The notes under the pieces: model-generated | The model's database searches: none | What the model was told of the DNA's origin: nothing | Seen by the model: the letters and a program-made list of their open reading frames with translations, nothing else | DNA from: Camillea tinctor | Taxonomy: Eukaryota > Ascomycota > Sordariomycetes > Xylariales > Xylariaceae | Direction of reading: 5' to 3' | Assembly: GCA_022578605.1 (NCBI GenBank) | Contig: MU394057.1 | Span: 434,001 to 498,000 of the forward strand | DNA length: 64,000 bases | Shown: positions 1 through 64,000 of the stretch, piece after piece | How positions within the stretch are numbered: the stretch's first letter is position 1 | Layout: the number at the start of each line of letters is the position of its first letter | Translations under genes and position numbers: made by a program

Positions 1-1757
1 TCCCCCCCTTAAAAAAAAACGAAAGAAAAAGGGAGGTGATTGTTGCATGTTGTTACTGACTTGTGAAGATAGATGAGGCGAAACCTTTGTGCCATCGCTG
101 CTCTAAAGGCGGCTTTGAGTGCTTGGGTTATGAGCGTCCTATGCAATGGAGACATACCACTACAACACCTCTACCGACTTCGGATCGCTCATCACCCGAG
201 GCCAAACGACGGCTAGCCCTTGTCTCCACCGGGGCTTCTCCCACACGTCAGATAAACTTGTCCGCTTTCAAAGAAAACGTTTGTATTGCGTTTATGGCCC
301 GGAATTTTGTTTGGAGGTCTTACGGCGCTCTCTGGCTCGACCAAGCAGCTGCAGGCAAGCTCGGGGATCTCTCCCTCCAAGCCATCAATGCTCTCTCGCA
401 GTTGAGCTTCGGCCTTTCCAATAGGATACAGGATGTAGAACTGATGGGTACGACTCTGTATGGGAAATGTTTACGAATCCTGGTCGAGGAATTGGGAAAG
501 GGGCCCCTGATGGCTAGCAAAGGACAAGAACTACTTATTCCGATCCTTTTACTAATGATGCTTGCTGTTAGTCACCCGTCCCCCTTTCAACATACAGAGC
601 TTGTATCCTAATGCACTTTAGTCGATACAAAAAGACAGGACCGCCGCTGTCTTCCACCTGAAGGCCGTTGCCAAAATCTTGCGGTTATGCGGCCCCGAGG
701 AGTTCCAGCAACAACCTTTGAGGAACGCCTTCGAGGCCGCAAGGTGTACACTAGTTCGTAGTCCCTGGATCTGGCTATCTGGGACGAACATTTAGTTGAC
801 AGTATCCAGCTGATCGCGTCCCTGTTCTCCAGAAGACGTTTATTCCTCGAAGACGAACGCTGGCAATCTATACCTTGGGCACTTGCCCCTTCAGAAAAGT
901 CACCACAATCACATCTTGTCGATATATTCCTTGCGATTCCTGGGCTTCTAGAGGACTATCGCCGAATTGACAACTTAGGATTCGATTTAGACGAAGAGTC
1001 GAACAATTCATATAGCTTCCCAAATCAACATGCGATGCTGCATTCATCATTGTGTGATCGAATTTTGGCTCAACTCGAAAAGCTATATCGTTGGCGCTGG
1101 GACTGGCAGTCCAGATACGGCCAACACGTCACTGTAGGTACAACTGGCTGGCGTCCGGACAGTGCTGCCATCAAAGCCCTTGGGTCAAGTGACCATTCCC
1201 GGATGCTAGATCGTTTGCATTTCGACCGACCCGTATACGCCAACGATATAACCCTATACAACGCAACCCTTATGTGGTTACTGTCTCTACTATGGAAGTT
1301 GAAATCTTCCCAAGCAGTATCCATAATTGATGCATGTGCACGACGAGCAGACCCCTTTTCTAGTAATTACCCACAACATCCTAGCCTATATCACCAAGAA
1401 GGAGAAGTTATGATGCCCTCCCAACATATCTCATTCGAGCCGCTTACACGGCCTGGATCATCTGTGTCGATCCGGGATCCTGCGATGGAGATCTGTCAGG
1501 TCTACGAATGGCAGTCGCGACATCACGACCAACACGCGGCATCGGGCGACCAGACCTGTCTTTATCTCTTCCCTATCGGTATGGCGCGCACTGCTCTGGG
1601 TGCCGACTCGGACGGTCAGAGGTGGATCACAACGATGCTGGCCTCGAGCCCAATCACTGCGGGCTATGGAGAGGGAGGCGGTAATGTTGTCGGGTTTAGC
1701 TCTTACATTACGAAGAACGCGCTGGGCCCCGACATTGATAGAGATACTCAGTGCTAG
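1..1757 (+). pseudogene. Zn2Cys6 fungal transcription factor, 5'-truncated and frameshifted
   Basis: The left edge cuts into this gene. From about position 66 the reading frame gives the second half of a Zn2Cys6 binuclear cluster (DEAKPLCHRC, then FECLGY), followed by a regulator body. The first cysteines must lie upstream; 1-65 looks like the end of an intron. A canonical intron at 567-621 (GTTAGT, CTAAT branch, TTAG) joins MMLA to SIQKDRTAAVFHLKAVAK. Around 745-795 the frame must shift by one base: the upstream frame stops at 793 and the downstream frame is closed at about 761, with no room for an intron. After that it stays open to a stop at 1755-1757, passing FLEDERWQSIPWALAPS and RWITTMLASSP, which resemble the acidic C-terminal halves of such regulators. 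I infer a recently inactivated transcription factor; a sequencing indel would be the alternative. Confidence 0.72.
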
Positions 1758-2199
1758 GAAGAATCGCGAGGCGTATGCATCAACCCAAGGTTAACAAGTG
1801 AAGGCGATGCGCTATAGAGAGGCATTGGGTATGGCACGAGAGACCCAGTTTAGAGACCGGCAAACTAACACGGCAAACATGGTGATGGAGACGGAAGATG
1901 ATGGATCTATGAGCAATCGATATTCTCTCAAGGACAGTGTACAACACAAAAAAGGAGTTGAGCCCCGATATTCAGTAACCATTACACATAACACACATAC
2001 GCTCCCATTAGAAACTCCTTTCCTAACCTATATAGATGCACATACATATATAACCTATATATTATATTTTACTCCCGCTCGAACCACATTGGATATCATA
2101 TCAATAAAGCAATACCAACCCCCGCCCACCACTATGACCAAACCCGAAAGCTAGAAGAACGGCTGTGCCTGTCGTTAGACCTGCTCTAACACCGCAAGA
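1758..2199. other. Intergenic, no supported gene
   Basis: Between the broken regulator and the convergent MARVEL gene. A 118-codon frame at 1798-2154 opens with GTG and runs into AT-rich simple sequence (acatacatatataacctata near 2040); it resembles no protein and is probably chance. No repeat or RNA gene is seen. Confidence 0.5.
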
Positions 2200-3308
2200 C
2201 TACTGCGCCGGGAGCTGGTACGGCGGCTGTCCCGGGGCCGGGGTTCCGTGGGGACTGTACGGGTACTGCTGCTGCTGCTGCTGGGGATACCCACCCGCAT
2301 ACCCAGTCTGCTGCTGTTGCTGAGTATACGGATCGTACGGCGGGGCAGCTGGGTTCGGGTTCGGGTTCTGGCCATACTGTTGCTGTTGAGCGTACAGGTT
2401 CGGGTCTACCTGTTGGTACTGTTGTTGTTGTTGTTGCTCCTGGGGCAGGAACGGCTTCTGGTCCTGCACGGGAGCCGCGGCGGTGTTCTGCATCTCGGCG
2501 CCTTTCTCCGCGTCGTGCGCGCCCGCGCCGGTGTACGCGAGCCGGAAGTAGTGGCACACGTACGCGAAGGTCGCGACGAACAGGAGCATGATCAGCGCGC
2601 TGATGCCGGCGATGGCGCTGAGGATCGCGAGCGCGCCGGAGGTGGCTACGCCGACGATGTCGTCGTCGCTGCGGCCGTAGACTAGGGGTCGGGGTTAGTG
2701 GTTTGCTATAGGAATAGAAAGTAGCTATAGCTCTCCCTCTTCTCCCCCCTTTTTTTGAATCTCGAGAGGGACTATCTACTCAAGGCCACGCCAAGTCCAG
2801 CGCGAGGAAAGGCTAAATCGAAAAAGGAGAAGGTAGGAAACTCACCAGTGCAGTGCCCGCTGTTAATCGCGCTTCCGTCACTAGTGCAGCTCGCGTCCAC
2901 AGAAACGGTGAACTTAGACCGCCGGTCCGCCACCGCGGCCATGGACGAGAGCCAGAAGATGATCATGAGCCCGTCGAGGGAGAGCACGGCCCAGGTGTTG
3001 TACCCGGCCCGGCAGGTGGGCACGCGCTCGGTCAGGATGGCGTAGAAGGCGATTATCCACGTGAAAAGGCCCTAGAAGGGGAAAAAAAAAAGAAGGTTAG
3101 TGGGTGAAGGGTTTGGGGATGGGGTTAGGAAGGGAAGGGGAGGACGTACGCAGACGATGGCGAAGCCCAGTGTGTCATAGTACAGCCCGTGCACCCACCA
3201 CCCGGCTAGGGCGACGACGACGAGCGCGAACACGATCTGGAGGACGCGCAGGGCGATGAACCACTTCGGCGTGGGGATGAGGGTTTGGCCCTTTCTTGTC
3301 GGGTCCAT
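2200..3308 (-). CDS. MARVEL-domain membrane protein with Gln-rich cytoplasmic tail
   Basis: Three exons on the minus strand: 3308-3150, 3071-2846 and 2681-2200, joined by GTACGT/CTAG and GTGAGT/CTAG introns. They give 288 residues. Four hydrophobic segments (about 18-40, 54-70, 83-103 and 148-180), short loops and conserved residues such as RVLQIVFALVVVALAGWWV and GYNTWAVLSLDG fit the MARVEL family of fungal membrane-apposition proteins, probably in plasma membrane or endomembranes. The second extracellular loop holds a cysteine pair (DASCTSDG, SGHCTV). The last third of the protein is a disordered tail with several runs of 4-6 glutamines and PYDPY/PYSPHG units; such tails are frequent in this family. 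The start is the first Met, just before PKWFIALR. Frame and splice sites are consistent throughout; the precise role is not known. Confidence 0.85.
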
Positions 3309-4430
3309 CTTGGCGGTTATAGATGCGCGATGATCGGTCGGAAGTAGTACTTGTATAAGTTTCGTAGGCGTATCGGGAGTTGTTCACGATGGTCTTCTCC
3401 CACTTCTTCGGTCTTAATCGTTTAGTCCAGGTTTTCTTTCTATTTCCTTCCCGGTTTATATTTTCTCCCTTGTATTCTTGGGGTGGGCTTGACAGTAAAT
3501 GGGAAAAAATCCGTACGTACAGAAACCCATACGGGGAGGGGCGAGAAGGCCATCACTCTTTTTTTATATCTGGGTGCCGAGACTCTCGCTCAGCGAGACG
3601 ACCCGCAATGCCATCATATTCCGTCCGCTCCCCTTGCCTATCTCTCTCTTTTACCTATCTACATCCATGCTACAGGGCTGCCATAAACATCGTCCCCCTT
3701 CCCAATATGGACGGAGGCCTTAAGCTAGTCACGAAAAAGCTAGGCTTGCCTCCCTTCCTCGGTCTAGACTCAGAGCTCATATGCTTAAATCGTGGGATTT
3801 GGTTGGTGTATCCCACCCTCCCCGGCCTCAGCCGCACTTTAAGTGCTTTAAGCTATGCGATCCAGCTTTCCTGGTGTTCTTCCCGTCTGGAGCCTCTCTG
3901 CGCTAGCAGACTATCGAAAAAGCCCACCGCCCCGATCGAGTGCTCTTGGCTTAGACCAGCCACTTATAGCGCAAGAACAAGCGAGTCTGCAGCATTTTGG
4001 GTCAGGCTCTTTGGGTAATGGTCTGCTTGGCAGGGCGGATTTTTGTTGTTCTTTTTCTTTTTTTTCTTTTTTCTTTTACCGTACAAGTGGCCATGTACGA
4101 CATTAATAAGCTCAGATGGGCAGAGGCGTCCATGGTCTTTTTTCTATGACAAAGGGGGGGCGGAGAAGAAAACTCACCTATATATGCAGGCTTAGCTTTC
4201 CCACCAACATAGTTAGGCTCGTATGAATGATGCGCGACTACGGAGGCGTGGAGGAAGATTCAGCCGACGAAAAAGTAAGCATGTACTGAGCCAAGCTGAA
4301 TACGGCATGGCGATGTGGTTTGCTACCTGCCTGGTAGGAGAGGGTAGACGAGAGCATGACCTCTAAAGATATTAATCAAATCTGTTATGATTGGATGCTG
4401 TGCTAACGTGTATACACTTTTCTTTTTACC
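3309..4430. other. Promoter-side intergenic region
   Basis: Upstream of the minus-strand MARVEL gene. It holds pyrimidine-rich stretches (3420-3480, 4048-4080) and a 212-codon frame at 3380-4018 with no family resemblance or codon bias, which I regard as chance. No RNA gene or transposon end was found. Confidence 0.45.
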
Positions 4431-4699
4431 CCCTCCTTATTTGTCGCCACAGTGTATGAAATTGTAGGCACGCATATAATCGCTAAGAGAAGTTTTCGGC
4501 AAGATCTTTGTCGTTTGAAAAAATAAACATGTTGCAGTTCGTATCTTGCTAGTTGAGGACTTCCTTAGACATTCTGTCGGGAAACTACCCCAAGATATGG
4601 AATTTACCATCGATAAAGAAATCTTCTGCCATCTGCAACCTATTTCAAGGAGTTGAAGAACGAGTTTTGTTCGATGGCCCAAGAACAGGTTGGGCTGGC

Positions 4700-5250
4700 A
4701 ATTAATCATGGTCGGAAGGTATGTTTAATAATTGGTATTTCCATACGTCTCGCTGACTATGGATTAGCTTGTGGATGATATATCATCTCACCTCGATTTA
4801 CCAAGCGCCGCGATGACTGAATATATTTCACAGAGTCATGAAGAAATGTGTCGTTTTGTAGGACTCTACGATAGCGAGTACTAAAAAGTTGCCATCGTCC
4901 TTAAGAGCATAATAGACCAAGGATCGTGGCTTAATGAAAAGCAGAGACGAGAGCTTGAAGGCTCATTAGCATTTGCGAGAATGGACACACGATTACCACG
5001 CATCGAGGATGCATACAAGAACACATGTGAATGGATTTTAAGAACTCCACAATATCTCGACGGAACACCATCAGACGACGCTGTTGTGGGCTGTTAAACA
5101 GGGGAACAAAACTATTGCCCAAATGCTAATTGAGTATGAATCTGATATTAATCACATAGATCATTCTGGTCAGACGCCACTGCTGTTAGCAACGAGATAA
5201 AAGCGCGATGTCATTGTCCAACTGCTAAAATGCGTGACACCGCAGCGGCG
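4700..5250 (+). pseudogene. Relic of an NLR-like (linker plus ankyrin) fungal protein
   Basis: Conceptual translation across stops and frameshifts gives EMCRFVGLYDSEY, KKVAIVLKSIIDQG, ELEGSLAFARMDTRLPRIED, AYKNTCEWILRTPQYLDG, then LLWAVKQGNKTIAQMLIEYE and NHIDHSGQTPLLLATR. The first part resembles the linker that precedes NACHT domains in fungal STAND/NLR-like proteins; the second is an ankyrin repeat. The NACHT domain expected between them is absent, so a large deletion is inferred. Multiple in-frame stops (4882, 5095, 5199) show it is dead. Domain assignment rests on motif memory, not on a search. Confidence 0.6.
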
Positions 5251-5349
5251 GGAAGAGACATGGTCCCGGGAGACGGTTAAAGAGCACAATTGCGCATGAT
5301 GTGAGCCTTCTCAAAGACGGACTTCAACGCACGACAAAGTCACTACTAC

Positions 5350-6880
5350 TCAAAATCTCATAACGGGATCATATGTGCCTGAAATATCAATCAGACTACT
5401 CTCATATTTGGGGGATTCATCTGTTAAACGTTCTGAAAGTTGGGGATCCTATGAAGGGTTTACAATGGGAACCGACTCCAAAAACCAATTGATTGATTTC
5501 AGGGCCACAACGAATGACACACATGGGGACATCAAAACAATTTGTTCGCGCTCATCGGACATTCTTCCACGAATACGAGTTTGCTGATGACTTAGCCAGC
5601 AAGTTCCCTCCAGAACAACTAGATTTCTCCACTCTTGAGAGGATACATGAGGTGCTTCTTGGACTTCTCAAGGCTTTCGCTATTAAAGATGGCTATGTCG
5701 CCAACTCAGATGCATCGAGATGTTATGTATTATGTTCATAAGATCCGAAAGTAAGTTTGGGTTATTGCGTTACCTTGGTCATATTTATCAAATTGATACT
5801 AGTCTGGGTAATTTTATGTCATATCACTCGTCTTTACTCGGAGAACTATGGCTGCTGCCAAAGTAAACCTCCCAGCCCACGAATCTACAGTCGTGATAAA
5901 ATGCCGTTGGGAGATCTTACGGGCATCCAGGATAGCCATTATTTGGGAAACAACAACTTTCCAGGGACGTATTCCATAGATAATACCTGGGACGTTCTAA
6001 AAAGTGGCGAAGGGCTTGACGCAAGCAATCTCCCCGACGTCGGAACTTACAGGGGAACCTCTAGAAATGAAGATCATGATGAAGGTGATGACGAAGAAGA
6101 AGATATATATAGTCTCCGTTCATATATGGATTACAGACATACATGCCCAGCTTACGAATAGCTACTCGGAAGTTTGCATAAAGAGGTTCTTCTGACCTCA
6201 GCACATCACAACGTCACAGAGGGCATAAAACTAAGCATCGTCAATTCTTTACCGTCATCCAATGAGATCAACAGGAAGAGATCTGCGGAAGTATATAAAA
6301 TAACATTCGAGATCAAATGGGACCCCCTAGCTTATATTAAGGAGCAAGAGTGTGAAGAGCCAGGCGATGTAGTTGAGATAGCCGTTACACTGACTGGATC
6401 TGCCAAAAATGCACAAGCACTTACTTGTGCACAATACATGCGCCAGACGTGGCCTTCAACCGGAGAGCACATCATTCAACTTGTAAAAGATGTTGTTCGC
6501 AGTGAGAATGATCATAAACATACATGTAACATTTTCTCACGCTTGGTATGATCTTGACACTATACTAATTGTGTAACACTAGGCACACTGGCTGGCAACA
6601 CGGAGCTTACTGCATGGATACATCGATCAGAATTTATGGTGGAGGTTCGCAGAACTAACTGTTCCCTCGCTGAGATCGGCGAACAGCTTGCATGGCCCGG
6701 TGCAGCTCTTCGGTCCTCTCCGTACGAACATGGGGTCGCTTTCCCCACGCCATGCATCAACTTGGATACTGCTACTCAACGTTCGATTTCAGCGACTGGT
6801 TTTTGCAAGATCGATTTTGCTATAGAGAGGGAAGAGGCATGTTGATCCGTCTAATGGTCAATGTTCATTAAGGGAGTTTG
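5350..6880 (+). pseudogene. Relic of a lineage-specific fungal protein, family unassigned
   Basis: Protein-like segments run through all three frames: RTFFHEYEFADDLASKFPPE, LDFSTLERIHEVLLGLLKAF, then after a one-base shift MHRDVMYYVHKIRK. Further on come RKRSAEVYKITFEIKWDPLA, LTGSAKNAQALTCAQYMRQT and IGEQLAWPGAALRSSPYEHG. They resemble uncharacterised proteins of filamentous ascomycetes that often occur beside ankyrin/NACHT genes. At least one frameshift (near 5710), stops at 5739 and 6159, and sequence loss near 6840 mean no intact product. An acidic stretch (DEGDDEEED) lies near 6090. Function unknown. Confidence 0.5.
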
Positions 6881-7059
6881 TACATTGATCACGCCCTTAA
6901 AACGCATAGAGAACTTACTACTTTGGCATATGTCAGTCAACGATGACGAAAGCTGTATTCGTTAGGATTATCTTCTAAGCGACAGCCTAGTCGTGGGTGG
7001 CAGCACGACTTAGCAGCTACAACTAGCCAAAAATTCGAAAGAACCACAGATCGCGTGAT

Positions 7060-7667
7060 AGAATACACATATCGCGTAAGAGATATTCCACTGGAGTACA
7101 CTGCACATGACGTCAAATTAGTCCTAAAGAAAATATATCGTATTTCGGGGAGAAGATCAAGAAACAGGTTTGATGATCAAGACATTGGCTATTGATACTC
7201 TTCGTCAACGCCAGCACGCTACTATCAGCTTCAAGCTTACTCCAGAAAATATTAAGCCTGGAACCTCGTTAACATTGGACTTGCCAGAATGCAATGACAT
7301 CGGGCTCTCGAAAAGGCAAAAGATGACTGTTGACAGTCAATTCACTGGATTCGCCGTCTTGGATTCGCCTTTCCCAGATAAACATGCTGTAGAGTACGTG
7401 AGTATACACCCATTCTCATTTCTAACTAATGAATCTAGTATTGTCGCGATCTCAGGCCCCGGCAGTCATGCATACGGATCCCCTAAGGAGCGTGGTGGTG
7501 CACACATGTGGCTCTCTGATTCCTTGCCATTTGATCTCCAAACAGCGAGAATTATCACATATGGCTATGACTCAGGTCATGCTAAGAAGGACAGCTTTCA
7601 AAGTCAGGATGATCTCGCAGATCTATCACTGTCGGCGGCAGAACCAGAAAACCACATGATTATATAA
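7060..7667 (+). pseudogene. N-terminal remnant of a SesB-like alpha/beta-hydrolase effector
   Basis: The frame from 7170 gives LRQRQHATISFKLTP, MTVDSQFTGFAVLDSPFPDK, then a GTGAGT...CTAAC...TCTAG intron at about 7398-7439, then IVAISGPGSHAYGSPKERGG and AHMWLSDSLPFDLQTARIIT. The block (glycine-rich IVAxxGxGxHAxGSxKERGG, HMWLxDSLPxDL, RIxTYGYDS) is characteristic of the SesB-like serine-hydrolase domains at the N-terminus of fungal NLR-like proteins. The catalytic GxSxG serine loop is not reached: the frame ends at 7667 and the sequence beyond (7670-8160) decays with many stops. Together with the ankyrin piece at 4.7-5.2 kb it suggests that one or two NLR-like genes were broken up here. Confidence 0.6.
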
Positions 7668-8395
7668 GCGGATGCCAAGAAGGACGTATTCAGCTATAAA
7701 AATATTGCAACTATATCCATCAAAAATCAAGGACTCCCACATCCCGGTATCCACTTTCTGTTAGCCTTCGTACTAGCGGTAGTGAATTGAAATCCAAGGG
7801 GTTCGATTAGTTGCCTAGATAAATATTCAGGGTGTACAACAAGGTATTCAGCTCCATAAAGGTTAAGGCTGTTAATGCGTGCTTCCCGCAAAGCGCATTT
7901 GCCCCTGAATGATTATCGCGACTATGAAATCTAAATCTTCACAATATATCGAAAGCCTTAGGCTATGAATCCAGATTGTATATTCATCTCGTAAATGAAG
8001 AATTCAAGAACGGAAATCGACGCTATAATCGAACAAGTGTTAGGACCAATATGCAGTCGTGTTGATGCCACGATCCTAGAATGGTTACTTGATTTCTACA
8101 CCGATTCTTACTATCACTATTTGGATTGACGAATGGCTGAGTACGTATTAATAATCAAGATTTAAAAAGGAAAGAGGAATTTCTAAAATTGGCAGATCAC
8201 TACTTGCCGAGGTGTTAATATGCGTAAATTCAGGGTCCATAAACCAGATACAAGTAACCCCCCCTTTTTTTTCATGCTATACTTAGTAAGTGCCTTATAT
8301 TCTTCCAGTTTCCTGATCGAACCGTCCCAAGAGTTCCAATCTCCACGTAAAAAAAAAAAAAGACCTTTACACTGGAGACACTTTGTTCTGCGAGG

Positions 8396-8945
8396 TTATG
8401 CAAGACTACAGTGTGGTAGACTAAGGTTTCCCCCCTCAGGAGTAGAGGCAGTAGCAGCAGCAACAGTAGCGCCCTCTTGATCGTGTGCTACTACTTCAAT
8501 TTCGACACGCATATCATCTTCGCCCAGGCGTGAAACCCCAACACATGTCCATATGGGTTGGTGGTCTGGCATGTACTTCTTGAAATTTCGAACCATGGCG
8601 TCTAAGGCTTCGTTGTTGATAGGCACGTGATAAGAGTTGACGCGGTAAACTTGGGACCAACCCTTGCCACCCGCATTTTTGAGATTGATCTCGACATTTT
8701 TGAAAGCCTGGTCGATCTGGGCGTTGATCTCCTTGAAGAACTCCCCTGTAATTGGATCCCAGCCGCCTACGTATGGATTTCTTCAGCGTCAGGCCGTGTT
8801 GATTAGAAATGTTCTATTCTGGTTCACACTTACCCTGCCCCGCGCATTCGATTCGGTCACCAACTCGGACTGCCTGGCTATACCAGAACCTATCTCTCTT
8901 CTCGACACCCTGGCCTTCGTAATGATAGTACTTAAGGTGCGACAT
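8396..8945 (-). CDS. RidA/YjgF-family protein (reactive-intermediate deaminase-like)
   Basis: Two exons: 8945-8834 and 8766-8396, with a GTAAGT...GTAG intron. The product is 160 residues. It opens MSHLKYYHYEGQGVEKRDRF and continues YSQAVRVGDRIECAGQGGWD, NAQIDQAFKNVEINLKNAGG, and WSQVYRVNSYHVPINNEA, then MRVEIEVVAHDQEGA, the standard order of a RidA/YjgF trimer subunit (oligomer-forming chorismate-mutase-like fold). Family members hydrolyse enamine/imine intermediates released by PLP enzymes, but this fungal branch is often annotated only as L-PSP endoribonuclease-like. The last 20 or so residues after the beta strand are an unusual Ala/Thr/Ser-rich extension (ATVAAATASTPEGG). The arginine expected in the last strands is replaced in this subgroup, so activity is not certain. 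The gene stands alone among relics yet is intact. Confidence 0.82.
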
Positions 8946-9095
8946 TATGCTGTTTGATAGCGATCTTGGCAACTAGGCTTACGAACGAGAGCCAAGAGAC
9001 CGGGAGGATTCTTGAGCAATGTAGGATATAGAGGGCCACTCCGGGGCGGAGTCGGCGACTTTTCCTAATAAATATTCGAGGGAGCTACCGGTAGT

Positions 9096-9374
9096 TTATC
9101 GGGGTTCGCTTTCGCCCCGATCTCTTTTAGTATACACTAGGTTAGGCAACTTGGTGTTGGTGGAGCCACCCAAGTGTATGCAAATCACGGCATTGTCTCC
9201 AAATTTGACACCACTAGCCTCGGCTGCGTGCCGGAGTCTTCTTTCAAGGCGAACAACCCGCCGCATGTGGTATTTCCCCTGGTGCGTGGCTGGGTTAACT
9301 GCCGTTGAGGCTCCATCTGTCCTCACAACTACATCGATACTTCTAGACTTTCCTAAAACTAACACACCAGACAT
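9096..9374 (-). CDS. Unrecognised 92-codon reading frame
   Basis: An ATG-started frame with somewhat higher GC than its AT-rich surroundings. It is basic in the middle (RRVVRLERRLRHAAEA) and ends in KRDRGESEPR. I do not recognise a family. It lies about 150 bp upstream of the RidA start on the same strand and shares no operon logic. It may be a fragment of a larger decayed gene. Confidence 0.2.
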   Translation of the reverse strand: MSGVLVLGKSRSIDVVVRTDGASTAVNPATHQGKYHMRRVVRLERRLRHAAEASGVKFGDNAVICIHLGGSTNTKLPNLVYTKRDRGESEPR

Positions 9375-9384
9375 ATCTAGATAA

Positions 9385-10731
9385 GTTATGTAGTAATGTA
9401 AATGCGATTGGGCTTTATGTAATCAATCCACTCGTGATAATAACTTGCTTCTTAGTACTTACCGGCATGAGCCCTCGAATACTATCCAGGTTGAGCTATC
9501 CTATAAACTCCAAGACGAAAGCTTTATACTTATGGTATCCAATAAGCACCATTAAACGTGCGAAGCATTATATGATAAAAAGGCGGTGCAAGCCAGACCA
9601 CTAGCATCTAGGTTTATGTTAGAAGTGGTTGACAAGGATAAAGCTCAAGTCAATACACTAAGTAAGGTGTAAATTCCCTGCTCAAGGTTAAGGGGTAGTA
9701 CACGTATTCGTACAATACATACTTGATCTACCTAGAACTAGTCACACAAACTTTAAATAAGTGGAACTATCTCTATAAATTAACATTGACTGCCAGTCCG
9801 GACCGGGAATCGTTCATCCAATAAACTAGGTATTGTTTAGATCAATGAACGCGACAGCCCTTTAGAAACTATATTGCGATTATACAGGGGTGTTTCTCCC
9901 ACATTCCTTTAGAGTATTTTTATATTTCTAGATAATATACACAATTGATCTATCAACTCTTATTGTTCTTGTTGTTGTCGCATGATAGAGATGTTGAAAA
10001 TTTTTTGATCCTTGCAGATCTTCTAGTATACTCTAGATATAGTATGTAGCTTGAGCGGAATTTATCCAGTACTTACAATAGCCAGGTTAGTTGGACAGTG
10101 GAAACACGAGATATCGTGCTTGGCATTACAGTTGCATCCTTGTCTCTTGTCCACGACTATGCCAAAGATCGTCACTTTTCAACTTTGTCTCTTCCAGGAC
10201 AAGGTCCGGTCCCGTAGAATACGGTATACCGGCCGACCGTGAAGTGATAAAGTAGCGCCGGCGTGCGTAATCGCGATACCATCCACCCCCACATCCCGGC
10301 CACGAGAAGCCGCGAAGCCTTGCTCATTTAGGTAAACTTGATGCAATAGGGAAGGTAGTTTGGAAACACCTCTATCATTATTGGCTGTTCTCTAAGGGAA
10401 AAAAGGATTCTCGCTTTAAATTACCAGAGAGCCCCTGTTTACGGGTGAGTCGTCAGCCGTGGGGCGGCAGTGAAACGTGGAACATAGACCGATGGATAGT
10501 GAATATCAATTGTTTGTATTGATGAGTATTGATAGGTATCGACAGGATCGAGAAAATTGTGGTTGAATATAAATGGACGCGGATCCTCGAAGGGATGATG
10601 GAGAGCCTTAACCTCCAAGCATCCTTCAGGAGCCCGACATTCATTAGTGCGCTCTCTTTCATTCTTTCATAGACCAGTCTCTCTTTGGAAACCAATACAC
10701 ACGAACGAGAAGATACTCGTCGAAAAACGAA
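9385..10731. other. AT-rich intergenic region
   Basis: Strongly AT-rich with scattered stops in all frames (for example 9400-10050). No protein-like segment, tRNA or terminal repeat found. The last 250 bp (10490-10731) are the likely promoter and 5' leader of the intradiol dioxygenase gene. Confidence 0.5.
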
Positions 10732-11761
10732 ATGCAGATCTCTTTACTTGCTATGGGCGCTGCCCTCCTCTCGGGTGTTGTTGCCCACCCACACCACGAT
10801 GATATGTCCCCTGCGGAGCTATCTCGCCGGGCCGGGCTCTCCAAGCGTTGCGCCTCGTCCGCCGGTGCTATGAGCCGACGCCGCTGGGCGGAGCGTAACC
10901 AGAAGCGCGCCACCTCCGGCAACACCACCTTCAGCGTCACAACTGAAGCACCGTACTACGATGCACTCCAAAACAACACTTGTATTCTGACGGAGGAGGT
11001 GACGGCTGGACCTTATGTGTGGCCACAGAGCCAAACGCTACGCCAGGACATTACCGAAGGCCAGCCTGGTATTCCTATGATTCTTGACATCGGTGTCATG
11101 GATATGGAGACTTGCGAGCCCTTGCCGGATGTCCTCGTGGATATATGGTACTGCAACGCTACTGGTTCGTACAGTTCGTTCACTGGACGCAGCCCAAATA
11201 CTCCATTCGAGGAGCTCTTGAAGGAGCTGAACATGACGATTGGCCCTGATCTTGATCTTCACACCGATGACACCACCTTCTTGCGCGGAATGGTAAGACC
11301 CCCTTTGATTATTTCCTTATCCTTAGGGTAATTTTAACTAACACCCGCTGAAATAGTGGCCAACTAATGACAACGGTATCACTGAGTTTACCGGTATTGT
11401 TCCCGGATTCTACGTTGAGCGCACTATCCACATCCACGTCCAGGTTCATGAGAACTACGTGATCCGCGGCAACGGCACCATTGCCAGCTCCAACACGATC
11501 TCGACCGGCCAGATCTTCCTTGCCGAGGACTTGAGCGCCCAGCTGATGGCTCTCGAGCCCTACGTCGGCCACACTGAGATCAACCGGACCACCAACAGTA
11601 TCGACTCCATCTTCCAGGGAGAGACCGTGAACGGCTGGGACCCGATCATCTCGGTCGTGCCCATGGACGGCGAGAACGTTGAGAACGGCATCATCGGCTA
11701 CATCACCATTGGTGTGGACTCGGCCGCTAAGCGCAAGCTGAAGCGCTCGCTTGAGCACTAA
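10732..11761 (+). CDS. Secreted intradiol ring-cleavage dioxygenase-like protein
   Basis: Two exons, 10732-11292 and 11357-11761, with a GTAAGA...ACTAAC...ATAG intron, encode 321 residues. An N-terminal signal peptide (about 1-18, ending VVAHP) is followed by a basic region with likely processing sites (LSKRC, RRRW, QKRA). The catalytic domain shows the Fe(III) ligands of intradiol dioxygenases: Tyr147 (CNATGSYSSF), Tyr206 in PGFYVERTIHIHVQVH, and His212/His214 of the HIH motif. GPYVWPQSQTLRQDI is the conserved segment ahead of the beta-sandwich. Family enzymes split catechol or hydroxyquinol rings between the two hydroxyls. The secreted fungal branch is thought to act on lignin-derived or polyphenolic aromatics. 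Its neighbour at 13.9 kb is a secreted cellulolytic monooxygenase, consistent with plant-matter attack, though they are not an operon. Confidence 0.9.
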
Positions 11762-13862
11762 AGGGTGCTAGGTACTTCACATTTTGTAGGGGGGAATGGG
11801 GAGTGAGAGAGCTCCACCGTTCTGCGCTAAGAGATGAGGAACATTTTTGATTTATCACGTCCTGTTCTTGAAAGCATGACATAACTGAGCATTTCCATTT
11901 GGATAGGTATCAGCAAAAAGGGGGGAATAGATATTGGGGTTCACTTTTGCGTGTATATAGATTTTCGAGTCGTCCGTTAGAATTTTTGATTTTGTGACAG
12001 TTAGAAGTATATAACCCAGTCCAATTTATGTTTTCCACAGCTTCATATACATTGAGAGATTCTCACGACTTGCACTGTGCCTACTTCTCAATATTGTTAT
12101 TACCTCATCCTTGTTGAACGAATTAATGCGTTGTGCTTCATTCCCTACCCCTTGACGCTACTCATCAAAATCACGTAATGTCCATCAATCTGACGAGAGA
12201 CAGCGTTTATAGTTGCCTAGAATAAAAGCATCAATTCTATACCTCGACTATATAATGAGTCGAAATTTGTTTAAATTTAGTTGTGTCAAAAAACCTGGAG
12301 GGTGATCATTGATGATTGACCCATATCGGTTATACCTCCCTCCTTTTCCCCCCTTCGCTTCATTGTTGCATGCATGTGTGCGCGAAAACGGCAATTCTTG
12401 GCAACCATCAACACGCTACATAACCCTGGAGCCCTGACGTGCCAAATGATCGGATGGATTCACGATCATGTTGCATACGCGTATGCTTTGATTGATGCTA
12501 CCTAGATAGCTATAGAATCGGTATAAGTTGCCTTTCAAATTCGCAGGCCTTCCCTCTTTTAGGCTCCCATCGTCAAAATAGGTATTCAAGTCTTGCTTAA
12601 GTATATTTTTTCTAATATTTATTTTGTCCTTCGCGTTGCTTACTTGGGAATCGGCAAGAGTATCATGTGTAATCGTCTTGGTGGACTTGCTACGCTACTT
12701 TACCATAATATTAATACTGAAGTGGGTAGTCTTGCGCTCTCCTGTTTCATACTCGTTCTACTTAGTGGGTTGGGTAATGTACCCACGCAATCGAAAAAAA
12801 ATTGAGTGAACCAAACAACTCTAGTTATGGATTACTCTCAGCCTCTTCGGTCGAGGGCCCGGATCATCTAAGTAGTTTAGCCTCATAACGCCAGACTCTA
12901 GAGATATATTTGCCTCGGCCCATCCCGACAGATCGATTCCATCGTGCCGAACATTCCAGTCTAGACGTCAATGGGCATGGTCCTTGATAGATTTTGTGAA
13001 ACAAAGGACGTTCTCAAGTAGCAAGCTAACCAAATTCTTCATATTTGTGAGACCGATCCAGAGTGATTCTCACGATAGCAAGCGCCGTGAGCAGTCTGAT
13101 GTTTTTCAGGTGGTTTTTTGCTGGACCACTTTAATAGCGGCGCAGGGTAGCCGTTTTAGGCATGAAAGGCGACCCCTTCTACCAACCACAGAGAAGTTCC
13201 CCGGCCGAAATTGGACGACTCTCTTTAGATTTCTGTAATGGATTCCCCTATCGTGGGGTCGCCGTGGCCCCTGACGGCCCTGATCTGTTTCGGCTACAAC
13301 CATACCCTGGCCGGAGATCACACTCCACCAATAGAAATCAACCAGAACATGTTTCAATGTTTCTGATTAACATGACAACTCCACCTCCGATCCAGCGCCC
13401 TGGTATTTCAACTCTCCTGATCGATATCGATAGTGGTAAGAAGAGCCTCGAATATCCAGCCGCATGGAGTCCTGATTGTGCAAGTGCCTTGGCGCTCATC
13501 TACTCTTAACCACCATCTATCATGGGCCTAGAGGTTGCGCATAGCGCCCCGGGCGTGAGTAAGGCCTATAGGAGTGTTAGAGATATTGACATGGGAAGGC
13601 ACGAGAAGACATGGGAAGTTTCGTCTCATATCACAACTATATAATATGTAGGCGTGTCTGTCGGTTTTATGTTGCTTCACTTGTCTTCATCTACTATTGC
13701 ATCTTGACGTAGCCTAGTCTGCTTCCTTTCGTTACCACTTTCGTTCATATTGGCAGTGCCATTCATTATCTTCCTGACACTCTCTTGAATAATTTCCAAC
13801 TACACCCTTAGGTACTTTATCCAACAATATTATCTTCCTAGAATACACGAAGACTAGTCAAC
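11762..13862. other. Intergenic region, no supported gene
   Basis: Starts with the dioxygenase 3' end (AT-rich, TTTTTGATTTATCA near 11850). A moderately GC-rich island at 13090-13510 has short open frames in several phases (115 codons at 13162, and a 42-codon frame near 13240), none of which I recognise. It may be a relic. The final 150 bp form the leader of the AA9 gene. Confidence 0.4.
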
Positions 13863-15087
13863 ATGCATTTCAACACACTTGCTGTAGCCGCTACGCTGGC
13901 TGCCACCGTTTCAGCACACACTCGTGTGTATAGCATCTGGGTTAACGGAGTCGATCAGGGTGATGGAAGGTCAACATATATCCGGTCGCCGCCTTCTAAC
14001 AGCCCTGTCAAGGATCTAAGCAGCGCAGACCTTGTCTGCAATGTTAATGGCGGCACCCCCGGTAGTGCGTTTGTGACCGCTGCAGCCGGCGACACTCTCA
14101 CCTTCGAGTGGTACCATGATAACCGAGGCGACGACATCATCGATGGCAGCCACAAGGGACCTATCATCACGTACATTGCGCCTTACACCGAAACCAATGG
14201 CGCTTCCGCCATTTGGACGAAGATCGACGAGGAGGGCCTTTCCGGTTCTACCTGGGCCGTCGACAACTTGAAATCGAATAACGGCAAAAAGGATGTTAAA
14301 ATTCCTTCTACTCTAGCTGCTGGAAAATACTTGATCCGCACCGAAATCATCGCTCTTCACGAGGCCGACGCTGCTTTCAATGTAAATTCCGCCCGTGGCG
14401 CGCAGTTTTACCCGAGTTGCGCCCAGCTAGAAGTGACAGGCTCTGGAACAGCCACACCTGATGAGAACTTCGACTTCAATACTGGATACACCTACTCTGA
14501 CCCTGGTGTTGTGTATAACCTCTACGCGGGCTCTACTACCTACACGATTCCTGGCCCTGTAAGTGATTTGAACATTTTCCTCCGCCCCTTTAACCTTATG
14601 CCTCCAAGTCAAGAACTTTTACTTCGAGCTCGGTCTCGAGCGCTGTTCGCCTTTTTCTTCGATTCTAGCGGTCTTATAAGGATGGCTTCTGACTTAATTT
14701 CTATAGGAGGTCTGGACCGGTTCTGGAAGCGGATCGGGCTCTGGCAGCGCAACCACTACGGCTAAGGCATCTTCTGCGGTCGCCACCTCTGCTGCTACAT
14801 CTGCTGCTACGTCTGTTGCGTCCGTTGCCACTTCTGCAGTCTCTTCCGCCACACAGGTTGCTACATCAGCCCCAACCACTCTAGTTACCTCTACCAAGGC
14901 CGCGTCCCCGACGTCCGCTGCGACCAGCACCAGCGCTGCTGCCGCCCAGACTAGCTCTTCAGGATCAACTGGAGCTGCCGCTCTGTATCAGCAATGCGGA
15001 GGCCGCGGCTTTACTGGCCCTACTACTTGTGCGACGGGTACCTGCAAGCAGTGGAACGAGTGGTACTTCCAGTGTGTCTCTGCCTAA
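13863..15087 (+). CDS. AA9 lytic polysaccharide monooxygenase with C-terminal CBM1
   Basis: Exons 13863-14558 and 14707-15087, separated by a 148-nt GTAAGT...ATAG intron, encode 358 residues. The signal peptide (1-18, ending TVSA) is removed to expose His19, the first half of the copper histidine brace. His97 in [13 protein letters not shown] is the second ligand, and Tyr183 in [11 protein letters not shown] is the axial tyrosine, with His166 and Gln181 as the usual second-sphere pair. A Gly/Ser then Ala/Thr/Ser linker of about 85 residues (likely O-glycosylated) leads to a complete CBM1: [31 protein letters not shown], with four cysteines. The enzyme oxidatively cleaves cellulose or related glucans outside the cell. 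The intron falls just after the catalytic domain, at the linker boundary. All key residues are present, so it should be active. Confidence 0.95.
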
Positions 15088-17090
15088 GCGGATAGAGCGC
15101 TGGCTTTATAGCGTAGTTGTTGACAACAAAACACATTACCGAACGAGGATGTGGCTTTGCTATTTACCTAGTCAAATGTTTACATTATTTTGGCTCGTCA
15201 TGGGATAGATTCCCCTAGTGGGAAGACATTCACACCATTCTTGTAAATAATTCAAATATATCAATGGCACATATTCGCCTATCATCTCATCTTGATACCC
15301 CTATCTTTTATTATAAAATTTCGTCCGTAAGTTTATTAGCTTGGTATTTAGCAAGTGGTAAACCAAGTGGTTGAGGGCGAAATGAATGAATTGAACACCG
15401 ACCATCAAGACTGGCAACATATGGAAAAGAGTGTCTGAATTGATAGCTAGTTGTGCGAGTCTCTTACTGATCCGAATATCAGCGACAGAAAGACTATACT
15501 AACTAGTTGCCTCAAGTGACTAATGATCCCCAGCAACACCTTTGATAACATATCCATGATTATAGAACTTGAATTTTTTTTCCCTGATCCGAACGTGTTA
15601 CTTTCTATCCCACTCCATAGCATTCTTACATTCCCGCTCTTATGGAATTGCACACGCATATCCCTGTTCAGTTATCCGACATACAGTCTGTGTTCCATTG
15701 GGAAATAATGGACAAACTTCTATCGTAATTCGCGTGCCATTCAGGCACCATGAAGGTGTTTTATAATCACTACAGGAAGGTTTTCTAGTTGTTAGTACTG
15801 TATGCAATGCAACTAATGGTTAATACACGACATCCATAAAAAGAGGCAACTAACTAGCAAAACGCATTCCAATTTTCTTCACGCCCAATGCACGGGTCTG
15901 GGTTTCCCGCCATGGCTGTAAATATGGTAGAAGTGCTGGCTAGGGCAATAGCGTAATACATAAAGGTCTTCATTGCGAAGGCGGCAACTTGTGGGGGGGG
16001 GAGTTTAAAGAACAGGGAGATAAGGTGCTATGTGTTGTCGACAAACTTAGTCCTCTGATCAATTGGAGGCGGGAATATATGAGTAGTTTGAGACCGTGCT
16101 TGTGTTTTGCCAATGTGTTGATATCAGAAAGAGGAGAGCTTATATACGCAAAATATCCTACCACAGGAGAGCCACTAGTTGAGTGAGCATAGGTAAGGGA
16201 CTTTGTGGTCAAAGAAGATGTTTGTGATATATATGGAAAGTTACGATCGACATAACATAGAACATAACACATCATGGAGAACAACTTACATAGGTACCCA
16301 GGATAAGGGGTTCATGGTGTATATCGTAAATAATAACAAATCCTGAGTTACATGGCAATAAGCACTTTATGGGAAACATGCGGGCTTAACTTAGGGATAA
16401 GTGCCAATATTACACAACAGCTTTGTGATCACTGAAGCTATTTCTTCGCTTGTTTCAACTTTCCTCGTTCGCCATGACAATATGTAGAAAGTAGGACTCC
16501 TTCTAAATATTAATCCCTGCTTCGCTCTTATATCTTTAAACATTGTCTATCATTTAAGCTTTGTAAAACTGCAGCACATCGGACCGTGCTATATCAACTC
16601 TCTCTATGTTAGGCGATATACTAAATAACAGGCTCTGGGATTGTGAAGGCCCATTATGTTATTTAAATGGGGTCGCCGGAAACGGAAGAACTGTTATTTC
16701 AACAATACAGTTATTTCGAGGATATGTTGAACTAGTAGCCATTCTTAAATAGGGAATGCAACTGTTGCCAACGTAGATGGGTGTAGCTAACATCGACAGG
16801 GTCTACATCAGCGACAAAGGTTGAGAACAGCAACACAAGTGTGTATACAAGTTAGCGTTAATTCCTATAGGTATATAGTTTAGCCCTTACGTCTATTTTA
16901 TGGGATTGATATCAATTTTGATTTTGTTCTTTGATGCCTTAGGCTTTTTGTAACCTCGAAGTTCATTTGAGATATTAAATAGTCGGTTGGGTCATTCACA
17001 TCATAAGGCTGGCATGATCTGTTTTGCGCCTGCACTGGAGCTCGATTAGGTTGTCGTATCAAAAAACGTTTCCCTCTCTACTTCAGTTGG
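15088..17090. other. AT-rich gene-free stretch
   Basis: Contains the AA9 3' flank and about 1.9 kb of AT-rich DNA. Frames near 15447-15766 and 15970-16284 are short and without family resemblance. No tRNA or coding relic seen. It ends at the solo LTR. Confidence 0.5.
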
Positions 17091-17232
17091 TGTTGAAGTG
17101 AGACGATAGGTGAGGGAAAGGATGAAGTGTATTAGTCCAGGAGAGAGTCTATAGGGGCGTGAGCCCGCTATATATATACATGTAGTAATAGTATACTATC
17201 GTATAGTGGGGCGGTAACCCCATATTCCAACA
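17091..17232. mobile_element. Solo LTR (142 bp) with 5-bp target duplication
   Basis: Begins TGTTGAAGTGAGACGATAGG and ends CCCCATATTCCAACA, so it has TG...CA termini and imperfect terminal inverted repeats (TGTTG/CAACA). It is flanked on both sides by GTTGG (17086-17090 and 17233-17237), a perfect 5-bp target-site duplication. An element of the same length and about 90% similar lies at 60482-60623. There is no internal retrotransposon sequence beside it, so recombination between two LTRs is inferred. Superfamily cannot be decided from the LTR alone. Confidence 0.88.
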
Positions 17233-17703
17233 GTTGGTAGAGAAGCCGGTGAAGTGTTCGTAGTCTTCACAGACAGCGGCTTGGGCCATGATAGAAAGCG
17301 ACCACGGCTACGATTCTGAGCGCATATGCTACTTTGCGTCCAGGACTGAATTAGATTTGTGACCGAGTCGGAAAGGGCAGGCTACTAGCGGCCTTCGGTC
17401 CGGACGGGATTCCTATGATTAAGAATCCGGCGGTCATCTCACTGATGCCCCAGTAGCCGACGTTTGTTAAATGATAAAGTGCGTCGGAAGCTCGGAGCAC
17501 CTGGAGGAGAATGACGGTTGGGTGACTGTAGCTTTGACAAGGTTCTATCCCTTTGTTATGCTGCCTGCTCTCTTGCCTCACAACCAAATTTTTTAAGGGG
17601 GAAAGGTTATTGGTGCCGCGTTACTATTTGAAATAACTTCTTAAGTTCCAACAGCACCAACTGGTTTTGGCACGTAACAAGCCTTTCAGCCAGTGACTCA
17701 GAC

Positions 17704-18693
17704 GTGTTTTTCTCTTTCTCTTTCTTTTCCTCCTACCAGTCTTTCCTTCGTTTTATGTCAATCAACCACGGTATTGATCACGCTATGAAGCTCCCCATCA
17801 CTCCGGGATTTGCCATAAAGACGCTCTGGCAGGAATTCCGATCGCCAATGTTCTGCAGGGGCGTGGCTCAGGCAACATGGACACCGATCCGTATATTACC
17901 TTATAAGACACAACTTCGCGTTTTCACCGTGGAGAACGACGTACTCGTCAAAGTCTTGTTCGCCTGTAGATAACAAGGGACTACTTTTACTGGCCTCATG
18001 CATGGGCTGATGCTTGTTTCGCTCGCCTCACGTCTAGAGGAGAAAATCGCGTCTGCCTTCCAAAGTATCATAGCCATCAACCTGCGCCCATACGTTCCTT
18101 CAAGCCCCCAAGGATATCCCTGGCTTGAACCAGAAAGCACCATGGGCAACTATGTGACGATCACGCCCCACGAGTTCGACGAAGCCCTTGTCGCCGATAT
18201 CCGATCGGAGCTTCCGCCCAAAATCACAGCAGACAAAGGTCTGACCGCGAGTCTCATGGACCACATCTAGTCTGCTACTGCGGGTGTTCGACGAGAGATA
18301 GAGCACAAGCAAGAACTCGGGGTGAGTAATGATCACGTCGGCCTCATGAGGGTTGTCGGCGACTGGCATCAGCAGATGAGAGACACGGCGCGGAGGCCGC
18401 AACAAAATTCCTGGTTTATCACGAACCTTGGTGTGCTAGACGGTCAGCCGAAGCCAGACGGGGCAACAGCGTCGGATGGTCAAGACAGCACCAGGTCGGT
18501 GCGACGCGCGCAGTTCGCCGCCAGCGCGGAAACTACGTCGGCCGCGCTCATCATCTCCCCTATGACCGTTGCAGGTGGGCAATTGTGTATTGTGAGCACC
18601 TAGCAAGATTGCATCTTTGATGTCCGCCTAGGGGAGCAGATCATGGCCGATTTAGAGAAGTGGTTGATCGAGATAGGGTCTTCGGAGTCCTAA
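17704..18693 (+). pseudogene. Alcohol acetyltransferase-like pseudogene (three nonsense codons)
   Basis: One frame runs from about 17704 to a natural stop at 18691-18693. It is interrupted only by TAA at 17971-17973 and TAG at 18268-18270 and 18601-18603. The translation has the C-terminal half of the fungal AATase/condensation-like family: LPYKTQLRVFTVENDVLVKV, GTTFTGLMHGLMLVSLASRL, INLRPYVP, MGNYVTITPHEFDEALVADI, AGVRREIEHKQELGVSNDHV, RRPQQNSWFITNLGVLDG and MTVAGGQLC. The family acetylates alcohols or other small acceptors with acetyl-CoA. The N-terminal half, with the HHxxxDG-type site, is not seen. Both TAG stops stand where tryptophan is expected (TGG to TAG, that is CpA to TpA on the other strand), the signature of RIP. 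Confidence 0.75.
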
Positions 18694-19446
18694 CTATCCA
18701 TCGTTCGATACCAGGGATTGAAGTTTACAGTTCACATATAGCCTCCTCTACAAATTTCAATTATAATATTCCTCTCGCTTACATTTCTGCAGCAGGTATT
18801 GTCGTAGGTAGGCAGGCGGCGCAGACTCCAGAGATGCAGACAAAGCTTTCTATACGCCAGCTAAGCAAAACGTCTAGGGGGTGGAACTGACCTGTGTCGA
18901 GCACCATAATCAGGCTTCTATATACCGATTATAGTCGGCTACTCGGAAGTAATTAACAGGGGAGTCCGTCACAGCAGCCAAGTCGACTGATACCGGATTC
19001 CTCACGCAATATTACCTTCTCCATGCGAATCTATACCTTAGTCTACGCAATTGACCAATAACAGGTGACTTAGTTGCTAATTTGGGCAGTTCGGGTTGAC
19101 TATATTCCGTACCTTGGGAACATTAATATTAAACACCTAGTGTCGTTGTCAAGACTCAAGCCCATGAAGTTGATTTCCTTGACTCGCAGGTACACATCCT
19201 CGAAAGCTGAGACAATATTCAGCGAAGCAAACTACTTGTGCATTCGCCAAGCTAAGGTAGGTTATATATGGTCTATGTTGTTGAAAGCCCATTGACTCCT
19301 CTTTTACTTGTTGGATGTTTGTCTTATATGGGTAATGTTATTAGTATTTGGGATAGGTATATATTTAATACGGATAATAAAGGTGAAGAATTCTAAATCC
19401 TACTTGACCCCTGATACGCCATAAAATATCATTCAAAATTGAAGCT
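18694..19446. other. Intergenic region, no supported gene
   Basis: AT-rich sequence between the acetyltransferase relic and the convergent eqolisin gene. Frames of 73-76 codons at 18660 and 19074 show no family resemblance. The AATAAA-like signals and T-rich DNA near 19370-19440 could serve as the 3' end of the eqolisin gene. Confidence 0.45.
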
Positions 19447-20127
19447 CTACATTTGTCTGACGGAAACTCCACTAGCTGTTGTCGTCGTCGTCGAATATAT
19501 TTGCCCGCTCGTCCCCTGTATCTCAAATACGCCTGCTCCCTGAGGTCCTATAGATGTACCGTTTGCTAGTGTCGCACTACATTGCGTGAATGATATTGTT
19601 CCGAATCGTGGCACCTGAACAAGTTCGCCGGCAGCCTGGTAGGCCTGTACAAACCAGTCAGCTGCTAATGATGGTAAGGTGGCCGGGTCTGCGTTGGAAG
19701 GAATCGGGATCTCCTGTGTCGACTTCTTGCTCTGGGTAGTGTTTTCCACAATGACAGTTCCAGTTGCTTTATCCGAACTAGGAACCGAAACAGTAACGGT
19801 AATAGAATCTCCAGCTCTAACAGGCACATCGGCGGTAATATCGGTAGTATTGCTAGGATACCATTCCACGAAAGACGTTAAAGCACCCGAGTATGTTATT
19901 CCGCCCTTCAGCACTATATCTTGCTGTAATGTATCGCCAATGGCCACCCATATTGATAGTTTTGGGTTTCCGGTTAAGGACGGGACAGTGAAAGTGCCAG
20001 CCACGGACGTAAATGAACTGTCATCAGGGGCTTTTAGGACGGCACCAGCACGGTTTTGATCGAATGCTGCGAAAGCAGTACCGATCAGCAACCCTATGAC
20101 CAATGAAGTGAACGCTAGGCACCTCAT
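19447..20127 (-). CDS. Eqolisin-family (peptidase G1) secreted glutamic endopeptidase
   Basis: A single exon of 226 residues from the Met that starts MRCLAFTSLVIGLLIGTAFA, a clear signal peptide. The frame is open upstream to 20301, but that part is not signal-like, so the internal Met is chosen. After the signal come NRAGAVLKAPDDSSFTSVAG, FTVPSLT, WVAIGDTLQQDIVLKGG, FVEWYPSN, VRAGDSITVTVSV and QVPRFGTISFTQCSA, the beta-sandwich strands of peptidase family G1/A4. Family members are acid endopeptidases using a Gln-Glu dyad. The Gln is plausible in the GDTLQQDIVLKGG segment. The position usually occupied by Glu in the AEW motif is Asp here (AADWFVQAY), which may weaken or abolish activity. The propeptide is much shorter than in classical eqolisins. 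Confidence 0.82.
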   Translation of the reverse strand: MRCLAFTSLVIGLLIGTAFAAFDQNRAGAVLKAPDDSSFTSVAGTFTVPSLTGNPKLSIWVAIGDTLQQDIVLKGGITYSGALTSFVEWYPSNTTDITADVPVRAGDSITVTVSVPSSDKATGTVIVENTTQSKKSTQEIPIPSNADPATLPSLAADWFVQAYQAAGELVQVPRFGTISFTQCSATLANGTSIGPQGAGVFEIQGTSGQIYSTTTTTASGVSVRQM

Positions 20128-21050
20128 CACTGCGTATATAGATGTCCGAGTCAAAATATTTGGAAGTATGCGTCCCGGCCTAACGGAGGTATTGTTACAA
20201 AACGAGATGAAGCTGACTTTACTGGACTCAGTTGGGACTGCACTCTTATTAAGCAATTGCCAGAAACCCCATCGTGAAAAGAACCTGCAATCTGGCAACA
20301 TCCGGACATCTTGGTCGATGGCTAGAGTTACTCCTCATTACGATGCATTACACGCCATGGGCCAAGAATATTAGCATACCTGGTTGGGCATCTAGGTTGA
20401 TAGGGGGAGTTGTCAAGACCAAGTGTAATTTAAACCCAGTTTCCGGTTACCCATTTTCACCAAATCCTACCCAACACATAGGACCTAGATTGTGGTCTAT
20501 CGTAGCTAGAGATATGCTACTGAGTTTATGATTTGCTAGAGAGAAATAACCGGGAGTTTTGCCGCGACCTTGATATTAGGCCTATATCATATTAATCACC
20601 CAACCAATCCGACCTCATGATACTAAAAATTTGTACAATCCGGAGTCAGGTCTATAAACATTCTAATACTACTTGTGAGATAACCAGTTATACCATAAAA
20701 CTGCATCATAATTTGTTACGTCGACAGTACCACATCTCTTAGGATAGTATGACTGAAGGGTCAACCTAAGCTAACTTCCGATGACTATGTGTACTAATGA
20801 CCTAGATTGGGCATACGTACCCAGGTAATCGTATCAGGTTTCTATTATAATCGAGTGTCTTCTAATCTTGACCCGTTTGTTCATTGTGGATCGAATGCAC
20901 AAGATTGCCTCTCGGCAGTTATTTCTATGTCACATCAAGTCTTGCTGATTTTCATACAAGATCCCCGCCGCCGACCCAAGCTCCTGGACAGGGACATTTT
21001 CTGTTACCATCGTCATCATCTCGACTACAACATATCCGTGACTAACCAAG
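20128..21050. other. Divergent promoter region
   Basis: Shared upstream DNA of the minus-strand eqolisin and plus-strand DUF1996 gene, AT-rich, with no further gene. Short frames at 20096-20531 and 20807-21136 overlap it but have no protein-like composition. Confidence 0.45.
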
Positions 21051-22405
21051 ATGAAGTGGTCTTCTCTTACCACCGCGGCGCTTTTCGCGCCGGGTCTAGC
21101 CCTTCTCCGCTTCCCTTGCTCACAGCTTGTCGTTGATCGACTAGACCCATTAGTTTCACCTGGCTTAATCCCCTCACCACACTTACATCAAATCGTCGGA
21201 GGGGTGAGTGATATTGTCGCATTTAATCCTTCTGATAGAAGCTGGTTACTTACTATTTGATTTAAAGAACTCGTTCAATGCCTCTATGGACCCCGAGAAG
21301 GACATGCCTGGAGAGTCGACCTGTACTACATGCCAATTTAGTGAAGATTTCTCAAACTATTGGACTGCTGTACTGTATGTCATACGGCCCCCCCTTACAC
21401 GTCAGAACTTATGTTATTAATTACCAGAATAGATACTTCAAAGCACGGAATGGCACCTATAAACGGGTTCCTCAAGTACCAAACTCGGGATTCAATGGCG
21501 TTAATTCTGGAATGACTATTTACTACATGCAGGATGGTCTATATAATTTCCAACAGACATCCAAGGTGTCAGCATTCAAGCCTGTAAGTATTGACACCCC
21601 TAAGGTTAGCAGACAGCTTCGGCCTCTAATCATGATTATTTCAGGGATTCCGCATGTTTATAGGAGATGTGAATGCTCGGACGCGAGAGGAAGCTGAGCG
21701 ATTCCGACAGCTTACATATACATGCCTACAAGACATCAACACTCGGGATCCACAAATTATGGACTTCCCCAAGGAACCTTGCCCTGCTGGAATAATGACT
21801 GCTCTGAGATTCCCCACGTAAGTTCTAGAATAACTCTCATAAGTTTGCTGCTAACTAGGTCTGGAACCCAGATGTTGGGATGGCAAGAACCTCGACTCAC
21901 CCGATCACATGTCCCACATGGCATATCCGGAGAGTGGAACTTTCGAGACGGGTGGCCCCTGTCCGGCTAGTCACCCAGTGAGAATGAGTCAATTATTCTA
22001 CGAAGTTGTTTGGGATACCAGGCCGTTCAACAACAAAGCCGACTGGCCCGAAGATGGCTCACAGCCGTTTGTCTGGAGTTTTGGAGATTCGTAAGGATAT
22101 TCTTCTCTTGTTAGAGGTATGACCTAACATCATATTGTAGAACTGGCTATGCCAACCATGCCGACTACGTCTTTGGGTGGCAAGGCGACGCTCTTCAACG
22201 TGCTCTTGACTCGCCCTGCTACATCAACTGCCCCACTTTGAAGACTCAAAGTACGCAGGCGATGAACGCATGCAGCAAGGGCAGAGTTGTCAATGAGGAG
22301 ATAAACACATGTGAGCCTTCCATAACATATGTTTACAATGAAATGAAGCTGACTATATTTTAAGGGACTGAAACTCTGCCTGGTGGCATGGTTGCGGGTA
22401 TGTAA
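21051..22405 (+). CDS. Secreted DUF1996-domain protein
   Basis: Seven exons: 21051-21203, 21268-21374, 21433-21583, 21645-21817, 21872-22090, 22141-22310 and 22365-22405. They encode 337 residues with every intron in GT-AG form and phases that agree. A hydrophobic N-terminus (KWSSLTTAALFAPGLALL) is likely a signal peptide. Then come the DUF1996 signatures: SPGLIPSPHLHQIVGG followed by NSFNASMDP, a CTTCQFSEDFSNYWTAVLYF segment, CWDGKNLDSPDHMSHMAYPE, and a C-terminal GYANHADYVFGWQGDALQRA with the cysteine-rich tail. DUF1996 proteins are common secreted or wall-associated fungal proteins, sometimes with WSC domains; none is present here. Their biochemical role is not established. At intron 4 a nearer AG at 21858 would break the conserved CWDG motif, so the AG at 21871 is used. 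Confidence 0.9.
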
Positions 22406-23117
22406 ACAGGATCGGCTAAGTACGTAGTTAATAAAAGTGTAGAACTTCATAGATATGTACCTCAAAATATTAATGCGTTGATTTGTTGTGTGATGTCCGT
22501 ACTAGTTCCAACATCTTGAACACGATAATTATCTCTTAGAGATTTTCTGTGAAATAGGGTACGTCCAATCAGCGACTGTTCTCTATCTTCTTTAGAGAGG
22601 CATGTTGTAATTAAAGGATGTTGATATCACATCATATGTTCTTTTTTTTCATGTCACTGATCATCTAAGTTAGTGTAAACCTAAGGTATCTATTTTATTT
22701 ACGTAGAAGTAAAACTACAGTCAACACCCCTAAGTTATACATAATAAGGCTTTCTTTGTTCAAGCGTATGTTGCTTTGTACTCTTTAAACACCTAGTAGT
22801 CATCAATGAAACAGCTTGTAATTCTGACAAAGCCCACAAGGGACTGGGAACCTTGTAAACTCTGTAAGATGGAAGACTGTTGTTTCTATGAGCACACAAT
22901 ACCTTTCGAAATTGTCTGAAACGTGTAGGAGAAGCAATAGATTCATCCAAACAATATCACTGCTACAACCCTCCCTCTTCCCCTCCCCTTATGTATATAT
23001 ATATAGACGAGGTTGCAGAGTGCGACAACAACTACCTGAGCAGCATAACACATAAAAATATTCTACAGTATACACAAAAACGAAATCAAACAACCAGAAA
23101 TATCAATATCAGCCAGT
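22406..23117. other. AT-rich intergenic region with leader of the next gene
   Basis: 3' flank of the DUF1996 gene, then AT-rich DNA without coding relics. A CT-rich patch (22970-22990) and a TATA repeat just before the small gene at 23118 look like its promoter. Confidence 0.45.
22994..23005 (+). promoter_or_regulatory. Candidate TATA element of the 23118 gene
   Basis: TATATATATATA preceded by a CCCTCTTCCCCTCCCC tract, 113 bp before the ATG. The arrangement (CT-rich block, TATA, purine-rich leader) is plausible for a fungal core promoter, but simple AT repeats also occur by chance here. Confidence 0.35.
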
Positions 23118-23567
23118 ATGTCTAGTAGCCTTCTTTCGCATGTCACTGACAACGGTTCTCAGAGATTTTGCTTGAGACACCCCGAAACTAAATGTACCCT
23201 AGTCATTATAGGTGCTACAATCCAATCACAGCCAAATGATACGATATGGGTGATTCATAATACAGATCTATGTCGATGCGCAGTTAACAATACAGGCGGG
23301 GTTTCTCAACAGGCCCTTGAAGAACAACATGCTGTATTCCGTTCCAAGTACAGGGTCGTTTGCCACCCATCCAATCCCGAAGAACTTGCTCAAATCCCAG
23401 TTACGGATGGTGAAGTCGGCGTAATGGCCAGGGCACACGGAGTAGCGTACAATATTGCTTTCTACAAGCACATATTTGGCCTCCCTCTGCACGATGCCTT
23501 CGGTATTATAGACGTATCTGCCTGTATCTTCATAGAAGATGGAAAGGTGGGTTTCACTCTACATTGA
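23118..23567 (+). CDS. Hypothetical protein, 149 residues
   Basis: An uninterrupted frame from an ATG preceded by a TATA/CT promoter-like region. The protein starts MSSSLLSHVTDNGSQRFCLR and includes CRCAVNNTGG, EEQHAVFRSKYRVVCHP and VMARAHGVAYNIAFYKHIFG. Composition is balanced and non-repetitive, unlike chance frames nearby. There is no signal peptide or membrane segment and I do not recognise a family. A GTGGGT close to the end (after DGK, about 23547) could be an intron donor, in which case the last six residues change and the gene continues toward 23700. It may be real or a remnant. Confidence 0.45.
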   Translation: MSSSLLSHVTDNGSQRFCLRHPETKCTLVIIGATIQSQPNDTIWVIHNTDLCRCAVNNTGGVSQQALEEQHAVFRSKYRVVCHPSNPEELAQIPVTDGEVGVMARAHGVAYNIAFYKHIFGLPLHDAFGIIDVSACIFIEDGKVGFTLH

Positions 23568-23729
23568 TATGAGTAAGAAGTAGTTGTGATAGTTCTTATG
23601 ATACAAAAGGGAGATCGTATAAATTGATTAGATGCCATACTCGTCTACGAATTTTGATAGCTTAGATGTGAAATGAAAATCCATTTTCAATATGTAAGGT
23701 TGAATAATTGCCAAATCAGACTATTGTGC

Positions 23730-25139
23730 TCATATAATTTGAAGATTGACTTCGTCGACCGCTGTACTTAATCGGAACCTGGCTGGCCATGAGCTCCTGA
23801 GGCCAAACAGGGCTGTCATAACCACTCGAGAGAGAACCTTTGTGTCCGGGTTCAGAATTTGAAAGTCGTTTTCCATGAATTTCTTCCACACAGGCCACGT
23901 TCTGTCGGTGCCCAGCTCGGTCTTCTCGCTGCGCCAGACGATAAAAGGGGTCCAGAGAGGCGCAACCAGACTCACCCCTAAAGAGCACGAACGCTGTAGA
24001 ATATAGTGCGTAAGAAGCAGCAGTATTGCTGCGCCGATGCTGCCGTGGTATTGACTTGTTCCAGGAGTAACGAGTCTGTGCATGGATGAATCAACCTGGC
24101 GAAGGAAACCATAGTTGAAAGAATTTATCCCGACCACGCAGGTGCAGACAATCTGGTATGCCGTGTACGCAAGTAGATGCATGGCTGTTGCACGTATAAG
24201 GTGGAAGTACAGCATATACTTCGGATCGAATCGCCCTCCTCCGGTCATGGCCAACCACTCCGATTTCGCCATGTACAAGAATACCAGGAGCCATAGAAAG
24301 ACGGACATCCAGAGTTGAATGATGGCTGGAATACCATACTCCCAAAACAAAAGTTTAGAGTCAACCAGGACATCCGGATCGGGTGTCGGTAACATCAAAA
24401 TGGTGGGCAGGCTCGAAGTAATAGTAGCAACCGCGGGAGAGAGAACCCGTAGTATGGGGATGATGACCCAACTTATCACCAGCCGGAACAACCAAACGAT
24501 GACCTCGGAGGAACACGATAAGCTGTAATTAACGAACAGCAGAGCGATTTCCACCAAAGCCTGACGAACAGGCTCGCGTATATGCGTGGGGTCTCTGAAC
24601 CACAGGTAGCGTCCGTCGTTGTCTTGAGCCGGCTCCCCATCTGCGTTGACCTCTCCCCAGCCGAGCCGCAGAATCAGCCAGCGCAGAACCCTGTGCTCGC
24701 AGTGGTACATATAGTAGCTTCTCACAACATCTATGCTGCTGCCGATACACTCGTATGCGAGGGTGCTCACCACAGCCAGCATCAGGGTCAGGAACGCCCG
24801 GGAGAGCACACGCAAGGTATAGTGCAGGTATCCACTGCGGAGGAGCCACTGCACGTCTAGCTCCACGTGTAGTCCCAGAATAGCAACGAGAAGGAGACCG
24901 CAGTACCAGATCGAGTCGAGGTTGAATGGGAAGGGTGCGCGTTTGATTAGGTCGGTCCATAGGGAGTCGTCGTACTCACCAATATGGGCGTCCTGCACTA
25001 GTTCGTGGCGATGCACGATGAATCGGAAGAGCCAGTGCCATGCCTCGCCGTGGTCGATGGGATCCTCGACATTTCTTTCGTCGTTTTCGGGGACGGGCTG
25101 GTCAGGGCCTACTCCCCCTTCTTCTGGTTCAACATCCAT
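23730..25139 (-). CDS. Multi-pass membrane protein of unknown function
   Basis: One exon, 469 residues, from the Met that opens MDVEPEEGGVGPDQPVPEND. The frame is open to 25361, but that part looks non-coding, so the acidic start is preferred. After a 75-residue hydrophilic N-terminus there are about seven hydrophobic segments, including WYCGLLLVAILGLHV, LSRAFLTLMLAVVSTLAYE, ALVEIALLFVNYSLSC, LVISWVIIPILRVLSP, IIQLWMSVFLWLLVFLYM, LLAYTAYQIVCTCVVGI and AAILLLLTHYILQRS. Tryptophan is frequent in loops (EAWHWLFRF, RYLWFRDPTHIREP). I do not recognise the family. The GC and codon use are those of an active gene, in contrast to the AT-rich flanks. It is probably a fungus-specific integral membrane protein of secretory-pathway or plasma membranes. 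Confidence 0.72.
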   Translation of the reverse strand: MDVEPEEGGVGPDQPVPENDERNVEDPIDHGEAWHWLFRFIVHRHELVQDAHIGEYDDSLWTDLIKRAPFPFNLDSIWYCGLLLVAILGLHVELDVQWLLRSGYLHYTLRVLSRAFLTLMLAVVSTLAYECIGSSIDVVRSYYMYHCEHRVLRWLILRLGWGEVNADGEPAQDNDGRYLWFRDPTHIREPVRQALVEIALLFVNYSLSCSSEVIVWLFRLVISWVIIPILRVLSPAVATITSSLPTILMLPTPDPDVLVDSKLLFWEYGIPAIIQLWMSVFLWLLVFLYMAKSEWLAMTGGGRFDPKYMLYFHLIRATAMHLLAYTAYQIVCTCVVGINSFNYGFLRQVDSSMHRLVTPGTSQYHGSIGAAILLLLTHYILQRSCSLGVSLVAPLWTPFIVWRSEKTELGTDRTWPVWKKFMENDFQILNPDTKVLSRVVMTALFGLRSSWPARFRLSTAVDEVNLQII

Positions 25140-25814
25140 TGTGAAGCGCGTAAAGGTGAGGGGGGTCCGCAAAGGCACAATAACAGTTTCTGACGATTTC
25201 TTAGCAAAATCCACATTGACTAGGAGACGAGTTTTGTAAAAGCAAAATAGCATAACAATGGAAAGAAAACGTGTGACCGCATTTAGTAATTCCAAAGAAA
25301 TCCGCTTATTGTTTTGGGTGCGATAAAGGAGTTCATTGAAAAGGGTGCCACAAAGAATCAAATCAAGGTTCCGATAAAATAGAAAAGTCAGGAAAATAAG
25401 CAGCGAGCCTGTGACCTATATGCGCTAAGTTATCATTGATATATGAGTTATTCTCTTGAGGTATTTCGAAATTGTATCCAGAGGCTTATGAAGTGTACGT
25501 TCTGGTAGCCTGTAAGTTGAGAGATAATATGAGGGAACCTAGAAATATTTTGGACTTCCAATCCAGGGGCTCATCCCATCCAGAACAGCTTTCAAAAGCT
25601 GCACATAACTAAGTAATGATATATTAACTTATGATTATACGTTTCAAAACGAGAGTTTCTTTTTATATATGGTAATTTAGTTACCATTTTCCAGGAAACG
25701 CTATCTTCAAGACAAGTTCTGACCTAACCTTGCTTTCCACTTCATGCTTTCCCCCTTTTCTTTTAATATATGTATATATATGTTAGTATAACCATATTGT
25801 ATCTAGAAAGAAAA
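25140..25814. other. AT-rich intergenic region
   Basis: Upstream of the membrane-protein gene. Strongly AT-rich (25590-25800) with no recognised element; the change to GC-rich sequence at about 25815 is abrupt and marks the GH55 fragment. Confidence 0.45.
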
Positions 25815-26166
25815 CCATCACGGCCTCCGCTGGCGCACGGCGCAGGCCACTAGCCTACAGAACGTCGCGTTCCACATGTTGAGCGCGACGGGGACGCAGT
25901 ACCAAGGGCTATTTATCGAGTCCAGGTCGGGCGGGGTGCTGAGCGACCTCTCGTTCCGCGGGTGTTCGGGAACCAGCAGTTCGCCGCGCGCAACCTGAGC
26001 TTCGCAGACGCCGTCACAGCTCTGGGACTCGGGGTGGACATACCAAGGGGTTAGCGTGCGGAACTGCACCGTGCGCCTCGGCACGGCGACGCGCGACGAG
26101 GCCGTGTTCCTCAACGGGGACTCCGCCGACACCCGGATCGCGATTAACGTCTCGCACATATCCTAA
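25815..26166 (+). pseudogene. Broken fragment of a GH55 exo-beta-1,3-glucanase
   Basis: A GC-rich island in AT-rich DNA. It reads TAQATSLQNVAFHMLSATGT, QYQGLFIESRSGGVLSDLSF, then in a second frame NQQFAARNLSFADAVTAL, then in a third LWDSGWTYQGVSVRNCTVRL and ending NVSHIS with a stop at 26164-26166. This is the parallel beta-helix of glucan 1,3-beta-glucosidases (pectate-lyase-superfamily, GH55). At least two frameshifts in 350 bp and the absence of both ends show it is a fragment. The complementary frame of 113 codons is only a shadow. High GC argues that it was displaced or inactivated recently, or escaped RIP because it was single-copy. Confidence 0.72.
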
Positions 26167-26550
26167 CAACTCATGCCATTCTCACATAGAACCATAGCCC
26201 ATAACAGGTAAACCTAGGTTACTGTATACCCTCATTTAAATTCATAATCATGCACGAAGCTTGCTCGACCGCTACGGACCAAACCCAATCTATCATCACA
26301 CCCATCACCCATCTCCTGTCCGAGAGAGAAAAGACCAAGCATCGCTTTGCTATTTGCATAGGAAGAACGTAAATGAGCCCACCGCCTAAGGTACAATTAG
26401 CCATTAATACTACATACGCCGTTATCATGCACGCCATCGACGTAGTACTTGATGGCATGGGATCATCGCTTCAAAATATTCGTTATAACCTCTTCAACCG
26501 TGATTTTCTCTTGCGCAGGGATAATATTTTTTTAATCTTCCCTGAGCAAG
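26167..26550. other. Short intergenic region, 3' side of the Akr1 gene
   Basis: Mixed-composition DNA with no coding relic beyond short chance frames. It should contain the polyadenylation region of the minus-strand palmitoyltransferase gene. Confidence 0.4.
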
Positions 26551-29043
26551 CTATACCTCTTCACTAGCAACCGTCTCATACCCGCCTCTCCTGCGACCTA
26601 AGCCCATGTTCATAGCTGCGGGACTCTCATATATCTCGGTATAGTTGATACGCTGACCTCCAAGCATGGCATCACCTGTCTCTCGGCGGCCAAAAATAGG
26701 CGCCGGATCACACCAGAAATCGCGGCAGTTTTGGAGATATCCTTTGCTGTAGGGGTTCTTCTTCTTGCGCATCTTCTTTGCCGTTGCGGCTCCGCGGCCA
26801 GTTGCGGTCTCAATAAAGGTGTCGACGCCAAGGAGCCGGCCCCATTGCTGAAGGCATCCCCGGTGCTTGTGCGCATGGCCACCCCGTCCTGTCCCCAGTG
26901 GGTCAGCCGCCGCAGAAGGCGGCGCTGCCGCATCGGGATGATCAGGGTTGAGCGGGGCCCCAGTACTAGTGAATGCCGAGATCAGCGAGGATGCGGATCC
27001 ATCCTGGATGCCATACATGTTCTCGTAGGTGGTCATGGCACGGGCAACCTGCACGAATTGCACGAAGATAAGCATGCTGACCCAGGTGAGCTGCGCCGCG
27101 GCCCATATGCCAACCAATAGGGTATATGGGTCGGAATTGAGGACCCGGCAAAGTGATTCGGACAAGACAAGACATTCGGTCGATGCAGTCTGCGGTAATT
27201 CGGAAAAGTAGTAGTATAGCAGCCAGTCAAACGAGGAGACGCCAAAGATTAGGTTGATCAGATATAGGAAAAAATGGCGATGGTTATTCACGCCCACACA
27301 GTTGTTTACCCAGGGACAATGGCTAATGCTAATTAGTGGAGTTCGGGTTGATAAAAGCTTCATACCTAAGCCAAAGGGGAGACTTACTGGTCATGTTTAG
27401 CAACACAGCGCTGGCATCGCCGGCAGTGCTTGCTCCTCAGGGGCGTACGGATCATGCAAGTGACGCAAAAATTGGACTCATCGAATTTCCACAGGCTCAA
27501 TAGCTCATCGATGACAGCCTTCTGCTCGGCGATGCCGTTGAGCTTAGGAACAAATCCAGGATCGAAAACCATGCACACTGCGTAGAAGTAGGCCGTAAGC
27601 CCGTACCAAGTCACAAATAGGAGATTGAGTAAAGGGTGAGTCGGATAGGTTGCTGGATGCCCGTTAGCCAGTCTCCTGAGTAGTGTGGGATTCGCCTAGG
27701 TTGGGAATATATTTATTTACCTGGTAAGACCACTAGAAGCCATTGGACTCCAACCAAAAACAATGACGCTGCAAAGATACCCGCTAGCCACGGCTACACA
27801 CCTCCTGTCAGCACTGGATAATGACATGTCAATATGACATCTTAAGACACACGTACCGTCTTGTGCAGATGTCTCATATCAGGCGGCGCATACTCGAGAA
27901 TCTGATTAGTAATCCACTGGAAGCCAAAGCCGACCAGGAGAGCTAGGAAGACAGATATGAAGATGGGGAAGTGGGAGAGGATGGTTAGCTCGATCCACAG
28001 GAGGACGGTTGGCAGCAGGAAGAGGAACTTGTTCATAAACCCCCTCTTGTCCTTGAGGAAGAAGGACGAGCCTGGCCACCACGGAACGGCGGCATGGCCA
28101 TCCTCGTCATATCCACACTCGCGCAAAGCCCGATGCCAGGGGCCAGTAGTGTTCAGATCCTTGGCCGTGATGGCGGGGGTCTTGCCGGTGTCCGTCTTGG
28201 CAAATCTATCGGCGCCGTATTCTATGAGCTTGAGGATACACTGGGGCGAGCCCTTGACAAGTGCCCAATGCAAAGCCGTGAAGCCCTGCTCGTCCGTCGC
28301 GTGCACGCTGGCACCCCATCGCAGGAACAGGTCGACGCATTGCGGAAAGCCTTTGTAGGCAGCCCACATAAGACTGGTGTGGCCGTAAGCATCGGCCACG
28401 TCGACGGGAATGCCCTGGTGCAATAATAGCACGACCAATAGCGCATTGCCACTGAAGGTCGATATGTGTAGGGTGTTGTAACCTTGGGCATCGGTGATAA
28501 GAGGGTCGGCGCCGTGCTGGAGAAGCAGGTTTACGGTATAGTAATTGGATCGTTGCGCAGCCCATTGGAGGGGGGTTGCGATGGATTCGCCTCCTTTCTT
28601 GTTGATATCGGCGCCCTTCTCGATGAGGAACTTGCACATGCTGTACTGGTTGTTGATGGCGGACCACTAGAACAGAACAGAGCAGCTGAGTTAGCACCAT
28701 ACTATGGCTACGGGCCCGTTCGGGTTCGGGGGTACAGAGGAGACACAGGAACAGACAGATATGGAGAGAGAAGTAGAACACATACGTGTAGAGGGGTGAT
28801 GCCCTCGCTGTCGGTGTAGGTCGCATCGAAATCCGAAGACTCGAAGAGCTTCTCCATGGCGGGTATATCCCCCAGTCTGGCTATCTGCATGATGTCGGGT
28901 TCGGCGGGAGAAGCATCGTTCCCGGGAAGATTGCCCATCTCCATGTCTTGCGAGTTCAGCTTGGGAGTAGCAGCATTTCCCTTGGAAGAGGGCTGTATGG
29001 GAGCACCGTTGGAGGTGCCATTGGGCAATGCGCTTTGCGACAT
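26551..29043 (-). CDS. AKR1: Akr1-type ankyrin-repeat DHHC palmitoyltransferase
   Basis: Five exons: 29043-28786, 28666-27857, 27793-27721, 27652-27388 and 27322-26551. All introns are GT-AG with consistent phases, giving 725 residues. The N-terminal 60 residues are disordered. About five or six ankyrin repeats follow (for example [80 protein letters not shown]). Next come four to six membrane segments around a cysteine-rich domain ([19 protein letters not shown]). The catalytic DHHC is at residues 468-471 in [13 protein letters not shown], and its codons are split by the last intron. The enzyme S-acylates membrane-associated proteins such as casein kinases and endocytosis factors, in Golgi or early endosomes. 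The C-terminal tail carries [20 protein letters not shown], as in other fungal Akr1 proteins. Domain order and length match the family. Confidence 0.95.
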
Positions 29044-29121
29044 TGGGTTTTGATATTTGATTAATGGAGTTCGGTTTCGGATTTTCGAAAATATGTGTGT
29101 CTGTGTCTCAAGAGGTAAAAG

Positions 29122-29166
29122 GGATAGGAACAGGAACAGGAACAGGAATAGGAATAGGAATAGGAT
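29122..29166. repeat. Hexanucleotide microsatellite (GGAACA/GGAATA)
   Basis: About seven tandem units: GGATA, then three GGAACA, then three GGAATA ending GGATT. It lies 80-125 bp upstream of the AKR1 start codon, within its likely 5' leader (TGTTCC/TATTCC on the transcript strand). Confidence 0.8.
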
Positions 29167-30111
29167 TATCAAGCAATCGATTTCACGGGCGGTAACCAAA
29201 TTGACATGTCGAGTTCAACCCTCTCTCTCTGTTTCTGTTTCTGTCTGCTTGTCTCTTCGAGTCTTCTCTTCTTTCTTGTACTAGTATCGAGAGCACTTGA
29301 TAAATATGAACGGTATATTGAATAGGGAAGAAGTAATCGCTATCGTCGGTACAAAACGAAAGAAGAAAAAAAGAATCGAAATTGTACACGAGTCGTAGGT
29401 AAAAGCGATACGACAAGTACAAGAAATTTATTTAGTAAAAGAAAGACGAAAAAAAGAAAAGAAAAGGAGATTCGGGTTACTTGGAAAAAAAGAGATGAAC
29501 AAAATGCGACGTTCTAGAAGTTTTTTGAAGGTGGGAAAAGAAAAGAAAAAAAGACCTGGCAAGAAAATGTAGGAAATGTAGGTAATGTAGGTAAGCATGC
29601 AAGATTTTGGAGTAAAAATGCAGTTACAGAAGCAAGAAGCAGATGATTAGAGTAAAGGAAGAAACGAGGCACCGTCAGCCAAGCCCAGCACGGGCAGGGC
29701 GAAAAGGTGCGTTTAGGTTTGCATGGGCTGCGTAGGTTGCATAATGAGGTAGGGGTTGTTACGCATGGTAGTACCTAAGGTGAACTTCGTATGCTCTATG
29801 GCTAAAGGGCTAAGCCACTTTCAATTCTGTACTACTAAAGATTTCGAAGCTGCCAAGTTGAAGTAAGTTTAAGTTCAGGTCTACCAGGGTCCGTCCACCG
29901 CCTACCTTATCCCCCTACCTAGTACTTAACACCTACCTACACAACACTATACATGTAGGACTGCTTACGGTTATATACTCACCTACAGGTCACATTCCTT
30001 ATAATGCAAGCCAGGTAATGTAGGTAATCTAGCTGCCTAAGTTGTTTCTTAGGGAATTAAAATACAATTAAGATAGTCATAACACAGCCCGCAGCCACAT
30101 ATTTAAGCATA

Positions 30112-30165
30112 CCTACCTAGGTAGGTATTAGTAGGTTATATACATAGGTACGTACATACCTACGC
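30112..30165. repeat. Palindromic TACCTA/TAGGTA motif cluster
   Basis: Contains CATACCTACCTAGGTAGGTA followed by TAGGTACGTACATACCTACG, which are self-complementary. Related motifs recur between housekeeping genes of this window (31889, 34140, 35697, 43747, 47885, 51437, 52857, 55495, 57430). Function is unknown; it may be a binding site or simply a favoured intergenic repeat of this genome. Confidence 0.5.
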
Positions 30166-30507
30166 TGCTACGCTACTACTTGACATGAAAAAGACCCTTT
30201 TTTTTCTTAATAGGTGATTAAGGTAGCCTTGGCATTACAGATCTAGAAGATCTAATCTGATTGGTGAATTTAAACCAAAAAAGAAAAAGGATGACCCTGG
30301 CAAAGCCTAGCACCGACTCGGAACCTTTATCGGATGATAACACCGGATAACACAATTTCCATCTCCATTTTCTGTAAAAGTTCTCCATATTATTTCTACT
30401 AAGGCCACTTTGATAAGGCCATGTTGAGCTAGAATAGAACGAGAATAGGAATAAGAACGACTTATTCTATTTACATCTGGTCAACAAACTTACCGACTTG
30501 ATTATAT

Positions 30508-30549
30508 TCTCCTTTTTTCTTCTTCTCTTCTCTTTTCTTTTCTCTTCTA
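30508..30549 (+). promoter_or_regulatory. CT-rich core-promoter tract of the SRP receptor beta gene
   Basis: An almost pure pyrimidine run (TCTCCTTTTTTCTTCTTCTC and on) 128 bp before the ATG. Such tracts mark transcription starts of constitutive fungal genes; here it is followed by a CAAC-rich leader. Inferred from position and composition only. Confidence 0.45.
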
Positions 30550-30676
30550 CTTAAATAGCTGTCTTACATCAACCCAACCCAACAAACGTAATAAAACCTC
30601 CCATCCTCATCTCTCGCTCAACCAAACCCAACTTCTCACGAAACAAGAGCAGAGCCGGGACAGACAAACACACAAG

Positions 30677-31582
30677 ATGGACAGGATAGACACCACCGCC
30701 ATCATGGACGAACTCAAAAGAATAGTCGAATACATCATGACGCCCTCGACCCCGGTCTTCGTAGTCGGCTTCCTCATCGTGCTCTTCGTGCCGCTCCTCA
30801 TCCACTTCCTCATCACGCACACGACGCCCTACACCACCCTCAGCAGCATCATCCTCGCGGGGCCGTCCGGCAGCGGCAAGACCTCGCTGCTCACGCTCCT
30901 CGAGCGCGGCGACGCCTCCGCGCCGACGCACACCTCGCAAGCCGCCCACGCCATCGAGCTCACCGTGTCCACCGACGGCGGCGCGCCCACCTTCCGCGAG
31001 GCCGCGCGCGACGACGCCCCGGGCAAGCACCGCAAGTTCCTGCTGGTGGACACGCCGGGGCACGGGAAGCTGCGGGGGGCGGCGCTGGGGCGTCTGAGCC
31101 GCGGGGAGGAGAGCAAGGCGAAGCGCGGGCAGGGGCTCAAGGGGGTGGTCTTCGTCGTGGACGCGGCGGCGCTGGCCGAGGACGCGCGCGACGCGGCGGC
31201 GTACCTGTACGATGTTCTGCTGGCGCTGCAGCGGCGGGCGGGCGCGGGCAAGAGCGCGCGGCGGCCCGACGCGGTGCCCGTGCTGATCGCGGCGAACAAG
31301 AACGATCTGTTCACGGCGCTGCCGGCCGCGCTGGTGAAGAGCGCCTTGGAGGCGGAGCTGGGCCGCATCCGGCAGTCGCGCAGCAAGGGCCTGCTGGACT
31401 CGGGCGTGGGCATCGACGACATTGGGAGCGAGGAGCAGGACGGCTGGGTGGGCGAGTACGGGTCCGAGAAGTTCTCGTTCGCGCAGATGCGCGAGTTCGA
31501 TATCGATGTGCAGGTTCTTGGCGGCAGCGTGCTGGGGGGTAAGGTCGATAAGTGGTGGGATTGGATCGCTGAGCTGATCTAG
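30677..31582 (+). CDS. SRP102: Signal recognition particle receptor subunit beta
   Basis: A single GC-rich exon of 301 residues. One membrane anchor (about 27-47, FVVGFLIVLFVPLLIHFLI) precedes a small Ras/Arf-like GTPase domain. G1 is GPSGSGKTS (62-70), G3 is DTPGHGK (125-131) and G4 is NKND (207-210). This order (N-terminal TM, then GTPase) and the C-terminal amphipathic end (VDKWWDWIAELI) define SRPRB/Srp102. The protein anchors SRP receptor alpha in the ER membrane and, in its GTP form, regulates transfer of the ribosome-nascent chain to the translocon. There are Ala-rich insertions relative to yeast (LAEDARDAAAYLYDVLLAL). A long antisense frame overlaps it but is a GC artefact. Confidence 0.93.
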   Translation: MDRIDTTAIMDELKRIVEYIMTPSTPVFVVGFLIVLFVPLLIHFLITHTTPYTTLSSIILAGPSGSGKTSLLTLLERGDASAPTHTSQAAHAIELTVSTDGGAPTFREAARDDAPGKHRKFLLVDTPGHGKLRGAALGRLSRGEESKAKRGQGLKGVVFVVDAAALAEDARDAAAYLYDVLLALQRRAGAGKSARRPDAVPVLIAANKNDLFTALPAALVKSALEAELGRIRQSRSKGLLDSGVGIDDIGSEEQDGWVGEYGSEKFSFAQMREFDIDVQVLGGSVLGGKVDKWWDWIAELI

Positions 31583-32293
31583 GCTCACTGGGAGTTTAAG
31601 GGACAAAATGACGGAATCGGGTTTCGGGCAAGGCAAAAACCTAGGAGGAGAGGAAACGGGGGGAGGGGGAGTAAAGGGTGGCCAGTTAGTTGCATACGTG
31701 TTTATATATATCTATACTTTACATTGTCGTAATCAACCATAATACCATTAATGAGTATCTGATGCCTATTGTCTTACTGAACCCTCTATAAAATGACCAC
31801 TGAATATGTATACTATGACGTAGGTAAACAATCGATCAACTTGCATATCATAGTGCCCTGATTATTTGTGAATCCGAACATCGGTATACCTAGTAGGTAG
31901 GTAAAACCTATGAGATGGGTCGTGGAACAAGGGGACTCATTCATGGGATAATCTTTGAAATATTATTATTTCTACAATTTATCTATCTCCCCCAAATCGA
32001 TCCCACCACCCCTCTATAAGCCGTAGAAGACGTTGAGTCTGTCGTAAATGCATGCCCCGTGCCAAGTTCCAGTCTAGTAGGTTACCCAAGATACGCGAGT
32101 TGATCCTTTCTAGTTAGAAGTGCTGTTCCAACCATATCTATATAGTACTTGGGACCTACTCTTCCACTCACCATCCCGACCGACCCAAACGCCTTGCATC
32201 ATAAGAAAAAATATACATATCTGAGCAATAAAAAAACAATCATTAGGATAAAGCCTGGAGGAGTATCCCCTAGTTCAGCCGCAATCGCAAGAT
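31583..32293. other. Convergent intergenic region
   Basis: Between the 3' ends of the SRP receptor beta and cystathionine beta-synthase genes. Holds AT-rich terminator-like DNA (ATGTATACTATGACGTAGG near 31806) and a CCTAGTAGGTAGG motif near 31889. No gene seen. Confidence 0.5.
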
Positions 32294-33874
32294 CTAGGCC
32301 TTAACCTGCTTTACCATCCATGTCAACAAGTCAACTTTAGTGACGACAGCAACAGGCTTGTTGAGTGCCGTCCCCTTGCCCTCGCTAGGCTCCGTCACCA
32401 CGGCCGCGCTATTCCACTCGAAGAAGCGGCCCAGCTCGCTCAGCGGCGTATCGAGCGTGATCTCGACGAACTTGCGGCGCTTGTCGTCTATCTTGCCCTC
32501 GCGGGGGTCTGTGACCACCTCGTCCATCTTGCTGAAGTCGAACATGACATCCTTGACGGGGCTCTGCGCGCTCGCGCGCCCGCGGGAGATGTAACTGAGC
32601 AGGTTTCCGAGAGTCACGACACCGACCAGCTTACCGCCTGGGCCCGAGAGCACGGGAAGCTGGTCGAATCCCTTGTCGCGCATTGTCTCGATAGCCTCGG
32701 AGCAGAGACTGGTGGATATAACCGAGGTGACCGGCTTCAGTCGCAAGGAACGGATAGTAGCGCCCGCGTAAGGGTCATCGGGTTTTTGGCTCACGATTCC
32801 GTTCAAGGATACTTCCTGGGAGGCCTGGTCTGGCGTCAGGAGGTCGTTGGCAGCTAGCCAGTCGTCGTCGGCGAATTTGGTGAGATAGCTCCGGATGCTG
32901 TCGGGGAGGATAGCAACCACCACATCTCCCTTGCCGAGGCCTAGATCTTTAATGGCCTTGAATGTAGCGCTCAGGGCGCTGCCCGAGCTGCCACCAACCA
33001 GTAGGCCTTCCTCCGCAATAAGTCTTCGTGCCAGTTTGAAAGACTCCTGATCATCCGTCTTGTACCATTTGTCCACCTGCTCGCGGGCCAAGACCTCTGG
33101 GATGAAGTCGTAACCGATACCCTCCACCTTATACGGCTCGTCGCGATGTGCGTCGTTGAGGGATTCGGGCACCGCCAAAATACTGCCCTGGGGATCGGCG
33201 GCGACAACCTTGATGTCCTTCTTGTGCTTCCTTAGTCCCTTGGCCAGACCGGTGATGGTGCCGCCAGTTCCAGCACCAGCCACAATACAGGTGATCTTGC
33301 CGCCTGTCTGCTGCCAGATCTCTTCGGCGGTACCAAATTCGTGCGCGAGCGGGTTGTTCTCGTTCGAGTACTGATCGAGGATATGCGCATTGGGGATCTC
33401 CTTCACAAGTCGCCTGGCCACGCCGATGTGGCTTTCGGGGCTATCCCAAGCAGCTTGAGTAGGGGTACGGATGATAGTAGCTCCTAGGGCCTTGAGCACC
33501 GAGACCTTCTCAGCCGACATCTTCTCGGGCAGCGTGATGATGGTCTTGTAGCCCTTGATAGCGCCGACCAGGGCCAGGCCAATACCGGTGTTGCCGCTCG
33601 TGGGTTCGATCAGGGTGTCACCAGGCTTAATGCGACCGCTCTTCTCGGCCTCCTCGACCATGCGCAACGCAATACGGTCCTTGACGGAGCCACCGGCGTT
33701 GAAGAGCTCTACTTTCGCATAGACTTCGCATTCCACGCCGTAAGACTGGGGGATCTTGTTGAGACGGACGAGAGGAGTGTTCCCGATCAATTCGGTCGCC
33801 GAGACTGCAGTAGCAGCATGAGGAGGGGAATGGGGGATACCAGAAGCACCATTGGTGCCATTTGCAGATGCCAT
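32294..33874 (-). CDS. CYS4: Cystathionine beta-synthase
   Basis: Single exon, 526 residues, without introns. The N-terminal catalytic domain is a fold-type II PLP enzyme: TELIGNTPLVRL, NAGGSVKDRIAL with the PLP lysine at residue 65, PTSGNTGIGLALVGAIKGY, the glycine-rich phosphate loop GAGTGGTITG, and LVGGSSGSAL. The C-terminal part has a CBS-domain pair (RSLRLKPVTSVISTS to LLSYISRGR, then VKDVMFDF to the end), the usual regulatory module. The N-terminal heme motif of animal enzymes is missing, as in yeast. The enzyme condenses serine and homocysteine to cystathionine in the cytosol, the first step of reverse trans-sulfuration. The start Met is followed by an Ala/Asn/Gly-rich short extension. 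Family identity is very secure. Confidence 0.96.
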   Translation of the reverse strand: MASANGTNGASGIPHSPPHAATAVSATELIGNTPLVRLNKIPQSYGVECEVYAKVELFNAGGSVKDRIALRMVEEAEKSGRIKPGDTLIEPTSGNTGIGLALVGAIKGYKTIITLPEKMSAEKVSVLKALGATIIRTPTQAAWDSPESHIGVARRLVKEIPNAHILDQYSNENNPLAHEFGTAEEIWQQTGGKITCIVAGAGTGGTITGLAKGLRKHKKDIKVVAADPQGSILAVPESLNDAHRDEPYKVEGIGYDFIPEVLAREQVDKWYKTDDQESFKLARRLIAEEGLLVGGSSGSALSATFKAIKDLGLGKGDVVVAILPDSIRSYLTKFADDDWLAANDLLTPDQASQEVSLNGIVSQKPDDPYAGATIRSLRLKPVTSVISTSLCSEAIETMRDKGFDQLPVLSGPGGKLVGVVTLGNLLSYISRGRASAQSPVKDVMFDFSKMDEVVTDPREGKIDDKRRKFVEITLDTPLSELGRFFEWNSAAVVTEPSEGKGTALNKPVAVVTKVDLLTWMVKQVKA

Positions 33875-36191
33875 TGTCGGGTTTGTCGCGATGCGATTTG
33901 GTAGCTTAAGCTCCTAGTATATAAATAATAGGTGTGGTGATGGTGGTGGTGGTGGCGGTGGCCGGTGTTGTTATGTTGCGGTGTACAACAACAAAGTATA
34001 TAAGTTGTAAGGTTGTAAGAAGGAGGAAGAAAGGGGAAAAAGGGAAGAACTTAAAAAATAAGAAAGAGAAAAAAAAATAAAAAGAGGAAAGAATAAGAAA
34101 AAAAAAACTTTCGACCGTCTGATGTTTATTCGGTACCTAAACTAGTAGGTACAAAGCAAGTTGTAGGTAAGACTTCGGCTTTGAATACCTACTACTAAAT
34201 ACTAATTAACCACTCTTGTCCCTTCCATGGGAGGCAAAGAAGAGAAAAAAAGGTAGGTATGAGGCAAGAAGTGGGAAGAATTGCCCCACCAAAATGCCGA
34301 TGATATGCGCTGCAGGAACCGTTAGAAACTCTTATAGATTAGCGTTACCGGCTGTTACCGAAACTCAAAAATTACTTAGGGGGGTTTGGTAGCAGGTCGA
34401 TGCCATACCTAAATACTGGAGATAATAGATATAAAGACTAAGCTGGCTACTCTCGATCATATTCGGTTCCAGCTCAAATTATACATATTCAAACATGCAT
34501 TTTTATCATTGCACATAACCCCGATATATTCTAGAATATACACTTCTTATTGTTTTATCTCTATAAAAAACATCCCGGTTTGCTCTTAGTATTGTATTAC
34601 TAGGTAGAACATGTATAATTGATCTAAAAACTACATGTGACAAGGGGTCATAGCTTGGAACAAAGAGTCATATTCAACTAATAATTCTCTTATGGTCTCA
34701 AGGAGTCTTAAGGTTCTAAGTTCTCCTGGATCCCATGTCGAGAATAATGCTCCTATTTATACACATACATTAAAAGCCTGAGGCATCCATTCCTTATGCA
34801 AGGTGGTTATCCATAAGCATGACCAATACATATGGTCCGAAACAGGGTATCATATTTACCAGCCTTGGCAGTGTCCACGTATGACACTACAAGTTTATAA
34901 TATTTAATTATACAAGTTATATCAGCCTTTACATGAGGAATCCTGTGAACTATCAGTGCCATTGAGTGACGAGAAACTGATATCACTAGTGATGAGAGTA
35001 TCTACAAATTGTCTGCACGAATGAATAATAACAAAGTTCGAACTAGTTGCGATTCTTGTCTATAATATAGAAATATGGTATCCTAATATAAGTTCTACGT
35101 TAAAAACAGACATATTCATGGCTCATCGAGCTGGCATAACTTCCGCCACAGATGCATTTTCCGGCGTAGACTTCATCTTCAAGGTCTGAGATGTTCATGT
35201 CTATGTTATTACCCATGCCTCTTTAGGACCAGGGGGGGGGGCATTGTATAAGAAACGGGTCGACGAGGGCATCCGGAATAGATAAGAAGCTCTTAAAGAA
35301 AACAGTAGAGAGGCGAAGTGAGGAATGGGCATATAAGAAGGACTACCATTAATGAAAACATTTATTTATTTCAAGTGTCGGTGAGTTACTGTGTGTCGGT
35401 TTAAGGGGGAAATGTGAACCTAGTCTATTCCTCTAGGGAAAGTAACCCATATCATGTTTGGATTTCCCCAAGGCCTCGCAAAATTAGGTTGAATACTGTA
35501 CACGAAAGACCTCGGCTTCGATTGTTTATTGGCTATATTATCATCTACGCTATACTGTAACAATTCTTACGTGGTTGTACAAACTCGTGTAGGAACCTTT
35601 CTATAAGACATTCCTCATGAGAAGTAATGACCTGGAGAAGTTACCCAGAGTATAAAAGCTATCATCCATGTTCTTGTAAATATAACACGGTTAGTACCTA
35701 CCTAGTAAGCATTTAAGTTTCTTCTTTGTCGTACGAAGTCAAATTTCGTGCCAATGTCATAAGTCGTTGGAGTCCCGTTTAATTTGTTATGAATATTATC
35801 CAAGATTGGAGATAGCATTGGAAGTCAGCGGCTTCGACAAGCTTCTTTCAGAACTCATTAGGAGATGATTTAAGTTGTACCTTATTATTTTTAGTTACAA
35901 ACCCGTAATACTAACTGTACTAAACATTATCCATCATATTGATTACATTGCATGCATTACAGTATATCCCGGTGAAGCTATCCACATCTAATATGCGTAG
36001 ATTTTATGAACATGAATGGCACTTGAAAATTCAGACATTAAGCTGCCAAGACTAATCAATTCTCTCCTTTCTCATTCTTACTAAGCTTACTGCCTTTTTC
36101 TTTGTGAAAGCTTACGGCAGACGAGTTTCGCAACATCCGTGCTGATTATCGGCTGTCTATAGCCTCGTTTAAAAACTCGCCGAATATTCAC
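33875..36191. other. Long AT-rich gene-free region
   Basis: Starts with the synthase leader (GGTGGT-rich run at 33935-33963 and the purine tract at 34018-34109). From about 34300 onward AT-rich DNA has stops in all frames and no relics that I can recognise. A G9 run lies near 35233. The two tRNA-Ala genes follow. Confidence 0.5.
34018..34109 (-). promoter_or_regulatory. Pyrimidine tract upstream of cystathionine beta-synthase
   Basis: On the transcribed strand this is a roughly 90-bp CT-rich run 145-235 bp before the ATG, typical of strong constitutive fungal promoters. No sulfur-regulator site was identified with confidence. Confidence 0.4.
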
Positions 36192-36341
36192 GGGCTTGTG
36201 GTTTAGTGGTGTAAGTTCACACTTTGAAAAAATTCAGTCTATCGCAATCCGAGCAATAACTAATTCAGCTATTAGATAATACTCCCTTCGCATCTTTCGG
36301 CAGTTTGGGAGGGGTCCGGGGTTCGATTCCCCGCGAGTCCA
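36192..36341 (+). tRNA. tRNA-Ala(CGC) with a GT-AG insert in the D-loop and an anticodon intron
   Basis: Acceptor GGGCTTG (36192-36198) pairs with CGAGTCC (36334-36340), including G3-U70, the alanine identity pair, and discriminator A36341. Box A is TGGTTTAGTGG and box B is GGTTCGATTCC. The anticodon stem CTCCC (36282-36286) pairs with GGGAG (36307-36311). The loop TTCGCA holds anticodon CGC at 36289-36291. A 13-nt canonical intron follows at 36293-36305. An additional 65-nt insert (36211-36275) lies in the D-loop after U20. It starts GTAAGT, contains ACTAAT, and ends ATTAG. Removing both gives 72 nt, exactly the size of the neighbour at 37104. The D-stem then has U12-A23 where the neighbour has C12-G23, a compensatory change. 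A T6 Pol III terminator is at 36347-36352. It could also be a pseudogene. Confidence 0.75.
36211..36275 (+). other. Spliceosomal-type insert inside the tRNA-Ala(CGC) D-loop
   Basis: 65 nt with a perfect GTAAGT donor, a CTAAT branch-like site about 14 nt before a TTAG acceptor, and AT-rich interior. It contains a direct repeat AATTCAG(T)CTAT (36231-36242 and 36262-36272). CTAAT and ATTAG at its end can form a short hairpin. Its boundaries are unambiguous: no shift by one base leaves the tRNA intact. There is no obvious target duplication. Confidence 0.65.
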
Positions 36342-36346
36342 TCTTC

Positions 36347-36352
36347 TTTTTT
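36347..36352 (+). terminator. Pol III T6 terminator of tRNA-Ala(CGC)
   Basis: Six T residues five bases after the discriminator base; a further T5 follows at 36362-36366. Confidence 0.65.
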
Positions 36353-37103
36353 CCTTATTTCTTTTTGGTTCATCATCTACGAAGAAACTATTTCCTGAGT
36401 CTATCATCACTCGTAATTATTATGAACGTGACCTTGAAGTTGTTCATCCATCCTCGGGGGATGTCGATATTGACAACTACGATATTTTTAACTATCAATT
36501 GGGTTGTATCAGTATACTATAGTAGATGTATAGCCCCCTTTTTAATTCATTTCGTATACTCGTACACTCTCAACTAACTACCATCTGCTTACATGTGTAG
36601 TTATATATTTCCCCGAGAAACTCAATCAATATGCAGAGTCATGTCAAGAGCAGGTAGTCTCCACAGCTAATTATTCAGAAACAAACCCTTCATGAGTGAA
36701 CAAGATGCGATCCTTAAGTTTCCTAGAGGAATAGGATCCAGTTCTGGCTCAACAACTGTTTTATTTCGTTTCTTTCAATATATCAATTGGCCAATGAGAG
36801 GCGAACATTCATAGAACCCAAGAACTGAAGGTTAAAAAACATTGCAATAACATTGTGGCTCTTTGATAAACTCAGGGTTAAGGACGCTACTGTCATCTAG
36901 CTCATTACAACTGATCCGCCTCGATAGAGCTAATATAGCTTGTGGGATGGTTCTTCCTAGTGGGAAACTTTTTTCTATAAACCCAAAGTGTTTATTTGCA
37001 CTGACAAGCTTGCTCTACATAGAGAGCAATAATCAAATCACTCGCCATCGACCAAGAAAGCTAGCTGATCCCCAGGACAGCAAGCGGTCACTTCAAACAA
37101 ACA

Positions 37104-37236
37104 GGGCTTGTGGTCTAGTGGTATGATTCTTCCTTAGCACTGATGAGGCTTTTCTACGAAAGAGGTTTAACCTCTACATCGTGAGACCACATCGTGAACT
37201 TGGAAGAGGTCCGGGGTTCAATTCCCCGCGAGTCCA
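37104..37236 (+). tRNA. tRNA-Ala(AGC) with a 61-nt anticodon-loop intron
   Basis: Acceptor GGGCTTG (37104-37110) pairs with CGAGTCC (37229-37235), again with G3-U70, and A37236 is the discriminator. D-arm TGGTCTAGTGGTATGA, anticodon stem CTTCC (37129-37133) with GGAAG (37202-37206), loop TTAGCA with anticodon AGC at 37136-37138, T-arm CGGGG/TTCAATT/CCCCG. The intron (37140-37200) sits one base after the anticodon, the canonical place, but is long for a fungal tRNA. It has an AGAGGTTTAACCTCT hairpin and a repeated ACATCGTGA. Mature length is 72 nt. T4 and T5 runs at 37247-37250 and 37255-37259 end transcription. AGC decodes GCU/GCC/GCA after A34-to-I editing. Confidence 0.82.
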
Positions 37237-40200
37237 GTGATCTCTCTTTTCCTCTTTTTGGGTTTTGCCCTACCTTTTTTTTTTTTCAACCGCCGTTAGT
37301 GAAATCCACGATCCACTACCTCGACTGATATTGTGCTTCGACTAGCCCTAGTTCACCTAACCCAGATGGGTTTGAGCTAAGTGGGGCTAGATCTGTAACT
37401 AAAGTCATAGAGAGGGAGAAAGTTCAGCCCGCATGTAGTATAAATAGTGTTAGACAGGTATTATTACAGCTATCGTCTATTTCCTAATATATAACCATCT
37501 ACAATGATGACCACTGGTCTTGTAGTATCCCGGTCATATTGGCCCCCCTGAGAGGCAATTGTATCAATCGTTCTTTAACTATACCAGATGAAAAGAGACG
37601 CTCAAGTCTCAAGTTTCCGAAGCAAAAGCTGATTGAATAAAAAACTAGACTTTGAAGGGTTTAAAGGACTACAACAGAACAACCTACCCCGTATTTGTAA
37701 CTACCTGGGTAAATCGAACAAGAATTATGGCATAAACCATTCTTTTACAATGGGCGTGTATACCAAGGTAACTTTTGTCTATGATGGGAGTTATTGTAAC
37801 TTCCGGCAGTGTAAATACGGGGTTCTTATTCTACAGACTTGGAAGATATATTGTGAATATACCCTTTTTAGGACTAAGGGTATTACTTGAAGATACGCAT
37901 TATTATACTGTTGGTCTTCAACTTATTGATATACTCTGAAGAGACGATGTTTTTGGTTCAAATGCAGTGCCTTCTGTCTACGATTGTCTTCTAATGAGAG
38001 CAATCCTCAAAATGGAAAGATGCCCCCCCCCCCCCCCTTTTTTTTTTTTACTTCCACACCTCTACCAAGTACAGGGAGTAGAATTAGCATATCGGCCTCA
38101 TGATCCGTTGTTGTCATACTTTAAGACATTTGAACCCCCTTACGGAGTTAGTTTTATATGCTGAACACATAATATTTAGCATATCGTATCCAAGATATCT
38201 CTGCTTAGCGATGACTCTGTGGGCATTGCTTGGCTGTTGCTATTAGATTGATCTGTTATAGAAACAACTTGCACCTTTTGTCCATTTTGCCCAACTCCTC
38301 ATCCTTTTTTTTTCTGCAAATTGATGTCGAACAAGATCACTTCTCCATATTCATAAACACCTCCTCATACAATTTGGCCGGCTTGAAACGACGGTGCCGT
38401 ACTAAAGCACATGAAGGAGTGTGTTGTGTATTCCCGGTGTCTCTGGCATGACTTACTGTCCCAAGTCGAACCAATCTAGGACCCTTGATACTCATACTCA
38501 TTTCGTGCCTGGACACAAGGCGTGCATCTGTGTGTAGTGACACTATGACCCTGCCGATGGAAACCTTTTAATTTTTAAGACACTGTGTAAGTGGTGTATA
38601 GAATACCAACGTATAGACAGGGCAGGGTGACATAGGCGTTTTCATTATACGTTACACAATGCATGTATACCCAGACGGGTTTCTACATATGAGATTGACA
38701 GGTGTCTCGAAACGGCGCGGGTCCTCACACACCCTTTTAAGTCCATTATCCTCAAGTAAGCGTGAATTTTGATATCGAAAGCCATGTAATTTGAGGCGTC
38801 GGATCGTCGATATATATCCATGTTCGGTAAATCTCTCGAGTGTCAATGACATAAGCCGCTGTTCTACGGCATATCCCACGTGAAATATCAAACCCCGATC
38901 TCTGGATGGTTAGCACACGCTTACTTCTTATTGACTGATTGTCCACTATTTTGTCGTTCTTATGCAGGTGAGAGTGAGCTGGCTCAAATGGATGATGGTC
39001 CCTAGGGGTAAGTTGGTATGCTGTGCTATCCCGACGGGCGAATGATGTCTACACTGCTACTGTTTGACGTTAGTGGCTTCATAAAGTCCGAAGGTCCCAC
39101 GGGATATAGCTCGTTGAATAATTTCCGGACTCACCAAATCCAGGTCTCATATCATCATATGACGCTTTTGGGCGCAACCCGGGTTTATCACACCAGTGAA
39201 CGAGTACGGTGCACCCGACTGCAAGGCGCAGGTATTGGAAATGCAATACACGTAGATTTCTTAACCCCTCCTTTCCTTGTTTCCCGTCCCATGGATGAGT
39301 TGGCACACAACTTATGGACGAATCCGAAGAGTAACGTTCAAGTTGAACATGGATGTGTAAGCAAGGCTTTCCGAGGCTCTGCGAGGTGTGTGCGTGCGTG
39401 CGTACGCGGTGTCAGATAGCTTTCAAAGAGGCGTTTTCGTATTTACGAACTTGACTGACGCGTTGCATGCAAGGAGGGCTGCGGAACCGCTTCCTATTTT
39501 CGACGTTGCTGCATTTTATGACTGCAGTAGATTGCATGCTGTATGTATTGTTCTCCCACGGTTCGATCGGCATATATTCGATGTTCTCTCGAACAGTTCC
39601 CGGCTTGATGTTCCGAGTTAATAAACAGCTAACTACCTGCTTGGACTAAAAATAACGTTTCTCACGTCACAGAGCTGGGTTTGGAAAGCAATATTCACGA
39701 GGTAGTATCGGAAGATGTTGAATGGGAGTTGAGATCGCTGGTTGCGGTAGCTAGCCGCTCCATCAAGCGTTGTAAGGTCGTTTCAGAGCCCAGACAAGGC
39801 TGGACACAAACTCTGGATGCGCGTATCGCTAGCCATCTTCACATGGCCAACAGTAAACGGGAATGAGGGTAGAGCAAACTGAAAGTTTGCTAACAGGTCG
39901 CATTCCAACAGACCGCTCATTGCCGTCATGCTCTACCCTCGGTGTTGCCGTAGCCACCCAGGGGGTGCACCCGAATATCATTAAACAAATTCCAATATTT
40001 GGCGTGAGTTAACCAAATATGGCGGGGAACGATGGGATAGAGCTACTCTATTGATGTCGCGAAGAGGGGACCGTATGCATGAGAAGGCTGAATAACTCTT
40101 TCGTGCTTGACGGCCAAGCAGGAGGAATGGAGCATTGGTATTGGCCAGAGAAACGACAGGAATGAAGCTAACGGGGGAGCGGGCATCGTGCAAGCGTTTA

Positions 40201-43200
40201 CAGCCACCGGACGATTATCAAATGCGGCGCTTCCCACTACCCCGTACTGATAATCTACCTGGGCGGCGCCATCCGCCTCTCAGCCTCAGTGGATGCTGCA
40301 GTATGACCGACATTCGAAACTGTTGTTGGTGAGAGGCAGGCAGACAAGGCCTTTTGGAAGTGGCCAACTCACCACAGCCACAGGGGGGACTAGGGACTAC
40401 CTGAGAATGGAATAGTTTACCATATCTGCTTACACAGTAGACGCAAGTAGAACCGATGAATGAGATGAGCGCATGTATGTAGGCGATCAAGCAAGATTCA
40501 GCAGGTTCCACAACCGATCAATTCGCTGGCTCAGCCGCAATATATCGGAGTCCCACCAAAAATGATGCTCCCGTCCCGTCCCAGGCAACTGTTGTTCTAT
40601 GATGTTTCGAACTATTTGCCATCGGCAGCAAGACGTTTGACAGGACCGAACCACCTAAAATCTGCCTAGTGTAGGGCTGAATCTAAACCGTAACATGTAT
40701 TTCTTTTTTCTTTCTTATTAATGTTCTCTCAACATTTTGTGTGTAAGTCATAGAGGAGTGGGAAAGCAACAAATTCATCCCTCCGACAACCCATGATTTG
40801 AGTCCTGGGAATGGGGTTAGGAATGATATGGTTTAGGTTGGTAGGACACAGGTAGGCACGTAGACGGATGCTCATTTGGATCGTTCGAAGGTGCAAGATC
40901 GTGCTACCCACGCCATGCTCCCGGCTGCCTCCCAGTGATGCCTAGCAGCTACATATGGTTCTCAATCTGCACTCGGGCGGCGTGGTTAGGTTGCCAAGCC
41001 TTTTTCGACTTGGGGGCCGAAGCTGATTCATCAAAACCCTTCATAGGATGGGGAGACTCGTGATAGTATCACTAGCTCGGTGTTATTACACTACTATGAT
41101 GCCGCGCTTTCGCATTGATGATTCATGAAAAGGGGGGGAAAAGGCTTGCATCACTATCGTCATATTTACTCACTGATAGACAGCACATAAACGGCGAGAG
41201 TCCAGCTAAGGACAAAAATTATAATGAACCACCTGATATAGGTTACCTGATAGTGGGACCGAGAAACACAAATCTAACGTTTAACAGTAAAGGACGAGTC
41301 CATCTATAATGACTGTAAAAAAGATCTCTGGTAGCCTTGAGATTGCTTGCTTGCATGCTCCAGTCTCCCTGAAATCTCCTCGATTGTATTAGTCCAGATG
41401 GAAACTTGTCTTTGTTCGACATGACATGAACCCCGCGCCTATTGTTTAATTCAACAGTTCCCACCTGCGCACGACGATGAACTACGCCGGGTCGTGTTCT
41501 GTAACGTAGATCGGTCAAGACGTCATGGCGACTAGGTTTGTGCTCGCAAGGACGGTAATGACGGTGATGGCGAATATGATCTTCACTCTGGGGGGCGCCA
41601 AAAGGAGGAAGGGGGAACTTTGTCCACAAGACCCTATTAGCTAGTAGTTACGAACAGACGGCAACGTGCTTTTGATGGAGAAGGGCTCATCATCCCTTAA
41701 CAAAGAGGCGAATAGTCATGGTAGGACTTCGCGGGCATTGGGAAGGATAACTTCCGGATTCAATCCACGTGGATGGAAAAGTGGATTTGTCAATATGTAA
41801 TTACCTAGGTGCCTATGCATGATACATAGTATCGTGAGCATATCCCACTTTATAGATAGGGTCCAGCTAAACAGGCATCTATCAGTGCCGTGCCGCGAAG
41901 GACCCCTTTGATGCACGAGATGGATGACTTGCGGTCCTTAGCTTGGATTGATTCAGCTATGTATGGTATGTATGTATCTTATAAGTCGGTGACTTACACA
42001 GATTAGCGCATGTAGTGTAAAAGGGACTGACTTAATGTGGGGTGGAATCGAATCTCTTAGTTATAAGTCAATAACCCAGGAGGCAGACAACCAATTAATT
42101 GATACTTTGATACTTGATATATGCATGTCAATGTTATACTGTAAACTTGGATCAACATTATAAAAGATGAAGTGAATAATGCATATAGTAATGGCGGAGA
42201 AGTAACTCGATCAACCACGTGGTCGATCATCTCGGGCTTCGGGAGTCTCCTCATTCCTACGCCGATGCGAGCTACTTGTTTTGTTATTCAGAAATGAAGT
42301 ATAAGTCATCGGATCATCATGTAATTAAGAAATGGGCGCCGGAAAGGTTTTGGACAAGCTTGTTCCCCGTCGCCGTTGCGCAAAACTCATTCGGCGGGCA
42401 GCACATGATAATGCATTAGAGACCAGGCAGCCCACGGACAAGGTGGGAATCCTTTCGATCAGGTAAGGTGTGTGATTAGCCAGTTGGTCTAGTCTCGACG
42501 AAAGAACATTTGAATCGAGTCACCGGTGTTCGAAACCACACTACACTACAGCAACAAGCTAACCTACCTCGTTTTGCTGTTGGTCAATTTCTAGCTGCCT
42601 GTTATTAGTTCGATTGGAGAGAGAGGATGCATTACATGTGATGCTACTCAAACGGCTGCTTTTTCCTCTTGGCTTTGTAGAAGTCCTACATACATGTTCG
42701 GTTCTTGTTCTCGCTCCAAGCCGAGATAGATAGTGGCGTGGTATAAGTGAGGAAGTACCCGTGTATAGTACCATATTAAACTTACACCACATACCGGTAG
42801 GGAGGTATGCATTTGAATCTACAACCACCTTGGCCTATCGATATATATCGTACTAATTGATTGATTGATTGTACCTGAATAGCCAGTCAGCCTGTTTTAC
42901 CCAAATCAGTTCTAATACGTTAAGTACCCTTTTTGGTAGGTATGCACACTAATTAGGGATTACATGTATATTAATATTGGCAAACGTATAGACATGCACT
43001 GGATTAATAATAGTAGGACAACCCCCCCCCTTTATGTCTGGTAGGGTGCGCCAGGACAATACATACATACACAAATCAATCAATCAATTAATCGGAACCT
43101 GAAAAACGCGTCATCGCTAGGTGCACGTGTTGCGTATGTCAGTTAGAATAACAAAGGAAGTAAGGTAAGAAAAGGCTATAGGGTAGAGGGGGAAAAAGGA

Positions 43201-45511
43201 AAAAAAAGAAGACAAACAGAAACAAAAAGAAAGAATGGCTTTGGGGTTCTAGATCTTGTCCTGTTGTGATACGACTTTTGGACGGCGTTTTGGTCTCTTA
43301 CAAAGTAATTTCTGGCACGGGTTTCTAAAGGAGGGGCGTGGGGAAAGAAAAAGAAAAGGGCGTGGTTATCTGAAACTAGTGTAGTGTATGTAGTACTAGC
43401 AGTGTGTAGTTGTAAGTGAAGTAAACCTGGGACTTGCACTTACACCAATACTAATACTACTGCACAATTGAGAATTGACATTACATTGAGAAAAAAAAAC
43501 GGGAATTCTGACTATTCTCGAAAGAGTCGAGCCCCTTGCATTACCGCTGAAAAGCTGAACGAAGAATAGAAGAGTGAGAAGGGAAAAAAAAAAAAAAAGG
43601 GCTGTGCCCTGCACACAACCACACAGCCCGTTCTTTTCGTGCTGGATCACTGGTCCGAGGATAACATTCAATTGATGAATCGAAAGTTCTGCAGCATACT
43701 TTAAATCTTTAAACCACTGCATGTCACGCATTAAATCTATATTATCTACCTAGTAGCACGGAGCAAAAGAAAAAAAGGCTTAATTACTATCTGCAACAAC
43801 AAGGGAGTTGCCGCACAGACAAACAAACGAAGTTGCATCTGCAACGCGTGGTTTAATACATCATAAGGCACGAATTGAATTTTAAAAATGGGTTCGAATA
43901 TGACTATGAGATAATTATCAGAAAAGAAAAAAAAGAAGTAAAAAAAAAAGAAAAAGTACAGAATACTCGGTGTTATTATGTAACTTATGTAGTTACGACT
44001 TGGTAGAGTTGTATAGTTGTATAGATTACACCACTTGAAGTTTACTTAGACACGTGCATATATACAGTATGGGTTGCATGTCGCTCCAAGTGTTAGTTAT
44101 GATATTGAAAAGAGTAAGCATTGATACACCACATGTAGTGTGATATAGTATTGATAGACAAGCAATGGTCTGGTCCGAGAAATGTAGACCAGACCAGACG
44201 CATATGGGATGTATCAGTGAGTCAAAGGAAAACAAAACCAGCGATCTGTCTCAAATGCTGTAGTTGGCTCAGGTATTTGCACTAGACTATTGCCCATCAC
44301 CTATCCGAATCTTCTACGTTCCTCAATGCTCACACACACTCTCTCGCTCTCTCCTGTTTGCCATGATCCGTGGTACACCATATCCACCTTTTAGTTGGGC
44401 CCTATCGTCTGGTATGAGACAGGAGATTCTTCCGATCACCATTACTACTAACATGCATTGTTTGAGGTACAACACCTGTCAGCCCTATTGCTCGTAACTG
44501 ATACCTGGTACAATATACATGTTGTTCTAAGTACACCGTACCGTCGGACCGGTACCTGTCCCTGTCCTTGTCCTGGTCTTGTTTTCTGGTCTCTATTCTT
44601 CTCTCTCCGTTCTCTCTTGTCAGGTTCCAATGGTTATTATGGCTATTATTACTCCTGAGGGATTTTGGGTTGGCGTAATGGTCCAACTGGATGGACGATG
44701 GGCGCGTCTTCTGCCTTGTCGTTTCAAAATCCCTCCTGCTCAGGGTGCTCAAGTAAGTGTAAGTGAATAAGCGGCTGGGAGAGCCAACCATCATCATAAT
44801 ACGCCTTTGCTATCATTCAGCTGGGCTACCTCAAGCATGCCCCATATTGTGTCTGACAGACCGTTGACCTTGGGCTTTATGGGAAAGTAAGCCACACGCA
44901 TACCATACCAATACACTAACACACGGATATCACTATACTACGCTCACCCACCCTAAACCACACCTCCCACAGGCACGGTCACTCGTTCTGGTGAGCCTGG
45001 AGGGGAGAACTTCGCCCTGGGGCTGTGAGGAACCAATTGGCCATGTTTCTCTACGCCTTTCCCTTCTAGGCCAGGCTCCGTCGGAAGAAAATGATTCATC
45101 GGCCTCAGACACACACCACACACCCCTCCCCCCCCTGGTAGGCATCAACGAGTGGGTTGCAAGGGTAGAGGGAGGGAACGCCGGAACCCTTGTCTTGTGT
45201 GCGCAGGACAAAAAATTTCCAGAATTACACTACCACACAAAAAAGTTCCTGAAGACTTGTCTCGGTATATAAGGCTTCGGACTTCTACAACCACCCACAC
45301 CCCCCCCAATCACCTCTTGCTTACCTCAACCAAAACCAACCTTACCTACCTATCTATATCCATATTCCATATCTATATATTACCCGTCGTCTTAGTAGAC
45401 CCTCCACATTCCTCCTCTCACTTTTACTACATGCTAGTTAGTAGTAATATCCGGAAGCATACATAACTCTTCGACATTCCCCCCTGAGCCACCCCTGAGG
45501 AATTCGTCGCC
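37237..45511. other. Long gene-free region with low-complexity patches
   Basis: About 8 kb without any convincing coding segment on either strand. The longest frames (133 codons at 39018, 128 at 41243 minus, 131 at 44402 minus) lack family resemblance and balanced composition. The region holds C15-T12 at 38023, A/G-rich runs near 43190-43350 and 43570-43600, a C9 run near 43022, CCTGTC repeats near 44560, and a degenerate tRNA-like fold near 42474. The last 300 bp before 45512 form the leader of the next gene. Confidence 0.45.
38023..38049 (+). repeat. Homopolymer pair C15-T12
   Basis: Fifteen cytosines directly followed by twelve thymines, a low-complexity tract in a gene-free region. The exact length is liable to sequencing error. 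Confidence 0.85.
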
Positions 45512-45583
45512 AATGTCCTCATGTCTCTGAAGCCAGAAACTGTACACCCAAAAGATTATTCCATCTCTGACACAGCCGATTGA
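45512..45583 (+). promoter_or_regulatory. Two overlapping upstream ORFs before the 45813 gene
   Basis: ATG at 45512 opens a six-codon frame ending at 45529. ATG at 45521 opens a 20-codon frame ending TGA at 45583. Both precede the assigned start of the disordered protein and would be met first by scanning ribosomes if the transcript includes them. They may regulate translation, or the leader may be spliced out. Confidence 0.4.
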
Positions 45584-45812
45584 CAAAGTCGCGGTGGACT
45601 CCCATCCAAGAATAGTTATCAACAACACTATATACCACAGCAGAAACTCGCGTGAACTATCTTCAACTTCGATTCTGACGGCGCAACCTCGAGCACACCA
45701 CTCGGTTGAGTTGCTACCTAGTTACACTTCCCCAGGGTCCCGCCAACGACCTCGGATTATCCAACCTAACCCCCCGCGCAGAAGACGCATCGATACGTTA
45801 CCAACATCTACA

Positions 45813-47012
45813 ATGTGCATCAGCCGCCGTTACGAGCAGGTCCTTCCGGACGGACGCATCGACAGATGGGCGGAAAACGACCTCTGTTCCAACTCCCGCC
45901 ACAACAAGCTATGCGATTATACTCAGGTTCTCCAACACCCGGTCGAGGCCTTTGCTCCAGAGCAGCTGAGCTCGTCCTATGGTCGCATGCAATTCCCACC
46001 CACACCACCAATGTCCTCCCACTCGGCATCGACCTCAGACTCGGAGCGCTCGAGCAAGAGACGATCTGGTTCTTACACTCTTGACCAGAAGGTGCTGGAG
46101 ATTAACAACTCGAAGCGCTCATCGCGCCGTGAGAAGGAGGAGCGCAATTACATGGACAAGACTCCCACCTCGCGCACTCCACCTCGCCAATTTACGCTGC
46201 CCGACAGCATGAACTCCAGCCCCGACCGCGCATCCTACCGCAGCCACGAGTCCCGAAGCCAATCCCGACGCCGCGAGTCCAATGTCTCTGAGCGCGAACG
46301 CCCGACCACCATCAAGATCGAGATCGCTGGCAGCGAGCGCTCTCAGAAGACTTCTCCTCCCCGTCGCAGCGACGCTTCTTCCCGAACCTCCAAGACCAGC
46401 TCACGCGACGGCAGCGATGACGGCAGCGAGCGACGCCGCCGTCGCCAATCCGTCACCTTCGCTGAGCCCGAACTGGACCCGCAGCGCAAGCAACAACTCG
46501 AGTCAGAGATCGCGCGCGCCAATGCTGCGATCGCCAACCGCCCTGTTCCTCCCGTTACAAATGCGTCTGCGCCTGCACCGGTCTCCAAGCCGGCGCCCGC
46601 TACTAAGACTTCGCCTACAACCAAACCCGCTACTACATCTAAGCCTGCGGCACCAGCACCTGTCTCCGGTCCCGTGATCAAGCCAGCGCGCCTATCTGCG
46701 CCTGTCTCTGCCGCGCCACCATCGTCCACTACCTCGAGCACGCGCTACCGGCGCGGCTCAGTCGTGGTCGACCCACTTGCGAACAAGATGAACAATCTAC
46801 ACCTCGACGCGCAGTACGAGCGGCGGTTCGAGAAGATCAAGCAGGCTGATGAGAAGGCCGCGCGCGAGGAAGAGGAAGCACAGAAGCGCCGGCTGATGGA
46901 GCGCATGGCACCCAGGAGCGGTGGTGCAGAGCCTAAGCGTCGCGCAACCGTTGGCGCGGCACAGAGACGCCACAGAGTCCAATACGATGACGGGCACTAC
47001 CGTTTCGAGTAA
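45813..47012 (+). CDS. Disordered Ser/Arg-rich fungal protein of unknown function
   Basis: Frame 45813-47012 gives 399 residues from the first in-frame Met (MCISRRYEQVLPDGRIDRWA). The frame stays open and protein-like about 250 nt upstream (RIVINNTIYHSRNSRELSST, RIIQPNPPRRRRIDTLP) but without an ATG. A spliced upstream exon probably supplies the true start. The middle is rich in Ser/Arg/Glu (SERSSKRRSGSYTLDQKVLE, RRREKEERNY-like runs), a Pro/Ala/Thr/Lys repeat region (PAPATKTSPTTKPATTSKPA) precedes a conserved C-terminus: RYRRGSVVVDPLANKMNNLH and a coiled-coil-like FEKIKQADEKAAREEEEAQK. I recognise the style of conserved Pezizomycotina proteins but no domain. It is likely cytosolic or nuclear, and the basic/phospho-site-rich composition suggests regulation by kinases. 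Base composition is high-GC and coding-like. Confidence 0.75.
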   Translation: MCISRRYEQVLPDGRIDRWAENDLCSNSRHNKLCDYTQVLQHPVEAFAPEQLSSSYGRMQFPPTPPMSSHSASTSDSERSSKRRSGSYTLDQKVLEINNSKRSSRREKEERNYMDKTPTSRTPPRQFTLPDSMNSSPDRASYRSHESRSQSRRRESNVSERERPTTIKIEIAGSERSQKTSPPRRSDASSRTSKTSSRDGSDDGSERRRRRQSVTFAEPELDPQRKQQLESEIARANAAIANRPVPPVTNASAPAPVSKPAPATKTSPTTKPATTSKPAAPAPVSGPVIKPARLSAPVSAAPPSSTTSSTRYRRGSVVVDPLANKMNNLHLDAQYERRFEKIKQADEKAAREEEEAQKRRLMERMAPRSGGAEPKRRATVGAAQRRHRVQYDDGHYRFE

Positions 47013-50000
47013 GCAAACAAAGTAGTAGTAAGCTTGCTTTTAAGGGGGAGGGATGAAAAAAAGGAGGGTCCGCTTTTCCTCTCTTTTCTTTGGTTGTTCC
47101 TTTTCTCATTCTTAGCGTATAAGCCCCCAACGGCCAACAGTTTTCTATTTTTTTCTACGTTTTTGTGTGTTTTATCAAGGCACGGGATTTTCAACACATC
47201 ATCAAATGTTTTGTTTAGGGAAAAAATAAGTTTCTATTTCTTTTGTTACTCTATAGAGGCGTTGGTGGAACCAACACCCTATTATCATGATATCATGTAT
47301 TTAGATGAAACCTCCTGTTATACCATTTGGGAATTATTGGATTAGATGTAAGGATACCGGAAATGTACGAATTGCTAGGAAACGGGATACTCGGGTATGA
47401 ATGAATGGGACATTATTGGGATGTATGCGCAAGTCGAGTCTTTTTTTTGGTATTACGCCTTTGCGCTGTGTGGGCTTTTGTCAGTCTAGTCTATTTTTTC
47501 TTCCTCTTTCTAAAAAGGGGGGTGTCGGAACACTACCACACCATCGGATTGGTCAGTCCGTAGTCAGAAAGAAAAAAAAATTTAACAAAATAAAATAAAA
47601 TGCCAAAAGCAAGAAAAAGATATGTCAAGCTTGACCAAAATTCGCGACGAAAATTCCCGACCCCCGAGACTTAATTCACATTAAAAGCCAACCCCCTTGT
47701 CAGCTCAGGTCCGACTCGCTGCCCAACTTATAATATAATATCGGTGGAATTGATAATCGTCGTAACCCCCATGAAAAACAGGAAAAAAAGGGATAGAGAA
47801 GGACAAAAAAAAGGAGTAAGAAAAGAGAGCAACGTTGATCCCTGGCCAACCATAGCCCAATCCATCTTCCATCACACGTTTACTTACCTATTTAGGTAGT
47901 TGATTCTAAAGATATTATATTACATACATTACCATTACGACCACGCCCTCTTCCTAATGTGGTTCCTTTTCATTTTTATTATTATTTAAGTATCTTGTCA
48001 TTATTTCACTGGTGTCTGCTCCCAGCACACGCCGAAAACAGGTCTTAGAAGGCCGAAGAAAAATTATTAATAGCACAGGGCATAGTAGATAACATGATGC
48101 CAGGGACGGGATGGGACAGGGCGGATGGGACAGGGCGGATAGGAGGGTTGTGTGAGAGGTAGGTTGCGTGTAAGAGATTTGGTGTTGGTGGTGTAAGTGC
48201 GTGTAAGTGCGAACGACGACGAAGCTGTGTGCGCGCGCGTTCTCGAAATCCCGCAATGAGTGCCCAGCCAATCGACTTTGTCCCTATCCCCATTGGCGTT
48301 TCGGCCCAACCAAATCCACAATTCCTTCTACTTTTTTCTTTCCTTCCTTTTCCCTGCCGCTTTTCCTGCTTGATGTCGTCAATTTGGAATATCCTACCCC
48401 ATATCCCCGTTCCCGTCTTTTGCCATTTCCCTCTTCTCGACTATCCCATGTCCATGCCCATCCCATATTTCCCCATCTTGCCCCTCTAGTACGTACTATA
48501 TATGTATCTACATACTATCTACATACTATACTAGTGTAGTGTATTGCTCGTATGTACATAGAAACAAACTACACTATAAGCTAGGTACTTTATGCACCCA
48601 AGATAGACTCTCACCCCTTCCCCCTTTTTCCACTTTTTCATCCCCTTTTGTTCGTTATTCCTCTTTCCTCTTCCCGTCTCCCTGGCTTCCCTTCCCTTCC
48701 ATTTCTTCTCTGACACCCATGGACACCATGCCTGCCCTGATTCCCCGAAAACCCATGGCTCGTCAACCAGTAATTGCGCAATAGGCCCCGCTAGATCGAC
48801 GTTCCTCGGGTCCCTGTCAGAAAAAAATTACTACATACTATTTTTTTTCTGTCTATCGTCTTGTCTCGTCCCTTCTCGCGACAATTTTTTCCCACCCATT
48901 GCCCAACCGTCTCGCTTTCTGTTGATCTCCGAAGATCCCACCCCTCCCCCTCCCCCTCCTTCTTCTCCCCCCCTTGTTCTCTTTTCCCCTTGCCCTTCCC
49001 ATTTGACAGGTTAGAGTGTGTGCTGCGTTCCCGTATCTGGCGCGTCTTCGGATTGGTCATCGCCTTTCGTGTGCTTCTACCGACGGCCCCGGCCAAAACC
49101 ACTTGCTGCCTTGGTCGCGGCGGATGTACCATACAGCAGTAGTCTTTCAGACTATGTATGTAACTAAAAAACTATGTACCTGCTACGTCTAGCTTGCGTC
49201 CTGCGAACGGTTTTTCGCACATGCGGAGCTTAGCTACTACTGGCTTGGACTGCTGCTGCTGCAACCAAAGACTCGGTCTTTTTTTTTTTAATGCTTTCCT
49301 TGAAACCAGTTGCCGATAATAGCTTACGGCCCCTTGGACGCGATTTGTTCCGATAGGAGAGGGGATGGTGTCCATGAGAGAAGAGCACACACACACCTAC
49401 CATAACCCGTATAAGTGGTTGTGACTCACTTTCATCAGCAATTACTACCACCTACTTACTCATTAGAGGTACTTTCACATGGCTAGTAGAAACGTTGTGA
49501 TACACGACATACATAGCAATTTCTTGCTATGCTTCTCTTCCTTTCTCTCTACTGCTAACATATGTTATGGTTGATACCGGTGATGCCACGGTCATACTAC
49601 CGTCATACCACAAGGGCTAGGGCTTCATTTCCTTTTACGGGGACCACATGGTTGGGCCGCACTTGTCAAGCTGTACCAGATCGGGCTGAGGTGGGCGCTG
49701 AAACTGGGGTTTGGTGACCGATGGGTCCCCTTTAAAGCTTACCGAGCGTGAGCGTATCAGAGAAAGGAAGGGAGAGCAGGAAAGAGACAGAAAGGGGAAA
49801 AGGTGTCAGAGTATTCCCCTAACCCACGCACGTCTGGGTAACCACGCTGTTGCCATGCCATTCGCTCTTCTCTTTGCCCCTCATTAGACTTTCCATCGTC
49901 ATAGTCACCCACATAGTTTATAAACATTTCCCCTTACCTATTCTACACTACCGTACATGAGATACTGTGCAAGATACCCTCTTGGTTCATGAAACACACT

Positions 50001-53000
50001 TTGTTCGTGCAAGACATACCTATCGCCTATATCTCGACGTAACATACCTACTCATATCATGCCACCACACTCATCTACACACAGACACACAGACACACAC
50101 AAGATGTGCAATGATGTGCGCTGATAGGTTTCTGGACTGCATACATAACCCCGCTTCCAACCAGATCGGGTAACTAGGTGGCGATGGGAGAAAGAAAAAC
50201 ACAAGTGCCGGGGGGTGGTTTATCGCAGCAGCAGGTCTGCGGTTGAGATGGCAACTTGCCTAGGAAACCGACTCGAATGGCATTCCATCTCGTCGGGGGT
50301 GGCATGACAACCTCAAAGAGATGGCGAATTTATTTAGTAGGATCGCTGCTTACAAGCGTGCGGGTGCCTGCTTCGACTTTCTTCCATCCGTCCAGCCAGC
50401 CAACCAGCTGGACATGGATAGCTACAAAGCTACCCCTACTTGCCTAGACCTGATTATATACCTGCTTTCTCCAACTAGCTCTTATCTATATACATCGGGT
50501 GGGAGGCGACGGTAGGTATCAGCTACGGTGCCATCAACACATATTGCTTGTACCTGGGGCATTCAAGCGAAGTATGTAAGGGAAAGCCCTGGTTATCGCC
50601 AGTATGGCAATAACCAGAGCCCTGAGTATGGACGGCCTAGGCTGCGGCAAACACCTCCCCCCTCTTTGCTATGGACTCCATCTGCAAAATATTATCCCGG
50701 TTCCAGAGAATAGCGGGAACTTGTATCGGGGGCTAGAGCTCAGTTCCTCTCGCCACGGCCTACGGAGTAAGTAGACAGAAAGTCTGTCTATCCTTTTATC
50801 TTTTTTTTTTCATTGCAGACACACCCCTTACTTCTTGCGCAACATCACTACTACATGAGAACGGAATAGAAGAGATTTCCAAGTTACCGTAACTCGGAAC
50901 TTGTAGCAGCCACATACACGTACACACACGCACACACATTCTCTCTCTAGACACACACTTTTTCTTACTCTTATAATAGCTACAACAACACGAGATCCCG
51001 TGACTCCCTAGTGAGTCGTACCCTTTCTCGCAATGGCGCAAGTTGATGCCCTCTTATTTAGCCTTTGCGCGTAGGTGTGCGCGGCGACCAATGGTTGCGC
51101 GCATGTTTGTGTATTGAGTGTGTGGGCTACAGTGACATGTGAGGGTAGCAAGGTCGAAGTGAGACATACATATAGGCAGGTAAAAAAAGGCTTCCTTGGT
51201 TACCCTCTTCTTTTTTTCTGCCGATCTCGGATTTGACGAATGACGCACACTCTCTCGACCGACTTGCTGCGCGCGAGTGCGCGCATCTCAACTTTCTCCC
51301 CCCCTTTCCCCCTCCCCCTCCTTTTCTTTCCTTCTCTTCCCCCCCTCCCTTCTCCAAAACTAGCTCGCCGTTCTTCTTTTCTTCTTCGGGTACCCTTTTG
51401 TCCTTGGGGTAAATTTCACCGTTGAATATATTTGGATACCTAGGTACCTACCTTCTCCCCTTGCCGTGTCGCCCCATCGATCCTAGATATCTAGCATACA
51501 TCCAGACCGATCTCCTTCCTACACTAACATCTCCCGCACACACATATATACATACACACACACATTTACACCGGCCGTGTCAACTGATCCCACCGGCCCC
51601 GCCACCCGGTGTCCTTTTCTTTCTACTAGTTTGAATATTTCCCACAACTTGGCAGCGCCGGCGCGCGCTCTACTGTAGCCTTGCGAGTGAAGGGGGTGTG
51701 GAGATTATATTGGTATCCATTCATCTACACTACTGCATTTTTCTCTGGGGTGAGCATCGCTCTCTATTGCTCTGCGCCCTTGATTACCTCATTTGTCTCT
51801 TGGACGCCATGCTATGCCGTATGCCATGCTCCCCGGGTAACGTGCCTTCGCATGCCGTAGTACATGCGGAAGTTGTGGGGTTTCCCTAACCCTTTCTCCA
51901 CCCCCTTCTTCCTTACTCCCCCCCCCCTATTTATGAGGGTTAGGTAATAACGTGCTTTGTACGTATGTATGTTCATGTAAGTGTGTGTATGGATGTTTGG
52001 GACATGCATGCTGGTCGAGTCATCGGTTCAGAAAATCTTCTTCAAGAATTCGCATATATGCCCCTCCTCCTCTCTCCCTCCCCCCCATCAAACGATAAAC
52101 CTGCTCTTACTTCCCCACACACTTCTAGACTCCCTACACAAAAACATGGTAGAAGATAGTGGAAGATAGGAGAACAAGGTGGTCAGGATGGACTCGAAGG
52201 AAGGAAACGAACGTAGGTGTGTTTCAGAAGACTTCGGACCGAACACCATGGTGTGTGTATGCGAATGTGTATGTGTGTTTGAGTAAAGTGCGCGGATCTC
52301 CCTCGCGCTCTGGTCTTGGTCTCCATCGCGTACATGCATACATAAAGCCCAGATGCACACAACCTACGTTCGGGTGTCCATATCTGCTCACCTGATCCCC
52401 GGTGGGACTATATGGAGGAGGGGGGATGGGGTGTGGTGGATACCTCGAGTTAGTTGGAGTCGAGGAAGAGACAATGGATAAGGAGGAGCTAGAGGGAAGC
52501 GAGAAAAAAAGAAAAAGGAAAACTTGTTCTAGGTCCCAGAATTCCTCCGCACTCAGGTGGATAGAGCCGACAACCGCGATCGATATCGGCGGCGTTCGAT
52601 GCTAGCCGCTACTTAAGCGGGATGTCGTGGAACAAAAATGAAGGGAAAGGGAGTTTGGTTCGGCGAGGTCGAAACAGCCTCTGGAATGTACAAGCAGTCG
52701 TTGTCCGGGAAAGGAGGAAAAGGGGCAGACCGGGCATGGAGAGTTTGATCGTGATTGTATCATGACCTTCACACATTCTTTACTATAGGGGCGCAGCACT
52801 ATACAGCTACATAGAAACAGAATAGGATAGCATATCTAAATTTGGAATACCACATAGCTACCTACCTAACTATTTTGTTTCATAAGTCCATTCCAACCCG
52901 AAAACGTGGAGAATGCAAGGTAAGGGGAAACAAGCAAATAACCTTACTCCGTTACGTATGGTATCCATCCACTCGGTATTTGCTTGCCCCAGACCCAGGC

Positions 53001-54198
53001 GGGAAAATAGGTCGGAGTCCGATCCGGACTATGCTAAGGCCCCGGGGGTCGCAACCCAAAAGAGAAAACTCCCCGGGGGCCGAAACGGCATTCCGCGCGC
53101 TACCTTTTTTTCTCACTTCCCTTGTCCTCATTCGACTATTTTTTAGTTAATTGCCCAATCAATTATGCTAGCCTATAATTAGCACATGCCATTTTGTCGT
53201 TGAGAAATACATAGTCCCTGGTTGGCGGTCTACGATGCCCTCGTTTCGTCGCCCGATTGGACCTAGTGTCGACACTGCTCAGGTACTTATAAGTTCAGCT
53301 CCTGGTTTAGCCAAGGTTCACCATCCTCCCCGATAGTTCAATAGCATGAATATAGTTCATAAATTTGGAATCCATCAGGGTAGAGGGCGGCCTATACCTA
53401 TGTATTGGCGTAAAACAAGACATGCAACACAGAACATCGTACTCTTAGGGAAGTATATCATATCAATCGGTAAACCTTTAGCCCTGTCCCGTCCTAGATC
53501 ACCATAGGGCCATTGTAAAACAGAATGCAATCACAATATTCGAGGCTTCCGATAGCGGGAGTCAACTGATTAGGTAGAAATCGTAGAGAAATTGCCAGGG
53601 ACGGCCTAGACTTCTGCTGAGGAGGAGGCTAGATACACAAGAAGGATTCCTCATGTTCCAGGATAGCTGCCAGCAGGATCATGAGACGATTTTTCAGTGT
53701 AGGAGGGGTGCGATTAACTCGAGATGCCGATGAGCTGGCGAGGCTATAGAATCGAGACCTTTGCTCGCTCATCGGTTTGACTTACTATCTGCACATGGCG
53801 TGCTTGGTGAGCACAACGCATGTCTGACACACATTAGGGACTAGAGAATTGACTTGCAGCTTCGCTGGCATCCAGGCCCTTCCCGTCGTCACACGAACCC
53901 ATGAATCTGCTCCTGGGTCTAGTTCCAGATCTTCTGTGGTAAGTCGGCAGCCGTCCTCAGCCTCCGGCCTCGCCGCGAACTCCTTAAGTCATTGCAGATA
54001 GGATAGAGGCACTACTCATCCAACCTTATCCGATGTCAATGTAGGCGATAAGCCCCGGCGAATAGTTCGATATCTGCTTCCTTGGCAGAAGGATAATGCA
54101 TGAGGGCAATCTGCATCCGGAACAAGAAGCGCTACCGGGCGAAGTGATCAGAACATAGGCTTCCCGGGTAAACGGGCACGCCTAGAACCTCGTGCTCC
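47013..54198. other. 7-kb gene-free stretch with pyrimidine-rich and CA-rich low complexity
   Basis: No convincing protein on either strand. It is notable for several long CT-rich runs (48335-48480, 48600-48720, 48850-49010, 51290-51400), CA repeats (50085-50100, 51540-51570), TAGGTA-type palindromes and a GC-rich patch at 53035-53095. Such architecture resembles the long leaders and promoters of fungal regulatory genes, yet no gene follows on either side. A 21-codon ORF lies at 48719. Non-coding transcripts are possible but cannot be shown from sequence. Confidence 0.45.
48719..48784 (+). CDS. Possible 21-residue small ORF
   Basis: ATG in good context (ACACCCATGGAC) after a pyrimidine-rich leader; the peptide is MDTMPALIPRKPMARQPVIA plus Q, then TAG. 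The Pro/Met/Arg-rich sequence looks less random than the surroundings. It could be an upstream ORF or first exon of an unseen transcript. Weak. Confidence 0.2.
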   Translation: MDTMPALIPRKPMARQPVIAQ

Positions 54199-54720
54199 TT
54201 AAGCCGGTTTCAGAGCTTGACGCCGTAAGCCAAGACGCTCACTGCCCGACTTATGGTGGCGGTAGTCTAGGTCATCCATATCAATGTCTGCGCGGGGCTC
54301 GTGATACATCTCTGCCGCTGTGCCCAGAAGTGTGGGCGTCAGAAGCCTAGTTAATGGAAACGGCCTCAGACAGTTCAAGCCTCGCTGTCTCCCATCGCCT
54401 TGCGCTACCCTTTTTATGCTCATATTTTCTGTTGCTGTGTGCCCGGCATTATTGAACAGGACGTCAAACTCCGTCTCGGCCCGAGAAAGCGCTCTGTAGC
54501 CATTTCCACCGACCGTAGGTCTCCGAGACCCAGGTGCAGGAAGACTGCGTTTCCGGTCTAGTAGGGCTCGACCCCCTTGATCTATTTGATGCCATCGCAC
54601 TTATATCGACTAGTTATGCAGCCTTTAGTATTCTTTGAAGAAAGTATGCGCGCAATTTCTCTGCTAACCCTCAGTGTCCCCCCGGTCACGATGTATATCT
54701 GCTGATGGCTAGTCAAATGT
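54199..54720 (-). pseudogene. Short-chain dehydrogenase/reductase pseudogene
   Basis: Reading the minus strand across frames gives YIVTGGTLRVSREIARILSS (cofactor TGxxxGxG motif, degraded), then VFLHLGLGDLRSV, then TEFDVLFNNAGHTATENM (the NNAG motif), then PFPLTRLLTPTLLGTAAEMY, and finally DLDYRHHKSGSERLGLRRQA, where the catalytic YxxxK is replaced (ERLGLRRQA; family has YGxSK). Stops (for example after CDGIK at about 54588) and frame changes prevent a product. It resembles the NmrA-like/WW-oxidoreductase-type SDRs common in fungal secondary metabolism. The 3' part beyond is lost. Confidence 0.68.
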
Positions 54721-57655
54721 AGGGCGAATCTACAAGTTCTCTCACTTTGCCGGTCAAGCCGGGCAGATAATTTTCTGTAAACCCGGGGTTCGGGGAAGCA
54801 TTTCGTCCAATCGCTGGGAAGTCTCAGCGGCGAGGTTCTGCTAGTATGAAGTCTTATTTTGTTGGTACTCACTGGGTCTATATCAACTGAGCACAACGCA
54901 CCTTGCCTCGTTTCACTACGACATACGGCTTTTGATTCTCCTTTTGCTAACCATAGAGCCTATATATCATAACATTTAGGCATTGCATCCTAAGAATCTC
55001 TACATTGCAGTTTTCAGATTGGAGTGCACATTGTATGTTGGAACGGCTGGATAATAAGTCGTGAAGCGTAAATCCCGGGACCGGCTGCGGGCCCGCGTAA
55101 CGTCCATAAAAATCGGCCTTCCCCCTATCCGCAGATAGTATGTGAGAATGGACCTGTCCCAATTCATCACAAATATTAAAGTCCTAAAATTAGACATGCA
55201 TCAAGCAATAAGCTGACACTAGAAACACTCCCACGAACAGAACTTTTGCCATAGAACCCAAATAAATATATTTACACATTCCCATTCAAGAATTTGTCTT
55301 ATTGGACGTATGGCTGCGACGAGGCTCATGCTTTTAGGTACGCGTCGTATCCAAGTGCAGCACTCAGGTGGGTTTGGGTGGACAATGACCAATCTGAGTA
55401 GATTATATCGGCAGGAGGTAGTTAAAGTGGAAAGAGATTAAAAATAGAAGCGGAACGGTACGGGCAACGTCAGCCATTTGTCTCCAGATATATCTACCTA
55501 GGTACGTATAAACCTATAGTGTACCTGTAATCTTCAAGTACCTCGCATCACACAAGCACGTGGTAAGCGAGCGGATATGTAGGGAACCTGATCAATTCTT
55601 TTCTTTGATTTTTCTTTTTGTCATCCTGTCAATATGTATGGTATTTATTGTAAGAGAAAACTGGGGTAGATGGATCGTGCCTTGCCGGCTTACTATTTTA
55701 ATGGCGACGATTTTTTGCCTTATTCAGGTCGGGTTCCTCGTCAGCTTCCCAGGGCCTTCTATTTACAGTGCTAGTGAAACTTGGTCGTCAGCATTTTTGG
55801 TGCTTGAGATCGACTTTCTTTTCTCTCCTCTTGTCAAATGCGACTGCTCTCCCTCTAAACCCGCTGATCTCACGAGACGAGGCACTTAGGTTCATACCAT
55901 CGGACATAAGCACTTGTGCTGTTATCTAGGCTGGTGGTGCTTTTAGTAAATTGACCTCCTAGCGCTACAAGGAACTTTCCCGAGAGGTCCGAAAGGATTT
56001 CTCGATAACATCATGATCACGCGCTACTGTTTCTAATGCAGGGGACTTCGACAATAAGTAGACGGGGTCGGACTTTAAGTGTGGTATAGCTGATAATGTG
56101 GGAGGAAGCACTACATAAAGTTAGTCCGTAGTGTCGTAAAGGATATTCCGGGCTGAAAGAGCTGAACTCTGGGCCGGGGTTGGCGGAGAGTGGATTAACG
56201 GTGGAGGAGATATAGGGCGGTACATCAAAAGATAAATAAAAGATTCAATACCAGCTAACTGTATTGTTCTTGAAATTGGATTGCTATGTCAATACTTACG
56301 TAGTAAGCCAACCCTGGTGTCTCGTTAAGAAAATTTCCTCATCAGGTTATTCTATTGGGACCCCTCTGGGTCTTTTATATGATGGGGTCCAAAGGAGCGA
56401 TATATCACTATGATATAGACCTTTATATTAGTAGGTTGATGAGTAATGTTGACTAGATTAAGGACTTCTTGGTTTTTTCCAATATCAACTCCTTTTTTCT
56501 AGCCTCTGAACATATTGTATCAAGAAGTAAGCAATAGTAGAATCCAGATGTGTTACTTAGTTAATAACGTAGGAGAATGACTAGTGTTAGTTTTTCTTCT
56601 CAGTCTAACAATGAACTTCCCCATCATATTATTGACTTCGTAGGTAAGATGGTGTAGTAGAATGTCCCTAACATTTCATACGAACCGGAATTGAATCTAA
56701 AATATTACCTATATCAGGGTTTCCGTGAGAATTAATTGCGCTCATGTTAATTTCAATCACTAACTATGTATGACATATTCCTCAAGTTTGGAACAATACT
56801 ATCTGCATTTATTCACTAGCTTCACTATGAGACGGTTGTATCAAGTATTATCATAGAAATATTTCACGCAAGTTTCCTCCATGGGTGCTCGGAGGCAGTC
56901 TATCCGACTTTGTAAACGAAAACTAAGCGACTTCGATTCATCTATTCTGGTTAATATTAGTTTAACCGAAAGGTCGGGCTTTGTTTATGAATCAAGGAAC
57001 AAACATATGCCAACAGTCTCTCACTCTAGGGGAATATATATAACCTGGGGATTAAATACTGCTAGTCACCTCGAAGGAAACAATTTAGTCTTTTAGCATC
57101 ATATCTAGTTGAAACATTTCTAGCTCTAAACATACGTAAGTTAATTTTGAAGACTCCTTTTATATCTTCTCAATGTTCTATATCAATTGTCAACATATTA
57201 CTTAGAACACATTGTGGCACGAATATTGCACTATGTAGGTTGTGCTTAATGTAATAATTCATTGTTGACCGAATTATACATAGCCGGGAGAAACCTAGTA
57301 TAGAAAATTACACCTTACTGTCTAAGAGTTTCTGTACAGATTCTCTTTCTCATAGGTCCAATTAAACCCCATCTATAGATGGCACGTCACATGATAAAAA
57401 TTATCTGGATGGAACTTCAAATCACCTAGCCTAGGTAGGTACATAACACTAGCTTCTCACACTATTTTTTTTCTCTATTCTGACCTTCATGTGACAGCTG
57501 ATGTCTCGCAAATTTCATCATCCCTCAGTAGTTTCACATGCTATAACCAATTCTCCCGAGTATACTTTCCCTCCTGTCTCACATCTACGCGCAGTACTCT
57601 CTCATTATCGCTCAAGTCGTGGTCGTGGGACGGACCCGCGTAACGCTACGCTACT
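54721..57655. other. Mostly AT-rich gene-free region
   Basis: No convincing gene. A hydrophobic 109-codon frame at 55560 starts with GTG and is not family-like. TACCTAGGTA-type palindromes occur near 55495 and 57430. The last 150 bp, with higher GC, are the dehydratase leader. Confidence 0.45.
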
Positions 57656-58414
57656 ATGTCGGTCAAATCTATGTACCTACTCGCATACAACGCCGTATCC
57701 TTTCTCATGTGGGCCTATCTGCTGTGCCGAGCTATTACATTCTTCCCGTCTCTGTACGCGGAGTCCCGGCTGCAGGTTCTTTACCCGGAGCTGTTCCCCG
57801 CGCTCGCTGCAACGCAAACACTCGCCCTGCTTGAGGTGCTTCATGCCCTACTCGGAGTCGTGAAGTCTTCGCCAGCCACTACTGCCCTGCAGGTAGGTGG
57901 GAAAAACTTGGTAGTATGGACCGTCATGGCGCCATTTGAGGATATCATATCTGCTCCAGTGGGGATATGGGGCTTCTTCGGTTGCATCGTGGCCTGGGGC
58001 TGCTCGGAGACTATCCGATACGGCTTCTTTGCGGTACAATTAGCTTGCCGCGAGTCGCCCTTATGGTTGAAGTGGCTAAGGTAGCTAAACACATAGTGAC
58101 TTACATAGACTATACGGGGAAGTAAAAACTAACAAGTGCCGCAGGTATAGCGCGTTCATTATCCTATACCCCCCGGGATTTCTGAGCGAAGCATGGCTTG
58201 TTTACGTGAGTTTGACTCGAGCCTTTGCGATCGGTATTCTATACAGGTCGTACTTGTTATTAGGACTTATGAGCTATCTACCTGGTAAGCATCTATAACC
58301 TATATTCATCCTATTACTTACTAACATCTTTAAATAGCCGGGTATTTCCTTTATACATATATGCTATCACAAAGGCGCCGCGTACTTTCAAAAGATAAAA
58401 TGATGCAGAGATAG
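57656..58414 (+). CDS. PHS1: Very-long-chain 3-hydroxyacyl-CoA dehydratase (PHS1/HACD family)
   Basis: Three exons, 57656-58080, 58145-58284 and 58338-58414, in-phase through GTAGCT...GCAG and GTAAGC...ATAG introns. They encode 213 residues. About six hydrophobic segments carry the family pattern: YLLAYNAVSFLMWAYLLCRA, TLALLEVLHALLGVVKSSP, WGCSETIRYGFFAVQLACRE, then YSAFIILYPPGFLSEAWLVY. The last contains the catalytic tyrosine and glutamate seven residues apart (LYPPGFLSE, as Tyr149/Glu156 in yeast Phs1). The C-terminus MLSQRRRVLSKDK is the usual basic ER-retention-like tail. The enzyme removes water from 3-hydroxyacyl-CoA in very-long-chain fatty acid elongation at the ER. It lies in repeat- and relic-rich DNA, which suggests an extra paralogue rather than the essential housekeeping copy. 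Confidence 0.88.
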
Positions 58415-60481
58415 AAAAGGATACCAGGGCCGTATTTCAGAGCCCTATTAATACATTTTGAAGCATATGTCCGTATACTAGCTAAAGGAGGCTACCTTCA
58501 GTCCCTTGAAAAAGACATTGTAGGTATTCATCTGAGGCCCGCTTGGAAACTTTATCTCAGAGCCGTTAGGGGATTAAACCCCTTTATGAAATATTTGCTC
58601 TCCGGGACTAATATACTTAGATTGATTCCTATTCCCCTGTGACCATCCTATTGAACTGGAGATAGAGGAGACCCCCTACCAACAGTTGTATGAGGCTGTG
58701 GGGGACTAGGGACTGAAGTCCCTAGTCTACGACACCCAACCATCATACTGTTTATTTGTGATAAAGAGTCGAAAAGCAAAGGAATGTAATGATCTATGCT
58801 GTATAGTAACGCCGACGTGCCATGACATAAAAGAGAGAAAACTATTCGCAAACTTGTAATGCATCGCGAACTATATACACAGAAATGTGGTCCCTAGTTC
58901 CCCTAGTCCCCACAACACTATGCTGTCAAGAAAATCATGTACAAAACAGCGACAAACGATTTAGGCTATGTGTATGCGCTAGTTTAGTTTCTCTTGTTGA
59001 TGAAATCGAGAGACGTAATTTCAAGTGGTTTCTGTGGGGGATAGCCCCCTAGGACACACACGAGGGCTCAGGGCTCAATGTGATCTATTGAGCTATCAAG
59101 CGAAATGTGTGTGTGTGTGTAAAGAAGAGAAAAGGATAGTGAACCCAAAAAGGAGAACTAATACATCTAGGGCCTGCTGAGTTATCCTGACGTAATAGTT
59201 TCGGTCGAAGTAGAGGGCCAACGGAAGTTTTTTGTTGCCAAAACAATCGAAAAATAAGAGAGATGCTACCATATGGAGGAACACCCTCCCACATGCACAC
59301 AGGGCTCGTAAGCACGAATGAAATAGCCAGCGGTCTATTTCCCAGTATGCTAATGAGCTATCGTGTGGTGTGTATGGATGATGAGAGGAAAGAAATGGAT
59401 GCTAGGGACCAAAATGTGGGTAAAACCTAATACTAGGGCCCAAGAGTAGTCATCATGGCGTAATAAGAAAGGAAGATATTCCCAGTATGCTGTATCTAAG
59501 CCAGTGTGTGTGCTATGAGGATCTCTGGCCTCGTCACATACAAAGAGCTTCTGATGTATCTTCCCTTGGCGTCTCGCTCTCGTTTCTTTTTACCCATTAG
59601 CAGAGAGTGGATGGAATGGTATATGATAAGTAGGACTGGGAGTGGATCTTAGAAACGCCACGATTCTGAGGACCCCTTGCTTCCTCAATTAAGACGTAAA
59701 CTCCCGAAGCAGTATAAACGTAATAATGGCTCGGCTAAAATCTCCTGTGTACATAGGACACTCGAAGTCGTGACAATGGCTTAGCTAACCAGACTAAGGT
59801 CTAAGTTGGTCAAAGTAGCAGTTTGGACAATGTAAGTGATTGGTTTGCCGTTGAATTGAATTTTGGCGAAGTAAAGGTGGGAGAATCGAAATCCGATGTC
59901 AGATTTGATGAATTCGATGTCTCGTTAGTTGATCCGATAGGTGTGAGGCTATCGAGGGACCTTTCGATCTGGTGATCGTTGCCAAAACAAGCGATCCTTA
60001 GAGCTTTTTCGTTGGAAAAAAAGATAAGGACGAAGGGATGCTACCATATGAGGATCTCTGGCCTCGTCACATGTGCTGTATGGACGATGAAGATAAGATG
60101 GGGGAAGAGAATACAGGAGCCAAAAGGTGTGTGGAAACCCAAATATATGAGGATCGAAGGGCAGCCATTATGACGTGACATGCGTGATGGTATCAAGCCC
60201 GAAGTAATGTCACACAGTACAGAGCTTCGAGGAGTACAAGTGGAATAGATAGGAATCTATTCCCAGTCGAGAATCGTGTACCACAACAAACTTGTAAACA
60301 TCTGTATGTGAATCCGGGATAGAGGACTTGAGATGAAATCTAAGACCTGGAAGTTGTCCGCCTGCCTCTTGGGCCGGGGGCCAAGAGAGGTGGTCGTTGG
60401 GAGTTGTTGGGTGTCCGGAATAGGGGGGGAGGGGACGAACGGTGCCGGAGCGAGGTGACGTATGGGTGTGTCACCGGTGAG
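58415..60481. repeat. Degenerate repeat-rich region
   Basis: Short segments recur: GTTGCCAAAACAA at 59234 and 59978, GATGCTACCATATG at 59262 and 60037, and ATGAGGATCTCTGGCCTCGT at about 59515 and 60048. Inverted GGGGACTAGG/CCTAGTCCCC arms lie at about 58698 and 58908. A GT run is at 59107-59120. No coding frame is intact. I read this as overlapping, mutated copies of one or more unclassified repeats. Confidence 0.5.
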
Positions 60482-60623
60482 TGTTGGAGTGAGACGATAG
60501 GTGAGGGAAAGGATGAAGTGTATCAGTCCAGGTGAGAGTCTATGGGGGCGTGAGCCCGCTATATATATACATGTAGTAGTAGTGCAGTACCGTATAGTGG
60601 GGTGGTAACCCCATATTCCAACA
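60482..60623. mobile_element. Solo LTR (142 bp), second copy
   Basis: TGTTGGAGTGAGACGATAGG to CCCCATATTCCAACA, with inverted termini TGTTGGA/TCCAACA. It is flanked by perfect GTGAG duplications (60477-60481 and 60624-60628). Length equals the copy at 17091 and they differ at a handful of positions, mostly transitions. No internal element adjoins. Confidence 0.9.
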
Positions 60624-61137
60624 GTGAGGCCCTGCTGTAATATATGGAAGGTCTGTATGGGTCCTCCTCCCAGTTGGAGTCGTTTGGTAATAAGGACGCG
60701 TGAGCTTTGCGGCGCGTCGGAGCAGAGCTGTGGCCTAAGTTTTGGGTATTATGTCGGTTGCTTGCCATGGGCTTTTGTTGTTTAAAGAATAAGTAGATAA
60801 AGCGGTTATAATTGTAGTTCATAGGGGGTTTATAAGGGCCTTCCTCGAAGTCGAATTCGAACTGGTTCGCCATATCGCGGTAGTCCCCGATGATCTAGTT
60901 GTGCACCGCGAGGATTTCCTGATCTCGTGGTCTTCGAAGCAGTCGAAGAGGTCATACTCCCCCTGCAATAGTAGACTCATGTACTGCCTGCGAGGGTTAA
61001 GTATAGAGCACAGGTTTGAAGAGGATGGGAAGTTGGAATGTGGTTCGGATATGGGTGCTGATGGAAGTGTCGATGAGGATAAGGAGGCGGACACAGAATC
61101 GTGTGACACGGGGCTAGTGGCTTCGCGCCGGGTCTGA
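60624..61137 (-). pseudogene. Unassigned coding relic with acidic repeated motif
   Basis: Minus-strand frames give LLLQGEYDLFDCFEDHEIRK, then after a stop and shift FEFDFEEGPYKPPMNYNY, and SNWEEDPYRPSIYYSRAS. The motif (E)EGPY/(E)EDPYRP appears twice, so it looks like real protein sequence. The stop near 60893 prevents one product unless an intron intervenes. No family is recognised. Confidence 0.3.
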
Positions 61138-62409
61138 AAGATGGTACGTAAGCCTCGTGCCCCGGCACGGTGGTGCCGGGGCTTGCGATATGAGCTTGCG
61201 GTATGACTGCATGTTCCTGGCGTGGCTTGATGAGTGTATGCCCTTCTGTTTTATTTCTAGTCCCACGGCATGTTTGCAGTTGGAGGACATCAAGTTGCCG
61301 TCAACGTCTCCGGCTCGATCGAATTGCAACCCAGAGTTGACAGTATGGGTCACGGTAGCCGTGGAATGTTGCCAACGAGATGGAGCCGACTTTCACCACT
61401 CCAATGCACTGAAGGAGTGTGGTATAATAATGGTATATGGGGAATGGATGGAGGTTGTAAGAACGATGATCTGCTAATTTCAGAATAAGCTAGTGAACTC
61501 CCTTATATAGGGGCTGCATACCCACAGTAAGTGACAATATATAATGTAGGATGACGACCGAACTGGTGAAAGGATAATTGGAGGGAAGAAATGTCACGGA
61601 CCATATATATGAGCTAATAGCTAACAAGCTATTAGCGTTCGCTTTTGCTTGACAAGAAATGTGGTCTTCTTGCAGGAGAGTTGATTCCCATGGAGAACGA
61701 AGTATTTGCCCCTTATACCGCCACTGAACAAAAGGCTAAGAAGGGCTCTATGGTTGGCGTGTAGATATGATGTAACCACGGCTGCTGTCTCGAGGAAGAC
61801 AGGGGTTATGTTGGTATGAGACAAATGTGAGAGAATGGGATGAAATGTATTGTTGGTCCATGATAGAATCTGTAAGTGGGCGGGAATCCATATGCGTTTA
61901 TATATAGGTTATTTGTGTGTAAACGATAGGTAGTATAGGACGGTATAGCAGGGCGGTAACTTCATATTCTTACAAGATTAGTATGATGTGAACAGAAGAG
62001 TGTCGTAAACAATCTGTCATAGATATGGGTGTATGAAACCTTAATTAATACGAATAACATTCTTCTCTTTTACTCTACAACTTCCCTTGTTCCATCCCTT
62101 GAGAATCTGTATAATAAGAATCTCGAAGGAAGAACCCGTGGTTTAGATAACACATTGACTTGGTAGTCTGATGAAATCAGGGGTTTATTACGAAATTTAA
62201 ACCTTCTCCTCTGTTTATGACGTTTATATTCCATGGGCCACAGTCATTACAAAGTGAGTAAGAGTTGTCATGATGGTGCGAGAGAACTCCAAACTACTCA
62301 CTCCTTCCAGTATAGCCCGCGATAGTTAGTAGATGAAACAAAGGTAAAGCTAAAAAGATCAATCTATAAAACTCTAATTTGAACTTTGAATATATAGATG
62401 CGTAGTAGA
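61138..62409. other. Intergenic region with diverged LTR
   Basis: Apart from the LTR-like copy listed separately there is a GC hairpin CCCCGGCACGG/CCGTGGTGCCGGGG-like segment near 61158-61183 and otherwise AT-rich DNA. Short frames at 61157 and 61270 show no family resemblance. Confidence 0.4.
61809..61974. mobile_element. Diverged copy of the same LTR
   Basis: Starts TGTTGGTATGAGAC and ends GGGCGGTAACTTCATATTCTTACA. It shares the order of blocks with the two 142-bp LTRs (GATGAA.TGTAT, GTCCA, TATATATA, GGTATAG.AGGGCGGTAAC) but is 166 bp with small insertions. Flanks GGTTA and AGATT do not match, so it is an older copy. Confidence 0.6.
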
Positions 62410-64000
62410 TTACACATTCTTCGGGACTAGATCCCTTAAACTCGAGGCAGGATCGCGGTCAAGGAGGCCAACATCGTGCTTGAATTGTCGCAACCAGTTT
62501 GGGTTATCGGCTGGAGTCTGATTCCAGGGGTCATCGCTACCGATGAAAGTTATTATTAGCTTTCCTATTTTCATAATAAAAAATATGATGTACTCGATTA
62601 CAGAATTGATGGTATAGGGGCAACTCACTCTTCGTACATGATCCATCGGGCCTGATATTGAAGTTCCTGATCGGTAGGTACATGGCTTTCAGGGTTTCGT
62701 GCTGATACAGTTCGCGCAACGAACCTCAGTAACTCTCTTGAGAGTCTTCGGTAGCAGTTGTTATCGTCCGCTAGGAATTTGGTCGCGATGTTGGGCAATT
62801 TATCGTCGTTGTCGTTCCCTACACTGAAGCTAGGGGTCGGGGCACTGACGTTCGTATCACCCGCTGGGGCCAGATCCGGGGATTCGAGATTTATGGATGA
62901 GATATCATTGCCAATCAGTTCTGAACTTTTTTCGTGAGCTGTAAGAGATAAATTTGTCATGTCTTCTGGTGTGGAATCAAGCAGGGACTCTGCCAGAGTT
63001 AAGTTTTCTCGGCGGCGAAAAGGCACAAGCCAGTGAGTTGATTTCCATATTAGGCTGGTTAGAAAGCTGACAAACAGCTTCGAAGGACTTGATGATGCAG
63101 CCTCCATGCGATCAACGATGTTACATGCCTCACGCTGAAGCTCTTCATCCCTCACATCTGAGCCTGCTAATTTGCAAACTTCGGCAAAGGTGCGAAGTTG
63201 GTCTTCCGCTGTACATCCCTCAAATATATTGTTTTTCCCATTTATCTTTAATCGAGTGATCCGTGACTTTGCGGCGCTTTTCATCGGTCGGATGCGAGCT
63301 TGTTGGGTGATCTCTTCGGACGACATGAGTAGCTCGCGGAGCCAGGATTGTGAGGAGGTTGCGGGGCCTTTTGAGAGCATTTCAGAGCCAAAGATAATGC
63401 AACAGCTCTCGTACTGAAGTTCTTGGTTGGAAGGCATGGTATGTTTTAGATTCATATGCTCTGTCAAGAAATATTCTAATTCCACTTCGATTAATTCGTA
63501 CGCGCTTGTTGGTGAGTCGGGTATCCCCTGTTTCGTGGTAAAGGGCCATGGTGAGTTTCGCTCATAGTGGATAAGATCTATGACAGTCGGTTAGTAGGAG
63601 CATATGCACTGGCATTCTAAGGATAACCTACATGGAGGCATAGAGTTCTCGACCATATCAAGCACGCTATCCTCGAAGCCCCAATCTCCGTGCCAATCAA
63701 TCATCGTCTTTCCATCCTTGAAGTGCTCTGCTAAGTGATCCGCACGGTCAGACCAGGAGCTCATAGTTAGGCCACAAAAGCCGCATCGCGATCGTATCTC
63801 TTGATTCTCATACTTCCACTTCTCCATTGGCCACTTCGAAAACTTAGTGTCGTGTACTAACTTAAGGTGTTGTTGAAGATGGTCTTTTCGATAAAATGTC
63901 CGGTCCTCTTTTCGGCGCTGTAAGCAGGCGGTGGCATTATGAGTGGCTAGATGTTCTTTGTCTGGGTAAGATTTCCCACAGAAGACACAGCATCGCCTCA
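62410..64000 (-). CDS. C2H2 zinc-finger transcription regulator, 5' end outside the window
   Basis: Minus-strand exons: (beyond 64000)-63632, 63577-62629 and 62536-62410, stop at 62410. Introns are GTAGGT...ATAG and GTGAGT...GTAG, with consistent phases. The visible part of about 480 residues begins CCVFCGKSYPDKEHLATHN, continues YRKDHLQQHLKLVHDTKF and RCGFCGLTMSSWSDRADHLA, then HFKDGKTMIDWHGDWGFEDS. This C2H2 array with the W.GDWGF motif is typical of a fungal family that often has an upstream homeobox (not seen here). The C-terminal part has three copies of an ELQ(Y/R)-containing unit (QELQYESCCIIF, EELQREACNIVD, QELQYQARWIMYE), a domain repeat of this family, and ends DPWNQTPADNPNWLRQFKHD. 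It is nuclear by inference; targets are unknown. Confidence 0.83.

Follow-up and report, generated by a model that had tools for sequence, protein, structure and literature searches.

At least six tRNA genes of this fungus are interrupted by short inserts that, with a probability we put at about 0.88, are U2-type spliceosomal introns settled in genes of RNA polymerase III (Pol III). We assign the inserts to this class by their sequence features, and their removal as lariats by the spliceosome is a prediction. In textbooks, tRNA introns lie at position 37/38 and a protein endonuclease excises them. In this genome, six tRNA genes hold introns of another class, and three of these genes carry two introns of two classes. 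Eukaryotic tRNA genes have been described as limited to one intron in the tRNAscan-SE 2.0 paper (PMC8450103). The anatomy of the six genes suggests a role for the spliceosome in tRNA production in this fungus. We found no earlier report of spliceosomal or mRNA-type introns in tRNA genes in the open-licence PMC literature, and an earlier report is possible.

One of the six genes lies in the window, the whole 64-kb stretch of DNA analysed here (C7:434001-498000), and the genome searched comprises 44,688,122 bases in 154 contigs. A cystathionine beta-synthase gene in the window is 94% identical to that of Biscogniauxia mediterranea and 91% to that of B. marginata; for a second protein, the nearest matches come from B. 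mediterranea (75%) and Biscogniauxia sp. FL1348 (70%). On these matches the fungus is probably a Biscogniauxia or a near relative within the Xylariales. The features of the window that matter here, with the interrupted gene and its parts first, are the following:

36192-36341, + strand: tRNA-Ala(CGC) gene, read from the sequence and matched by Rfam RF00005
36192-36210, + strand: exon 1, with the acceptor 5' strand, the D-stem 5' strand and the D loop to position 20
36199-36209, + strand: Pol III box A TGGTTTAGTGG, which we take to fit the box A consensus; intact, just 5' of the insert
36211-36275, + strand: 65-nt intron of spliceosomal type at position 20/21; an Ala paralogue on contig C45 has one at the same position with similar signals
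36211-36216, + strand: donor GTAAGT of the insert
36260-36264, + strand: putative branch CTAAT of the insert, with its A at 36263, 12 nt from the 3' end
36272-36275, + strand: acceptor TTAG of the insert
36276-36292, + strand: exon 2, from A21 to A37, with the anticodon CGC
36293-36305, + strand: canonical 13-nt anticodon-loop intron (37/38) of the tRNA-endonuclease type
36306-36341, + strand: exon 3, with the anticodon 3' strand, the T arm and the acceptor 3' strand with U70 and A73
36320-36330 (C7:470320-470330), + strand: Pol III box B GGTTCGATTCC
36347-36352, + strand: run of six T, a likely Pol III terminator, 6 nt past the gene
37104-37236, + strand: neighbouring tRNA-Ala(AGC) gene, 133 nt overall, with a long anticodon-loop intron and without a D-loop insert
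27323-27387, - strand: 65-nt intron of a DHHC palmitoyltransferase gene, GTAAGT...CACTAATTAGCATTAG, whose removal restores the protein reading

The sequence-only reading had described a tRNA-Ala(CGC) gene with a 65-nt GTAAGT...CTAAT...TTAG insert in the D loop and a separate 13-nt anticodon intron, the removal of both leaving an intact tRNA of 72 nt. This description is confirmed by the sequence and by a local cmscan match to RF00005 over 36192-36341 (34.7 bits with the region searched alone; gathering score 29). The small intron lies at 36293-36305, the joined exons measure 72 nt, and ARAGORN calls Ala(cgc) once the insert is removed. The G3-U70 pair, both Pol III boxes and the D-stem pair U12-A23, which is C12-G23 in the neighbouring gene, likewise read as had been proposed. 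Together with the cloverleaf and the terminator run, they give the window gene the full sequence anatomy of a tRNA-Ala gene, and its transcription, processing and charging are predicted from that anatomy. Standard scans overlook the gene: the Rfam tRNA model did not report it when the whole window was scanned, and ARAGORN called zero tRNA genes across the 64 kb. A check for further Ala(CGC) genes had also been suggested, and our tRNA census of the genome, which is incomplete, holds none.

The case for spliceosomal introns does not depend on the window gene alone. The other five interrupted genes, each on a contig of its own, are:

C45:312558-312699: tRNA-Ala(AGC), 57-nt insert at 20/21, GTAAGC...CTGAC...ACAG, plus a 13-nt anticodon intron
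C18: tRNA-Lys(CUU), 61-nt insert at 52/53, GTAAGT...TTAAC...CTAG
C66: tRNA-Lys(CUU), 66-nt insert at 52/53, GTTAGT...CTAAC...ACAG
C60: tRNA-Lys(CUU), 63-nt insert at 52/53, GTGAGT...CTGAC...ATAG
C95: tRNA-Met, 68-nt insert at 59/60, GTAAGT...CTAAC...TCAG, plus a 29-nt anticodon intron

The inserts thus interrupt the D loop in both Ala genes, the T stem in the three Lys genes and the T loop in the Met gene. The C45 gene was found by a DNA search with the window gene, which it matched as two separated pieces. The broken T stem of the Lys genes, between G52 and G53, was recognised by reading 63 tRNA or tRNA-like places, and extra flank made three such genes clear. The C95 gene was the sole match ending short of the gene end in a query of 22 tRNA genes of this genome, and an Rfam scan with E up to 0.1 did not report it. 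After removal of the insert, and with the anticodon introns left in, ARAGORN names the correct isotype in all six cases; before removal it finds nothing in four and a wrong isotype in two, so similar genes may be hidden in other fungi.

Uninterrupted paralogues show what the joined products would look like, and the exons are 92-100% identical to them overall. At C48:182405-182476, a gene with neither insert nor anticodon intron reads GTGGTATAATA, the exact predicted join, which fixes the boundary of the window insert. This gene differs from the window gene at 4 of 72 letters and from the C45 gene at 6 of 72; exon 1 of the window gene is identical to it in 19/19 letters and to the C45 paralogue in 18/19. 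The intronless C48 gene (L022), close in sequence to the interrupted Ala genes, has the anticodon GGC, which to our knowledge is unusual for Ala among eukaryotes. Between the two interrupted Ala genes, 5 of 72 exon letters differ, namely the anticodon, one variable-loop letter and three letters that keep stem pairs. Pair 6-67, which flanks the insert, is U-G in the window gene and C-G in C45, and one T-stem pair has turned from G-C to A-U with both sides changed. A run of six T follows each of these two genes.

The Lys and Met genes follow the same pattern. Four Lys(CUU) genes (L050-L053) have an uninterrupted T arm and an 8-nt anticodon intron, which the C18, C66 and C60 genes are without. 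Once joined, these three differ from L050, its anticodon intron omitted, at 0, 0 and 1 of 73 letters, and Lys exons are 99-100% identical between copies. All Lys inserts finish with AG immediately ahead of GTTCGA, so box B stays complete in the DNA as GGTTCGACCCC, its first G coming from the intron. The joined Met gene differs from the uninterrupted copy on C14 at 3 of the 74 letters compared; its pair 6-67, one side on each side of the insert, is G-C in C95 and C-G in C14, both sides having changed. In a separate observation, the 3' trailer CAATTCC..., in which a hairpin precedes a T run, is common to the three interrupted Lys genes (L171-L173). By eye, both arms of this hairpin appear to have changed together, and the ordinary genes L050-L053 have the start of the same trailer.

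These comparisons bear on whether the interrupted genes are alive. The sequence-only reading had left two options: either the insert is removed by another route (the spliceosome or an unknown one), or an inserted element has inactivated the gene. The second option, extended to failed introns and to all six loci, would make them pseudogenes, the customary interpretation of D- or T-arm insertions in eukaryotic tRNA genes (excerpt of PMC4090602). Lys(CUU) has four ordinary copies and Met two, which makes the interrupted ones dispensable in principle, and Ala(UGC) could decode GCG through wobble. Against this, the exons are intact in all six genes whereas the insert bodies have diverged, the exon differences between the two Ala genes mostly keep pairs, boxes A and B survive in the interrupted Ala and Lys genes, and the T runs follow both Ala genes. 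Because the exons are conserved with pair-preserving changes while the inserts diverge, the dead-gene option is disfavoured, and we regard it as very unlikely. Removal by a route other than the endonuclease is well supported, since five more tRNA genes have similar splice signals and paralogues show the exact joined sequence.

Each of the six inserts is bounded by GT and AG, starts with a donor of fungal type (GTAAGT in three, GTAAGC, GTTAGT and GTGAGT in one each) and has a putative branch sequence 11-15 nt before its 3' end. The boundary is unique for the Ala genes; Lys and Met allow a few registers, one of which gives GT-AG. In excerpts of PMC5832005, introns of fungal U3 genes follow the consensus GTRWGT, RCTRAC and YAG, and fungal introns generally have RCTRAY with 6-36 nt from branch to acceptor. 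Two of the branch sequences, CTAAT of the window gene and TTAAC of C18, depart from the most frequent forms. CTAAT is very probably a working branch site, because the DHHC intron of the window has the same CTAAT together with TTAG. Insert lengths (57-68 nt) are close to those of the host introns in the DHHC gene (65 nt) and the U6 gene (60 nt), which are two yardsticks only.

Random fragments of the window of equal length have GT...AG ends in about 0.4% of draws (200,000 for each of five inserts and 400,000 for Met). The full consensus of donor, branch and acceptor occurs at frequencies of 0 to 4.75e-5, with 3.5e-5 for the window insert; these figures flatter the result, as the consensus was written after the inserts had been seen and the donor pattern was widened to cover GTTAGT. 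For this reason, and because loci of the same isotype may share ancestry, they should not be multiplied. The stronger argument is the recurrence of the signals at five other loci. Alignments of the insert cores reached the observed score in 267 of 300 shuffles for the window and C45 inserts, 20/300 for C18 and C66, 45/300 for C18 and C60, and 119/300 for C66 and C60, so only C18/C66 hints at residual likeness. The tetramer TTTT is absent from the five Ala and Lys inserts, yet not significantly so in shuffles (P about 0.26), and on that figure we dropped the idea of Pol III selection on the inserts.

Other kinds of insert were considered and rejected. Group I and group II introns need more than 57-68 nt, and Rfam gave no such match over 35900-37500 up to E = 5 or at the other five loci up to E 0.1. 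A transposable element was set aside on the grounds that a DNA search of the genome, with a tool that skips very common words, found no other copy of the window insert body. An assembly error was dismissed in view of six loci on six contigs with differing insert bodies.

A further explanation would keep the inserts within the known enzymology of tRNA, as ectopic introns that the tRNA splicing endonuclease would excise at a bulge-helix-bulge, as in Cyanidioschyzon merolae. Introns at 20/21 are indeed known from C. merolae and from archaea (PMC3978253 and PMC4090602, in excerpt). In the strict register, the four possible central pairs form in the window gene, without an inner or outer helix run; the count falls to 1 in C45, 1 in C18, 2 in C66, 2 in C60 and 0 in C95 (for C95, central pairs only were counted). 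When looser registers were applied to five genes, both Ala genes formed four central pairs; an outer run of three accompanied them, but the inner run was one in one gene and absent in the other. The Lys genes reached at best three central pairs, with inner runs of two or three. A complete motif was found in none of the six inserts in the strict register and in none of the five genes in looser ones. Moreover, a bulge-helix-bulge leaves the donor, branch and acceptor signals of all six inserts unexplained, and cleavage by the yeast endonuclease is reported to be confined to 37/38 (excerpt of PMC4033280). We give this explanation hardly any credence.

The inserts might also be spliceosomal introns that are spliced from Pol II read-through transcripts or other non-tRNA host RNAs, with no role in the supply of mature tRNA. 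Spliceosomes do act mainly on Pol II RNAs. On the other hand, each intron joins the tRNA halves exactly, the internal promoters are kept, the T run lies 6 nt past the window gene, and no open reading frame of at least 150 aa in the list for the window overlaps it. In addition, the single U6 gene found in this genome (L192, C10:489447-489606), a Pol III gene, carries such an intron, of 60 nt, with GTAAGT...CTAAC...ACAG. We consider splicing outside the tRNA pathway quite improbable. The U6 intron also contains a box B-like sequence, GTTCGAATC.

Under the reading that we prefer, spliceosomal introns within functional tRNA genes, Pol III would transcribe the whole window gene from the internal boxes A and B to the T run, and the spliceosome would excise the 65-nt intron while the precursor is still in the nucleus. 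Only after this loss would the D arm, or the T arm at other genes, be able to fold. RNase P and RNase Z would then trim the ends, and the tRNA endonuclease would remove the 13-nt anticodon intron, as it would the corresponding introns of the C45 Ala and Met genes. Since the tRNA endonuclease and export factors recognise the folded tRNA body, the spliceosome presumably acts before them. The whole course, from transcription through spliceosomal removal and the succession of steps to the use of the products in translation, is predicted from the DNA.

More tentatively, and at somewhat less than even chances, the spliceosome may be a regular second tRNA-splicing machine in this fungus. Introns would have been gained independently at at least three positions and kept where the Pol III boxes survive, three genes would need both machines, and tRNA supply would be coupled to the spliceosome. 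As U6 itself needs splicing, spliceosome activity would then be coupled to the supply of particular tRNAs. Should the spliceosome process these precursors, its substrates would be short Pol III transcripts, presumably without a cap and with a 5' exon of as little as 19 nt, and would cleanly test the requirements of exon definition and of the cap. Furthermore, tRNA hosts offer intron gains where the exons cannot drift.

Our census comprises 93 tRNA or tRNA-like places (63 + 6 Ala + 3 + 5 + 16 from successive searches), 18 of which are known as match spans only (C46, C10:191071 and the sixteen from the last query); several of the 63 first listed look like repeats or organellar copies. Inserts of the GT-AG kind occur in 6 of the 93, a lower bound, since some isotypes, Asn, Thr and Cys among them, did not turn up at all. 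A further query with multiple tRNAs returned the Lys genes, again split, and no new split gene except Ala(AGC) genes with long anticodon introns. In four Ala(AGC) genes (37104-37236 and L023, L024 and L025 on C2, C6 and C34), the anticodon-loop intron measures 61, 33, 50 and 59 nt, longer than in most tRNAs of this genome that we encountered. Among eight approximate query pieces, those for Phe, Gly and, weakly, Pro matched uninterrupted or anticodon-intron-sized spans; the silence of the other five means little, given how approximate the pieces were.

Pattern searches added no further case. Two patterns of box A plus donor matched 55 and 45 places, against 60 and 34 for controls, and the letters were examined for 40/55 and 41/45. 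A box-B-like match lay downstream in 8 of 80 loci (L091-L170), one being the window gene; by eye, the other seven do not look like tRNA, a provisional verdict for L146 (near C24:243374-243391), the most T-arm-like of them, which has GTCAGATTCAAATCTGAC about 60 nt downstream of its box A-like match. Of eighteen regions with box B, ten held one and the same repeat, three were ordinary tRNA genes and five were something else. Sites resembling 52/53 numbered 28 (control 21), and the seven read included the three Lys genes and four that are not tRNA by eye or Rfam. Sites resembling 59/60 numbered 24 (control 26), and the four read were C95 and three that are not tRNA by eye. Searches of IMG/VR gave two unrelated matches and then none. 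A dispersed repeat (L177, L179, L180, L182-L184, L186, L187, L189, L190) that ends in or near TGTAGGTTCGATTCCTATGAGCGCTATTGGTATCTT has a motif resembling box B and is a candidate tRNA-derived SINE. A second, tRNA-like repeat family (L081, L084, L085, L087, L090) with a similar 3' flank, GCTTGTTTGTTAAAGTGTA, is a possible SINE.

Several known systems resemble these genes in part. Non-canonical eukaryotic tRNA introns have been placed in C. merolae and in nucleomorphs, where introns interrupt the D and T arms, at 20/21 among other positions, and a single tRNA gene may hold more than one (excerpts of PMC3978253, PMC4090602 and PMC4033280). However, the introns of C. merolae use a bulge-helix-bulge, those of Guillardia measure 3-24 nt, and excerpts of PMC3978253 and PMC4090602 describe both groups without donor, branch or acceptor signals. 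Spliceosomal introns outside protein genes are known from fungal U3 snoRNA genes and lichen rDNA; these are other RNA classes, and the excerpts of PMC5832005 and PMC8527467 mention no tRNA case. In the Xylariales, the sister stwintrons of Hypoxylon document recent gain and spread of spliceosomal introns, but as nested introns of protein genes, with no mention of tRNA in the main text (PMC9024468). The window gene has a canonical 37/38 intron of its own, from which the 65-nt insert differs in position, signals and presumed enzyme. An mRNA-type intron in U6 snRNA genes was reportedly described by Tani and Ohshima in 1989 and Canzler et al. in 2016, in fission yeast and several fungal lineages. 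Such U6 introns, one of which this genome has, are alike in being U2-type GT-AG introns in a short Pol III RNA gene. Unlike U6, the host here is a tRNA, with internal promoters and a cloverleaf, and in three genes it carries a second intron of the endonuclease type.
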